From assembly GCA_019752015.1 (NCBI GenBank), contig JAIEMQ010000074.1, positions 1 to 47,351 of the forward strand: a stretch of 47,351 nucleotides of DNA, in the 5' to 3' direction. A program made the position numbers and the translations under genes. The notes below the pieces were generated by a model, which saw nothing but the letters and a program-made list of their open reading frames with translations, was not told the origin of the DNA and did not search any database. This document shows, in pieces, positions 1 to 47,351 of the stretch. The stretch comes from Cyanobacteriota bacterium (GTDB lineage Bacteria; Acidobacteriota; Vicinamibacteria; Vicinamibacterales; UBA2999). Position 1 is the first letter of the stretch, and every line of letters begins with the position of its first letter.

Positions 1-50
1 GGAGACCCCGGCATGCGCTGACCCCTGCGTCGCTTCGCTCCGACGAGTGA

Positions 51-929
51 TCAGCTTGCCCAGAATCGGCGATCACGATGACCGGACTGAGCGATCACGA
101 TGGCCGGAATGCGCACCTCCGTGAACTTCGCGATCGAGCGCTGCTCGTGGCCGTAGGCGGTGACGATGGTGTGCCCCGAGTACATCTCCGCGACGTGGCC
201 GTTCATTTCGCCGAGCGCCTTCTGCTGGCGGATGAAATACGCCTGCGATCGCTTCGCAATCGTCGCGACGATCGTGACGCTGAGCGGCAGCGTCAGCACG
301 ACGACGATCGTCAGCACCCAGCTGATGGTCAGCATCATGATCACGATGCCGACCACCGAGAGGATCGAGCTGATCAGCTGCGTCAGGTTCTGCTGCAGCG
401 TGCTGCTGATGTTGTCGAGATCGTTGACGGCGCGGCTGAGGATCTCGCCGTGGGTCCGCGAGTCGAAAAACTTCAGCGGCAGCCGGCTGAACTTGCCTTC
501 GACATCGCGCCGCAGCGCATACACCGTCCGCTGCGCGATACCGGACATCAAATACTGCTGCAGGTACAGGAACGACGAGCTGACGACGTACAGCACGACC
601 AGCCACGTCAGGATGTTGCCGACGTAGGCGAAGTCGATCCCGGTGTTCGATCCGGCGGCCCGCGCCAGGTAGCCCTCGAACACTTTCGTCGTCGCCTTGC
701 CGAGCAGCTTCGGGCCGACCACGCTGAAGACCGTCGAGATCACGCCGGCGGCGATCACGATCATCAGCTTCGTCTTGTGAGGCCGCAGGTAACCCGTCAG
801 GCGCCGCAGCGTGCCCTTGAAGTCTTTCGCCTGCTGCACCGGCATCCCGAAGCCGCCCATCGGGCCGCGGCCGAAGATGCCTGGCGGAGGACCGGCTTCC
901 CGCTTGATCGCCGCGCGTGCGTCGCTCAT
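51..929 (-). CDS. ABC exporter half, membrane domain only (truncated; lacks its ATPase domain)
   Basis: This is the N-terminal membrane domain of an exporter-type ABC half-transporter, 292 residues where the family has about 600. Starting at MSDARAAI it has a Gly/Pro-rich leader, then hydrophobic helices (around VIAAGVISTVF, LVVLYVV and VIMMLTISWVLTIVVVL) and the coupling-helix pattern FFDSRTHGEILSR. The start overlaps the upstream stop as ATGA (926-929), implying translational coupling with the other half. Family-like sequence ends after FTEV; the last 20 or so residues are unlike any exporter and no Walker A, signature or Walker B follows. The upstream partner has a degenerate ATP site, so this subunit should have carried the catalytic glutamate. 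The loss is either a real truncation or an artefact of the window edge. Confidence 0.75.
   Translation of the reverse strand: MSDARAAIKREAGPPPGIFGRGPMGGFGMPVQQAKDFKGTLRRLTGYLRPHKTKLMIVIAAGVISTVFSVVGPKLLGKATTKVFEGYLARAAGSNTGIDFAYVGNILTWLVVLYVVSSSFLYLQQYLMSGIAQRTVYALRRDVEGKFSRLPLKFFDSRTHGEILSRAVNDLDNISSTLQQNLTQLISSILSVVGIVIMMLTISWVLTIVVVLTLPLSVTIVATIAKRSQAYFIRQQKALGEMNGHVAEMYSGHTIVTAYGHEQRSIAKFTEVRIPAIVIAQSGHRDRRFWAS
69..108. repeat. 18-bp imperfect direct repeat at the broken end of an exporter gene
   Basis: GCGATCACGATGACCGGA (69-86) recurs with one mismatch at 91-108. Recognisable ABC-exporter sequence in the minus-strand gene stops just before this repeat (after residues FTEV, near 120), so the repeat marks the break point of the homology. 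It could be the trace of a duplication or recombination, or of a misjoined contig end. Confidence 0.5.
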
Positions 930-2668
930 GCCACTTCGTCCAGGGACGCCTGCGATTCGGCGATTTCGCGATACACCTCGCACGTCTTCAAGAGGTCGGC
1001 GTGCCTGCCGATCCCCACGACCTTGCCGTCGTGCAGGACGATGATGCGATCGGCGGTCATGACGGTGCCGATGCGCTGCGAGACGATGAACACCGTTGCC
1101 GAGCCGGTCTCCGCGCGTAATGCCGCACGCAGCCTGGCGTCCGTCGCGAAGTCCAGCGCCGAGAAGCTGTCGTCGAAGACGTAGATGGCTGCATTCCGGA
1201 CGAGGGCGCGTGCGATGGCAAGTCGCTGCTTTTGTCCGCCGGACAGGTTGGTGGCACCCTGCGCGACCGGCGCGGCAAGGCCTTCCGGCCGTTGATCGAT
1301 GAACTCCGCGGCCTGCGCGATGCTCGCCGCCCTTTTCACGTCATCGTCGGTCGCGGATTCGAGGCCGAAGCAGATGTTGCTGTTGATCGTGCCGCTGAAG
1401 AGCACGGCTTTCTGCGGCACGTAGCCGATCCGGCTGCGCAGATCCTCCTGCCGCATCTCGCGGACGTCCACGCCGTCGACGAGCACGCGGCCGCCGTTGA
1501 CGTCGTAGAAGCGCGGGATCAGGCCGGCGAGCGTCGACTTGCCGGAGCCGGTGCCGCCGATGATCGCGGTGACTTCTCCGGGCCTGGCGATGAACGACAC
1601 GCCCGAGAGCGCCGGTTCTTCGGCGCCCGGATACTGGAACGTCACGTTGTCGAACTCGACTGTTCCGGCGCGAACGCCGGGCGGCTGGTCCCCCGTCGCC
1701 GTGACGGAGGGGGGATCGTTGACGTCGGGGGTGACGTCGAGCACCGCGTTGATCCGGTCCGCCGATGCCGCCGCCCTCGGCAGCGTCACGAACATCGCCG
1801 TGACCATGAATACCGAGAACAGGATCTGAATCGCGTACTGCAGCGACGCCATCATCGCGCCGACGTGCATGGCGCCGGCGTCGATGCGCAGCGCGCCGAC
1901 GTAGATGATCGAGACGCTGGTGAGGTTCATCATGAAGAACATCACCGGCATCAGCATCGACACCAGCCGGTTGACGGCAATGGCGTTGTCGGTGAGATCG
2001 AGGTTGGCCGCGTCGAAGCGCCGGCTCTCGTGCGTGTCGCGGTCGAAGGCGCGGATCACGCGCACGCCGGTCAGGCCCTCGTCGAGGACGAGGTTGAGCT
2101 TGTCGATCTTGACCTGCATCTGCTGAAACAGCGGCACGGCCTTGCGCATGATCAGGAAGAAGACCACGCCGAGGATCGGGATCACGGCGATCAGCACGCG
2201 CGCCAGCCGCGCATCCTGCGACAGCGACAGGATGATGCCGCCGATCGCCATCATCGGCGCCGTGATCACCATCGTCATCATCATGATCAGCACCTGCTGG
2301 ACCTGGGTGGTGTCGTTGGTCGTGCGCGTGATCAGCGACGCGGTGCTGAAATGATCGAACTGATGGACGGAGAAGTGCGCGACGCGATCGAAGATGCGGT
2401 TGCGGACGTCGCGGCCGAAGCCGCTCGCGATCTTCGCGGAAAAGAAGCTGCCGCCGACCGACGCCGCCGTGCTGGCGAGCGCCATCAGCAACATCAGCGC
2501 GCCGTAGATCACGATCTGGCGCGTGTCGCCAGGAACGATGCCGTGGTCGACAATGTCGGCCATCAGCCGCGGGAGATACAAGCTGGCCAGAGACTGCGCC
2601 AGTGCGAGTGCGAGTACGAGCGAGACGGAGGCCCGATAGGGCCGTAAGAACGCCAACAGCTTGATCAT
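926..2668 (-). CDS. ABC exporter half-transporter with degenerate ATP site (TM287/BmrC-like)
   Basis: A complete 580-residue exporter subunit: six membrane helices in residues 15-300, then a nucleotide-binding domain. Walker A is GGTGSGKST (371-379), the signature LSGGQ (475-479), Walker B IYVFDD (495-500). Asp500 stands where the catalytic Glu normally is, and the H-switch reads VSQR with Gln531 in place of His. In heterodimeric exporters such as TM287/288 and BmrCD this pairing marks the subunit carrying the non-hydrolytic site, so it should work with the gene that starts in its last four bases (ATGA overlap). The product would sit in the inner membrane and export lipid or drug-like substrates; the actual substrate cannot be told. 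The ATG at 2668 begins MIKLLAFLRPY, typical of the family. Confidence 0.92.
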   Translation of the reverse strand: MIKLLAFLRPYRASVSLVLALALAQSLASLYLPRLMADIVDHGIVPGDTRQIVIYGALMLLMALASTAASVGGSFFSAKIASGFGRDVRNRIFDRVAHFSVHQFDHFSTASLITRTTNDTTQVQQVLIMMMTMVITAPMMAIGGIILSLSQDARLARVLIAVIPILGVVFFLIMRKAVPLFQQMQVKIDKLNLVLDEGLTGVRVIRAFDRDTHESRRFDAANLDLTDNAIAVNRLVSMLMPVMFFMMNLTSVSIIYVGALRIDAGAMHVGAMMASLQYAIQILFSVFMVTAMFVTLPRAAASADRINAVLDVTPDVNDPPSVTATGDQPPGVRAGTVEFDNVTFQYPGAEEPALSGVSFIARPGEVTAIIGGTGSGKSTLAGLIPRFYDVNGGRVLVDGVDVREMRQEDLRSRIGYVPQKAVLFSGTINSNICFGLESATDDDVKRAASIAQAAEFIDQRPEGLAAPVAQGATNLSGGQKQRLAIARALVRNAAIYVFDDSFSALDFATDARLRAALRAETGSATVFIVSQRIGTVMTADRIIVLHDGKVVGIGRHADLLKTCEVYREIAESQASLDEVA

Positions 2669-2716
2669 GAGGGGTTAAATTGTAATCCGGCCCGCTCAGT
2701 ACGTCGGCCGCCGCAG

Positions 2717-3979
2717 CTATTCGATGATCGCCTGCATCACCGCGTTCTGGAAATCCGTTCGCAGCGCGCTGATCGGCTCCTGGACCATCAGCACGCCGAC
2801 GATCGCTTCCTTGCGGTCGACCCAGAAGTAGGTGCCGAAGGCGCCGCCCCACGCGAACGTGCCGTTTGAAACACGGCGTCCGGATGCCGCGTTGTCGAGC
2901 ACGACGTCGACACCGAGTCCGAAGCCCAGGCCCTTGATATTGGCGTTGTTGCCCGTGTACAGATCGCCGACGTGATTCGAGCCCATCAGATCCACCGTGC
3001 GTGGGCTCAGGATGCGCCGGCCGTTTAAAACGCCGCCGTTGCCGAGCATCTGTCCGAAGCGCATGTAGTCTTCCGCGATCGACCACAGGCCGCCGCCGCC
3101 GGAGAACAACGTCTTCGTCGAGAGCCATCCGGGCGTCTCGATGCGCACCAGTTTCCCGTCGCGGCGGTCGTAGAGCGTGACCGCGCGCGCCAGCTGCGCG
3201 TCCGTGGGCACGAACGTCGTGTCGCTCATCTCGAGCGGATCGAAGAGCCGCTGCTTCAGGAACTGATCGAAGGTCATCCCGGACGCCACTTCGACAATGC
3301 GTCCGAGCGTTTCCATGCCGGCGAGCAGGCTGTAGGTCCAGCGCGATCCCGGCTGGAAGTCGAGCGGCACCTGGCCGAGCGTCGGAACGTATGTCTCGAG
3401 CGTCATCGACGTGTTGCGCGGCGCCATCCGCGCGCCGATGCGGTTGCCGAGCGTGCCGCTCTGGAGACCTGACGTATGCGTGAGCAGATCGCGGATCGTG
3501 ATCGCGCGGTCGGCAGGCATCGTGTAATACGCCGCGTCTCTCGCCGGCTGCCCGTTGGCGGCGGGCCGATACGGCGACGTCTCGATCGCGACCTTGGTGT
3601 CTTTGAACTCGGGAATGAATCGCGACACCGGATCGGTCAGCCGGAGCTTGCCCTCTTCCATCAGCATCAGGATGGCCACCGCGGTGATCGGCTTCGACAT
3701 CGAGGCAATGCGGAAGATGGCGTCCTTCCGCATCGGCGCCTTCTTCTCCAGATCCATCTGCCCCTGCGCTTCGAAATGCGCGATCTTGCCGCGGCGCGAC
3801 ACCATGGTGATCGCACCGGTGATCTCGTTCGCGTCAATGGAGCGCTGGATCATCTGGTTGATCCGCTGCAGCCGCTCGGAGGACAGGCCGAGGGCCTCCG
3901 GTTTGTCCGACGGCAGGGAGGCCGCGGTCAGCGCGACAGCGACCACGAGAACACCGATGCGACGAAGGGTCGGCTTCAT
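2717..3979 (-). CDS. Serine hydrolase, class C beta-lactamase/EstB fold, secreted
   Basis: 420 residues with a Sec signal peptide (about residues 1-21, hydrophobic VLVVAVALTAA). The catalytic SxxK tetrad is SMSK (Ser93, Lys96), preceded by FRIA as usual, and the second motif is Tyr216 in WTYSLLAG. GGGGLWSIAEDYMRF matches the C-terminal half of the fold. Such proteins act on esters, peptides or beta-lactams outside the cytoplasm; EstB-like esterases are the nearest described type and the substrate cannot be assigned. The gene lies only 10 bases downstream of the hipA stop with no strong ribosome-binding site, so it may be read from the hip transcript, or may have lost its own promoter when that module arrived. 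Confidence 0.85.
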   Translation of the reverse strand: MKPTLRRIGVLVVAVALTAASLPSDKPEALGLSSERLQRINQMIQRSIDANEITGAITMVSRRGKIAHFEAQGQMDLEKKAPMRKDAIFRIASMSKPITAVAILMLMEEGKLRLTDPVSRFIPEFKDTKVAIETSPYRPAANGQPARDAAYYTMPADRAITIRDLLTHTSGLQSGTLGNRIGARMAPRNTSMTLETYVPTLGQVPLDFQPGSRWTYSLLAGMETLGRIVEVASGMTFDQFLKQRLFDPLEMSDTTFVPTDAQLARAVTLYDRRDGKLVRIETPGWLSTKTLFSGGGGLWSIAEDYMRFGQMLGNGGVLNGRRILSPRTVDLMGSNHVGDLYTGNNANIKGLGFGLGVDVVLDNAASGRRVSNGTFAWGGAFGTYFWVDRKEAIVGVLMVQEPISALRTDFQNAVMQAIIE

Positions 3980-3989
3980 GGCGCGTAGC

Positions 3990-5279
3990 TTACAGGATCA
4001 CCTTGTGATTATCGCGAATTCGATTAACCTCGGATCGCGTGACCTTCGCCGTGTTTGCAAACTCAGGCCAATTCTGGACGGCATCGGCAACTTGGCCTAA
4101 GACTTTTACAGCCGTGCCGATGCCAAAACGTTCTGCGACAGTCAATAAGTCATCTCGTGTGATATTCGCGAACTTTCCGTTGACCGACATCAGGTGCTGA
4201 TACGTCCATTCGCCGTCGGGGTTGTAGGCGTAGGTCACATCGTACGCCGGCGCCAATTGCCATTTTGATCCTTGCGGCAATAAGAACGAAATATTCTTCG
4301 TATGATCGTCGCAGTTTGCTGCCATCACGTTGAACGCGACTCGGCGAAAAGCTTCTTCCATCGCGTCAAAGCCGAGTGCGAGTCGTTCGATTGTGGTAAA
4401 GAGCTGTCCGACATCGTGTGTTGCCTTTAGTCGGTAGTCCAAGTGAGCCATCGCGCACAGCGTCTGGAGATGATGTTTGGTGTTTCCCTGGCGATCGAAG
4501 CGCTTTGTCATGAAGTGAGCCCGACCATTTTCTTCAAATAGGGCACATTCAGACATTTGGACTCCGGCGGCGCGTGCCATGAGGTGATAGGCATATTCGA
4601 TTCGGCCATAGCTGTTACTCGCACCAAGTCGTTCGTCTTTTCCAACACCATCAAACTTAATCAGCCAATGCTCGAACCCTGGTTCCACATCGAACTGGCC
4701 GGCGCGTACTTCACGATTTTCCTTGTTCCAAGCGATCACTGCCTTTGCTCGGGCGCCGCCTGCAGACGTGCCAACTTGGATGATCTGCGCAAGAGCCGCA
4801 GCAGCTTGCGCATCTGATTCGATTTGTCTGCGGACCGCGCGACGAGCGCTCTCGACAAGATTGGCAAGCTCGATTGCGGTGGTTTTGGTCGACTCACGTG
4901 GCCCACGCGCCGGTTTGAATTCCAGTGCGCCGAGTCCACGTTTGCCCATGTAAGCCAGCCGATCAAGCGGCGTGATTTGAGCATTTTCGACACCTTCTTT
5001 GGCCATCCAAGCGTCGATCAGCGCATTTCCAAAATCATCGGGAAGCGAGTCTGCCAGCATCGCCGGAAGTCGACGGTACGTTTGCGGTGGCAGGTCGGTG
5101 AACGCGAATGGCTCAGTAGCCGCCGCCAGCGGCATCATCAGTGGCGCAAGCTCAATACCTGAAGAAGTAAATGTGGGCTGATATTCAAAAGCATAGAACT
5201 CGAGTTTAGGATCCAGCGCGATGACGCCGACTTTGGTTTCCCAGACTTGAACTTCGATGATTTTTACTGGCTTGTACAT
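3990..5279 (-). CDS. hipA: HipA family Ser/Thr protein kinase, toxin of a HipBA module
   Basis: 429 residues, close to the usual HipA length. An N-terminal subdomain carries LADSLPDDFGNALIDAW (about 76-92). Kinase motifs follow: the glycine-rich loop GTSAGGARAKA (170-180), the ATP-lysine strand HWLIKFD (204-210), FMTKRFDR (256-263), the catalytic loop NCDDHTKN (322-329) and the metal-binding YDVT (346-349). HipA kinases phosphorylate host proteins (glutamyl-tRNA synthetase in E. coli) and induce dormancy; the target here is unknown. It directly abuts the antitoxin gene: the hipB stop (5282-5280) is followed at once by this ATG (5279). Base composition is visibly less GC-rich than in flanking genes, which suggests acquisition by transfer. 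Confidence 0.93.
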   Translation of the reverse strand: MYKPVKIIEVQVWETKVGVIALDPKLEFYAFEYQPTFTSSGIELAPLMMPLAAATEPFAFTDLPPQTYRRLPAMLADSLPDDFGNALIDAWMAKEGVENAQITPLDRLAYMGKRGLGALEFKPARGPRESTKTTAIELANLVESARRAVRRQIESDAQAAAALAQIIQVGTSAGGARAKAVIAWNKENREVRAGQFDVEPGFEHWLIKFDGVGKDERLGASNSYGRIEYAYHLMARAAGVQMSECALFEENGRAHFMTKRFDRQGNTKHHLQTLCAMAHLDYRLKATHDVGQLFTTIERLALGFDAMEEAFRRVAFNVMAANCDDHTKNISFLLPQGSKWQLAPAYDVTYAYNPDGEWTYQHLMSVNGKFANITRDDLLTVAERFGIGTAVKVLGQVADAVQNWPEFANTAKVTRSEVNRIRDNHKVIL

Positions 5280-5597
5280 TTAGTGCTTCCCAGTAGGGCG
5301 GCGATGGTCTTTGCTCCTGGGCGACACCCGCTTTCTAGGTGATTTGGTTAGGAGCATCTGAACAGGGCTAATTGAAACGTGTGGTGACAAAGTGCCTATC
5401 CAGTCAGCGCGACCGAGTGTTCGCAGAACCTCGACCAGAGATCTGACGGTTGCTCCCCTGCCGGATTCGAGATTCTTCACGGCATTAAGAGCTATTCCTG
5501 CACGTTCTGCCAAGACTCGTTGATCGATGTTTTTGCGAATCCGGAGACTTCTCAGCTGTTCACCGAGCTGCGCTTCGAGTTCGTCAGGTTTACGCAT
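5280..5597 (-). CDS. hipB: HipB-like XRE-family antitoxin/repressor
   Basis: 105 residues with a lambda-repressor-type helix-turn-helix in about residues 10-60 (LRSLRIRKNIDQRVLAERAG, then IALNAVKNLESGRG), followed by a basic tail ending in KSPRKRVSPRSKDHRR. HipB proteins neutralise the HipA kinase and repress the operon by binding palindromes upstream. Those are present: the AT-rich stretch at 5598-5759 holds repeated CCTAWWWWRG boxes, the first only 15 bases before this ATG. The gene precedes hipA with no gap, the canonical antitoxin-toxin order. Confidence 0.88.
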   Translation of the reverse strand: MRKPDELEAQLGEQLRSLRIRKNIDQRVLAERAGIALNAVKNLESGRGATVRSLVEVLRTLGRADWIGTLSPHVSISPVQMLLTKSPRKRVSPRSKDHRRPTGKH

Positions 5598-5759
5598 GGT
5601 GGTCCTATAATCCTATAAAGGTCCAAAGAACGATAGTTGGCTATTATTATACCTATTTAGGCATATTAGGAAAATCTACTTAAATAAACAATAATCCTAA
5701 AAAGGAATATTATAAGTAAATATCTAACTAATAGACCTAAATTAGAATATTAATATCAT
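5598..5759. promoter_or_regulatory. AT-rich divergent control region with four CCTAWWWWRG operator-like boxes
   Basis: About 160 bases, very AT-rich against a GC-rich background, lie between hipB (left) and the DUF6602 gene (right). The palindromic decamer CCTAWWWWGG occurs at 5612-5621 (CCTATAAAGG), 5652-5661 (CCTATTTAGG) and 5696-5705 (CCTAAAAAGG), with a near match at 5736-5745 (CCTAAATTAG). Spacings are 40, 44 and 40 bases, about four helical turns each, so the boxes face the same side. A further half-like copy (CCTATAATCC) is at 5604-5613. TATA-like words suited to -10 elements occur on both strands. The likely binder is HipB, by analogy with the multi-operator E. coli hip promoter. Confidence 0.7.
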
Positions 5760-6112
5760 ATGCCAGATCCTACAATTTCATCCCGATTCCGAGACGCCGC
5801 GAAACTATTGCGGGCGCGTTTTGAGACCATTCGAAGTCAAAACCCACATCCTGGAGAAAAGGCGCGGAAGTCGAAGAGGTCTTGAAGGAATTCCTCAACG
5901 AGCACTTGCCGAAGAGATTTCTTGCTGGGTCCGGCTTTGTAATTGACTCCGCCAACGGTCTAAGCCGCCAACAAGATGTCGTGGTCTATGACGCGATTTC
6001 TAGCCCCATATACCGCTCCGCGCCGAAAACTCAAATCATCCCGATGGATGCCGTGGTTTCAGTAATTGAAGTGAAGTCGACGCTTACAAAAGCTGAATTA
6101 CGCGATCAGTAG
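5760..6112 (+). pseudogene. DUF6602 family nuclease-like protein, frameshifted and 3'-truncated
   Basis: Reading begins at ATG 5760 (MPDPTISSRFRDAAKLLRAR) and runs about 33 codons to PHPGEK, where the frame is lost at AAAAGG (about 5857-5862). It resumes one frame over as GAEVEEVLKEFL and continues to a stop at 6110-6112. One extra G would restore a continuous protein. The second part has the DUF6602 hallmarks: LPKRF, GSGFVIDSANGLSRQQD, VVVYD, then VVSVIEVKSTL. The D(x)n-ExK arrangement resembles a PD-(D/E)xK nuclease core. The protein then ends at ELRDQ, well before the usual length, exactly where the neighbouring glycosyltransferase gene ends. It shares the AT-rich control region with hipBA, so it was probably part of the same acquired module. 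Confidence 0.75.
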
Positions 6113-7154
6113 AGCGGGCGCCAGGTGAAGAACGCGACGGCCAGGACTGTCTGCAGCATCGCAAAGGCCACCAATAAGGCCGTCCGTTGCGGCGGCCGGA
6201 GCGCCGCGCTCAGCCACAGGAACGACGGGAACAACACGGACGTGATGCGGCCCAGCGACAGCGTGCCGCCGGCGAGCAGCGGCACCATCACGTTGATCAG
6301 GACGAGCGCGGCGAAGGGCAGTCCAAAACGGCGCCACGCCGGCACCACCGTGATCAACGCGCACACACCGGGCAGCAGGTTGATCAAATCGACGATCAGG
6401 CCGGTGACGTAACCGTAGAGCCCGTTGGCGGCGATGTATTGCCAGCGCTGCGATGACCAGCGTGATCAGGCCTTTGTATTCGCGTCCCCACGCACCGTGT
6501 TGCTCGGCCCACTGCAGCGGGTTGCCGGTGAGGCTGTAAATGTAGGCGGAGTAGATCAGCATGCCGATGCCGGGCATGGCCGCGGCGGCCATGCGTTGCG
6601 CCAATCGCGAGAGCGGCGATGTGTTGAATTGCCGCAGCGCGATCAGCGCCAGCACGATCGACAACAGGCACCCCGGCGGCCTGGTCAAACCGGCGGCCAG
6701 GCCCCATACCCCGGCGGCCATCAGGCGATCGCGCTCGAAGTGGTAACACGCCGCAATCGTGCAGAGCAGGAACAACGATTCCGTGTAGGCCGCGCTGAAG
6801 AACACCGCAAATGGATACGCGGCGACCAGCGCGATCGCGGTCAGCGCCGTATCCTCGTCAACGCGCGCTCGCGCCAGCGCGAAAAAGTAACGCATTGCCA
6901 TCGCAAATGCCGCGATGGAGACGAGCACGCCCGCCCACATCGGCGAGGTACCAGCCGGTGTCCCATCGCGCCGGCATGTCGAGGAGATCGTTGTTGTAGA
7001 TGCAATAGGGCGGGGTCCCCGCTGCATAACCGACCAGCAGGATTCCCAGGAAGCCGACCACGAGCACGCCAACTCGCGACGTCAACACGATCGCCGCGAT
7101 CGATCGAGAGGCGTCGGTGCGCCACGGCAGAGATGGAGGGGCCGGATCAGGCAT
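6106..7154 (-). pseudogene. PIG-V-like membrane mannosyltransferase, broken by frameshifts
   Basis: A polytopic glycosyltransferase spread over three frames. From ATG 7154 the first frame gives MPDPAPPSLPWRTDAS, a membrane helix and RWDTGWYL (the family's active-site region). Homology jumps near 6950 into a second frame with AGVLVSIAAFAMAMRYF, YPFAVFFSAAYTESLFLL and GLTRPPG. At about 6450 a third frame continues with NGLYGYVTGLIVDLINLL to the stop at 6108-6106. The first break also lacks about 40 residues normally found between the WYL motif and the next helix, so bases were deleted there; the second needs only one base removed at a CTGG word. The family moves mannose from a polyprenyl carrier at the membrane. 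Decay or assembly error cannot be told apart here. An alternative start is at 7220. Confidence 0.7.
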
Positions 7155-7194
7155 CGTGAGTGACGTGATCCGCGGATCGCGGAACTCGCGCTCG

Positions 7195-8679
7195 ATGAGC
7201 TCGGCCGATCCATCCGTCATTCACGAAACGCAGTTCACGCAGCGCCGTCCTGATATCACGCTGCCGGAGCAGGTCGATCTGCTGACGCCGATTCTCGAGA
7301 GCGCGTCGTATCCGCCGGATGTCCGCCTGGCGATCGGCGACAACCTGCTCGGGCAGCATCGCCTGGCGTGGCGGCAGTTGTGGAGGCAGGGGCGCGAACG
7401 GCTCGCCGTCCGAGCGGCGCTCGGGATGTTGCGATATCCGGATCGGCTCGCGGCATCAACGCGTCATCGCGCCACCGGTGCTCGATCGGCGGCGCTCGAG
7501 GGCGCCATCGAGATCGGCCACCGCGTCTTCGACCTGTCGGCGCGCGCCCGCGCCGCGCTGAAGGACGCCGGTCTTCGCGCCGCTCTGTGGCCGCGCCGCG
7601 CACGCTACAAGCTGATTGGCGGCGGCCCGCCGCGCGCCCTCGAGGGCGCCACGCACGTCTGGGTCGACGGCACGTCACTGGGCCGCGAGCAAACCGGTTA
7701 CTTCAGTCTGTTGTCGGAAATGATTCGACGCCTCCTGGCGGACGGCAAGTATGCGGTGCATGTCGTTGCGACGAGACACGGCCGCGCGGCCCTGCTCGGC
7801 CGGCTCGGACACGATCAGCCGCGGCTCCGATTTCACGCCGCCGGATGGCGGGCGCTGCACTGGACCGACGTCTTCGAGCTGCTGGCCAGTCCCGCCGTGC
7901 AGATCGTCGCGCTACTGATTGCAGCACTCGCGATCACGGCCGGCATGATGGCGGATCGCCGCTGATCATCGCGGCAGCGCTGGCCTTCACCATCGGTGTG
8001 GCCGCTGTCGTTGGCGATCTGATCGGCGCGCGCATCAGCGGCATGATGGGCCGCGGCCGTCACTCGTTTCTCGCGCGAAGCGAGGTTTGGCTGCCGCATC
8101 GACGCGGTGATGCCAAATGGCATCGACGCGGCGTTGTTCTTTCCGGATGGTGAGGCCGAGCCGGACACGGTGATGTTCCTGTATCACCCCGATCCGAGAA
8201 AAGGCGCCGTCGACGCGATCGAGGCGCTGACGCGGCTGCGGCAGCGGCGTCCGGGCGTGCGCGTCAAGGTGCTCGGCACGGTGCGGCCGCACTCACCGCT
8301 GCCCGAATGGATGCCGTTCGAATTTCATCCGGACGATGGCGCGTTGCGGCGCGCGTATTCGACGTCAACGGTGTTGCTGTATCCGAGCCGCTACGAAGGC
8401 TTCGGCCTGCCGCCGCTCGAGGCGATGGCATGTGGCTGCCCGTCAGTCACGACTGATGTCGGCGCCGTTCCGGAGCTCGGGGCAGACGGCGTGAACACGA
8501 TGATCGTGCCTGCCGGAGATGTGGCCGCGATGGCCGATCGACTCGAGCGGGTGTTGGCCGATCCCGGATTGCGCGCGAGATTGTCTGAGGCGGGGCGTCG
8601 AACCGCGGCGGATTACGAGCTGCATCGAGTCGCGCCGCAATTCACGGCGGCGCTCCTCGATGCCATGTCAGGCGCCTGA
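7195..8679 (+). pseudogene. GT4-type glycosyltransferase, disrupted in the middle
   Basis: The N-terminal part (ATG 7195 to stop 7963-7965) contains HVWVDGTSLGREQTGYFSLL, typical of a GT-B N-terminal domain, after an Arg-rich helical stretch. The C-terminal part is clearly GT4: VTRFSREA (about 8060-8085), VMPNGID (8107 on), FFPDGE, FLYHPDPRKG, YPSRYEGFGLPPLEAMACG (the E-x7-E nucleotide-sugar motif), then a normal C-terminus. Between 7966 and 8046 both flanking frames are closed and the open frame encodes a hydrophobic stretch not expected in this fold, so the middle is deleted or scrambled. Left of it lies the divergent broken mannosyltransferase (40 bases apart). The stop at 8677-8679 directly abuts the stop of the convergent TonB receptor gene. 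The likely role was surface polysaccharide assembly. Confidence 0.7.
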
Positions 8680-11349
8680 TCAGAAGCCGAAGTTCAACCC
8701 GATATCCACGCGGCGCGGCTGCTGCACCGCCGTCGCCTGCCCGAAGAAGCGCGAGGTCAAGGTGCCACTATAGCCGGTGTAGTTCGGATTGTTCGTCAGG
8801 TTCTGGGCATTGATGAAGAACCCGATGCGATACCGCGCCGGCGCGTCGAAGGTGCGCACCTCGGGCGCCGCCCCGGCGCCGCCGATGAACACACCAATTC
8901 CCGGAGGGCCGCCGGCGGGCGGGCCGAAGGTCCAGCCATAGCCGATGTTCATGTTGAGCGTGAAATGCGACGCGGCACGCTGGGTGTTGCGTCCGACACC
9001 CACCGGCCGATCGTTGAAGATCAAGTCGCCGTTGTCATCGGTGCCCGTCCGCAGCGTATACGGCGCGCCGCTGCTCGCATTCACGTTGATCCCCATCGTC
9101 AGGTTCTTGACGATCTGGTTGCTGAGGTTGACGTTGAGTCGGTGGCGGATGTCGTTGTTCGCCGCGCCCCACTCCAGGCCGAGATCGCCGAACGGCGCGA
9201 CGCTGAACGCGCCATCGGTGTTGTTTCGCGACCGCGCGAGCGTGTAGTTGACGAACACCGTGACGCGCTTCAGCACCCACCGCGGCGCGCTCTTCTGCAG
9301 CGGAAACAGCGCGCCCTGGTTGACGGTGAGATTCGTCTGGAGCTGATGCTGCCGCGAGCTCGCATCGGTCACCACTTCGACGACGTTGCCGAACCGCGGA
9401 TCGGGCCGCACGCCGTTGACCGGCGCGTTGCGATTCAGTCCTCGCGCGACGGCGCCGCCTTGGGTGTACGAATACGTCGTGCTCGCCTGCACGGCCTTGT
9501 AGCGGCGGTCGATACCAAAGCTCGCGCGCGTGGTCCGCGACATCGCCACGTCCTCGCCGAGCACGTAGCGATTCACCGGCGGCGCGACGACCGACGCGTC
9601 CGACAGCGCCGGGAAGAGCGGATTGCGAATGTCGATTTCCTGCTGCCGGAACCCGTCGACCCGCAGCGTCTGCTCGTAGGTGCTGGTCGGCAGCCAGTCG
9701 TGAAAAATGCCCCAGCTGCCGCGCAACGTCGTCGTGCCCGCCGCGCCCGGCGCCCACGTCACGCCGAAGCGCGGCATGACGTTGTCGAAATCGCGCACGT
9801 GCATCTGCGCTTCATAGCGCGCGCCGCCGCTCAAGGTGAGGTTGCGGCGGACACGAAGGTCGTCCTGCGCGTAGATGGCGCCCTGCAGGTAGTTGTACGA
9901 GATGTTGGGATCGCCGATGCGGCGCGTGTAGCTCCGTGGCGTGCCGGCGTTGTAGGCCGCGAGGCTCTCGAACGTGTAGGTGCCCAGGTAGTTGGACTGA
10001 TCGTCCGAGCGCCAGCGCGACGCGTCGATCTGCACGCCGACGCGGTAGGTGTGATTACCGCGCACGTAATCGATATCCGATCCAAAGGTGCCGGTCTTCG
10101 AGTGCTGGCCGCCAGCGGCCTGCGCGCCGCCGCTCGTGAAATTGTCGATGACGCGAATGGTCGGCGCCTCGACCACGGAGCGGTTGGTGGTGTCGTTGAA
10201 GGTGTAGCCAAACCGCGTGCGGAGGAAGGCGCGGCGTCCGAGCGGGCCGATCTGCTGGAGCCGGACGTAGCCGCCGCCGCTGTCGCGCGAGTAGGCGCGC
10301 GACTCCTCGTCGTACTGGCCAATGCCAAGGTTGGTGGCGTCGTTGCCGTTGAAGCCGGCGGCGAAGCGCAGCGTCTGATCGATCGTGGCCGCATAATCGA
10401 TGTTGAGGTTGACGTTGAGGCCGCCGGTGTTCTGCCGCATGGCCAGCGCCTCGGCGCGGGTCTGGCCATTGGCGGTCGCGATATTGATGTTGGGCGTCGA
10501 CGAGCGCCTGAAACTGTTGAGGAAGACGTTGATCGAGGCCTTGTTCTTCACCAGCGTGCCGCCGCCGCCGATGAACAGATCCTTGTTGCCTTCGGGTCCG
10601 CGCACCGGCGTGAACGGGCTCCGGCCGCTCAGGCCGTCACCGAGCTGGCGATAGCCGACGTTCATGCGGATCGGGCCCATGCCGGGCTGCGTGATGATCT
10701 CGATGTTGACGCCGCCCGCGGCGTGATGCTCGGCCGCGAACTGATCGCGCGAGATGCGGATCGATCGGATCTGCGACTTCGACGGCAGCGCGGCGCCTTC
10801 GAAGCTGTCGACCCTGATCACCGCGCCGGGTCCCGCCATGTCCATCAACTGCTGGCGCAGCACTTCCGGATCGTCCGACAGCGCTTCGAGCTGTGCGCGC
10901 GTCAGTTGCGTGCCGAACGACGAGCCGCGTGGATCCGCCGCGGCGGCCTGCCTGTCCTGGCCGACCTGCACCGTTTCCTTGTGGCCTTCGATCGGCAGCA
11001 TCATCACCTGCTTGTTGTTGCCGTTGCGCACGCGCACGGCCGGGATGGTGCGCGTCTCGAATCCGGCGAACTCCGCCTTGACCGAGTAGTTGCCGGCCGC
11101 GAGCTTCGCGATCGTGGCAACGCCTTGATCGCTCGCCTTCACCGGCTCGATCACCGCGGCCTTGTTGGCGGCGTCGATGCCCGTCACCGTCACCGTCGCG
11201 CCGGGCAGCACCGCGCCGGTAGAGTCAACGATGGTGACGACGAGCGTGCCGGCTTGCGCGGGAGTTTGTGCGGCTGTGGGGGCGGCCGGAGCGCCGAGAC
11301 AGACCAAAAGTACAAGCGAGACTTTCAACGAACGCATCATGGCCCTCAT
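8680..11349 (-). CDS. TonB-dependent receptor with carboxypeptidase-regulatory-like N-terminal domain
   Basis: 889 residues: Sec signal peptide (about 1-27, ending AAQ), an Ig-like carboxypeptidase-regulatory domain (about 34-120; GTLVVTIVDSTGAVLPGATV), a plug region (about 140-260), and a beta-barrel ending in Phe (RVDIGLNFGF), as required for outer-membrane assembly. The arrangement is common in Acidobacteriota and Bacteroidota for uptake of oligomers or peptides; the ligand is unknown and no SusD-like partner is present. The start overlaps the stop of the upstream periplasmic-protein gene as ATGA (11346-11349), so the two are probably translated together. ATG 11340, three codons in, is an alternative start. 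Confidence 0.9.
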   Translation of the reverse strand: MRAMMRSLKVSLVLLVCLGAPAAPTAAQTPAQAGTLVVTIVDSTGAVLPGATVTVTGIDAANKAAVIEPVKASDQGVATIAKLAAGNYSVKAEFAGFETRTIPAVRVRNGNNKQVMMLPIEGHKETVQVGQDRQAAAADPRGSSFGTQLTRAQLEALSDDPEVLRQQLMDMAGPGAVIRVDSFEGAALPSKSQIRSIRISRDQFAAEHHAAGGVNIEIITQPGMGPIRMNVGYRQLGDGLSGRSPFTPVRGPEGNKDLFIGGGGTLVKNKASINVFLNSFRRSSTPNINIATANGQTRAEALAMRQNTGGLNVNLNIDYAATIDQTLRFAAGFNGNDATNLGIGQYDEESRAYSRDSGGGYVRLQQIGPLGRRAFLRTRFGYTFNDTTNRSVVEAPTIRVIDNFTSGGAQAAGGQHSKTGTFGSDIDYVRGNHTYRVGVQIDASRWRSDDQSNYLGTYTFESLAAYNAGTPRSYTRRIGDPNISYNYLQGAIYAQDDLRVRRNLTLSGGARYEAQMHVRDFDNVMPRFGVTWAPGAAGTTTLRGSWGIFHDWLPTSTYEQTLRVDGFRQQEIDIRNPLFPALSDASVVAPPVNRYVLGEDVAMSRTTRASFGIDRRYKAVQASTTYSYTQGGAVARGLNRNAPVNGVRPDPRFGNVVEVVTDASSRQHQLQTNLTVNQGALFPLQKSAPRWVLKRVTVFVNYTLARSRNNTDGAFSVAPFGDLGLEWGAANNDIRHRLNVNLSNQIVKNLTMGINVNASSGAPYTLRTGTDDNGDLIFNDRPVGVGRNTQRAASHFTLNMNIGYGWTFGPPAGGPPGIGVFIGGAGAAPEVRTFDAPARYRIGFFINAQNLTNNPNYTGYSGTLTSRFFGQATAVQQPRRVDIGLNFGF

Positions 11350-12176
11350 TTCGCGGTCGTGTCGAAGCGTCGCGGATCAACCCTGGCGTTGATCCGATAG
11401 CGATCGAAGGTGGTTTCTTCGGTGGTTTCCGCACCGGCGGCGCGCCGGATGCGGAAGGGCAGCTTCAATCCGTCAACGTCGCGATAGTCCGCGAAGAAGA
11501 GTCGCTGTTCCGGAGCGGGCTTCGCGCCGGGCGGAGGTCCCGCGGGACCACCCGGCCCCGGCTGTTGCCAGCTGAGCATGATCGGCAGTCCGGTGTCAGC
11601 GATGAACAAGCGCGCGGTGAAATTCGCGGGGCCTTTGACTTCGATTACATCGGCCTTGCCCTGCGGCGCTTCGGCCTGCCCGACATAGAAATAGGTGACG
11701 GGGAACGCGGCGCTCGTCCCGGCGAACATCCCGAGCATCAACCGCGCGAAGTCCTGCTTCGCCTGCATCATGCGCTGGCGCAGCATCATTTCCTGCGCCT
11801 GCGGCGGCGCCGGCGCGCCGGGCCGCGGCGGTGGCGGAGCGGGCCGCGGGATCAACACCAGCGCATCACCCACGAACCCGGCCGTGACGGGACCGGCGTC
11901 CTGTGCGGGGAATTCATCCCGGCGCGAGTACTTGTCGGGCAGCTCGGCCTGAATCTCGAACTCGATCGGCACCAGGTTCTCGCCGCGCACCTGCCGAGTA
12001 CGGCCGGTCGCGATGAATGACTTGACCGACGCGATCTTCGCGTCGCCGCCGAGCGCTTTGCGCGCGTTGGCAAGAACGGTGTCGGCGGTTGGTGTTTGAG
12101 CGGAAACGGTGATGCCGATGCAAATCGAGACAAGTGCAACGGTGATGAGTCGCTGGATCGTGATCTGTTGGCGCAT
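11346..12176 (-). CDS. Periplasmic LolA-like protein coupled to a TonB receptor
   Basis: 276 residues with a clear signal peptide (about 1-26, ending SAQ). The mature part begins ADTVLANARKALGGDAKIASVKSF and then has beta-rich stretches in the style of outer-membrane lipoprotein-sorting (LolA/LolB fold) proteins, interrupted by two Pro-rich linkers near residues 110-127 and 205-222. The segment DYRDVDGLKLPFRIRR is typical of this group. Similar proteins often sit beside TonB receptors in Acidobacteriota genomes. The four-base overlap with the receptor gene supports joint function in handling an imported or exported hydrophobic ligand; that role is inference. Confidence 0.7.
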   Translation of the reverse strand: MRQQITIQRLITVALVSICIGITVSAQTPTADTVLANARKALGGDAKIASVKSFIATGRTRQVRGENLVPIEFEIQAELPDKYSRRDEFPAQDAGPVTAGFVGDALVLIPRPAPPPPRPGAPAPPQAQEMMLRQRMMQAKQDFARLMLGMFAGTSAAFPVTYFYVGQAEAPQGKADVIEVKGPANFTARLFIADTGLPIMLSWQQPGPGGPAGPPPGAKPAPEQRLFFADYRDVDGLKLPFRIRRAAGAETTEETTFDRYRINARVDPRRFDTTAK

Positions 12177-12228
12177 CGGATGCTTAGACCCCGGAAACGT
12201 GAAAACGGTTGTCGCTATAAATACGAAT

Positions 12229-12257
12229 GGGCCGACCGGTGATGTTCCGGTCAGCCC
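12229..12257 (-). terminator. Hairpin after the VOC gene
   Basis: GGGCCGACCGG (12229-12239) pairs with CCGGTCAGCCC (12247-12257), one mismatch and a 7-base loop. On the minus strand the stem lies 27 bases beyond the stop of the VOC gene and is followed by ATTCGTATTTAT, an imperfect U-rich tail. It probably ends that transcript and shields the next gene pair. Confidence 0.55.
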
Positions 12258-12283
12258 ATCGATCGCGCAACGTTCTTTGAAAA

Positions 12284-13351
12284 TTAGCCGTTGGTGATGG
12301 TGTTGCTGATCTGCAGGTCGAAGCCGTTCGGCGTGGTCGTGTGGTAGCTCTTGTAGGGCGCCGTATGAATGTCGCCACGCCCGCCCGTGTCCTCGCGGGC
12401 GTTCAGCCCACGCTTCGTCAACTCGGCCTTGACCGCATCCGGCTCGAAGCCTTCGATGCCGAACGAAATGTGGCCCATCGACGCGCGCCGAACCGTGGCC
12501 GCCGGCTGTCCGGCGCGGTTGCCGCGCCGGATGATGATGCCGCCAATGTCCCCGATGTCGGCGCTGTTCTGGCTGCCTTCATCGTCGCTGAGTTTCCAGC
12601 CAAGCAGCGCGTGATAGAACGCCGCGGTTTCCTTGTAGTTCGAGACTTCGAACGAGATGTGATCGAGGAACACCGTTTTCCACGCCGTCGATTCAAACGG
12701 CGCCGGCGCTGACGTTTTTCCGCTCGCGGCGCCGCGGCGGCGATTGTTCTTGTTGCCATTGGTGATCCACACGTTGAAGCCGTCGGGATCCTTGACCAGG
12801 AAACTCTGGTAGTCGCCGTGATGGTCGGCGACGGGCGACAAGCCGCGTGCCTTCAATTCGGCTTCGATCTTCTTCGCGTCCCACTTGTCGATGCCCCACG
12901 CCATCCCGTCGAATGCGGCATTGCGCGGCGCGCGCGCCGGCGCGCCGGCGGGAGGAGCGGGCGCATTGGCCGGCGGGGGAGGCGCGACGTACCCGCCGCG
13001 CAGGATCAATCCGCCCCAATCCCCGATATCGAGCGTCGCCTGCTTGCCGTCGTCGCTGCGAATCTTCCAGTTCATGAGTGCCTGGTAGTACGCGGCTTCC
13101 TTCGCGTAGTCGGCGCACTGGCACGACAGGTGATCGAGCAACACCGTCTTCCAGCCGGTGGCCTCGAAGGGAAGCTTCGCGGGCGTGGTGTTGCACTCGG
13201 GCGTGCCCTTGAGCGCGCCGCCGCACTGACCCTGCGCGATCGCCGCGGCCGGCTTGATCGCGATCGCGACACCCAGTGCCTGCAGCAAGGTGCGTCGCGA
13301 GATCAGTCCGCGATCGAATGCGTTGAAAAGGTTTGAAAGCTCAGAAGCCAT
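12284..13351 (-). CDS. Secreted two-domain VOC (glyoxalase-fold) protein
   Basis: 355 residues with a twin-arginine-like leader (SRRTLLQALGVAIAI, residues 18-32). Two VOC modules follow: the first from TVLLDHLSCQCADYAKEAAYY to GFNVWITNG, the second from TVFLDHISFEVSNYKETAAFY to GFDLQIS. Each has the usual starting D-H and a distal Asp/Gln-rich strand. A Pro/Ala-rich linker lies around residues 125-145. VOC proteins use paired beta-alpha-beta units to bind a metal and act as lyases, dioxygenases or binding proteins; which applies here cannot be read. CQC near residue 78 is an unusual cysteine pair. It is transcribed leftward alone and followed by a hairpin terminator. Confidence 0.8.
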   Translation of the reverse strand: MASELSNLFNAFDRGLISRRTLLQALGVAIAIKPAAAIAQGQCGGALKGTPECNTTPAKLPFEATGWKTVLLDHLSCQCADYAKEAAYYQALMNWKIRSDDGKQATLDIGDWGGLILRGGYVAPPPPANAPAPPAGAPARAPRNAAFDGMAWGIDKWDAKKIEAELKARGLSPVADHHGDYQSFLVKDPDGFNVWITNGNKNNRRRGAASGKTSAPAPFESTAWKTVFLDHISFEVSNYKETAAFYHALLGWKLSDDEGSQNSADIGDIGGIIIRRGNRAGQPAATVRRASMGHISFGIEGFEPDAVKAELTKRGLNAREDTGGRGDIHTAPYKSYHTTTPNGFDLQISNTITNG

Positions 13352-13506
13352 GGAGTCCTCCGGAATGAAAAGGCGAGGCAGAGTATACCCCTCTGTGTCC
13401 GTTACGGCCGTTGCCGTCCCGCCAGCGGACAGGACTGCCGGGTGGCCTCATGAATCTGGCCGGAATTCAGGGTCCCCGCGGCACGTCATATGCTCAACCC
13501 GCCGCC

Positions 13507-15960
13507 ATGGAGACGTTGCGACAGGACATCACCCTCGCGATTCGATACCTCCGCAAGACACCCGGCTTCACCATTCCGGCGGTGCTGACGCTCGCGCTCG
13601 GCATCGGCGCGAACACCACGATCTTCAGCCTCGCCGACGCGTTGCTGTTCCGCCGCCTCGCGGTACCCGATGCGGACCGCATCGTTCACGTCTACCAGAC
13701 GCGTCCCAACCTTCCGCGCGATCCGTTCCCGACGTCGCTGCCCGACTACTTCGACTACCGCGATCAGTCGAACAGCTTCGACGCGCTGGCGGCCCACTAT
13801 CCGAGCTCGCCGATGCACGTGATCGTGGACGGCGAGCCGCAATCGCTGACCGGCTCGGTGGTGACCGCAAATTACTTCGACGTGCTGCAGCTCACTCCCG
13901 CGGCCGGACGATTCTTCCGCGCCGACGAAGATCAGGTGCGCGATCGCGATGCGGTCGCCGTGATCGGCCTCCGTTTCTGGCAGCGCCGCATGGGCGGATC
14001 GCCGGATGCGATCGGACGGCAGATTCAGATCAATGGCCGATCGTTTACGGTCGTTGGTGTTGCGCCTCGAGGGTTCACCGGCGTTCGCGCGCGCGATCTG
14101 ACCGAGATCTGGATCCCCAGCGCGATGTTCGCGAACGGCTATCGCTACTGCGACGCGCTCGATCGGAACTGCCGCATCGTGCAGCTGCTCGGCCGCCTAA
14201 AGGAAGGCGTCTCGATGGCTGCGGCACAAAGCGAGCTCGACGTGATTGCGCGGCGGCTGGCGGACGCCTATCCGAAGACCAACCAGGATCTCGGCGCGAA
14301 CATCATGGAAGCGCGCGGCCTCGGCTTCGGCATCGACACCGCAGAGAGCCGGCAGCTGCGGTTGTTCCTGCTCGTTGTCGGTGTCGTGTTGTTGATGGCC
14401 TGCGCGAACGTTGCCGGCCTGTTGATGGCGCGTGCGAGCGGGCGCCGCAAGGAGATGGCCATGCGGCTGGCGCTCGGCGCCACGCGCGCGCGGCTGTTCC
14501 GCCAGTTGTTGACGGAAACCGCGGTGCTCGCGGCGCTTGGCACCGCCGCCGGCTTACTGGTGGCCTCGTGGGGCAACGCCATTATCGAAGCGGCATATTC
14601 GCGCGACTCCGCCGGGCGTTTGTTGAATTTCCCGATGACGATCAGCACCAATGTCTTCATGGCGACCGCGGCGCTCGCGGCGCTGTCGACGCTGCTGGTC
14701 GGCTTGCTGCCGTCGTTCGCGGCCGGCCGCGCCGACGTGGTTGTCGCGTTGAAGGACGAGAGCGGATCCGGCGGCGGCCGCCGCTCGATGGCGAGAATGG
14801 TGCTGGTGACCGCGCAAGTGGCCGCGTCCGTGATTCTCCTGATCGGCGCCGCCCTGCTGCTGCAGAGCGTGTCGAATCTGCGTAAGGGCGCCAACTTCGA
14901 TCCGGATCACGTCGCGACGTTCCGGTTGCGCCCGAGCCTGGTCGACTATCCGCGCGAGCGGGCGCATGCGTTCCAGAAGCGAGCCATCGAAGCCATCCAG
15001 GCGGTGCCCGGTGTCGTGAGCGCCACGCCCTCGGTCTACCTGACGCTGCTCGGCGGCGGTGGCGGAGGCTTTGCGAGCCTGTCGACCGATGCGGTGCCCG
15101 ACAGCGAGGCGGGCCGCGACGTGATCATGGGTCACGTCGGCGCCAGGTACTTTGCGACGATGGGAGTGCCGCTGATCGAGGGACGCGACTTCACCGATGG
15201 CGATGACCTGAGCAGGCCTCGCGTCGTCGTCGTCAACCACGTGGTGGCGGCGCAGTTGTTCGCATCGGGTTCGCCGCTCGGCCGGACGCTGTATGTGAAC
15301 AAAATCCCGCATGAAGTGATCGGAGTCTCGCGCGACGCGCAGTACTACGCGTCTGGCGACCGCCGCCGCGGCCAGATCTTTCTGAGCTACTGGCAGCCGC
15401 TGAACGCGGATCCGTTCGTGAACGACTCGCGCATGATGGTCCGCGTCGGCGGCGACCCTGCGCCGCTGATGGATTCGATCCGCAAGGCGATCTTCGCCGT
15501 CGATCCGAATGTGCCGCTGTCTGAAGACGCGTTGATGCGCGATCGCGTGGCTGACAGCTACCAGGGCGTCCGCTTCGCGCGGACGATGATGGTGGGATTT
15601 GCGGTGCTGGCCCTGGTACTGAGCGCCGTCGGCGTGTACGGCGTGCTGGCGTTCTCGGTCTCTCAACGCATGCGCGAGATGGCCATTCGATCGGCGCTGG
15701 GCGCGACGCGCGCCGAGGTGGCGTCGCTCGTGCTGCGCGATGCGGCGCTGATGACCGGAATTGGCGTCACGCTTGGCATCGCGGCCGCCTGGGGATCGAG
15801 CCGCTTTATCGCGGCGTTTCTGTACGGGATCGATCCGAAGAACGTCGCGGCGTTCACCGCGGGTCCGCTCGTGCTGGTGATCGTCGCGCTCGCCGCGAGC
15901 CTGGTGCCGGCGCGGCGCGCCGCCGACGTGTCTGCGTCAGCGGCGCTCCGTGGCGAGTAG
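13507..15960 (+). CDS. ADOP-type ABC permease (MacB/FtsX-like, acidobacterial duplicated orphan permease)
   Basis: 817 residues from ATG 13507 (METLRQDITLAIRYLRKTPGFT, the standard start of the family); the reading frame runs further upstream but nothing there is conserved. The layout is duplicated: membrane helix (LTLALGIGANTTIFSL), a periplasmic MacB domain, three helices with MACANVAGLLMARASGRRKEMAMRLALGATRARL, then a second copy of soluble domain and helices with SQRMREMAIRSALGATRAEV. No ATPase gene is adjacent, which is the reason these are called orphan permeases. The role is presumably coupled to export or lipoprotein handling at the inner membrane. Confidence 0.93.
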   Translation: METLRQDITLAIRYLRKTPGFTIPAVLTLALGIGANTTIFSLADALLFRRLAVPDADRIVHVYQTRPNLPRDPFPTSLPDYFDYRDQSNSFDALAAHYPSSPMHVIVDGEPQSLTGSVVTANYFDVLQLTPAAGRFFRADEDQVRDRDAVAVIGLRFWQRRMGGSPDAIGRQIQINGRSFTVVGVAPRGFTGVRARDLTEIWIPSAMFANGYRYCDALDRNCRIVQLLGRLKEGVSMAAAQSELDVIARRLADAYPKTNQDLGANIMEARGLGFGIDTAESRQLRLFLLVVGVVLLMACANVAGLLMARASGRRKEMAMRLALGATRARLFRQLLTETAVLAALGTAAGLLVASWGNAIIEAAYSRDSAGRLLNFPMTISTNVFMATAALAALSTLLVGLLPSFAAGRADVVVALKDESGSGGGRRSMARMVLVTAQVAASVILLIGAALLLQSVSNLRKGANFDPDHVATFRLRPSLVDYPRERAHAFQKRAIEAIQAVPGVVSATPSVYLTLLGGGGGGFASLSTDAVPDSEAGRDVIMGHVGARYFATMGVPLIEGRDFTDGDDLSRPRVVVVNHVVAAQLFASGSPLGRTLYVNKIPHEVIGVSRDAQYYASGDRRRGQIFLSYWQPLNADPFVNDSRMMVRVGGDPAPLMDSIRKAIFAVDPNVPLSEDALMRDRVADSYQGVRFARTMMVGFAVLALVLSAVGVYGVLAFSVSQRMREMAIRSALGATRAEVASLVLRDAALMTGIGVTLGIAAAWGSSRFIAAFLYGIDPKNVAAFTAGPLVLVIVALAASLVPARRAADVSASAALRGE

Positions 15961-15970
15961 GGGAGCGTAG

Positions 15971-15992
15971 AGGCGGGACCTTAGTCCCGCCT
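15971..15992. repeat. Palindrome AGGCGGGAC-CTTA-GTCCCGCCT
   Basis: A perfect 9-bp stem with a 4-base loop sits between the convergent permease gene (stop 15958-15960) and the SecD-head gene, overlapping the latter's TAG stop (15993-15991). No U-run follows on either strand. It can act as a bidirectional terminator, but its form recalls dispersed palindromes seen in Acidobacteriota genomes (from memory, not searched). Confidence 0.6.
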
Positions 15993-16434
15993 ACCGTTTG
16001 AACGACGCGAGCAGGCGATCGACCTGCTGCTGCGTCAATCCGCCCTTGCCGCCGGTCAGCACGGCTTCCTTCCCGATCGCGCCGCGCACGATCGGCGCCC
16101 AGATCACCTGGCCGTCGAGCAGCAGCGCGATCGGCTTGTCGCTCTGAGCGGCGGACAGCTCCGCCATTTTCTTCGCGCCGGCATCGGTCAGCACGATCGC
16201 CACGGCGGGTCCTCCGTCCGGCAGCTTGCGCGCTTCCGCGCGCGCTATGTCCGCCGAGGTCAGCCGGATGTCCGGCGCGACCCACAGTGGATTGCCGCCG
16301 GGCGACGACATCTGCCGCCACCCCGTTACCGCGCTGGCCGACGCGGCGCGAATCTCCACGGGCACCTGCCCGTTGAGAATGCCGGCGAGCAGCGTCACGA
16401 TCACGCCGACGATCACCAACGATCGATTCTTCAT
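15991..16434 (-). CDS. Stand-alone SecD P1-head-like secreted protein
   Basis: 147 residues: signal peptide/anchor (residues 4-22, SLVIVGVIVTLLAGILNG), then about 120 residues resembling the SecDF P1 'head' subdomain. The diagnostic stretches are VAIVLTDAGAKKMAELSAA, KPIALLLDGQVIWAPIV and the Gly-rich ending GKEAVLTGGKGGLTQQQVDRLL, which matches the end of that module in SecD. None of the SecD membrane helices is present, so this is not the translocase. Its role is unknown; it may be a periplasmic binding module. Confidence 0.65.
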   Translation of the reverse strand: MKNRSLVIVGVIVTLLAGILNGQVPVEIRAASASAVTGWRQMSSPGGNPLWVAPDIRLTSADIARAEARKLPDGGPAVAIVLTDAGAKKMAELSAAQSDKPIALLLDGQVIWAPIVRGAIGKEAVLTGGKGGLTQQQVDRLLASFKR

Positions 16435-16468
16435 AAGTCACACCTTTCGATGAAAACAGTGGTCCTGA

Positions 16469-16495
16469 GGACTTAAGGTCCTGAGGTCTTGAAGT
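16469..16495. repeat. Short tandem word GGTCCTGAGG x2
   Basis: GGTCCTGAGG occurs at about 16469-16478 and again at about 16484-16493, separated by ACTTAA, followed by the similar GTCTTGAAG. The words contain TCCTGAGGA, itself palindromic. It lies between the SecD-head gene start and the end of the next small gene. Confidence 0.5.
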
Positions 16496-16810
16496 TCAGA
16501 GCGATGGTGGTGGGCGTGGTGCGAGAGGCGGGCCTTCGAGATCGAGATGCGGCGCGTCGCAGGTTTGCGCGGCGACGCAAACGAGCGAGCCGATCGGCGG
16601 AAACAGCGAGACGAAGCCGATGCTGATCGCGCCGGTGTTGCTGAAGGTCTTGTCGGTCCTGGCCGCGACCGCGCGAACGAGCTGCGACGTTGCGGACGGA
16701 GCCGCCAGCGAAATCGAGGCGGACGCATCGCGCGCCAGCTCGATGGCGGTCCGCGACACCTGCGGCGTCACGAAGCTGAGGACGACGGCGAGAACGTAGA
16801 CCGCTCTCAT
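16496..16810 (-). CDS. Small secreted protein of unknown function
   Basis: 104 residues starting MRAVYVLAVVLSFVTPQVS, a plausible Sec leader. I do not recognise the family. Visible features are an Ala/Ser-rich mid-section, one hydrophobic stretch (FVSLFPPIGSLVCVAA), two cysteines (VCVAAQTC) and a Pro-rich tail. It points the same way as its neighbours, with about 40 bases to the YciH-type gene. Low complexity makes it less certain than neighbouring genes. Confidence 0.45.
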   Translation of the reverse strand: MRAVYVLAVVLSFVTPQVSRTAIELARDASASISLAAPSATSQLVRAVAARTDKTFSNTGAISIGFVSLFPPIGSLVCVAAQTCDAPHLDLEGPPLAPRPPPSL

Positions 16811-16852
16811 AAGCTCATGTTACCCCGTCCGTGCCATCTGCGCCTTCTGCGG

Positions 16853-17203
16853 CTAGCCTTTTACAACGAATCCCTTCTTTTCGAGGGAGGCGCGCACGCG
16901 ATCCCGCAATTCCCCCTGCAATTCCACGCCATCCTCGGTAATCGCGCCGCCGCAGCCGCACGATTTCTTGAGCTCGCTACACAGGTTTTTCAGGAACGGC
17001 TCGTTGTTCGGCAGCCCGTAGATCACCGTGACCGTCTTGCCGCCCCGCCCCTTCTTTTCCATACGAAGCCTGGCGACGACGCGATCGGGGACCGCTTCTT
17101 TTCCGGACGACAGCGTCTTGCTGCACTGGCACTTGGTGATCGGCCAGCCGCACTTCGGGCAGACACGGCCGCCGCCGGTGGAGTAGACGAGTCTGGAGCT
17201 CAG
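16853..17203 (-). CDS. yciH: SUI1/YciH-type translation initiation factor with zinc-ribbon-like insert
   Basis: The conserved protein begins at SSRLVYSTGGG, as in E. coli YciH (SRLVYST). The SUI1 core is clear: RMEKKGRGGKTVTVIYGL, FLKNLCSELKKSCGCGG, AITEDGVELQGELRDRV and KKGFVVKG. Residues CPKCGWPITKCQC supply two Cys pairs that could bind zinc, seen in some bacterial members. SUI1 proteins bind the 30S subunit and affect start-codon choice. The start is a puzzle: the only codon just before the conserved region is CTG (17203-17201), whose last bases overlap the upstream TGA (17202-17200); a longer ATG form from 17257 would add 18 unconserved residues read inside the upstream gene. Confidence 0.8.
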   Translation of the reverse strand: MSSRLVYSTGGGRVCPKCGWPITKCQCSKTLSSGKEAVPDRVVARLRMEKKGRGGKTVTVIYGLPNNEPFLKNLCSELKKSCGCGGAITEDGVELQGELRDRVRASLEKKGFVVKG

Positions 17204-17769
17204 TTGGGAATGAAGGTAAAGCGCGCGGAACCGCTCGCGGCGCCCGACCAGGGCCACAGCGATGACGTCGGCTTCGGCCGCGCATCAGCGCTCACGAGCA
17301 GGTAGTAATCGCGATTCTGTTCGAGCGTCTTCGTGTCGAACAGCGCGAGACGGTCGAAGTGCGTCACCATCCGCGCCACTTCGGCTGGATCCTCGACGAC
17401 TACTGACTGCTCGACGCGGCCATTGCGCGACGTCGAAACGGTGTGACGGCGCGTGAGGTTGTCGTAATCAACGCTCGTTGAAACGACCGCAGTCGCAACC
17501 GTGCGATCGACCCAGGCCGGCACTTTCATCTTGAGCGTCACCGTGTAGGTGAACACCGTCTTCAAGCCGCTCGAGACGACCGCCTTCATCTCATCCGTCA
17601 ATCCGCCGTCGAGCGCGAACGTGACCAGCACCTGTCCGTCTTTGACAAGCGGGCGGACGCGCAGGGTTTCGGCCTGAGTCTGGGCCTGGCCCACTGTGGC
17701 AGTGGCGGCGATCAGGACTAACGCCAGGAACGCGGATCGAGAGTACAGACGGGCTTCAGCCATCTTCAA
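17200..17769 (-). CDS. DUF4390-like secreted protein
   Basis: 189 residues with a signal peptide (about 1-29; FLALVLIAATATVGQAQ). The mature part follows the DUF4390 pattern: LRVRPLVKDGQVLVTFALDG, SSGLKTVFTYTVTLKMKVPAW, DYDNLTRRHTVS and NRDYYLLVSADARP. The function of the family is unknown; elsewhere it is found with envelope-stress two-component systems, which are not seen here. Its stop overlaps the start region of the YciH-type gene. Confidence 0.6.
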   Translation of the reverse strand: MKMAEARLYSRSAFLALVLIAATATVGQAQTQAETLRVRPLVKDGQVLVTFALDGGLTDEMKAVVSSGLKTVFTYTVTLKMKVPAWVDRTVATAVVSTSVDYDNLTRRHTVSTSRNGRVEQSVVVEDPAEVARMVTHFDRLALFDTKTLEQNRDYYLLVSADARPKPTSSLWPWSGAASGSARFTFIPN

Positions 17770-17851
17770 CTAGCACTAGCTCAACGCCGAGACTTTAGCA
17801 CACCAAACGGCCCAAATGACCGATATATGATGAAGGCACCCCAATAAAACC

Positions 17852-18997
17852 ATGAATTTCCGGGTTTTCTGCGCTGTCCTGGCTATCGGCACCTTGGTGA
17901 CGCCGGTCCAGCGGGGGTCCGCCCAGGAGCAGTTCCCATTCGAGATTTTCGGCCGATATCTCGAACCCCTGGCCCAGCAAATCGGCATGCCGGGTGTATC
18001 CGCGGCCATCATTCAGAACGGGCCCGGCGGTCGCGCGGTGCGGCGCTACAACTTCGGCTTTGCCGACGTGGAGCGGAAAATCCCGGCGCGGTCCGACACG
18101 CCTTACGCGATTGGCGGTGTCACGCAGGCCATGACCGGCGTGCTGCACGGCGTGTGCATCGATCGATTTCCGCCCAGCGTCTTCGATATCGATCGCGATA
18201 TCCGCCTGTTCGTGCCAGGTTTTCCGGTGGCGAATACCAGCGTCCGCCAGGTGCTGGCGCACGCGACCGACGGCCGGTTCCGCTACGACCCGGCGCTCTT
18301 CGCGCGCTTGACGCCGGTGATCGAATCGCCGCAGTGCCTCGACAAGCCGTTTCGCCTGGCGATGGCCGCCGAGGTGCTCGATCGGTTTCGCGGCGGCATG
18401 AGGCGAACGGTGCCCGGCATGGACTTGAACCGGCCCGAAGGCGCGGCCGGCCGCGCGCTGTTCGACGATGCCACGGTGGCGCGCTATCAGGCGGTGCTGA
18501 GCGAGCTCGCCGTGCCGTATCGCATCGACGCGAGGGGCCGCGCGTCGCGCTCGGAGTATCCGTCATACGGTCTCGACGCGGCCAGCGGCATGGTGTCGAC
18601 TGTGGACGACCTCGTCGATTTCGAAACGCAGCTCGATCAGGCACGCATCGACAGCGTGCCGTTCAGCGCGTCGACGCTCGACTTGATGTGGCGGAACCAG
18701 GGCTTTGACGTGCCGAACGGCTCGGGCGGCACGCTGCGGGTCGTGATGCCGACGGGGCTCGGCTGGTTCGTCACCACCGAATCGGGACAGCGGCTGGTGT
18801 GGACCTTCGGGTACATCCAGGATGCCTCGTCGGCATTGATCGTCAAGATCCTGCCGCCGGCCAACGCGCCGACGGATCGCCGGCTGACGCTGATCATGCT
18901 CGCCAACAGCGGCGGCCTGGCGCAAGGCTACGATCTCGAGAACGCCAACGTGACGTCCAACCCGTTTGTGAAAGTATTCCTCCGGCTGTTCATCTGA
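17852..18997 (+). CDS. Beta-lactamase-fold secreted protein lacking the catalytic Ser and Lys
   Basis: 381 residues with a signal peptide (about 1-24, ending SAQ). The fold is that of class C beta-lactamase/serine hydrolases: IGMPGVSAAIIQNG, then VERKIPARSDTPYAIGGVTQ, SVRQVLAHATDG, and GLDAASGMVSTVDDLVDFE. Where active members have SxxK this protein reads GVTQ (Gly89, Gln92), so nucleophile and general base are both replaced. It is therefore probably a binding or regulatory pseudoenzyme. It starts a rightward gene group; the following gene begins on the last base of its stop (TGATG). Confidence 0.8.
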   Translation: MNFRVFCAVLAIGTLVTPVQRGSAQEQFPFEIFGRYLEPLAQQIGMPGVSAAIIQNGPGGRAVRRYNFGFADVERKIPARSDTPYAIGGVTQAMTGVLHGVCIDRFPPSVFDIDRDIRLFVPGFPVANTSVRQVLAHATDGRFRYDPALFARLTPVIESPQCLDKPFRLAMAAEVLDRFRGGMRRTVPGMDLNRPEGAAGRALFDDATVARYQAVLSELAVPYRIDARGRASRSEYPSYGLDAASGMVSTVDDLVDFETQLDQARIDSVPFSASTLDLMWRNQGFDVPNGSGGTLRVVMPTGLGWFVTTESGQRLVWTFGYIQDASSALIVKILPPANAPTDRRLTLIMLANSGGLAQGYDLENANVTSNPFVKVFLRLFI

Positions 18998-19632
18998 TGA
19001 CAAGCCGCGCTTGTCCTGAGCGAGCCCGAAGGGCGAGTCGAAGGGCTGCGCTGGCCCTGCTCATCCTGTTCGCGGCGCCGCGCGCCGCGTTCGCGGATTT
19101 TTTCGTGGTGCCGTTTGCGGGCATGAAATTCGGCGGCTCGACGTCGATCGTCGATCTCGAGCTCGCGTCCGGGAAGAAGAAGCTGGTGCTCGGCATCGCG
19201 GCGCGGACCGTCGATGACGGGATCATCGGCTACGAAGTGGAGTTCGCCAACATCGCGGGTTTCTTCGGCAACGCGGAGGAGGCGGCGATCAGACCGCTCG
19301 TCAAGTCCGGCAATTACGTCAATGACCTGACCGGCAGCGTCGTCCTGTCGCTGCCTCCCGGATTCACCGGCGGCGGATTGCGCCCGTACGCCGTGATTGG
19401 CGGCGGCTTGATTCACGCGCAATCGGAAGATTTCTTCGACGTCCTGCCGGTGCGTCGCACCGTCGCCGCGCTCAACCTCGGCGTCGGCGCGATCGGCATG
19501 ATCACCAACAACGTCGGCGTGCGCTTCGACCTGCGTCACCTGCGGAGCCTGGCCAGCGATCCGCCGACGGGCGGCGTCGGCTACCAGATCGCGTATTCGC
19601 GCTTTACGATCGGCCTGCTGCTGCGTCCGTGA
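18997..19632 (+). CDS. Small outer-membrane beta-barrel protein
   Basis: 211 residues from ATG 18997, overlapping the previous stop by one base. The leader is long and Arg-rich (RARRASRRAAL) before the hydrophobic core ALLILFAAPRAAFA; the Arg-rich part is encoded by a dispersed-looking palindromic repeat (19007-19051). The mature protein begins DFFVVPFAGMKFGG and alternates beta strands (YEVEFANIAGFFG, LRPYAVIGGGLIHA, NNVGVRFDLRHLRSL, YSRFTIGLLLRP), as in OmpA-like 8-stranded barrels. No ligand is evident. Confidence 0.75.
   Translation: MTSRACPERARRASRRAALALLILFAAPRAAFADFFVVPFAGMKFGGSTSIVDLELASGKKKLVLGIAARTVDDGIIGYEVEFANIAGFFGNAEEAAIRPLVKSGNYVNDLTGSVVLSLPPGFTGGGLRPYAVIGGGLIHAQSEDFFDVLPVRRTVAALNLGVGAIGMITNNVGVRFDLRHLRSLASDPPTGGVGYQIAYSRFTIGLLLRP
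19007..19051. repeat. REP-like palindromic repeat inside signal-peptide coding DNA
   Basis: The segment has the hairpin GCCC-GAA-GGGC (19024-19034) within CGAGCCCGAAGGGCGAG, flanked by TTGTCCTGAG and GTCGAAGGGC. Repeats of this form are scattered in many environmental GC-rich genomes (from memory, not searched). Here it is in frame and supplies the n-region of the barrel protein's leader. Confidence 0.55.
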
Positions 19633-19645
19633 TTAGAATGTCCTG

Positions 19646-20221
19646 ATGGGTTCTCTGATAGAAGCGATCGAGATCAAGCGGAAGTCGTACTTCGAGTACG
19701 AAAACGCGCCGTACCATTGCCTCGATGTGGAAGTCTCGAAACCGACGGCGCGCGGCGGGCAGACGCTCGTCCGTCTGAAGATGCGCAACCTGATCACGCG
19801 CGCGGTGTTCGACAAGACCTTCAAGGCCGGCGAGAAGTTCGGCGAGCCCGACCTCGTCATGTCCGCGGCGACGTTCACCTATAGTGACGGCGACGGCTAT
19901 CACTTCATGGATCAGGAAACCTTCGAGACGCTGACGCTTGGCACCGACATCCTCGGTGAAGACCGCGGGCTGCTCGTCGACAACGTCGAGGTGCAGATTC
20001 ATCGCTACAACGGCCAGCCGATCGGCGTGGTGTTTCCGCCCCACGTCGAGTTGACGGTGACGAACACCGAGATGGGCGTGCGCGGCAACACCGCGAGCGG
20101 CAGCGTCACGAAGACCGCGGTGCTCGAAACGGGACTCGAAATCCAGGTCCCGCTCTTCATCAAGGAAGGCGAGAAGGTCAAGGTGCACACCGAGACTCGC
20201 GAATTCGCCGGGAGGGCCTAG
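19646..20221 (+). CDS. efpL: Elongation factor P-like protein (EfpL/YeiP type)
   Basis: 191 residues with all three EF-P domains, ending EKVKVHTETREFAGRA. The loop that in EF-P bears the modified Lys34 reads KPTARGGQT (residues 32-40), with Arg36 at the tip. That matches the E. coli YeiP/EfpL loop (PTARG) rather than EF-P (PGKGQ), so it should need no post-translational modification. EF-P family proteins bind between P and E sites and rescue ribosomes stalled on proline-rich sequences. The selenoprotein gene follows after two bases, its ribosome-binding site lying inside this gene's last codons, so they are one operon. Plain EF-P with an unusual loop is the alternative. Confidence 0.85.
   Translation: MGSLIEAIEIKRKSYFEYENAPYHCLDVEVSKPTARGGQTLVRLKMRNLITRAVFDKTFKAGEKFGEPDLVMSAATFTYSDGDGYHFMDQETFETLTLGTDILGEDRGLLVDNVEVQIHRYNGQPIGVVFPPHVELTVTNTEMGVRGNTASGSVTKTAVLETGLEIQVPLFIKEGEKVKVHTETREFAGRA
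20210..20216 (+). promoter_or_regulatory. Ribosome-binding site of the selenoprotein gene
   Basis: GGGAGGG lies in the last codons of efpL; its GGAGG core is eight bases before GTG 20224. It is a strong Shine-Dalgarno match and fixes the start of the unannotated selenoprotein frame. Confidence 0.7.
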
Positions 20222-20223
20222 CC

Positions 20224-20454
20224 GTGAGCACGGTCACGATCCGCTACTGCGTGGTTTGAAATTACGAGCCGCGCGCCGCCCGTGTGGCGGCGTTGATCAC
20301 GGACTCGCTGAAGGTCGATGCCGGCATCGAGCCGGGTGGCCGTGGCGAGTTCACGATCTGGGTCGGCGGCGTGAAGGTCGCCGAGAAATCGCGTCACGGA
20401 TTCCCCTCGGACAAGGCCATTCTCGACAGCGTCTCCAAAGCCATCTCAGCCTGA
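20224..20454 (+). CDS. SelW-like (Rdx family) selenoprotein with in-frame UGA
   Basis: Read from GTG 20224 with TGA 20257-20259 as selenocysteine, this gives 76 residues ending at TGA 20452-20454. It starts STVTIRYCVVUNYEPRAA: a first beta strand followed by CxxU, then the N-Y-x-P-R-A found in bacterial SelW relatives. The rest matches the thioredoxin-like Rdx fold: GRGEFTIWVGGVKVAEKSRH, then GFPSD and a closing helix (ILDSVSKAIS). Rdx proteins are small thiol/selenol redox proteins of the cytoplasm with largely unknown partners. Treated as a stop, the UGA would leave an 11-codon stub with conserved sequence beyond it. Placed between efpL (two-base gap) and a Rieske/FAD oxidoreductase (36 bases), it probably shares their transcript. 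The selenocysteine machinery (selA-D) is not in this window. Confidence 0.85.
20257..20293 (+). promoter_or_regulatory. UGA codon plus candidate bacterial SECIS stem-loop
   Basis: After UGA (20257-20259), CGCCGCC (20274-20280) pairs perfectly with GGCGGCG (20286-20292) around the loop CGUGU (20281-20285); a G-U pair (20273/20293) extends it. The loop starts 21 bases after the UGA and has G as its second base. This fits the known bacterial rule of a short upper stem 16-37 bases downstream with a G in the first two loop positions. SelB would bind it to deliver Sec-tRNA. Confidence 0.75.
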
Positions 20455-20490
20455 GCCGGCACGGGCACAGCCGTTGCTTGCGGTTGGGTA

Positions 20491-22005
20491 ATGGCTTCCA
20501 ATGTCAAGGGACCGGTCTGGTCCGATACGGCTAAGGTTCCGTCGTTTTCCCCTCTGACCACCGACACTTCCGCCGACGTCTGCATCGTCGGCGCCGGCAT
20601 TGCCGGACTTACGACGGCATATCTACTTACCCAAATTGGGAAAACCGTCGTCGTGCTGGACGATGGCGCGATTGGCAGCGGCCAGACGGGCGCGACCACC
20701 GCGCACCTCGTCAACGCGCTCGACGATCGGTTCATGGATCTCGAGAAGTACCACGGCGAGCGCGGCTCGCGGCTGGCCGCCGAAAGCCACAGCGCCGCGG
20801 TCGATCGCATCGAAAGCATCGTGACGCGCGAGCGGATCGCCTGTGATTTCACGCGGCTCGACGGTTACCTGTTCCTCGCGCCCGAACACGACGAGCACTA
20901 TCTCGATCGCGAGCTCGAAGCCGCGCACCGCGCCGGGCTGCACAACGTCGTCAAGGTCGGACGCGCGCCGATCTCGTTCGATACCGGTCCCTGCCTCCGC
21001 TTTCCGAGCCAGGCCCAGTTTCACGTGCTGAAATATGTCGCCGGACTTGCCGAAGCGATTGAGCGCGGCGGCGGAAAGATCTACACCGGGACGCATGCGG
21101 CAACGATCGACGGCGGCAAGGACGCCGCCGTCAAGACGAACAGCGGCAATACGGTGCGCGCCGGCAGCATCGTGGTGGCGACCAACACGCCCGTCAACGA
21201 CCGCGTCGTCGTCCACACCAAGCAGGCGCCGTACATGACCTACGTGATCGGCGCGCCGGTGCGAAAAGGTTCAGTGACGCTGGCGCTCTATTGGGATACG
21301 GGCGACCCGTATCACTACGTTCGTCTCGTCACCGGCATCGATGCGGAAAACGATCTGTTGATCATTGGCGGAGAAGATCACAAGAGCGGGCAGGCGGATG
21401 ACATTGAAGAGCGGCATCCGCGCCTCGAGTCATGGGCACGCGAGCGGTTCCCGATGATGGGCGAAGTGACGCACAAGTGGGGCGGACAGGTGATGGAACC
21501 GATGGATGGCCTCGCGTTCATCGGCCGCAATCCGCTCGACGCCGGCAACGTCTACATGGTCACCGGCGACTCGGGCAACGGCATGACGCACGGCACGATC
21601 GCCGGAATGCTGATCACGGATCAGGTCGCCGGACGTCACAATCCGTGGGAGGCGCTTTACGATCCGGGGCGCGTGACGCTCCGCGCGACCGACGAATTTG
21701 CGAAGGAGAATCTCAACGTCGCCGTTCAATACACGGACTGGCTTTCCAAAGGCGACGTGTCGTCGGTTGACGACATCCCTAAGGATTCCGGAGCAGTGAT
21801 GCGAAAAGGCGCAGCAAAAATCGCCGTATATCGCGACGCGACCGGTTCATTGCACGAACGATCGGCGGTATGTCCTCATCTGGGATGCATCGTTCAGTGG
21901 AATCCCTCAGAGAAGACCTGGGACTGTCCGTGCCACGGATCGCGTTTCACAAAATTTGGTGAAGTGATGAACGGACCGGCGAACGTCGGACTGGTGCGAA
22001 GCTGA
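20491..22005 (+). CDS. FAD-dependent oxidoreductase with C-terminal Rieske [2Fe-2S] domain
   Basis: 504 residues. An N-terminal DAO-type FAD domain has VCIVGAGIAGLTTAYLL (GxGxxG, about 30-46), GATTAHLVNALDDRF and a late FAD motif VYMVTGDSGNGMTHGTIAG. The C-terminal 90 residues are a Rieske domain with CPHLGC and CPCHGSRF supplying two Cys and two His ligands. The architecture is common in bacteria (glycine/D-amino-acid oxidase fused to Rieske); the substrate is unknown. It follows the selenoprotein gene by 36 bases, suggesting a shared redox operon, though no functional link has been shown. Confidence 0.9.
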   Translation: MASNVKGPVWSDTAKVPSFSPLTTDTSADVCIVGAGIAGLTTAYLLTQIGKTVVVLDDGAIGSGQTGATTAHLVNALDDRFMDLEKYHGERGSRLAAESHSAAVDRIESIVTRERIACDFTRLDGYLFLAPEHDEHYLDRELEAAHRAGLHNVVKVGRAPISFDTGPCLRFPSQAQFHVLKYVAGLAEAIERGGGKIYTGTHAATIDGGKDAAVKTNSGNTVRAGSIVVATNTPVNDRVVVHTKQAPYMTYVIGAPVRKGSVTLALYWDTGDPYHYVRLVTGIDAENDLLIIGGEDHKSGQADDIEERHPRLESWARERFPMMGEVTHKWGGQVMEPMDGLAFIGRNPLDAGNVYMVTGDSGNGMTHGTIAGMLITDQVAGRHNPWEALYDPGRVTLRATDEFAKENLNVAVQYTDWLSKGDVSSVDDIPKDSGAVMRKGAAKIAVYRDATGSLHERSAVCPHLGCIVQWNPSEKTWDCPCHGSRFTKFGEVMNGPANVGLVRS

Positions 22006-22059
22006 CGCACTGAGTCACACCGAAAGTTTCGCCGCCGTCATGCGGATCGAGTATCGTGG

Positions 22060-22497
22060 GTGTCTCAACAGAATCGAGATGTCCCGATGCACCGCATGTC
22101 AGGCGGCAATCGCTCGCCCGTCGTGCTCGTGGTCGACGACCATGAAGACACGAGACAAATGAGCCTGCTCGTGCTGCGCAGCCAGGGCTTCAATGCGATG
22201 GCGGCGGTCGGCGGCGAATCGGGTTTCGTCTGCGCGAGCGAACAGCAGCCGGATGTGATCGTGACCGACCTGGCGATGCCCGATGGCGACGGTTGGTTGT
22301 TCGTGAAGCGGCTCGCGTCCGACGCGCGCACGAAACATATTCCGGTGGTGATGCTGACGGCGTGCGCAACCGAAACGGTCAGGCAGCGCGCCGCTCAGGA
22401 AGGCGTGGCCGCGTTCTTCTTCAAGCCCTGTTCGCCGGACGTGCTGGCGGCCGAGCTGCGGCGGCTAGTCGCGGCCCGCGCGCCGTCGGCGGTGTAG
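22060..22497 (+). CDS. Single-domain response regulator (CheY-like receiver)
   Basis: 145 residues from GTG 22060, with ATG 22087 as the alternative. The receiver core begins SPVVLVVDDHEDTRQM; the acceptor Asp is in IVTDLAMPDGDGW, the conserved Thr in VVMLTACA and Lys in FFFKPCS. There is no output domain. No histidine kinase is nearby, so the partner is elsewhere. Its 3' end overlaps the convergent membrane-protein gene by 77 bases. Confidence 0.88.
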   Translation: MSQQNRDVPMHRMSGGNRSPVVLVVDDHEDTRQMSLLVLRSQGFNAMAAVGGESGFVCASEQQPDVIVTDLAMPDGDGWLFVKRLASDARTKHIPVVMLTACATETVRQRAAQEGVAAFFFKPCSPDVLAAELRRLVAARAPSAV

Positions 22498-22894
22498 CCG
22501 CCTCGTCTTCCTCGCGCTCCACTTCCTTCTCTTCCAGCTTGATCTCGACGCGCTCGCGCTTGATGTCGAGGCGCAGCCTGCCGAACAGGCTCATGTAGAC
22601 GTTCGCGATCCACACCAGCGTGAACCACGCAACGAAGCCGCCGCGCCAGTCGGGGAGCAGCAGACGATAGCCCGTGATCAGCACCGCGCCCGCCGCCACG
22701 TAATGGCTGAAGCAATATTCACACGTGAACAGATAGAAGAACTTTCGAACGAAGATCGAGCCGCTCGTCTCGCTCTTGCGGACGCACCATTCGTGGACTT
22801 CCTTGAACACTTCTTCGTGGGTGACCGTCCAGGCCACGCACGCAATCGGCGCGGCCAGGACGAACAACCAGAGAAGCTGCAGCTTCTCGCTCAT
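22421..22894 (-). CDS. Membrane protein with CxxC motif, function unknown
   Basis: 157 residues with three or so hydrophobic segments (LLWLFVLAAPIACVAW near the N-terminus, YVAAGAVLITGY, and FVAWFTLVWIANVYMSLF). A CEYC pair follows FFYLFT, and a charged tail (IKLEEKEVEREEDEAA) probably faces the cytoplasm. The last 25 or so residues are Ala/Pro-rich and are encoded opposite the end of the response regulator. It overlaps the stop of the upstream BON-LysM gene by four bases (ATGA), so the two are coupled. Confidence 0.7.
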   Translation of the reverse strand: MSEKLQLLWLFVLAAPIACVAWTVTHEEVFKEVHEWCVRKSETSGSIFVRKFFYLFTCEYCFSHYVAAGAVLITGYRLLLPDWRGGFVAWFTLVWIANVYMSLFGRLRLDIKRERVEIKLEEKEVEREEDEAATPPTARGPRLAAAARPPARPANRA

Positions 22895-23274
22895 GCCGCC
22901 GTTGGAATCTTCAGCACCTGGCCCGGCTTGATCTTGTCCGGATCGCTCAGTTGATCCTTGTTGGCGTCGAAGATCTTCATGTAGGCGTTGGCGTCGCCGA
23001 GATGTTCCTTGGCGATCTTGCTCAGCGTGTCGCCCGGCTTGACCGTATAGGTCGTCGCTTCAGCCTTGGCGTTCGGATCGATCGTCACCTGGGCGACGAT
23101 GTCGTTGCGCCAGTCGGGAACCGTCTTGATCGCGTCCCAGATTTTGTTGACCTCGTCCTGGTTCTTGACGACGCCCTTGAAGTACAGCTTGCCATCGCGC
23201 TCTTCAGCTGAGCCTTCCATCCGGAACCCTTTGGCCGTCTGAATGGCGTGGTTGTACTTGTCTCGCAGGTTCAT
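22891..23274 (-). CDS. BON-LysM domain protein (Kbp/YgaU-like)
   Basis: 127 residues: a BON domain (about 10-70, GFRMEGSAEERDGKLYFKGVV) followed by LysM (about 77-125, YTVKPGDTLSKIAKEHLGD, then KIKPGQVLKIP). E. coli Kbp (YgaU) has this layout and binds potassium in the cytoplasm; no signal peptide is present here either. The YgaU-type role is inferred from architecture alone. Confidence 0.85.
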   Translation of the reverse strand: MNLRDKYNHAIQTAKGFRMEGSAEERDGKLYFKGVVKNQDEVNKIWDAIKTVPDWRNDIVAQVTIDPNAKAEATTYTVKPGDTLSKIAKEHLGDANAYMKIFDANKDQLSDPDKIKPGQVLKIPTAA

Positions 23275-23350
23275 GTCGCACGTCCCTCCCGCACGGAACC
23301 ATGCAAAACAGTTGCCTCATCCGCCGGAGGCGGTTTGTAGCTAAACTGTC

Positions 23351-24754
23351 ATGATGGTTCGTACCGAACACGACGCGCTGGGCCCGGTGGAGGTTCCCGC
23401 CGAACGCTTGTGGGGCGCGCAGACGGAACGATCCCGTCATTTCTTTGCGATCGGCGTGCCGCGGTTCGTGTGGACGCGGCCGGTGATTCGCGCGCTCGGC
23501 CTGCTGAAAAAAGCCGCGGCCCGCGCCAACGGCGAGCTCGGCACGATCTCGAAAGAGCGCGCCGACCTGATCTCGAAGGCGGCCGACGAAGTCATCAACG
23601 GTACGCTCGACGCCGAATTCCCGCTGGTGGTGTTCCAGACCGGCTCCGGCACGCAGAGCAACATGAACGCCAACGAGGTGATCGCCAACCGCGCGAACCA
23701 GCTCGCCGGCAGGCCGCTCGGCTCGCACGAGCCGATCCACCCCAACGATCACGTCAACAAGGGGCAGTCGTCGAACGACGGATTTCCCGTGGTGATGCAC
23801 GTGGCCACCGTCGAAGGCATCGTGCAGCGCCTGATGCCCGCCGTCGCGACGCTGCGCAACACGCTCGCCGAGAAAGCGAAAGCGTACGAGAACGTGGTGA
23901 TGATTGGCCGCACGCACCTTCAGGATGCCGTGCCCATCACGCTCGGACAGGTGATCAACGGCTGGGTCGCGCAGATCGATGCTGCGCTCGCCGGTGTTGG
24001 CGCGTCGCTCGATGGCCTGCACGCCGTCGCGTTCGGCGCCACCGCGGTCGGCACCGGGCTCAACGCGCATCCGCGATTCGGCGAGACGGCGTCGATCCAT
24101 CTCGCCAAAGCCACCGGACAGCCGTTCCGGATGACATCGAATCACGTCGCGGCGTTGTCCGGACACGATGCGATGGCCGCGGCGAGCGGCGCGCTTCGCA
24201 CGCTGGCGTCGGCGCTGATGAAGATGGCCAATGACGTGCGCCTCTACGCGTCGGGACCGCGCGCCGGCATCGGCGAGCTGAAGATCCCGGAGAACGAGCC
24301 GGGCTCGTCGATCATGCCGGGCAAGATCAATCCAACGCAGTGCGAAGCGTTGACCATGGTCGCGGTGCAGGTGTTTGGAAACGACCTGGCCGTGGCGATG
24401 GCCAACAGCCAGGGGACCTTCCAGCTGAACGTCTACAAGCCTGTCATCCTGCACAATACGCTCGAGTCGATCGAGCTGCTGGCGGACGGCTGCCGATCGT
24501 TCGAGCTGTACTGCGCGCGCGGGCTCGAGCCGAATCTCGATCGCATCCGGCAGCACGTGGACGAGTCGATCATGCTGGTGACGGCACTGAACCCCCACAT
24601 TGGCTACGAGAAGGCCGCGGAGATCGCGCTGAAGGCGCATCGCGAAGGGTTGTCGCTGCGCGATGCGGCGATCGGGTCCGGCCACGTGACCGCCGAGCAG
24701 TTTGCGGAGTGGGTGAAACCGGAAAGAATGGCGCGCCCGAATCCCGTCGCGTAA
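23351..24754 (+). CDS. fumC: Fumarate hydratase, class II
   Basis: 467 residues of the fumarase/aspartase superfamily. The signature [15 protein letters not shown] (about residues 318-332) is intact, with the earlier conserved blocks [32 protein letters not shown] and [26 protein letters not shown] plus the full length favour class II fumarase over aspartase or argininosuccinate lyase. It interconverts fumarate and malate in the citric acid cycle and needs no iron-sulfur cluster. Two adjacent ATGs (23351, 23354) can serve as start. The next gene begins 13 bases downstream. Confidence 0.93.
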
Positions 24755-24766
24755 TCTAGTGGCCGG

Positions 24767-26296
24767 TTGACAGTCTCACGACCGGTACTCGGAATCGTCT
24801 ACGCCCTCGTCGCGGCGGTCTACCTTTTTGATCTCTCGAACGCTCCGGTGTACTTCGGGGGCGACGAAGCGCATTTTGCGGCGATCGGGCACTCGATCGC
24901 CAAGACCGGGCGCGCGCTGAACGGCGATCTCCTGCCGCTGTTCGTCAACCTCGCTGATCCGTTCGGCGAGCCGCCGATGTCGTGGGGCGACACTTACTAC
25001 CACCCGTTCCTGTTTTACCTTGATGCCGCCGTCATGACGGTACTGCCGCCGACGATTGCGGTGGCACGACTGCCGATCGCGATCATCGGCGGGTTGGTCT
25101 GTCCGCTCTTGTTGTACGCGGTGGCGCGCCGCATCATCGGCCAGCCGTTGCCCGCACTGATCGCGGCGATGGCGATGGCGCTGTCGCCGGTCTTTGTCAT
25201 CCTGAGCCGGCAGGCCCTTGACTACATCCTGCCGGTGCCGTTCGTGCTCGGGTGGTTGTGGTGTCTCGATAATTCGCTTCGCGCTCGCGAAGGAAAGCAC
25301 GCCGCATGGGCGGGTCTCGTCCTCGGCATCGGTTGTTACAGCTACATTGCCTCGTGGGGCGTCATGCCGATGCTGCTCGCGGTGTCGTGGGCGGTGTGGC
25401 TGCGCGCGGGACTCGGATGGCGGCCCCTGATCGTGTCCGGTATCGCGTTCGCGATTCCCGTCGCCATCGCCCCGCTCTGGATCGCGTTTCACCCGCAAAT
25501 GCTGCACGACACGTTAGCGCGATACTCGATGCCGCCCGACGTGCCCAAGACACCGTTCGTGCCGACGCTGGTCAGCCTGATCGATCCGGTGGTCTGGTTC
25601 GTTCGGGGCGGGCCGATCCCGACGACGGCGACGGCGCGATCCGGCGTGCTGCTCATCCCGGTCGCCGCCATGCTGGCCGCCGGCGCGATTGCGCTGGCAC
25701 GCGTGCGCGACTGGCGCGCCGCGGTGATCGTGGCAGGCGTGATCATCGGCCTGTTGCCGGCCGCGGCGAAAGGGGAGCCCGGCATGGTGCAGCGCGCCAT
25801 GTACGTGATGCCGTTTGTCGCGCTCGCGGCCGGATTTGGGTTCGCGTCGCTATGGCCATCGCGCGTGGGTCGCGCGTTCGCCGCGTTCATACTCGCCGGG
25901 TGCGTGGTGCAATTCGGCTATTTCTATTTCGACTTCAACACTCACTACAAATTCCGTTCGGCGTTCTACTACGACCCGGTGGCGTTTCGCGATGTCGCCG
26001 GAAACGTGATCCATCGCTTCGATGATGCGCCCCGGATCTACTTCACGACCGACGTTGACGACGCGAGCGTGAAGTGGCGGTTCTACACGACGCTCGAGGG
26101 ACGCACCGACTTGCTGACGCGGACGCGCTACGTAGGCCGGGACGATCGGCCTGACGCCGAGCCCGGCAGCGTGCTCGTGACCTACGACGATTCGGCGCGG
26201 ATCACAGTGCTGCAGGCCGCCGGGTGGGCGCCTCGGGCGTTGATCAAAGACGTCGACAATCGCCCGGCCGCGTGGATCCTGCGCAAGGAGAATTGA
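24767..26296 (+). CDS. Membrane glycosyltransferase, GT39/ArnT-like (GT-C fold)
   Basis: 509 residues with about ten hydrophobic segments. The first periplasmic loop contains [13 protein letters not shown], whose Asp-Glu is the catalytic-type motif of GT-C enzymes, and a Tyr-rich [12 protein letters not shown] segment. The C-terminal 120 residues are soluble ([15 protein letters not shown]). These enzymes use polyprenyl-phosphate sugars to modify lipids or proteins on the periplasmic face. The start is TTG at 24767. Translation with fumC is probably incidental. Confidence 0.78.
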
Positions 26297-26327
26297 GGCG
26301 TATACTGGCGCGGTTATGGAGGCTGCC

Positions 26328-28298
26328 ATGCGCCGATCCTTGCTTCCTTTTGCCTTCACTTTTGCCTTCTGCCTTTTGCCTTCTGCCTTTCCAATCGCGC
26401 AGCAGGCCACGCTCGCGCCCGCCGAGCAGCAGCGCAGGAAAGATCTCGAAGCCAAACTCCAGGACATTGCCGTCGTCGAACGCCGCGTGATGATTCCGAT
26501 GAAAGACGGTGTGCGTCTGGCGACGGACATTTACCGGCCGAAGAAGGCGGCCGGCCGGGTGCCGATCATCTTCGTGAAGACGCCCTACAACTTCAACTTC
26601 TGGGACGTGCGCAACGGCGTGCCCGCAGACATGTCGCGCATCATCGAGGCGATCGAAAAGGGTTACGCCTACGTCGGACAGAACGAGCGCGGGCATTTTT
26701 TCTCCGAAGGGAACTACGACATCCTCGGCGCGCCGATCACCGACGGCTACGAAACGGTCGAGTACCTGACCAAGCAGCCGTGGTCGAACGGCAGACTTGG
26801 CACGACCGGATGCTCGTCGACGGCGGAATGGCAGCCGGCCGTCGCATCGCTCGGTCATCCCGGTTTCGCGGCGATGAACGTGCAGGGCTTCGGCGCCGGC
26901 GTCGGCAAGGTCGGACCGTACTGGGAGCAGGGCAACTGGTATCGCGGCGGCGCCATGCAGATGCTCTTCATCACGTGGATCTACGGCGAGCAGAACCAGG
27001 TTCGACCGATGTTCCCGCCCAACACGCCGCGCGAAGATCTGATCGCCGCGTCACGGCTGTTCGATCTCGCGCCGCGCATGCCTCCGGTCGATTGGGACAA
27101 GGCGCTGTGGCATCTGCCGACGCAGGACATCCTCAAGAGCGTGGGCGGCCCGCGCGGCATCTTCGCCGACAGGATGCCGGTCGAGACCGGCGGCATGATG
27201 CAGCAGCGCGAGCCCGCCTCCGACGCGTGGCGCAAGGGCGGCCTCTGGCACGACGACATGGCGCTGAACCTGCCCGGGTTGTGGTTCATGTCGTGGTACG
27301 ACGTGTCGGTCGGCCCGAACATCGAAATGTTCAATCACGTGCGCCGCACCGCGAAGGCGCCGTTCAAGGATCAGCAGTACGCGATCATCGCGCCGGTGGC
27401 GCACTGCGCCTACACGCGCGCGAGCGAGCACACCATCGTTGGTGAGCGCGACATGGGCGATGCGCGTCTCGACTACAACGACATCATGTATGCCTTCTTC
27501 GACAAATACCTGAAGGGCGAGGCGAACGATCGCATCGAGAAGATGGCCAGGGTCACCTACTACACGATGGGCAGCAACAGGTGGCAGACGTCGGATGTCT
27601 GGCCGCCTGCGGGCGCGCAGCCGATGACGTTCCATCTCGCCAGCGCCGGACGTGCCAACTCGCTGACCGGCGACGGCCAGTTGACCGCCGCGCCGCCGGA
27701 GACCGATCAACCGGACGTGTTCAGCTACGACCCGATGAATCCGGTGACGTCGTACGGCGGCAACGTGTGCTGCACCGGCAACGCGATCACCGCCGGCTCG
27801 TTCGATCAGCGCAAGATGGAATCGCGCAACGACATCCTGGTCTACACCTCGGAGCCGTTCAAGGACGGCCTCGAGCTGAGCGGCCCGATCGTGCCGACGC
27901 TGTACGTGTCGTCGGACGCGAAGGACACCGATTTCACGGTGAAGGTGCTTGACGTGTATCCGGACGGCCGCGCCTACAACCTCGATGAGTCGATTCAGCG
28001 CATGCGCTATCGCGACGGCTACGACAAGAAGGTGTGGATGGAAAAGGACAAGGTCTACAAGGTCACGCTCCAGCCGCTCACGACCAGCAATTATTTTGCG
28101 CCAGGCCATCGTCTGCGCATCGAAGTATCGAGCAGCAACTTCCCGCGCTTCGATCGCAACCTGAACACCGGCGGCAACAACTTCGACGAGTCGAAAGGCG
28201 TCGTCGCGCGCAACGCGGTTCATCATTCGAAGCAATATCCATCGAGCATCACGATCAGTGTGGTCAGGCCGTCAACGGCAACGGCCCGGCCACACTGA
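26328..28298 (+). CDS. CocE/NonD family secreted hydrolase (X-Pro dipeptidyl-peptidase-like)
   Basis: 656 residues from ATG 26328, chosen because GGAGG ends five bases before it; ATG 26316 is an alternative. A hydrophobic leader ([18 protein letters not shown]) ends near IAQQ. The alpha/beta-hydrolase domain starts at [19 protein letters not shown]. Around the nucleophile it reads [13 protein letters not shown], where the family has GxSYxG; the Ser-Ser of this motif is the likely nucleophile region but the local sequence is unusual. [11 protein letters not shown] probably holds the catalytic His. The C-terminal jelly-roll ([39 protein letters not shown]) is standard. Substrates range from prolyl peptides to acyl esters. 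Confidence 0.85.
26344..26392. repeat. Pyrimidine-rich tandem word (CCTTTTGCCTTCT) within a signal-peptide coding region
   Basis: Words CCTTTTGCCTTC, ACTTTTGCCTTCTG, CCTTTTGCCTTCTG and CCTTTCC follow one another. Read in frame they provide the Leu/Phe/Pro-rich hydrophobic core of the CocE hydrolase leader. Other simple tandem words lie at gene borders at 31755-31794 and 32236-32292. Confidence 0.6.
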
Positions 28299-28306
28299 AG
28301 AGGGCA

Positions 28307-31186
28307 CTAGCTGGACATCACTTGCCGGATGTGCGCGAGCAGGGCGCTGTCGTGGAGGTGCTCTCGCAGGATCTGCAGCACCCACGCCAGCGTCGCGATG
28401 CCGCGATCGTGCGGCACGAGCACCATCCTCGAGACGGTGGTCGACAGGCCGGTCACGCTGTCCGTGGCGCGATAGGTCACCGTGTAGATCCGTCCCGGTC
28501 CGTGCGGGCTTTTTTCCGCGCGCAGCTGGAACGCCCGATCGTCGGTGCCGACGGTGGCCTTCTTGATGTCGCCGGTCTCGTCCGGATCGCTGCTGGTAAT
28601 GCTGACCAGCGTCACGGTGGTGGCATGGCCGTTCGGGCTCGTCGCGACGATCGTCGCGTTGACGTTGACGAGCTTGTTGTTTGCCGGCCAGAGGATCGTC
28701 GGCGACAGCCGCACCGAGATCGTCGGCGGCACCGCGGGGATCGCCTGCACCGTCGCCGTCAGGTTGATCGCCTGGCCGCAGATGGCGTCGACGCTGAAAG
28801 TTGACGGCGTGATCGTATAGCCGTTCGGTACGGATAACTCGATTCGGTACAGTCCCTCGGGGATGTCGCCGAGTTCGAACGGACCGAATGGCACGTCGCC
28901 CGAGCCTGCCGGGTCTCCTGTCGTCCGGTCGAACGCTTCCAGTTGCACGGTGCTGAAGGGCACGCTGCCCACCGCGGTAAAGTTCGTGCTCAACGCTACG
29001 CATTCCCCGCCGCCGTTGTCCTGTACCTCGATGTGGAACGTTCGTGTTGTCGTCGCGCTTGTCGACGTGTTCGTGACGGTCACGGTGACGGCGTAAACGC
29101 CAGGCGAGCTGTAAGCGTGATTGAAGGAGAACCAGCCCTGCGTGCCCGGACCTCCGCCACACGGAGCCGGAGGCGGCGAGTACGGCGTCACTTCGTCGCC
29201 ACCGCCCTCGCCATAATTGATCGTCACTTCCCACGGACCGGCGCCATTCTGACCGAACGTGCCGCATCCCCAATTCGCCTGGCCGACCTGTGTAAACGTG
29301 GCGGGACCCGGAGGGTTGGTGGGGTCGGTGGGAATGCCGAGGAAGATCATGGATCCTCCGCCGCCGCCGCCCGCGTTCACGGTGAGGAGCCCGTTTGAAG
29401 CACTCTCGACGGTGACCAGGCGGGCGCTGATCGTCGCGGTGCCGACGGCCACACCCTGCACGCCGCCGTTGTTGCTGTTATTGATCCGCCCGACCGCGCT
29501 GTCGCTGCTCCACCACGTGGCTTCCGGTGGCCGATTCGCCGACAAGGTGCGAACCGCCGTCTGGTCAGGGAGCATCCCGCCGGCGGCGAACAGCCGCCCG
29601 TCGAGCACGGCGAGGGCGAATTGGTTGTTCACTGGTAACGGCATCGAGGTCGCCGGCACCAGCCATGCATCCAGCGCGGGGTTGTAGATCTTGACGGTGA
29701 TGGGCGAGCCGCCGACGGCATAGATCAGGCCGTTGAGCGCGACGGCCTCGTGCGACCCTCCGCCATTGGGCATCGGCGCCTTCAGGGTCCACGTCCCAGT
29801 GGGCCCAGTGGTGGGGTCGAACGCCTCGACCGAGCCGATTCCGTCGCCGCCGATCGCGTAGAGGATGCCGTTGACCGCGGCAGCGGCGGGGAAGCGGCGC
29901 GCCATAAGCATTGGCGCTTTCGTGGTCCAGTTGCTGCCGTCGTACGCTTCGACCGTGGTCAGGGGCATCGGCGGTTCCCCCCCGGCGGAGGGATCGCCAC
30001 CCACCACGTAGATGGTGCTGCCGATCACCGCCGCGGCCATGTTGGCGCGTCCTCCAGCCGGCATCGGTGCAGCGTCCGACCACGCATTGGTCGATGGATC
30101 GTAGAACTCCACGGAATCCACGGTGCCGCCGCCCGTGGTGTGTCCGCCGATCGCGTAGATCTTGCCGTTCAGGACCACGCTGGCGAGCCCTTCGCGAGGA
30201 ATCGTCATCGGCCGGCGAGCCGTCCACGCCTGGTCGAATTGCGAGACCAGCGTGGCCTCCGGGTTGAAGATTTCGACGGTGTTCAGCGGCGCGAACGGAC
30301 AACCCGATCCTGGCGAAGCACACACGCCATCGGCGCCACCGATGGCGTACAACCGATCGTCGACGGTCGCGGCCGCCAGCGAAAAGCGCGCGACGTCCAT
30401 CGGCACATGGCTCTGCCACGGCGAGTTGCCGTTGAAACCGTAGCGCGTCATGCCGTTCGCAAATGTGGCCTGCGCGTTGAAGAACGCGCTGCCGCCGACA
30501 CTCGTGGTCGCGGTACTCGGTGTGATCGCCACCGACGTCACCGCGGAGAACGAGGCATCGAGGGTGCTGTTGTTCGACAGCGTGAAGCTGCAGATTTCCG
30601 TGCCGGCACAGCCGGCGGCGTCGCTGGTTCCGCCCGAGAAGCCGGCGAAGATGTTGCCGGGCAGCGAGCGGCCCTCGAGCCGCACGACTGAACCCGCGCC
30701 GTAATAGGTGGTGCAGCCGCTCCATCCAAGCTCGAAGTTCTGGCACTGGTTGTTGTCGGTGCCGACATTGCCTTTGCCGTCTCCCAGCAAGCCGATGGTC
30801 AGCGAGGGATATGGCCCTCCGCCGGAATTGAACGTAGCGGTGATGGAGCTGTCGCCGTTGAGGGTGAACACGCACGTGCTCGTCGCGCATGACACGGCAT
30901 CGCCCGTTCCGCTGTTGAAGATACCGGGTGTGCTGGGCGAATTCGCCGTGATGCGCAGAGGCGTTCCGACCGGATATGTGAAGGTACACGGAGCGCCGCC
31001 ACCGCCGCCGCCCGCGTTCGGGTTGCAGACGTTGCCGACCGGCTGAACACCGACCGCGCCGGAGACGTTACCGTCGTTCGTGATCGTGAGCGTCGCCGTC
31101 GGAGTCTGGGCGTCGACCGCGCCATAGAAGGCACTGACGGCCAATGCGAAAACACCAAGAGCGCGTTTGAAGTTTTCGTGCATCAT
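28307..31186 (-). CDS. Large secreted Kelch-repeat protein with PKD-like and C-terminal beta domains
   Basis: About 959 residues from the paired ATGs 31186/31183, where an AGGA lies eight bases upstream; the frame continues open upstream without conserved sequence. After a leader (LGVFALAVSAFYGAVDAQ) come Gly/Cys-containing beta segments, then at least five Kelch motifs (DRLYAIGGADG, GKIYAIGGHTTGGG, STIYVVGGDPSAGG, GILYAIGGDG, GLIYAVGGSP), a DGRLFAAGG repeat, a PKD-like domain (FNHAYSSPGVYAVTVTVTN) and a terminal unit beginning LSPTILWPANNKLVNVN. Kelch repeats build a beta-propeller used for carbohydrate or protein contacts. It is probably a surface adhesin or sugar-binding protein; no enzyme motif is seen. 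Confidence 0.82.
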   Translation of the reverse strand: MMHENFKRALGVFALAVSAFYGAVDAQTPTATLTITNDGNVSGAVGVQPVGNVCNPNAGGGGGGAPCTFTYPVGTPLRITANSPSTPGIFNSGTGDAVSCATSTCVFTLNGDSSITATFNSGGGPYPSLTIGLLGDGKGNVGTDNNQCQNFELGWSGCTTYYGAGSVVRLEGRSLPGNIFAGFSGGTSDAAGCAGTEICSFTLSNNSTLDASFSAVTSVAITPSTATTSVGGSAFFNAQATFANGMTRYGFNGNSPWQSHVPMDVARFSLAAATVDDRLYAIGGADGVCASPGSGCPFAPLNTVEIFNPEATLVSQFDQAWTARRPMTIPREGLASVVLNGKIYAIGGHTTGGGTVDSVEFYDPSTNAWSDAAPMPAGGRANMAAAVIGSTIYVVGGDPSAGGEPPMPLTTVEAYDGSNWTTKAPMLMARRFPAAAAVNGILYAIGGDGIGSVEAFDPTTGPTGTWTLKAPMPNGGGSHEAVALNGLIYAVGGSPITVKIYNPALDAWLVPATSMPLPVNNQFALAVLDGRLFAAGGMLPDQTAVRTLSANRPPEATWWSSDSAVGRINNSNNGGVQGVAVGTATISARLVTVESASNGLLTVNAGGGGGGSMIFLGIPTDPTNPPGPATFTQVGQANWGCGTFGQNGAGPWEVTINYGEGGGDEVTPYSPPPAPCGGGPGTQGWFSFNHAYSSPGVYAVTVTVTNTSTSATTTRTFHIEVQDNGGGECVALSTNFTAVGSVPFSTVQLEAFDRTTGDPAGSGDVPFGPFELGDIPEGLYRIELSVPNGYTITPSTFSVDAICGQAINLTATVQAIPAVPPTISVRLSPTILWPANNKLVNVNATIVATSPNGHATTVTLVSITSSDPDETGDIKKATVGTDDRAFQLRAEKSPHGPGRIYTVTYRATDSVTGLSTTVSRMVLVPHDRGIATLAWVLQILREHLHDSALLAHIRQVMSS

Positions 31187-31280
31187 CGGGGGGATCCTTT
31201 CGCGTTGCGGGCATCTATTCGGCAAACCCAGCCATTCATAGGTACCAAGCGACACCATTCGCGTAAGATCTCGCTTCGAC

Positions 31281-31754
31281 ATGAAGGAGACATTCGCTAT
31301 GACGGAGAACAGACGTGAGTTCCTTTTGGCCAGCATGATAGGGATTGCCGGTTCGTGTTTCGCCCCGTGTACCGGGGATGCGGCGCCGTCTACTGAACTC
31401 CAGGCGCAGCCCGTCAACGCTTCGCGGCCGGTCGCGACGAAGGACGCGCCGGCCGTCAACCTTGACGGCTGGCAGATGACGGCAACGGAAATCACCATTC
31501 CTGCCGGCGCGCCGCCGGGACGGAAGCATCGTCATCCTGGATTTGTGATCGGCTACGTGCTCGAAGGGCAGTACAGCTTCGCGGTCAACGATCAGGCACC
31601 GAAGGTCGTCAAAGCCGGCGAGATGTTCTTCGAATCGTTCGACGCGCCGGGCGAAGTGCATTCGGCGTCCGGCAACGCGAGCGGCACGCAACCGGTAAGG
31701 TTTCTGGCAATTGTGTTCACGAAGAAGGGTGATCCGATTACGATTCCCGGATGA
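31281..31754 (+). CDS. Secreted cupin-domain protein
   Basis: 157 residues with a twin-arginine-type leader (NRREFLLASMIGIAGS). The single cupin domain has the first motif GRKHRHPGFVIGYVLEGQYSF (His-rich, metal-binding) and the second as PKVVKAGEMFFESFDAPGEVHSA. ATG 31299 (MTENRREF) is a reasonable alternative start. Small cupins act as metal-dependent enzymes or sensors; the substrate is unknown. Divergent from the Kelch protein gene with 94 bases between starts. Confidence 0.82.
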   Translation: MKETFAMTENRREFLLASMIGIAGSCFAPCTGDAAPSTELQAQPVNASRPVATKDAPAVNLDGWQMTATEITIPAGAPPGRKHRHPGFVIGYVLEGQYSFAVNDQAPKVVKAGEMFFESFDAPGEVHSASGNASGTQPVRFLAIVFTKKGDPITIPG

Positions 31755-31794
31755 ATCTGTTGATCTGTTGATCTGTTGATCTGTTGATCTGTTG
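31755..31794. repeat. Five perfect tandem copies of ATCTGTTG
   Basis: The 8-bp unit ATCTGTTG repeats five times from the cupin stop codon onward and ends where the open frame of a TonB receptor fragment begins. No other copies are seen nearby. The position at a deletion junction suggests slippage or repeat-mediated loss. Confidence 0.9.
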
Positions 31795-32165
31795 GCACGT
31801 ATCAAGCGCCGTTCGGCCTGCGCTTCTTACCGCTGGTTCGCCACCAGGCGGGCGCGAACTTCTCGCGCCAGCTGACGGTCGGTGCCGGCGCGGCGACGGC
31901 GGCGGGCGCGATCGTCAGCGGCACGATCAACGTCGAGGCATTCGACGCGCGCCGTCACGACAACATCACCGTCGTCGATCTGCGGATCGATCGCGGCTTC
32001 AGTCTCGGCAACAACGTGCGGCTGCGCGGCTTCCTCGATCTGTTCAACCTGACGAACAGCAACGCGGCGGAATCGCGCACGATCACCACCGGCACGGCGT
32101 TCCTGCGTCCGACCGCGGTGCTGGCGCCGCGCACGGCCCGCATCGGCGCGCGCCTGTCGTTTTGA
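31788..32165 (+). pseudogene. C-terminal remnant of a TonB-dependent receptor
   Basis: The frame is open from just after the 8-bp repeats to TGA 32163-32165 but has no suitable start. It encodes about 125 residues that look like the last strands of a receptor barrel: TYQAPFGLRFLPLVRHQAGANF, split here as APFGLRFLP and RHQAGANFSRQLTV, then DLRIDRGFSLGNN, LRGFLDLFNLTNSNAAES and a terminal GARLSF with the required final Phe. The N-terminal 700 or more residues are missing. A complete receptor of a similar type follows at 32441, so this may be the tail of a former tandem duplicate. Confidence 0.75.
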
Positions 32166-32182
32166 AATAACAAAGAATGGAA

Positions 32183-32292
32183 GAACGAAGAACAAACGGG
32201 TCGCCATCCCACACGGGGTGCCGCCCTTTTTTGTTTTTCGTTCTTTGTTCTTCGTTCTTTGTTCTTCGTTCTTCGTTCTTTGTTCTTTCTGC
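32183..32292. repeat. 14-bp tandem/inverted repeat block (TTTGTTCTTCGTTC)
   Basis: TTTGTTCTTCGTTC occurs twice in tandem (32244-32257, 32258-32271), with degenerate flanking copies up to 32292. Its exact reverse complement lies at 32183-32196, so RNA or single strands can form a 14-bp stem. The block fills most of the gap between the receptor remnant and the next receptor; a run of six T at 32227-32232 inside it could help stop transcription. Confidence 0.75.
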
Positions 32293-32440
32293 CTCTGCGG
32301 TTACATTCATTGACAATCCAGGGGTCTACACGGTAGGTTGGCCCCGCCTGATAGCCGCTGGTCACTGACCGGTGGTTATTCGTCCCCATTTGGCGGCTGC
32401 TCACACAGGCACGCAGACGTCTTGATCGAGGGCTACCCGC

Positions 32441-35400
32441 GTGGCACGACGATCCTTTGCAGCAATCTCGGCTCTGCTCCTCTCGTTGCTGGTTTCCGTT
32501 CCGGCCTTCGGACAGGGTGGCGTGACTTCCACCATCTCCGGCGTCGTCTCCGACAACAGTGGCGCCGTCGTTCCCGGCGCCGCGGTCGTCGCCCTGCATC
32601 GCGCCACCGGCGTGTCGCAGGAGAGCATCACCAACAGCGACGGCACGTTCGCGTTTCCGAGCATGAACCCCGGCACTTACACGGTGACCATTTCACTGAC
32701 CGGTTTCCGGACCGTGGTCATCAATGACGTCGTGCTCACGTCCGGCGCGCCCGCGAACCTTCGAGCGACGCTCGAGGTGGGCGGCCTCACCGAGCAGGTC
32801 ACCGTCACGTCAACGTCCGAGATCGTGCAGACGATTTCATCGACGGTGTCGTCGACGATCAACACCAACCAGATTACCAAGCTGCCGCTGACGAGCCGCA
32901 GCGCGATGGACTTCGTCAACTTCCTGCCCGGCGTCTCGACGCCGGCCGGCAACCGCGACGCCACGATCAACGGCCTGCCGCGCGGCATGATCAACATCAC
33001 GCTCGACGGCGTCAACATCCAGGACAACACGCTGCGCTCGACCGACGGCTTCTTTGCGATCGTCAGCCCGCGCCTCGACTCGGTCGAAGAGGTGACGGTG
33101 ACGACGGCGTCGCAGGGTGCCGGCGATGCCGGCTCCGGCGCGGTCCAGGTCAAGTTCGTCACCCGTTCAGGGACCAACCAGTTGACTGGCAGCGGCTACT
33201 ACTACTATCGGAGCGACAAGCTGAACGCCAACACCTGGTTCAACAACCGCAACGGCGTCGACAAGGCGAAGCTGAAGCAGAACCAGCCGGGCTTCCGCAT
33301 CGGCGGTCCGATTGTGATACCCGGATTGTTCGACGGCCGCAACAAGGCGTTCTTCTTCGTCAACTATGAAGAGTTCCGGCAGCCGAGCGACACCACCCGC
33401 AACCGCACCCTCCTCAATCCGGCCGCGGTGGCCGGCAATTTCAGCTATACCGCCGGTGGCGTCACGCAGACGGTGAACGTGCTGCAACTGGCCGCCGCCG
33501 GCGGACAGTTGTCCACCGTCGATCCGACCATCGGCAAACTGCTCGGCGACATTCTCGCGGCGACGCGCGGCGGGTCGTTGAGCGTCATCGATCCGAACCT
33601 GGATCGGTTTTCGTTCAATGTGCCGGTGAAGACGATGCGCCGGTTTCCGACTTTCAAGCTGGACTACCAGTTGAATCAGGCGCATCGCGCCTCGTTTGCG
33701 TACAACTATCAGAAGTTCACCGACTACCCGGATACGTTAAACAACTTCGACGCGAGCTTTCCGGGTTTTCCGGTGGCCGCCGGGCAGCAATCCATCCGCC
33801 TCGGGTGGAGCGCGCCGGTGCGATCGGTGCTGCGTCAGAACCTCGTCAACGAGGCGCGCGTCGGCTACAGCGGCGCACCGGTGCGGTTCTTCGACGAGCT
33901 CAATGTCGGCATGTTCACCGGAACACTGGCGCCGCAAGCCGGTTACGCGGTGATTTTCCCAACCATCAATTCGACCCTGACGAACCCCGGGCCGACGCCG
34001 TCGCCGCAGTCGCGCAACGCCAACAGCCTGGTGTTCGGCGACACGTTGACCTGGTTGAAAGGCGCGCATAGCTTCAACCTCGGCGGGGCGTTCACGCGGT
34101 ACGATACCTGGGCCGTGAACTCGATGCTCGTGCCGCAGCTCCGCTTCGGCGTTCTCAGCTCGGATCCGGCGTCGCCGCTGTTCAACGCGGCCAATTTCCC
34201 GGGCGCATCGGCCACCAACATCACCGCGGCGTCGAACCTCTACGCGCTGCTGACCGGCCGCATCAACCAGATCGCCGGTGATGCGCGCATCAACGAGCAG
34301 ACCGGCGAATACGAGTGGGTCGGCGCCGGCCGCCAGAGCGGCCGCCTCCAGGAAGCCGGCATCTTCCTGCAGGACTCATGGCGCCTCAGGCCAAACCTGT
34401 CGCTCAACGCCGGCGTCCGCTACGACGTCCAACTGCCATTCACGCCTCTGAACAGCCTGTATTCGTACGCGACCGTGGATGATTTGTGCGGCGTCTCCGG
34501 CGCCAACAACGGCAACCGCTGCAACTTGTTTCAGCCGGGTGTGATGCCGGGGACCAAGCCGACCTTCAAACAGCTGACGGCCGGCACCGCCACTTACGCC
34601 ACCGATCGCAACAACATCGCGCCGAGCCTTGGCTTCGCCTGGACACCAGCGCGTCGCGGCGGCATGCTGGGCACCTTGATGGGACGCGACGGTGATTTCG
34701 TCCTGCGCGGCGGCTACACGCGCTCGTACAGCCGTCCCGGCCTCAGCGACTTCACCGGCATCTACAACGCCAACCCCGGCATCCGCATCGTCCTCAACCG
34801 TGATGAGGCCACCGGCAACCTTGGTCCGACGCCGCTGCTGCTGCGCAACACCAGCCAGTTGACGCCGCCGGCGTTTGCCAGCAAACCTGTCTATCCCATG
34901 ACCGACGTCATCACGCAGGACGTCAGCGTGCTCGACCCACGTCTCAAGGTTCCGAGCGCGGATTCGTGGTCGGTGGGTGTGCAACGCAGCGTCGGCGCCA
35001 ACATGGCGCTCGAAGTGCGCTACGTCGGCACCCGCGGCCGTGATTCATGGCGGACGACCACTGACGGCAACAATGGCAACAACAATGCCGGCTCACTGAA
35101 TTTCAACGAGTTCAACATCTTCGAGAACGGCTTCGTCAACGAGTTCCGGCTGGCACAGGCCAACCTGCAGTCCAATATCGCGGCCGGCCGGGGCGCCACC
35201 TTCGCCTACACGGGCGCCGCCGGCACGTCGCCGCTGCCGACGTTTGCGGCGTTCTTCAACGGCGTCAGTGCCGCGAATGCCGGCAATGCGGCGCTCTACA
35301 CGGGTACCAGCTGGAGCAACCAGGCGTTTCTGAATTTCCTGGCCGCCCGCAATCCCAATCCGTTCGGCTTCGCATCGGCAGGCACCAACGGCCTGATGGG

Positions 35401-36379
35401 GAACGCCACGTTCCGCGCCAACGCCGCTGCCGCGGGTGTGCCGGCCAACTTCTTCGTGGCGAATCCGGACCTGCTCGGCGGCGCGTTCATGACGACCAAT
35501 ATCGGCCGCACGACTTACGATTCCATGCAGGTCGAATTGCGCCGCCGCTATGCGGGTGGACTCCAGTTCCAGACGAGCTACGTGCTCGGTAAGGGCTACC
35601 TCTCAGCGTGGGAGACGTGGCGCCGCGACAGCGTGATGCTTCGCGACGCCGGCACGCCTGGAGACGTCACGCACCAGTTCAAGGCCAACGTCGTGTATGA
35701 CCTGCCGTTCGGACGCAGCCGCAAGTTTGGCGCGAACGTCAACGGCTTCGTTGACCGGATGATTGGTGGCTGGCAGATCGGCCTGTCGGCGCGCATCCAG
35801 AGCGGCCGTCTGATCGATCTTGGCAACGTGCGGATGGTCGGCATGACCAGAAGCGAATTGCAAAGCATGTTCAAGCTTCGCTTCGACGATGCCGGCAGGA
35901 AAGTGTGGATGATGCCGCAGGACGTCATCGACAACACGATTGCGGCCTTCAGCGTCAGCGCGACCTCGCCCACGGGCTACGCCGGCACCCCGCCGTCCGG
36001 CAGATACCTGGCCCCCGCGAACGGGCCCGACTGCATCGAAGTCGATAGCGGCGCCGACTACGGCGAGTGCGCCAACCGCTCGATCGTGTTGACCGGGCCG
36101 CTGTTCCGGCAGTTCGATCTGCGCTTTTCCAAGCGCACGCGCCTCGCCGGGACCACCAATCTCGAGCTCGCCGCGGAAATGCTCAATGCCTTGAACCAGC
36201 CAAACTTCGTCCCGGTCGGCATCGGCTCGGGCGCGACGCTGGGCAACACGATTACCAGTTACGAAGTGACGACGCTGACCCGGCACGAACACGTCGCGTG
36301 TCATCCAGCTGGTCACACGGATCAACTGGTAGGACCTGTCGTCAGGTTTGTCAGGGGTCAGGGTTTCTTGACTCCCTGA
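32441..36379 (+). CDS. TonB-dependent receptor with carboxypeptidase-regulatory-like domain; C-terminal frameshift
   Basis: 1312 residues as read from GTG 32441: Sec leader (about 1-25), carboxypeptidase-regulatory-like domain (TSTISGVVSDNSGAVVPGAA, about 29-110), plug with DFVNFLPGVSTPAGNRDATING and TLDGVNIQDN, and a long barrel. Typical periplasmic-plug phrases (DSVEEVTVTTASQGA, GGPIVIPGLFDGRNKAFFF) are intact. The end is not: the frame shifts at the CCC run 36279-36281, giving RHEHVACHPAGH and a stop at 36379. Removing one C restores LTGTNTSRVIQLV and TRINW with a stop at 36330-36332, the terminal aromatic residue that barrel proteins need. The ligand cannot be predicted. Confidence 0.9.
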   Translation: MARRSFAAISALLLSLLVSVPAFGQGGVTSTISGVVSDNSGAVVPGAAVVALHRATGVSQESITNSDGTFAFPSMNPGTYTVTISLTGFRTVVINDVVLTSGAPANLRATLEVGGLTEQVTVTSTSEIVQTISSTVSSTINTNQITKLPLTSRSAMDFVNFLPGVSTPAGNRDATINGLPRGMINITLDGVNIQDNTLRSTDGFFAIVSPRLDSVEEVTVTTASQGAGDAGSGAVQVKFVTRSGTNQLTGSGYYYYRSDKLNANTWFNNRNGVDKAKLKQNQPGFRIGGPIVIPGLFDGRNKAFFFVNYEEFRQPSDTTRNRTLLNPAAVAGNFSYTAGGVTQTVNVLQLAAAGGQLSTVDPTIGKLLGDILAATRGGSLSVIDPNLDRFSFNVPVKTMRRFPTFKLDYQLNQAHRASFAYNYQKFTDYPDTLNNFDASFPGFPVAAGQQSIRLGWSAPVRSVLRQNLVNEARVGYSGAPVRFFDELNVGMFTGTLAPQAGYAVIFPTINSTLTNPGPTPSPQSRNANSLVFGDTLTWLKGAHSFNLGGAFTRYDTWAVNSMLVPQLRFGVLSSDPASPLFNAANFPGASATNITAASNLYALLTGRINQIAGDARINEQTGEYEWVGAGRQSGRLQEAGIFLQDSWRLRPNLSLNAGVRYDVQLPFTPLNSLYSYATVDDLCGVSGANNGNRCNLFQPGVMPGTKPTFKQLTAGTATYATDRNNIAPSLGFAWTPARRGGMLGTLMGRDGDFVLRGGYTRSYSRPGLSDFTGIYNANPGIRIVLNRDEATGNLGPTPLLLRNTSQLTPPAFASKPVYPMTDVITQDVSVLDPRLKVPSADSWSVGVQRSVGANMALEVRYVGTRGRDSWRTTTDGNNGNNNAGSLNFNEFNIFENGFVNEFRLAQANLQSNIAAGRGATFAYTGAAGTSPLPTFAAFFNGVSAANAGNAALYTGTSWSNQAFLNFLAARNPNPFGFASAGTNGLMGNATFRANAAAAGVPANFFVANPDLLGGAFMTTNIGRTTYDSMQVELRRRYAGGLQFQTSYVLGKGYLSAWETWRRDSVMLRDAGTPGDVTHQFKANVVYDLPFGRSRKFGANVNGFVDRMIGGWQIGLSARIQSGRLIDLGNVRMVGMTRSELQSMFKLRFDDAGRKVWMMPQDVIDNTIAAFSVSATSPTGYAGTPPSGRYLAPANGPDCIEVDSGADYGECANRSIVLTGPLFRQFDLRFSKRTRLAGTTNLELAAEMLNALNQPNFVPVGIGSGATLGNTITSYEVTTLTRHEHVACHPAGHTDQLVGPVVRFVRGQGFLTP

Positions 36380-36388
36380 CTACCTGAC
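36350..36388. repeat. CTGAC/GTCAG palindromic block between convergent genes
   Basis: GTCAGG-G-GTCAGGG (36350-36363) pairs with CCCTGAC-TA-CCTGAC (36374-36388) over a 10-base loop; another GTCAGG lies at 36340-36345. The stem straddles the ends of the TonB receptor and SPFH genes and codes for the last residues of the SPFH protein (QGVKKP). It may work as a bidirectional terminator. Confidence 0.65.
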
Positions 36389-37320
36389 GGCCCGGCTGCC
36401 TCCATCGTTGCGGTGATCGGCACGCCCATCGGTCCGACCGGAATGTAAACGACGGTGTGATTCGGCGATCCCACCATCGCCTTCTGCGCTTCAATCGCTT
36501 CGTGCTGGATATACATCCCGCTGAGTTGTCCGCGGATGATCTCCATCGCGTTGGCAATGCCTTGCGCCTGTACCTCGCGCTTGGTGCGTTCCTTCCGCTC
36601 GATCTCGATCTCGGTGTCCTTGCGCGCGAGCTCCTGGGTCGCGGCCAGCTTGCGTGACACCGCGTTGGCGACTTCATCGGGATACTGCACGTTGCCGACG
36701 ACGACGCTGTCGATGATGAAGGGACTGTTGGCGGCGTAGGTGCGGATGCGCGCCAGCACCGCGTCGCCGATCGCAATCAGCGCGTCCTTCACCTCGAGGC
36801 CGTTTCTGCGCTGCACCTCGTCGAGCGAGAACGTCCGCATCGGCTCCTTCACGAAGTTCGCGTAGGCGACTTTGACGACCGCGTCCGGATCGCGATGGAT
36901 CGATTCGCGATCGACGGTGGTGCTGTAGCGCTCCATGAACAGCGGCACCTGCGCGGCGTCGACACGCCACACCGTGTGGACGCGGAAGCCGATCTTCAGG
37001 TTGTCGCGGCTCATCACGGCGGAATCACCGACGAATTCTTCCGTGTAGGTGTAAGGCGTGACGCTGACGTTGGTGACGTCGAGCAGCCAGCCGCGTCCCG
37101 CCGACGTCGGGCCGCGCTGCACGCCGTAGAAGCGCGACTGCCCGATGAATGCGCCTTTCGTCAGGTAGCCGACGTACCCCGCCGGCGTGTACGGGTTGCG
37201 CGAGCCCATCAACCAGACCGCGACGGAAATGACGACGGCCAAGAAGAACGCGGCGAAGCCTGCTTCGCCGAAGCCGCGAAGGGGCGAAGGCGCGCGTAGT
37301 ACGCGAGTGAGCAAAGACAC
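36358..37320 (-). CDS. SPFH/band 7 domain membrane protein
   Basis: 320 residues: one N-terminal membrane helix (FAAFFLAVVISVAVWLMG, about 23-40), then a prohibitin-type SPFH domain (about 45-235; PAGYVGYLTKGAFIG, LKIGFRVHTVWRV, VQRRNGLEVKDALIAI), and a charged coiled-coil (ELARKDTEIEIERKERTKREVQAQ). Such proteins form oligomers at the membrane and often support proteases or microdomains. No partner NfeD or protease gene is adjacent. The N-terminal codons for SPLRGFGEAGFA lie in a CTTCG-rich sequence resembling a dispersed repeat. Confidence 0.85.
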   Translation of the reverse strand: MSLLTRVLRAPSPLRGFGEAGFAAFFLAVVISVAVWLMGSRNPYTPAGYVGYLTKGAFIGQSRFYGVQRGPTSAGRGWLLDVTNVSVTPYTYTEEFVGDSAVMSRDNLKIGFRVHTVWRVDAAQVPLFMERYSTTVDRESIHRDPDAVVKVAYANFVKEPMRTFSLDEVQRRNGLEVKDALIAIGDAVLARIRTYAANSPFIIDSVVVGNVQYPDEVANAVSRKLAATQELARKDTEIEIERKERTKREVQAQGIANAMEIIRGQLSGMYIQHEAIEAQKAMVGSPNHTVVYIPVGPMGVPITATMEAAGPSGSQGVKKP

Positions 37321-37380
37321 GATGTGCCTCCAATCACGCTGACGAGGTTAGCTGCCGGGCTCGAGGTTGGAAGTCCTCTT

Positions 37381-37418
37381 GCCCTCCGAAGCTCGCGTTT
37401 GCGCGAGCGAAGGAGGGC
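37381..37418. repeat. Symmetric palindrome with GAA/GAA internal loop
   Basis: GCCCTCC-GAA-GCTCGCG-TTTG-CGCGAGC-GAA-GGAGGGC: two perfect 7-bp stems separated by a symmetric GAA/GAA internal loop, closed by TTTG. It is in the 198-base gap (37321-37518) upstream of the SPFH gene, which holds no gene I can see. The form is that of REP-type elements that RAYT transposases act on. Confidence 0.7.
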
Positions 37419-37518
37419 TTTCGCCCCAGGCACGGAATGTGCCGTTTGGGTCCCCCGCGACACTGCGGTGCAGTGTCTTAAGCGTCGTTTCTTACGATGC
37501 CGGCGGCAGCAAGAGGTG

Positions 37519-38058
37519 TCAGTCGGGGGCGACGTGCTCGGGTAATCGCAATCTCAGACAGGCCGGGCACAGGCCCGGTGACAACTGGCTGCCGTGCTGC
37601 TTCGCGTAGACTTCCAGCGACTCCCACGCATCGCCGGCGCCGCGAATCTTGTGGCACTCGGCGCACACGGGCAGCAGCGTGATCAGGACATTGACTTCCT
37701 TTCGCAGGTTGCGTTCGTGCTCGGCGAGCCTGGCGGCCATGAACGCCAGCAGGCTCCACACCACCGCGCGGGTCAGCGCCGTCGCGGTGTAGAAAATCGG
37801 GTCCCACGGCTGATGCCAGTAAAACTCCATCAGCACGACGCGCGTAAACGGCAGCAACACGGCGAGAGTGAGCCCGGTCGCATACCCGTTGAACCAGGCC
37901 GCAAGCACCACGACCAGGATGTACGCCGAGGGAAACTGGAAGAACGGGCCGGTCGCGTAGTCAACGACTACGAGTACGGCGCCGATCGCGACGATCAGCC
38001 AATTGGGCAGCGGATCGACTGGCAGCGACGGCCACTGCCAGCCCGAGTTCTTTGCCAT
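37519..38058 (-). CDS. Membrane protein with C-terminal four-cysteine (zinc-type) module
   Basis: 179 residues. Four hydrophobic segments lie between residues 18 and 112 (LIVAIGAVLVVVDYATG, YILVVVLAAWF, GLTLAVLLPFTRVVL, AVVWSLLAFMAARLA). The soluble tail reads LLPVCAECHKIRGAGDAW, then SPGLCPACLRLRLPEH. The CxxC...CxxC tail with the 'LLP-C-x-x-C-KKIR' style is one usually found after receiver or PAS domains in signalling proteins; on this small membrane protein it probably forms a metal-binding sensor or interaction unit. The membrane part resembles the N-terminal sensor (MASE-like/DUF4118-type) regions of histidine kinases, but no kinase domain follows. Confidence 0.7.
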   Translation of the reverse strand: MAKNSGWQWPSLPVDPLPNWLIVAIGAVLVVVDYATGPFFQFPSAYILVVVLAAWFNGYATGLTLAVLLPFTRVVLMEFYWHQPWDPIFYTATALTRAVVWSLLAFMAARLAEHERNLRKEVNVLITLLPVCAECHKIRGAGDAWESLEVYAKQHGSQLSPGLCPACLRLRLPEHVAPD

Positions 38059-38066
38059 ATTTTGCT

Positions 38067-39479
38067 CTACGGCCGTTTGAACAAGCCGACCAGGGTGCCG
38101 CGCGCGCGGATCTTGCCAACCATCGCCGCCTCAACCGCGGCGCGAGTCAGCGCCGGTGACTGCCCGACCGCGGGCACGTCGACGTTCGCGTCGAGCGCGT
38201 AGATCTCGAACACGTAGTGATGCGTGACGCTATTGGGCGGGGCAGCCACGCCACGATAGTACGGCCCGGTCGCGCTGATCTGACGCGGCGCATTCGGCGC
38301 GTTGCCTTGCGGCATGCCTTCGTCGAGCGATCGCGCCGAGCCTGGAATGTTCCACACCATCCAGTGCAGCGTGTCGTCCGTCGTTTGCCCGACGCCCTGA
38401 TCCATGTCGTGTGCGATCACCACGAAGCTCGTGACGCCATCCGGCACGTTCGCCCACGCGAGCGGCGGCGACACCTGTCCGCCGAGCTGCGAGTACTTGG
38501 CGGGAATCATTCCGCCATCGCTCCACGCCGTCGTTGTCAACGACATCGGCTGGATCGGCCCGCGGCGATTCTGGAAGTTCCCACCGCCACCTTGCTGCGC
38601 TGCCGGCGCCGGCAGGGGATTGGGCAGACCGTAATCCGTCTTCGCGTTCGTTTTCTTCCACGCGTCGTATCGCATGCGCAGCGTCTTCACCGGGTTCAGG
38701 TTCTCACCGGCCTTGATCTGATACGGCCCCTTGTTGTCGCCGGGCTGCGACGTCGTGAGAAACAACGCGTACTTGCCGTTGTTATGCGAATCGCCGCTCG
38801 TGTCCTTCGCATCCGCCGCGAGGATGTACGCCACGTGCGCGGTTCTTTCCTCGCACGGAATCGGCGGCTTGGTGCCGTCGGTCGGCCACGGCGGGCACAC
38901 GCAACGGCTGTCGCCGCCGGAGCCATCCGCGGCTTCCATCGCCGCCATCACGCGATCCGTGATCGTGCCCGTCGTCTTGATGAACGCCTGCACCGCGTTG
39001 GGCACGACGCTGCCGGGACGCAGGATGTTGCCCTGGATCGAATAGAAGATCTCGGTGCCCGGAACGTGCCCCTGGATGTCCTGCGAGACATAACCGTTGG
39101 TGAGACCCGAGTGTCCGGCCCAGCGTCCCTGCAGATCGAGGATGCCGAACTGGCGGCTCTGGAACGCCGGATCCTCCGAGAGCATCTCGATGATGCGTTT
39201 CGGATCCGTGCCCTTCTTCAACTCTTCGAAGACCAGCATCTGATTCTTGTGCGTGCCGTCGACGGCCGCCTGGCATGCCGCGACTCCCTTACCGGGAACC
39301 ACCACCGCCTGCACACCCATCAGGAAGAGGTCATCGCGATCGACACAGGTCGCGGACGCGATCACGACCCGGCCGGTGGCGCGATCGACGGCGATCACCG
39401 ACCATGTCGCAAAGGCGGATGACGGAAATGAAACACAAACGAGTAACGCGAGGAGTGCGCGAAGAACCATAAGGGCCAC
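38067..39479 (-). CDS. Secreted fusion of DUF1028 (Ntn-hydrolase-like) and YbhB/YbcL PEBP domains
   Basis: 470 residues with a signal peptide ending FA-TWS, which leaves Thr as first mature residue. Residues about 25-245 match DUF1028: TWSVIAVDRATGRVVIASATC, GVAACQAAV, HSGLTNGYVSQDIQGH. A Gly/Gln-rich linker (about 290-310) leads to a phosphatidylethanolamine-binding-like domain: IPAKYSQLGGQVSPPLAW, VIAHDMDQ, HWMVWNIPG and HHYVFEIYALD, all key to the YbhB/YbcL pocket. DUF1028 proteins are proposed N-terminal-nucleophile hydrolases; PEBP proteins bind ligands or inhibit kinases/proteases. Joining both in one secreted chain is unusual and suggests the second domain regulates or targets the first. 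Confidence 0.82.
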   Translation of the reverse strand: MALMVLRALLALLVCVSFPSSAFATWSVIAVDRATGRVVIASATCVDRDDLFLMGVQAVVVPGKGVAACQAAVDGTHKNQMLVFEELKKGTDPKRIIEMLSEDPAFQSRQFGILDLQGRWAGHSGLTNGYVSQDIQGHVPGTEIFYSIQGNILRPGSVVPNAVQAFIKTTGTITDRVMAAMEAADGSGGDSRCVCPPWPTDGTKPPIPCEERTAHVAYILAADAKDTSGDSHNNGKYALFLTTSQPGDNKGPYQIKAGENLNPVKTLRMRYDAWKKTNAKTDYGLPNPLPAPAAQQGGGGNFQNRRGPIQPMSLTTTAWSDGGMIPAKYSQLGGQVSPPLAWANVPDGVTSFVVIAHDMDQGVGQTTDDTLHWMVWNIPGSARSLDEGMPQGNAPNAPRQISATGPYYRGVAAPPNSVTHHYVFEIYALDANVDVPAVGQSPALTRAAVEAAMVGKIRARGTLVGLFKRP

Positions 39480-39500
39480 CTAAGGGTGGGCATTATATGA

Positions 39501-41044
39501 CTATCTGCGTTCCCACTTCGTCACTCGCACCACCGTATGCCTGCCGCGGGCTGCCGTGATGCGCGTCTCGGTGGCGCCGAAAATTCTGACCGTCTGGCCG
39601 TCCATCGCCGCAAGCTCCTTCAGCATCGGCCCGGTAACCGCAAGTTCGATGCTGCCGTTGTCGGTACTCAGGGCGACGCCGCTGGTTTCCGCGCCGAGCG
39701 CCACAGTGCCTATCGCGACGCGGCCGATCCATTCGGACGGAGGACCACCGCTAACGATTGGTGCTTTCGCCGGTGGTGGCAACGAAGGCGCTGGCTTTGT
39801 TGGCGGCACGGGTTTTGTCGAGCCCGGCGCGGCGTTGGTGGTGACCGACGACGGGGCAAGGAAGGATGCATCGAGAATTGCTTCCGACGTGGACAAACCT
39901 TTCATCGCTGTGACCTTGCGGGCCCTTGTCACGAGATCCTTTGCGATTCCCACCGCGGAGAACGAGGGCGCCATGCCCCGCGCCAGGCCCGCTACGCCGC
40001 TGACAAAGGGCGCCGCCATCGATGTGCCATCGCGTAACGAAGTCCCACCATTCGCGCGCAGACTGATGATGTTCTCTCCGGGCGCGGCGAGATGGACCGA
40101 GTTATGGCCTTTGCGACTGATGGACTGTTGGCCGTCCAATTTGTCTGACGCCATGACGGCGAGCACGCCGGGCGAGCTCGCGGGATAAACCGGTGTGGTG
40201 TCGTTGTCGGGCGGCAGCCCCCCGTCCGTATTTCCCGCCGCCGCGACGATCAGCACGTCAGCTTTCACCGCGCGATCGATTGCGGCAAGCAGCTTCGGGC
40301 TCGGCAGAGCGGTCCCGAAACTACAGTTGATCACCGACGCTTTGTTCTTCACGGCATAGTCGATCGCCGTGGCTACTCGATCGGATGTCGCAGCGCCACT
40401 TGCGGTGAACACCCGGATTGCCATGATCGGCACCGTCCACGCGACACCAACGGTGTCGGTCTTGTTATTCCCGACGGCGCCGATAATGCCGGCGACGTGC
40501 GTGCCATGCCCGTGTGGATCGCTCTGCAGTGCGACGCCGATGCCGTTGCCAGTGAAATCGCAACCGAACTCATCGTCGACGCAGCCATTCATATCGTCGT
40601 CGGCACCATTGCCGAGTGTCTCGGTCTGGTTGCGCCACAGGTTCGGCGCGAGGTCGCCGTGATTGACGTCGAGTCCAGTATCGATCACCGCAACCACCGC
40701 GCTCGTCGCTGTCGTCTTGGCTTTTGTCCAGACCTCTGCGATCTTGATCGTCTGCAACCCCCATTGCTGGCTGAACTTCGGATCGTTGGGCGAGGCGGCT
40801 TGAGCTGCGAACAAGAATCGACCGCCGCAAAGGCCTTGAAGTCCGGCGTGTCCAAGACAACGCGGCCCGCGGTGGTCACTCCGGCGATCGCGGCATTTGA
40901 GGCGACCGCGCACCGTAATTCAGGCGTGAGCTTCGCGTCACCTCGGCACGCAGGCATCGACAGGATTTCGAACTGGCGACGCTGCGCTTGGGTGCCGGGC
41001 TGAACGGCCAGTAAACACACAACTGTCAGCCACGCGCCGCGCAT
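39501..41044 (-). pseudogene. Subtilisin-like S8 serine protease with one frameshift
   Basis: The catalytic domain is intact: Asp in VVAVIDTGLDVNHGDLAPN, His in HGHGTHVAGIIG, Asn in AAAGNTDGG and Ser in GTSMAAPFVSG. A Pro-rich linker and a beta-type tail follow. The N-terminal part (leader MRGAWLTVVCLLAVQ from ATG 41044 or GTG 41047, then VVLDTPDFKAFAAVD) is in another frame: the join is at about 40817, where one missing base between GTCGA and TTCTTG would give AAV-FLFAAQAASPNDP. The full protein would be about 510 residues, secreted. A real mutation would abolish secretion; a sequencing slip is equally possible. Its start overlaps the end of the upstream barrel-like gene, so they form an operon. 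Confidence 0.8.
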
Positions 41045-42086
41045 CACCGGCCATCCTTGTTGGGGTCTTCTTTCTGGGGCTCGCCCTGCTTTTCCTGTTG
41101 CGGCGCTTTCTTCTCGGGCTCTTTCTTGTCCGACTCAAACGGATTGGCCGTGAAGCGAAAGGTCAGGCCAAAAAATGCATTAGGCCGGTACGCGTCACGG
41201 GCGAGCTGATCGCCGGTCAGCGCCGAATCGACGAGCGGCAAGTTCGCCGGGTCGTAGTTGGCATTCAGTCGCTTCTGGCGTTGCGCCACGTATCCGAGCA
41301 CCAAGGCGATATTGTGGTTGTAGGTGAACGAGGCGCCGAGGAAAACGGCGGGGTTGGCCTTGTCGAACCCGAGCCCTGCCGCCAGGCTTGGTGACAGCCA
41401 CCGGTTCTCGAACGACGCCGGCATCCACGACCAGACGATTGACGGGATGAACGTGTACTCGCGCTCACCAACGAATTGCTTCGTGACCCGGAATTTATCG
41501 CCCTCCTCCTTCGCGAAATACGTCTCGTCGCGATTGGGAGTAAACATGAAACCGTACATCGTTCGCCACGTGCCACGCGGCCCGGTCGTGAAAACAACGG
41601 TCCACTTCTGCTTGCCGTCATCGACCACGACCTCGAGTTCTTGACCGGCACTCAGGGTCACCGCGTGGACCCTTTGAACCGTCTTCGCGCGAATCGCGAT
41701 CAGAATGCCGTCGCGTTGCGTTTGCGGGCACGCCTTCGACTCATCCTGCAGTCTGGTCACAGCGGCGCCGACGTTTTTTCTGTCCTCTGTGATTCGATCC
41801 GTGCTCTGACGACTGCTTCGGGCGGATCGGAGCACACGCCGGTCGCCGCGATTTCAACCTCACCGTCCCGTTTGAGCGCCGGGATCTCCACCGATCGGAT
41901 TGTTGTGGTTACTGAATACGTTTTGTCCGGAACGCGGTTGATGACTTCCACCACACCGGTGCCCGGCGGGATCGATAACCGGTCGGTCTTGCCCGGATCG
42001 TGCTGCGCTAAATCGACGATGAAATCCTGCCCGGCCGCCGGAGCGGCGGCCGTCAGACACCCGAAGACGAATGCGACCCGAATCAT
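41044..42086 (-). pseudogene. Secreted barrel-like protein, frameshifted at an A6 run
   Basis: The frame from ATG 42086 gives a signal peptide (MIRVAFVFGCLTAAAPAAGQ) and a first domain to IESQRTEK, then stops at 41757-41759. The neighbouring frame carries on with NVGAAVTRLQDESKACPQT, FTPNRDETYFAKE, IPSIVWSWMPASFEN and strand-like sequence (FLGASFTYNHNIALVLGYVAQR, FFGLTFRFTANPF) to a Lys/Glu-rich tail ending at 41044. The switch falls on the six T at 41774-41779 (A6 in the gene); one more A joins both parts. About 346 residues overall. The later strands resemble an outer-membrane barrel; the function is unknown. It precedes the subtilase with a one-base overlap. Confidence 0.65.
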
Positions 42087-42238
42087 CGACACAGGCAACT
42101 CCTGTGGGAGAGGTGGATTGCCGTTTACTCCCTCTAATAGACGGCCAAGATACGCAGGATTCTCGGCGGGACACGGCAATAGCCTGATTTCTTGCCGGAT
42201 CAGGTACACTTCAGGCCTCGGATTCAGGAGGAGCCGCC

Positions 42239-43435
42239 ATGACCCTTCGACGCATCCTGTTTGGCCTCACTGTCGTTCTCGCATGGACCGGCAGCGCTCG
42301 GGCGCAGACGCCGACGTTCGCCAGGGATGTCGCGCCGATCTTCTATGCGAAGTGCGTCGAGTGCCATCGTCCGACGATGTTCGCGCCGATGTCGCTCGTG
42401 AAATATGACGATGCGCGGCCGTGGGCGCGATCGATTCGCAACCGCGTCTCGACGCGCACCATGCCGCCGTGGGGCGCCGATCCGGCGCACGGCCTGTTCA
42501 AGAACGATCCGCGCCTCACCGACAAGGAGATCGCCACGATCCTCGCGTGGGTGGATGGCGGCGCGCCGAAGGGCGACAACAAGGACCTGCCGAAGCTGCC
42601 GGAGTTCGTCGATGGCTGGACCATCGGCAAACCCGATGCGGTGTTCGAGATGAAGGAGCCCTTCGCCATTCCGGCGAGCGGCACGATCGAATACCAGTAC
42701 ATCCGCATTCCGACCGGCATCACCGAAGACAAGTGGCTCGCGGCGATCGAAATCAAGCCGGAAGCGCGCGCGCACGTGCATCACGTGATTGCGTTCACCG
42801 TTCCCGCCGGCTCGCCGATCAGCGAAGGCGGCGCGCTCGGCCCGGGCAACATTGGTGGTGTCACGCCCAACAAGCCCGGCGTGGTGTTCGATCCGGGCGT
42901 TGGCCGCATGTTGAACGGCAACTCCGACATCGTGCTGCAGATGCACTACACGACCAACGGACAGGCGACGACCGACAAGACGCAGGTCGGGCTGCGCTTC
43001 CTGAAGGAACCACCGATGTGGCAGCAGCGCGGCGGCAGCGTGATTCAGCCGCGGTTCGTGATTCCGGCGGGCGCTCCGGCGCATGAAGTGCGCGGCTCGC
43101 GCGTGCTGCAGAACGACGAGATCATCACCTCGTTCACGCCGCACATGCACGTGCGCGGCAAGGACATGACGTACACCGCGAAATATCCGGATGGCCGCAC
43201 CGAAGTGCTGCTGTCGGTGCCGAAGTACGACTTCAACTGGCAGATCACCTATCAGTTGAAGGAAGCGAAGCGGATGCCGAAGGGCACCGAGATCGAAGTC
43301 GTCGCGCATTTCGACAACTCGCCGCAGAACAAGTTCAATCCCGATCCGACCAAGGACGTCCGCTGGGGCGATCAGACGTGGGAAGAGATGATGATTGGCT
43401 TCTGGGGCACGGTTGCGGAGCGCCCCAAACAGTGA
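42239..43435 (+). CDS. Secreted c-type haem protein with copper-monooxygenase-like domain
   Basis: 398 residues: signal peptide (about 1-23, ending ARAQ), a c-type cytochrome-like part with CVECH (39-43) as haem site, WVDGGAPKG closing it, and a C-terminal region related to copper type II ascorbate-dependent monooxygenases. Its histidine motifs are ARAHVHHVIAFTVPAG, IVLQMHYTTNG and FTPHMHVRGKDM. AGGAGG lies just before the ATG. The combination is frequent in Acidobacteriota and Planctomycetota, where it is thought to oxidise or bind substrates in the periplasm; no activity is established. It starts divergently from the barrel-like gene, 152 bases apart. Confidence 0.85.
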   Translation: MTLRRILFGLTVVLAWTGSARAQTPTFARDVAPIFYAKCVECHRPTMFAPMSLVKYDDARPWARSIRNRVSTRTMPPWGADPAHGLFKNDPRLTDKEIATILAWVDGGAPKGDNKDLPKLPEFVDGWTIGKPDAVFEMKEPFAIPASGTIEYQYIRIPTGITEDKWLAAIEIKPEARAHVHHVIAFTVPAGSPISEGGALGPGNIGGVTPNKPGVVFDPGVGRMLNGNSDIVLQMHYTTNGQATTDKTQVGLRFLKEPPMWQQRGGSVIQPRFVIPAGAPAHEVRGSRVLQNDEIITSFTPHMHVRGKDMTYTAKYPDGRTEVLLSVPKYDFNWQITYQLKEAKRMPKGTEIEVVAHFDNSPQNKFNPDPTKDVRWGDQTWEEMMIGFWGTVAERPKQ

Positions 43436-43439
43436 CCTG

Positions 43440-44777
43440 ATGATTACACGGCGTTCATTTCTGTCGCTGGCCGGTGCGTCGGCACTGGCCAGCCTGCCTC
43501 GCCGCAGCGGCGCAGCCTTCACGCAATCCACACCCTCGATCGACGCGGCCCGGCTGCGTCATCGCCTCGAGCGCCTGAGCTACCACGGCCGCACCGGCAT
43601 GTCGTTCGCTGACGGCGTCAATCGCGTCGCCTATTCGGTGCCCGACCTCACCGCCCGCGCGTGGATCATCGACGAGATCAAGGGCATGGACGTCGTGCCG
43701 CGCATCGACGCCGCGGGCAACATCTTCGCGCGCTTCGGCGGCCAGCCCAATCAGCCGGCGATCCTGTTCGGATCGCACATCGACTCGGTGCCGACCGGCG
43801 GTAATTTCGACGGCGATCTCGGCGTGATGTCGGCGTTCGAAGTGATCCAGGCGGTGCAGGCCGCGAAGATCCAGACCCGGCATCCGCTCGAAATGGTGGT
43901 GTGGGCGCACGAGGAGAGCACGGCGTTCGGCATCGGTACCGCCGCCAGCCGCATCGTCGCCGGTGACCTCCAGGCCGGCGATATGGATCGCGTCTGGAAC
44001 GGCATGAAGCGCAGCGACGCGATCAGGAGAATCGCCGGCAATCCGGATCAGATCGAGACCGGGGTGAAGGCCAAGGGTACGTGGCATTCGTACGTCGAGC
44101 TGCACATCGAGCAGGGCGGCACGCTCGACAAGGCGAAGATTCCGATCGGCATCGTCGAAGGCATCGTCGCCATCCACCGCTACGACGTCGTCATCGAGGG
44201 CCAGGTCAATCACGCCGGGACGACGCCGATGAATGAGCGGCACGATGCGATGGTCGCGGCGGCGCAGCTGACGCTCGCGGTGCGCGAGATCGCGTCACGG
44301 CGCCAGGGCCGCCAGGTCGGCACGGTCGGACGCATCGAGATCGAGCCGAATTCGCCGAACGTGATTCCGGGACGCGCGATGCTGAGCGTCGAATTCCGCG
44401 ATCTCTCCGAGCAGGTGTTGCGCGAGCTCGGTGATGCGGTGAAGGCGCGCGGCGCGGAGATCGCCAGGGATACCGGGACGACGATCACCTTCACACTGGC
44501 GAGCACCAACGTTCCGGCCATGGCATCGAGCGGCGTGCAGGACGCGATTGGCCGCGCTGCCGCGGCGGTGAAGCTCACTACCATGAAGCTGCCGAGCGGA
44601 GCCGGCCACGACGCGCAGCAGATCGCCAGGCTCTGCCCGATGGGGATGATCTTCGTGCCGAGCGTCGGCGGGATCAGCCATTCGCCGAAAGAGCTGACGA
44701 CCTGGGAAGACTGCGCCAACGGCGCGAACGTGTTGCTGCGGACGGTCCTCGAGCTCGATCAGCGCGACAGCCTCTAA
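43440..44777 (+). CDS. M20-family amidase/hydantoinase (N-carbamoyl amino-acid amidohydrolase-like), Tat-secreted
   Basis: 445 residues from ATG 43440, four bases after the previous stop. The twin-arginine leader is TRRSFLSLAGASALAS. Metal-site motifs of the M20 hydantoinase/carbamoylase branch are present: FGSHIDSVPTGGNFDGDLGV, VWAHEESTAFG, VELHIEQGGTLD and the C-terminal GISHSPKE with the metal His. NHAGTTPMNERHDA is the dimerisation-lid motif. These enzymes release amino acids from N-carbamoyl or ureido compounds. A periplasmic location by Tat is less usual, since most relatives are cytoplasmic. Confidence 0.87.
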   Translation: MITRRSFLSLAGASALASLPRRSGAAFTQSTPSIDAARLRHRLERLSYHGRTGMSFADGVNRVAYSVPDLTARAWIIDEIKGMDVVPRIDAAGNIFARFGGQPNQPAILFGSHIDSVPTGGNFDGDLGVMSAFEVIQAVQAAKIQTRHPLEMVVWAHEESTAFGIGTAASRIVAGDLQAGDMDRVWNGMKRSDAIRRIAGNPDQIETGVKAKGTWHSYVELHIEQGGTLDKAKIPIGIVEGIVAIHRYDVVIEGQVNHAGTTPMNERHDAMVAAAQLTLAVREIASRRQGRQVGTVGRIEIEPNSPNVIPGRAMLSVEFRDLSEQVLRELGDAVKARGAEIARDTGTTITFTLASTNVPAMASSGVQDAIGRAAAAVKLTTMKLPSGAGHDAQQIARLCPMGMIFVPSVGGISHSPKELTTWEDCANGANVLLRTVLELDQRDSL

Positions 44778-44787
44778 CAGTTCCCTC

Positions 44788-45366
44788 GTGGACGATTACT
44801 ACACGCTGCTCGGCATCGATCGGAAGGCCGCGCACGCGGACTTGCGGCGCGCCTGGCGCAAACTCGCGTTGCGCTGGCATCCTGATCGCGCGGGCAGCGG
44901 CGCGACGGCGTCCTTCCAGAGAATCCAGGCCGCGTATGCGGTGCTCTCCGATCCGCTGTCGCGCGCCGCGTACGATCGCCGGCAGCTGGTCGCGCCGCCG
45001 GCACTGCGCGGCCGGGCGCCCGGCGTCAAGTTGTCTCGTCTGTGCGGCAACATCAACGGCTTGTTCGCGTGCGGCATTGCCGTCAAGACCGGCGGCGACA
45101 TCATCGAGCTGATGCTGACCGAAGAAGAAGCGGCCGGCGGCGGGATGATCGAGCTCGCGATGCGCGTGCCGGTGCGCTGCCAGGCCTGCGCCGGCAAAGG
45201 TACCGCCCCGTGCACTAAGTGTGGCGGCAGACGGGTCCTGGACGATCTCTTCGCCGCATGGCTCGCGGTGCCTGCCGGTGTGCAGGATGGCGAGTTTCTT
45301 CCGCCGTCGGCGTATCTCCCGGGGATGCTGACGCGCGTGCTGTTCCGCGTCCGCATCGCGAGCTAG
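44788..45366 (+). CDS. DnaJ-domain protein with single CxxC pair zinc-like motif
   Basis: 192 residues from GTG 44788. The J domain occupies 1-65 (DYYTLLGIDRKAAHADLRRAW) with HPD at 31-33. The rest resembles a shortened class I DnaJ substrate region: VRCQACAGKGTAPCTKCGGRRVL gives, in pieces, CQACAGKG and CTKCGG, i.e. only half of the normal four-repeat zinc finger, and then a short beta-domain piece (VPAGVQDGEFL). It would assist Hsp70 with specific clients. It is separated from the M20 gene by 10 bases. Confidence 0.82.
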   Translation: MDDYYTLLGIDRKAAHADLRRAWRKLALRWHPDRAGSGATASFQRIQAAYAVLSDPLSRAAYDRRQLVAPPALRGRAPGVKLSRLCGNINGLFACGIAVKTGGDIIELMLTEEEAAGGGMIELAMRVPVRCQACAGKGTAPCTKCGGRRVLDDLFAAWLAVPAGVQDGEFLPPSAYLPGMLTRVLFRVRIAS

Positions 45367-45389
45367 CTGTCGATCGCCGCCTAAAGAAA

Positions 45390-45545
45390 AAGGGGCCGGG
45401 GATCTTTTTCCCCGAGGGGGAAATTGTCCGTGACGAGACAACTGCAGGGCAAACGGCGTTATCAACAGCCATCTCGCCGCCATTGGTCAAACGACGTAAC
45501 TGCTTTGTTAACGTTTCGTTAACCCGAAATTATCCCCGGCCCCTT
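45390..45545. mobile_element. 156-bp structured element with 14-bp terminal inverted repeats (MITE-like)
   Basis: AAGGGGCCGGGGAT (45390-45403) and its exact reverse complement ATCCCCGGCCCCTT (45532-45545) bound the element. Inside are two more perfect hairpins: TTTCCCC-GAG-GGGGAAA (45407-45423) and GTTAACG-TTT-CGTTAAC (45507-45523). There is no coding sequence. It fills the gap between the convergent DnaJ and ParB-like genes. A non-autonomous mobile element, or a two-way terminator/structured RNA, would both fit. Confidence 0.6.
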
Positions 45546-45575
45546 AGACCCGCGGCGAGACGCGGCCGCGATCGA

Positions 45576-45956
45576 TCAGTAGGGAAGTTCTTCAGGCGGC
45601 TTGCCAACGTGATCCGGCGGCGGATCCTTTTCGAACTGCACGCACTCGATCGTGTCGCGATTCTCGAGCGCCGCTTTCGCGATGCGATGGCGGCCGTCCA
45701 TCACTTCGCCGTTGGCCGCGAGAATGATCGGAAACGACAGGTCCGCCTCCTCAATCAAACGCATGTGATCGATCAGGCCGCGCCAGGTCGGTGCGTCGTC
45801 ATCGCCGGTCCATTTGCGATCGAGCTCGCCAAGATCCGCAATGCGGACGTGCTGCCGCGTGAAGTTTCTGGACAATTCGATCAACCGATCGACGTCCCAC
45901 GCCAGCAGGCCCTGTGCGGTCGGCCGAAAGTAGTATTGCTTTCGCACGGCATCCAT
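45576..45956 (-). CDS. ParB/sulfiredoxin-fold-like small protein
   Basis: 126 residues without a leader. The centre reads FPIILAANGEVMDGRHRIAKA (about 75-95), whose D-G-x-H-R-I is the ParB N-terminal nuclease-type motif, followed by CVQFEKDPPPDH. No DNA-binding helix-turn-helix follows, so it is not a partition protein; stand-alone members of this fold act as nucleases, kinases or adapters. It points away from the unrelated gene at 45975 (18-base gap). Confidence 0.72.
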   Translation of the reverse strand: MDAVRKQYYFRPTAQGLLAWDVDRLIELSRNFTRQHVRIADLGELDRKWTGDDDAPTWRGLIDHMRLIEEADLSFPIILAANGEVMDGRHRIAKAALENRDTIECVQFEKDPPPDHVGKPPEELPY

Positions 45957-45974
45957 CCTACCTTTCGGTAACGC

Positions 45975-46415
45975 ATGTCAGCAAAGACGTCGGTAATCTT
46001 CGTCGGCGAAGACGGCTGGACGAATACCGCGCGGGACCTGGCCGAGCAGCGCGGCACGAGCGCGCACGACTTTCACAAGCCCTGGTGGAAGGGCGTCAAG
46101 CTGTATCACCGCAACGGCTATCGATACGACGTTGAAAAGGCGACACCAGACGACGAGGTCCCGCCGGTGTCGAAGCTGAAGGGCGCGGCGAAACACGACC
46201 CGGCCTACAACGTCGCCTACGAGTATCAATCGACCGGCTTCTACCAGCTCGACGAGTTGAAACAGGCGCTGCGTGACGCGGTGGCGAAGGGCGACGACTC
46301 GCTGACGAAATTTCACAAGGCCGACGAACTGATTGCGCGCGTCGACGCCGCCATGAACTTCGATGACCTCGTCAACATGCTCGAGTACGCGGTCACCCAG
46401 GAACTCGACATCTAG
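45975..46415 (+). CDS. Conserved-looking cytoplasmic protein of unknown function
   Basis: 146 residues; I do not recognise the family. There is no leader or membrane segment. The N-terminal half is Lys/Trp-rich (HKPWWKGVKLYHRNGYRYDVEKA) with a basic beta-hairpin feel, here given as two overlapping parts HKPWWKGVKLYHRNG and YRYDVEKA; the C-terminal half is helical and acidic (DELKQALRDAVAKGDD, FDDLVNMLEYAVTQELDI). It begins 18 bases from the divergent ParB-like gene and could share control with it. Confidence 0.6.
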   Translation: MSAKTSVIFVGEDGWTNTARDLAEQRGTSAHDFHKPWWKGVKLYHRNGYRYDVEKATPDDEVPPVSKLKGAAKHDPAYNVAYEYQSTGFYQLDELKQALRDAVAKGDDSLTKFHKADELIARVDAAMNFDDLVNMLEYAVTQELDI

Positions 46416-46457
46416 AGTGGACGCGAGCGTGAGCCTGATTGTGGTAGTGTCTGGTCC

Positions 46458-46718
46458 ATGTGTCGCCTGTTCGCGGCCCTGGTTCTCGCGCTCGTGGTGT
46501 CAGACGCCACCTGGTGTGTCGACGGCTGCGAGGATCCGGATTTCGCGACGTCGTCGGCGCCCTCAACCTGCACGATGTGCGTGATTCCTGTCGCCGTTAG
46601 CGCAGGGTTCGATCTGGTTCGGGACGCCCTGCCGATACAAGTCGAAGACCTTCCTCTGGCGGCCAGTCTCATTACGGCACCAGCTGGCTCCATCGACCAC
46701 CCTCCGCGCGTCAGCTAA
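46458..46718 (+). CDS. Small cysteine-containing secreted protein, unknown
   Basis: 86 residues: leader MCRLFAALVLALVVSDATW, then CVDGCEDPD and, 20 or so residues on, CTMC. The Cys pairs after a leader suggest disulfides or metal binding in the periplasm. No family recognised. It lies between two other short rightward genes. Confidence 0.55.
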   Translation: MCRLFAALVLALVVSDATWCVDGCEDPDFATSSAPSTCTMCVIPVAVSAGFDLVRDALPIQVEDLPLAASLITAPAGSIDHPPRVS

Positions 46719-46799
46719 GACTTCCTTCAGCTATCGGTAAGTCGCAACTTTTGTGGCGATTATCGTTCGTACTGTCGACGACAGTCGCGAGGAGGATCT

Positions 46800-47153
46800 A
46801 TGGGTCTGCGAACCGCTTTGGTGATCGTCGCATTATCTGCGTTCGTTCCGGCTGCCGCCGCGCAATCGGCGGGAGTGAAAACGCTGAAAGCCAATGGCCG
46901 AGTCATTGCGATTTCGGCTGACTCGATGACCATCCGGCCCGGCATGCAGGATATGGTGTTCGTCATCGACAAGGATACGAAGGTCAGGGGTAAAGGCGTC
47001 GGCACGAAGACGCGCGCTTTGACAGCCGCCAACAAACCGGTGACCATCACCGAACTCGTCGAAAAAGTCGATAGTGTGACGGTGAAGTACCAGGACCTGT
47101 CGGGCAAGTTGCATGCTCGCGAAGTAGACATCGTCGTCAAGCGGCAACAGTGA
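46800..47153 (+). CDS. Small secreted beta-rich protein (DUF5666-like)
   Basis: 117 residues with a leader (VIVALSAFVPAAAAQS). GGAGGATCT precedes the ATG by a normal gap. The mature part alternates short strands, RVIAISADSMTIRP, MVFVIDKDTKVRG and VTVKYQDLSGKLHAREVDI, a pattern seen in DUF5666-type beta-barrel domains that are common in soil bacteria. The role is unknown. A strong hairpin follows at 47169. Confidence 0.65.
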   Translation: MGLRTALVIVALSAFVPAAAAQSAGVKTLKANGRVIAISADSMTIRPGMQDMVFVIDKDTKVRGKGVGTKTRALTAANKPVTITELVEKVDSVTVKYQDLSGKLHAREVDIVVKRQQ

Positions 47154-47168
47154 CTGTGGCACGGTTGT

Positions 47169-47204
47169 CGGTCCCCCCAGCGCCCGCGGCGCTGGGGGCG
47201 ACCG
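47169..47204 (+). terminator. Strong GC hairpin after the small secreted gene
   Basis: CCCCCAGCGCC (47174-47184) pairs perfectly with GGCGCTGGGGG (47188-47198) around CGC; CGGT/ACCG (47169-47172, 47201-47204) extends it past a small bulge. It begins 16 bases after the stop. There is no U-run, so it may stabilise or attenuate more than terminate. Confidence 0.6.
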
Positions 47205-47232
47205 GCAGGTCGAATGCGAATAACATGTTGGC

Positions 47233-47351
47233 GTGACATTTCTGCGGCGGTACGCGACGCGGCTCAGCGGCGTCGCGGGCCTCGTCACTACGTTGCTCCT
47301 GTTATGGTGGGTGTTGCGGATAGTATTGCTGTCCGCGTTCGCGCCGCCAAC
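47233..47351 (+). CDS. Start of a membrane protein (cut by the window end)
   Basis: GTG 47233 opens a frame to the window end encoding TFLRRYATRLSGVAGLV and then a hydrophobic run (TTLLLLWWVLRIVLLSAF), an N-terminal membrane anchor. Nothing more can be said without the following sequence; the start codon is a guess. Confidence 0.35.
   Translation, partial: MTFLRRYATRLSGVAGLVTTLLLLWWVLRIVLLSAFAPP

Follow-up and report, generated by a model that had tools for sequence, protein, structure and literature searches.

Does a short frame that is interrupted at its twelfth codon by an in-frame TGA, and that lies between two genes reading in the same direction, encode a complete selenoprotein? The question is raised by positions 20224-20454 (+) of the window, by which we mean the whole stretch of 47,351 nucleotides analysed here; it is contig 39 of an 82-contig genome of 5.9 Mb (G000), given as 100% complete. 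Translated with TGA as U, the frame runs for 76 codons from a GTG start, VSTVTIRYCVVUNYEPRAARVAALITDSLKVDAGIEPGGRGEFTIWVGGVKVAEKSRHGFPSDKAILDSVSKAISA, and closes with a terminal TGA at 20452-20454. It holds exactly one internal TGA, at 20257-20259 (+), the predicted selenocysteine (Sec) codon. The original prediction saw in this frame a complete protein of the Rdx family, and the profiles agree: with C in place of U, residues 3-71 match Pfam Rdx (PF10262) at 40.5 bits (cut-off 22.6; E 3.3e-10), and the protein matches NCBIfam CXXU_selWTH (TIGR02174) at 36.6 bits (cut-off 34.2). The UGA completes the motif C9-V-V-U12, the CxxU form of the family's redox motif, and its U aligns with a Cys in the structures 2oka and 3dex, which have CxxC at this place (two alignments seen). 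A Shine-Dalgarno-like GGGAGGG, read from the sequence at 20210-20216 (+) within the 3' end of the upstream gene, stands 7 bases before the GTG, or the 8 bases predicted for the ribosome-binding site if it is counted as GGGAGG.

A plain reading with translation table 11 ends at codon 12, and the table 11 list of open reading frames (minimum 90 amino acids) contains nothing in this frame; the 76 codons of the SelW-like gene also fall under that minimum. The gene is a clean example of one that is dropped at the UGA by plain reading of open frames. An open frame running past the UGA by chance can be dismissed, because homologues conserve the residues before the UGA as well as those after it. Among 60 near genomes, 11 carry the SelW-like gene (the window's own included) and all of them have TGA at the U column. 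Ten of these have the gene in one piece with a single TGA; in the remaining one, G004, it is split over two contig ends, and the part that includes the U column has the TGA. The SelW-like loci from named records have TGA in eight of eight cases. In a broader sample of the phylum, 98 of 297 genomes match the SelW-like profile; the 114 rows listed for them were counted by hand and comprise 100 with TGA (one also with TAG) and 14 without, eight of which begin past the U column. Of the listed matches, 106 span the U column and 100 of these contain TGA, so that the predicted Sec form of the protein is common in the phylum.

Read at the level of bases, 80 of these 114 rows gave 74 TGA and 6 TGC. The 80 consist of 20 rows returned by the search and 60 chosen by hand, the latter including all six stop-free rows that cover the column; these are the six TGC rows, selected for that reason, and among the 74 TGA rows there are five loci already present in the relatives set, the window itself included. 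The column is therefore one at which Cys and Sec exchange, and both kinds of sequence proposed with the original prediction as a check, Rdx homologues aligning across the UGA and Cys-containing homologues aligned at the U, were found. Two rows of G032 (L045 and L046, also contained in L058) were considered as SelW and not counted: they align only past the U column, match without a UGA, and look like chance. Another relative, L025, comes from a record titled Acidimicrobiia, and its SelW DNA is identical to that of G272 (L060) over the 60 bases compared; the title is probably a wrong lineage label, since G272 is assigned to the order of the window's genome.

The bases that follow the UGA form a hairpin within the coding sequence, GCGCCGCC-CGUGU-GGCGGCGU (20273-20293, +), whose apical loop, CGUGU (20281-20285), begins 21 nt downstream of the UGA. 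According to a 2026 review (PMC13188914), bacterial SECIS elements carry G as the first or second base of a small apical loop that for most lies 16-37 nt after the UGA, and the loop and spacing of the window hairpin agree with this rule. When the UGA and the next 51 bases were folded, 18 of 19 sequences formed their hairpin at this position; L025 is the exception, its minimum-energy structure having a shifted register. A local hairpin measure likewise favoured this position in 17 of 19, with the loop at a distance of 21 or 22 nt from the UGA; the other two (G007 and G008) score better with a different hairpin, whose loop lies 15 nt after the UGA. The support from any single sequence is modest: among 1000 synonymous-codon shuffles 62 match the window hairpin, and an equally good fold is reached by 9 of 200 dinucleotide shuffles of 20250-20320 (z -1.91), while under the synonymous-codon null all 19 sequences are on the stable side of the mean, with a mean z of 1.7. 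The case for a SECIS element consequently rests on comparison.

For this comparison, 99 segments were reduced to 92 unique ones (86 TGA, 6 TGC) by dropping 7 duplicates, and 7 TGA segments with an extra codon after the UGA were kept apart, which left 79 unique TGA segments to be counted. Over seven stem pairs, 88% of the cells in these 79 are standard pairs; there are 24 pair types, and two-sided changes number 51. When the partners are slid by 1-3 columns, these values reach no more than 64%, 20 and 23. The outermost pair is weak, being kept in 49 of 79 rows, yet it holds 23 of the 51 two-sided changes; without it the stem gives 92%, 18 types and 28 changes, versus at most 69%, 14 and 20 for the slid partners. 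The pair that closes the loop (24-30) is a clear compensatory case, with C-G in 68 segments, G-C in 10 and G-G in one. On the same stem columns the six TGC forms pair at 60%. Since the rows are related by descent, none of these counts are independent. All 79 TGA segments have G as their second loop base; Arg, Gly and Trp codons force a G there, which leaves the Ser codons as the sole evidence for it. The codons used in the loop are rare ones, Ser being AGT in 30 of 30 (6.7% in the background) and Gly being GGT in 19 of 19 (18.5%), with mechanically picked long open reading frames of related loci as the background. Taken together, the conserved stem-loop is a predicted bacterial SECIS element; lying in coding sequence, it would force rare codons on the gene, and its segments offer a ready-made alignment for modelling such elements.

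The original prediction also held that this lineage makes selenocysteine, and proposed looking for selA, selB, selD and tRNA-Sec in the rest of the genome. All four are present, and the claim is supported. A tRNA-SeC with anticodon tca was found by ARAGORN on contig 36 and scores 61.2 bits with the tRNA-Sec model; selB lies on contig 15, scoring 341.8 bits (cut-off 242.25) and containing SelB winged-helix domains; selA is on contig 13 (541 bits, cut-off 267.9), and selD on contig 19 (L019; 353 bits, cut-off 125), the last having an in-frame TGA of its own, read as CAGUASK. The specificity of the profiles was controlled on 14 genomes, and because few of these pass the cut-offs (two for SelB, two for SelD, one for SelA) the three protein calls are specific. 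The tRNA-Sec model matches all 14 control genomes at E 0.001 and exceeds its cut-off in five, and the tRNA-Sec call therefore rests on ARAGORN and on the other sel genes. The gene upstream of selB was considered as selA and rejected: its frame of 423 amino acids has no match, an overlapping frame of 758 amino acids encodes an RNB protein of the RNase R type, and selA itself lies on a different contig.

In the same genome, two of ten AhpC-TSA matches have one in-frame TGA at the redox position. The genome would thus have at least four likely selenoproteins beside the full machinery, since the SelW-like gene, selD and two AhpC-TSA genes hold an in-frame TGA. Peroxiredoxin- or thioredoxin-like proteins bearing a UGA were seen on contigs 43 and 21 (L142 and L144), with the motifs AFTAGUTAEC and FFSAWUGACRAE. 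Among the 11 carriers of the SelW-like gene, SelB exceeds its cut-off in ten (the exception, G007, is 80% complete) and a tRNA-Sec match of at least 61 bits is likewise found in ten, the exception being G052 with a best score of 48.9 bits. Of the 60 near genomes, 43 have SelB above its cut-off and 11 have the SelW-like gene, which means that most Sec-using relatives are without it.

We regard it as nearly certain, from the sequence comparisons above, that the gene makes a small Rdx-family redox protein in which UGA 20257-20259 would be read as Sec and the CxxU pair would be redox-active. The six TGC homologues of the phylum sample could suggest instead that a Cys codon (TGC or TGT) was turned into TGA by an error of sequencing or assembly, and that the gene encodes an ordinary Cys-containing Rdx protein. 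Such an error is very unlikely indeed, because separate genomes hold TGA in the same column: not only 74 of the 80 phylum loci read but all 18 other relatives and records counted as SelW have it (G004 on its contig-end half). The SECIS-like stem-loop behind the TGA also argues against an error, the TGC forms pairing less there than the TGA segments (60% against 88%). Hardly any credence can be given to a decaying pseudogene with a nonsense mutation, even though the table 11 reading does stop at codon 12: the protein is conserved past the UGA in 18 aligned rows, and neither frameshifts nor losses of conserved residues after the UGA were seen in the relatives of that alignment. Compared with G004, the 44 codons after the UGA show 14 synonymous-only differences and 14 residue changes, the conserved residues of the family being kept, and the start, the ribosome-binding site and the terminal stop are all intact.

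It is also very improbable that the UGA is read as a residue other than Sec, for instance as Trp or Cys by suppression. Homologues do have Cys, so that insertion of Cys would also give a working protein; against this reading stand the complete Sec machinery (including a SelD with its own UGA), the SECIS-type loop, and the fact that the terminal codon of the SelW-like gene is itself UGA. Sec insertion at 20257-20259, which we strongly infer, would follow the standard bacterial mechanism. SelA and SelD would make Sec-tRNA-Sec, and SelB would bind both this tRNA and the stem-loop just after the UGA, bringing about Sec incorporation instead of termination. The C9-x-x-U12 pair, which follows the first beta strand, would then form a redox-active selenenylsulfide or selenol/thiol pair. 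The Rdx (SelT/SelW/SelH) family has a thioredoxin-like fold, which by family membership the window protein would share. With its role taken from the family as well, the protein is most likely a small thiol/selenol oxidoreductase or a redox-sensing partner; the known function of SelW-like proteins is left unchanged by the present finding.

As predicted, the gene fills the gap between two co-directional genes: an elongation factor P (EF-P) family gene (19646-20221, +), whose stop ends at 20221, and a gene for an FAD-dependent oxidoreductase with a C-terminal Rieske domain (20491-22005, +). This layout is a local arrangement, because the orientation of the EF-P gene varies among relatives and the Rieske-FAD gene was found beside SelW in the window only; a tblastn search did not detect the latter in the other 19 SelW stretches (18 other genomes or records), some of which are short. 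The suggestion that the protein might be used with the adjacent oxidoreductase thus finds no support in the relatives. The upstream gene had been named efpL, a name that does not hold at the profile level: the gene passes the NCBIfam EF-P equivalog cut-off (191.6 against 185.8 bits) and misses that of EfpL (149 against 216). Its type is mixed, since the EF-P cut-off is passed yet its PTARGG loop has what we take to be an EfpL-like look.

A use of the protein with the translation factor had been suggested too. Behind it stands a neighbourhood confined to the genus and varying in orientation: EF-P adjoins SelW in all six carriers examined in the window's genus (G000, G001, G003, G004, G007 and G008; nine genus genomes were sampled). 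In the window EF-P precedes SelW on the same strand; in G001 it is SelW that comes first, again with both genes on one strand; in the other four carriers the two genes are divergent, with 17-68 bases between match ends. A shared operon is not supported, because the orientation varies in this way within the genus. Outside the genus, no EF-P match was found near SelW in 13 loci, two of them shorter than 5 kb. A functional tie between the SelW-like selenoprotein and EF-P, its constant neighbour in the genus, seems to us unlikely; if there were one, the protein could connect translation with selenium or the redox state, acting as a redox partner or as a co-regulated factor. Our literature search, made largely outside subscription journals, found nothing linking SelW with elongation factor P. 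A Pfam scan of ten neighbouring frames at six other loci gave no shared partner near SelW, only one FMN reductase, one FAD-linked oxidase/Fe-S protein and one PD40, with seven of the ten frames without match; these frames had been selected for their length, and some might not be genes. Further along the window, a class II fumarase gene (fumC; 23351-24754, +) lies 2.9 kb after SelW and is found near SelW in G001 and G008 as well (L048 and L052), in varying orientation. The sole Rfam match at gathering threshold in the window is a c-di-AMP riboswitch (ydaO/yuaA leader, RF00379) at 37322-37494 (-), which scores 68.4 bits where the gathering score is 38.

The window gene is a further member of the bacterial SelW-like selenoproteins, which have been described since 2005 (PMC1088965). 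SelW-like proteins are the most abundant selenoprotein family of the Sargasso Sea set, with 48 genes (PMC1088965), and are said to have very few or no Cys homologues in Sec-containing organisms (PMC1794560). A table of the latter paper gives 4 selenoproteins for Acidobacteria, and a 2025 predictor paper (PMC12013277) gives 3 known selenoprotein genes for one acidobacterial genome; both counts would bear on the window through the probable placement of its genome in the Vicinamibacterales of the Acidobacteriota. The 2026 review counts SELENOW-like proteins (PF10262, CxxU) among high-confidence predictions and describes the functions of such proteins as largely uncharacterized (PMC13188914). Compared by the descriptions in these sources (PMC1088965, PMC1794560 and PMC13188914), the window gene shares with the known members the Pfam family, the CxxU motif, the in-frame UGA, and a small downstream loop bearing a G; no difference in mechanism was seen, and the gene differs only by lineage and neighbourhood.

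The Cys-containing Rdx structures (2oka, 3dex, 2fa8, 2obk, 2p0g, 2ojl and 2ljk) have chains of 103-117 residues and match the window protein from residue 4 to residues 68-73, with weak E-values of 2.9e-5 to 0.026. The best NCBIfam E-value (1.4e-14) is that of SelTWH_Campy (NF041051), for which the protein, at 54.1 bits, stays below the equivalog cut-off of 88. The phylum also has a second SelW-like type (L127, L129, L132, L133, L134, L135 and L137) with an extra codon after the UGA and without NYxPRA (for example CPTU-QNN), which may be a separate, less described subfamily. Its SECIS-like hairpin is near-perfect, with 98% of cells paired once the extra codon is dropped, a step that itself fits these sequences to the structure.
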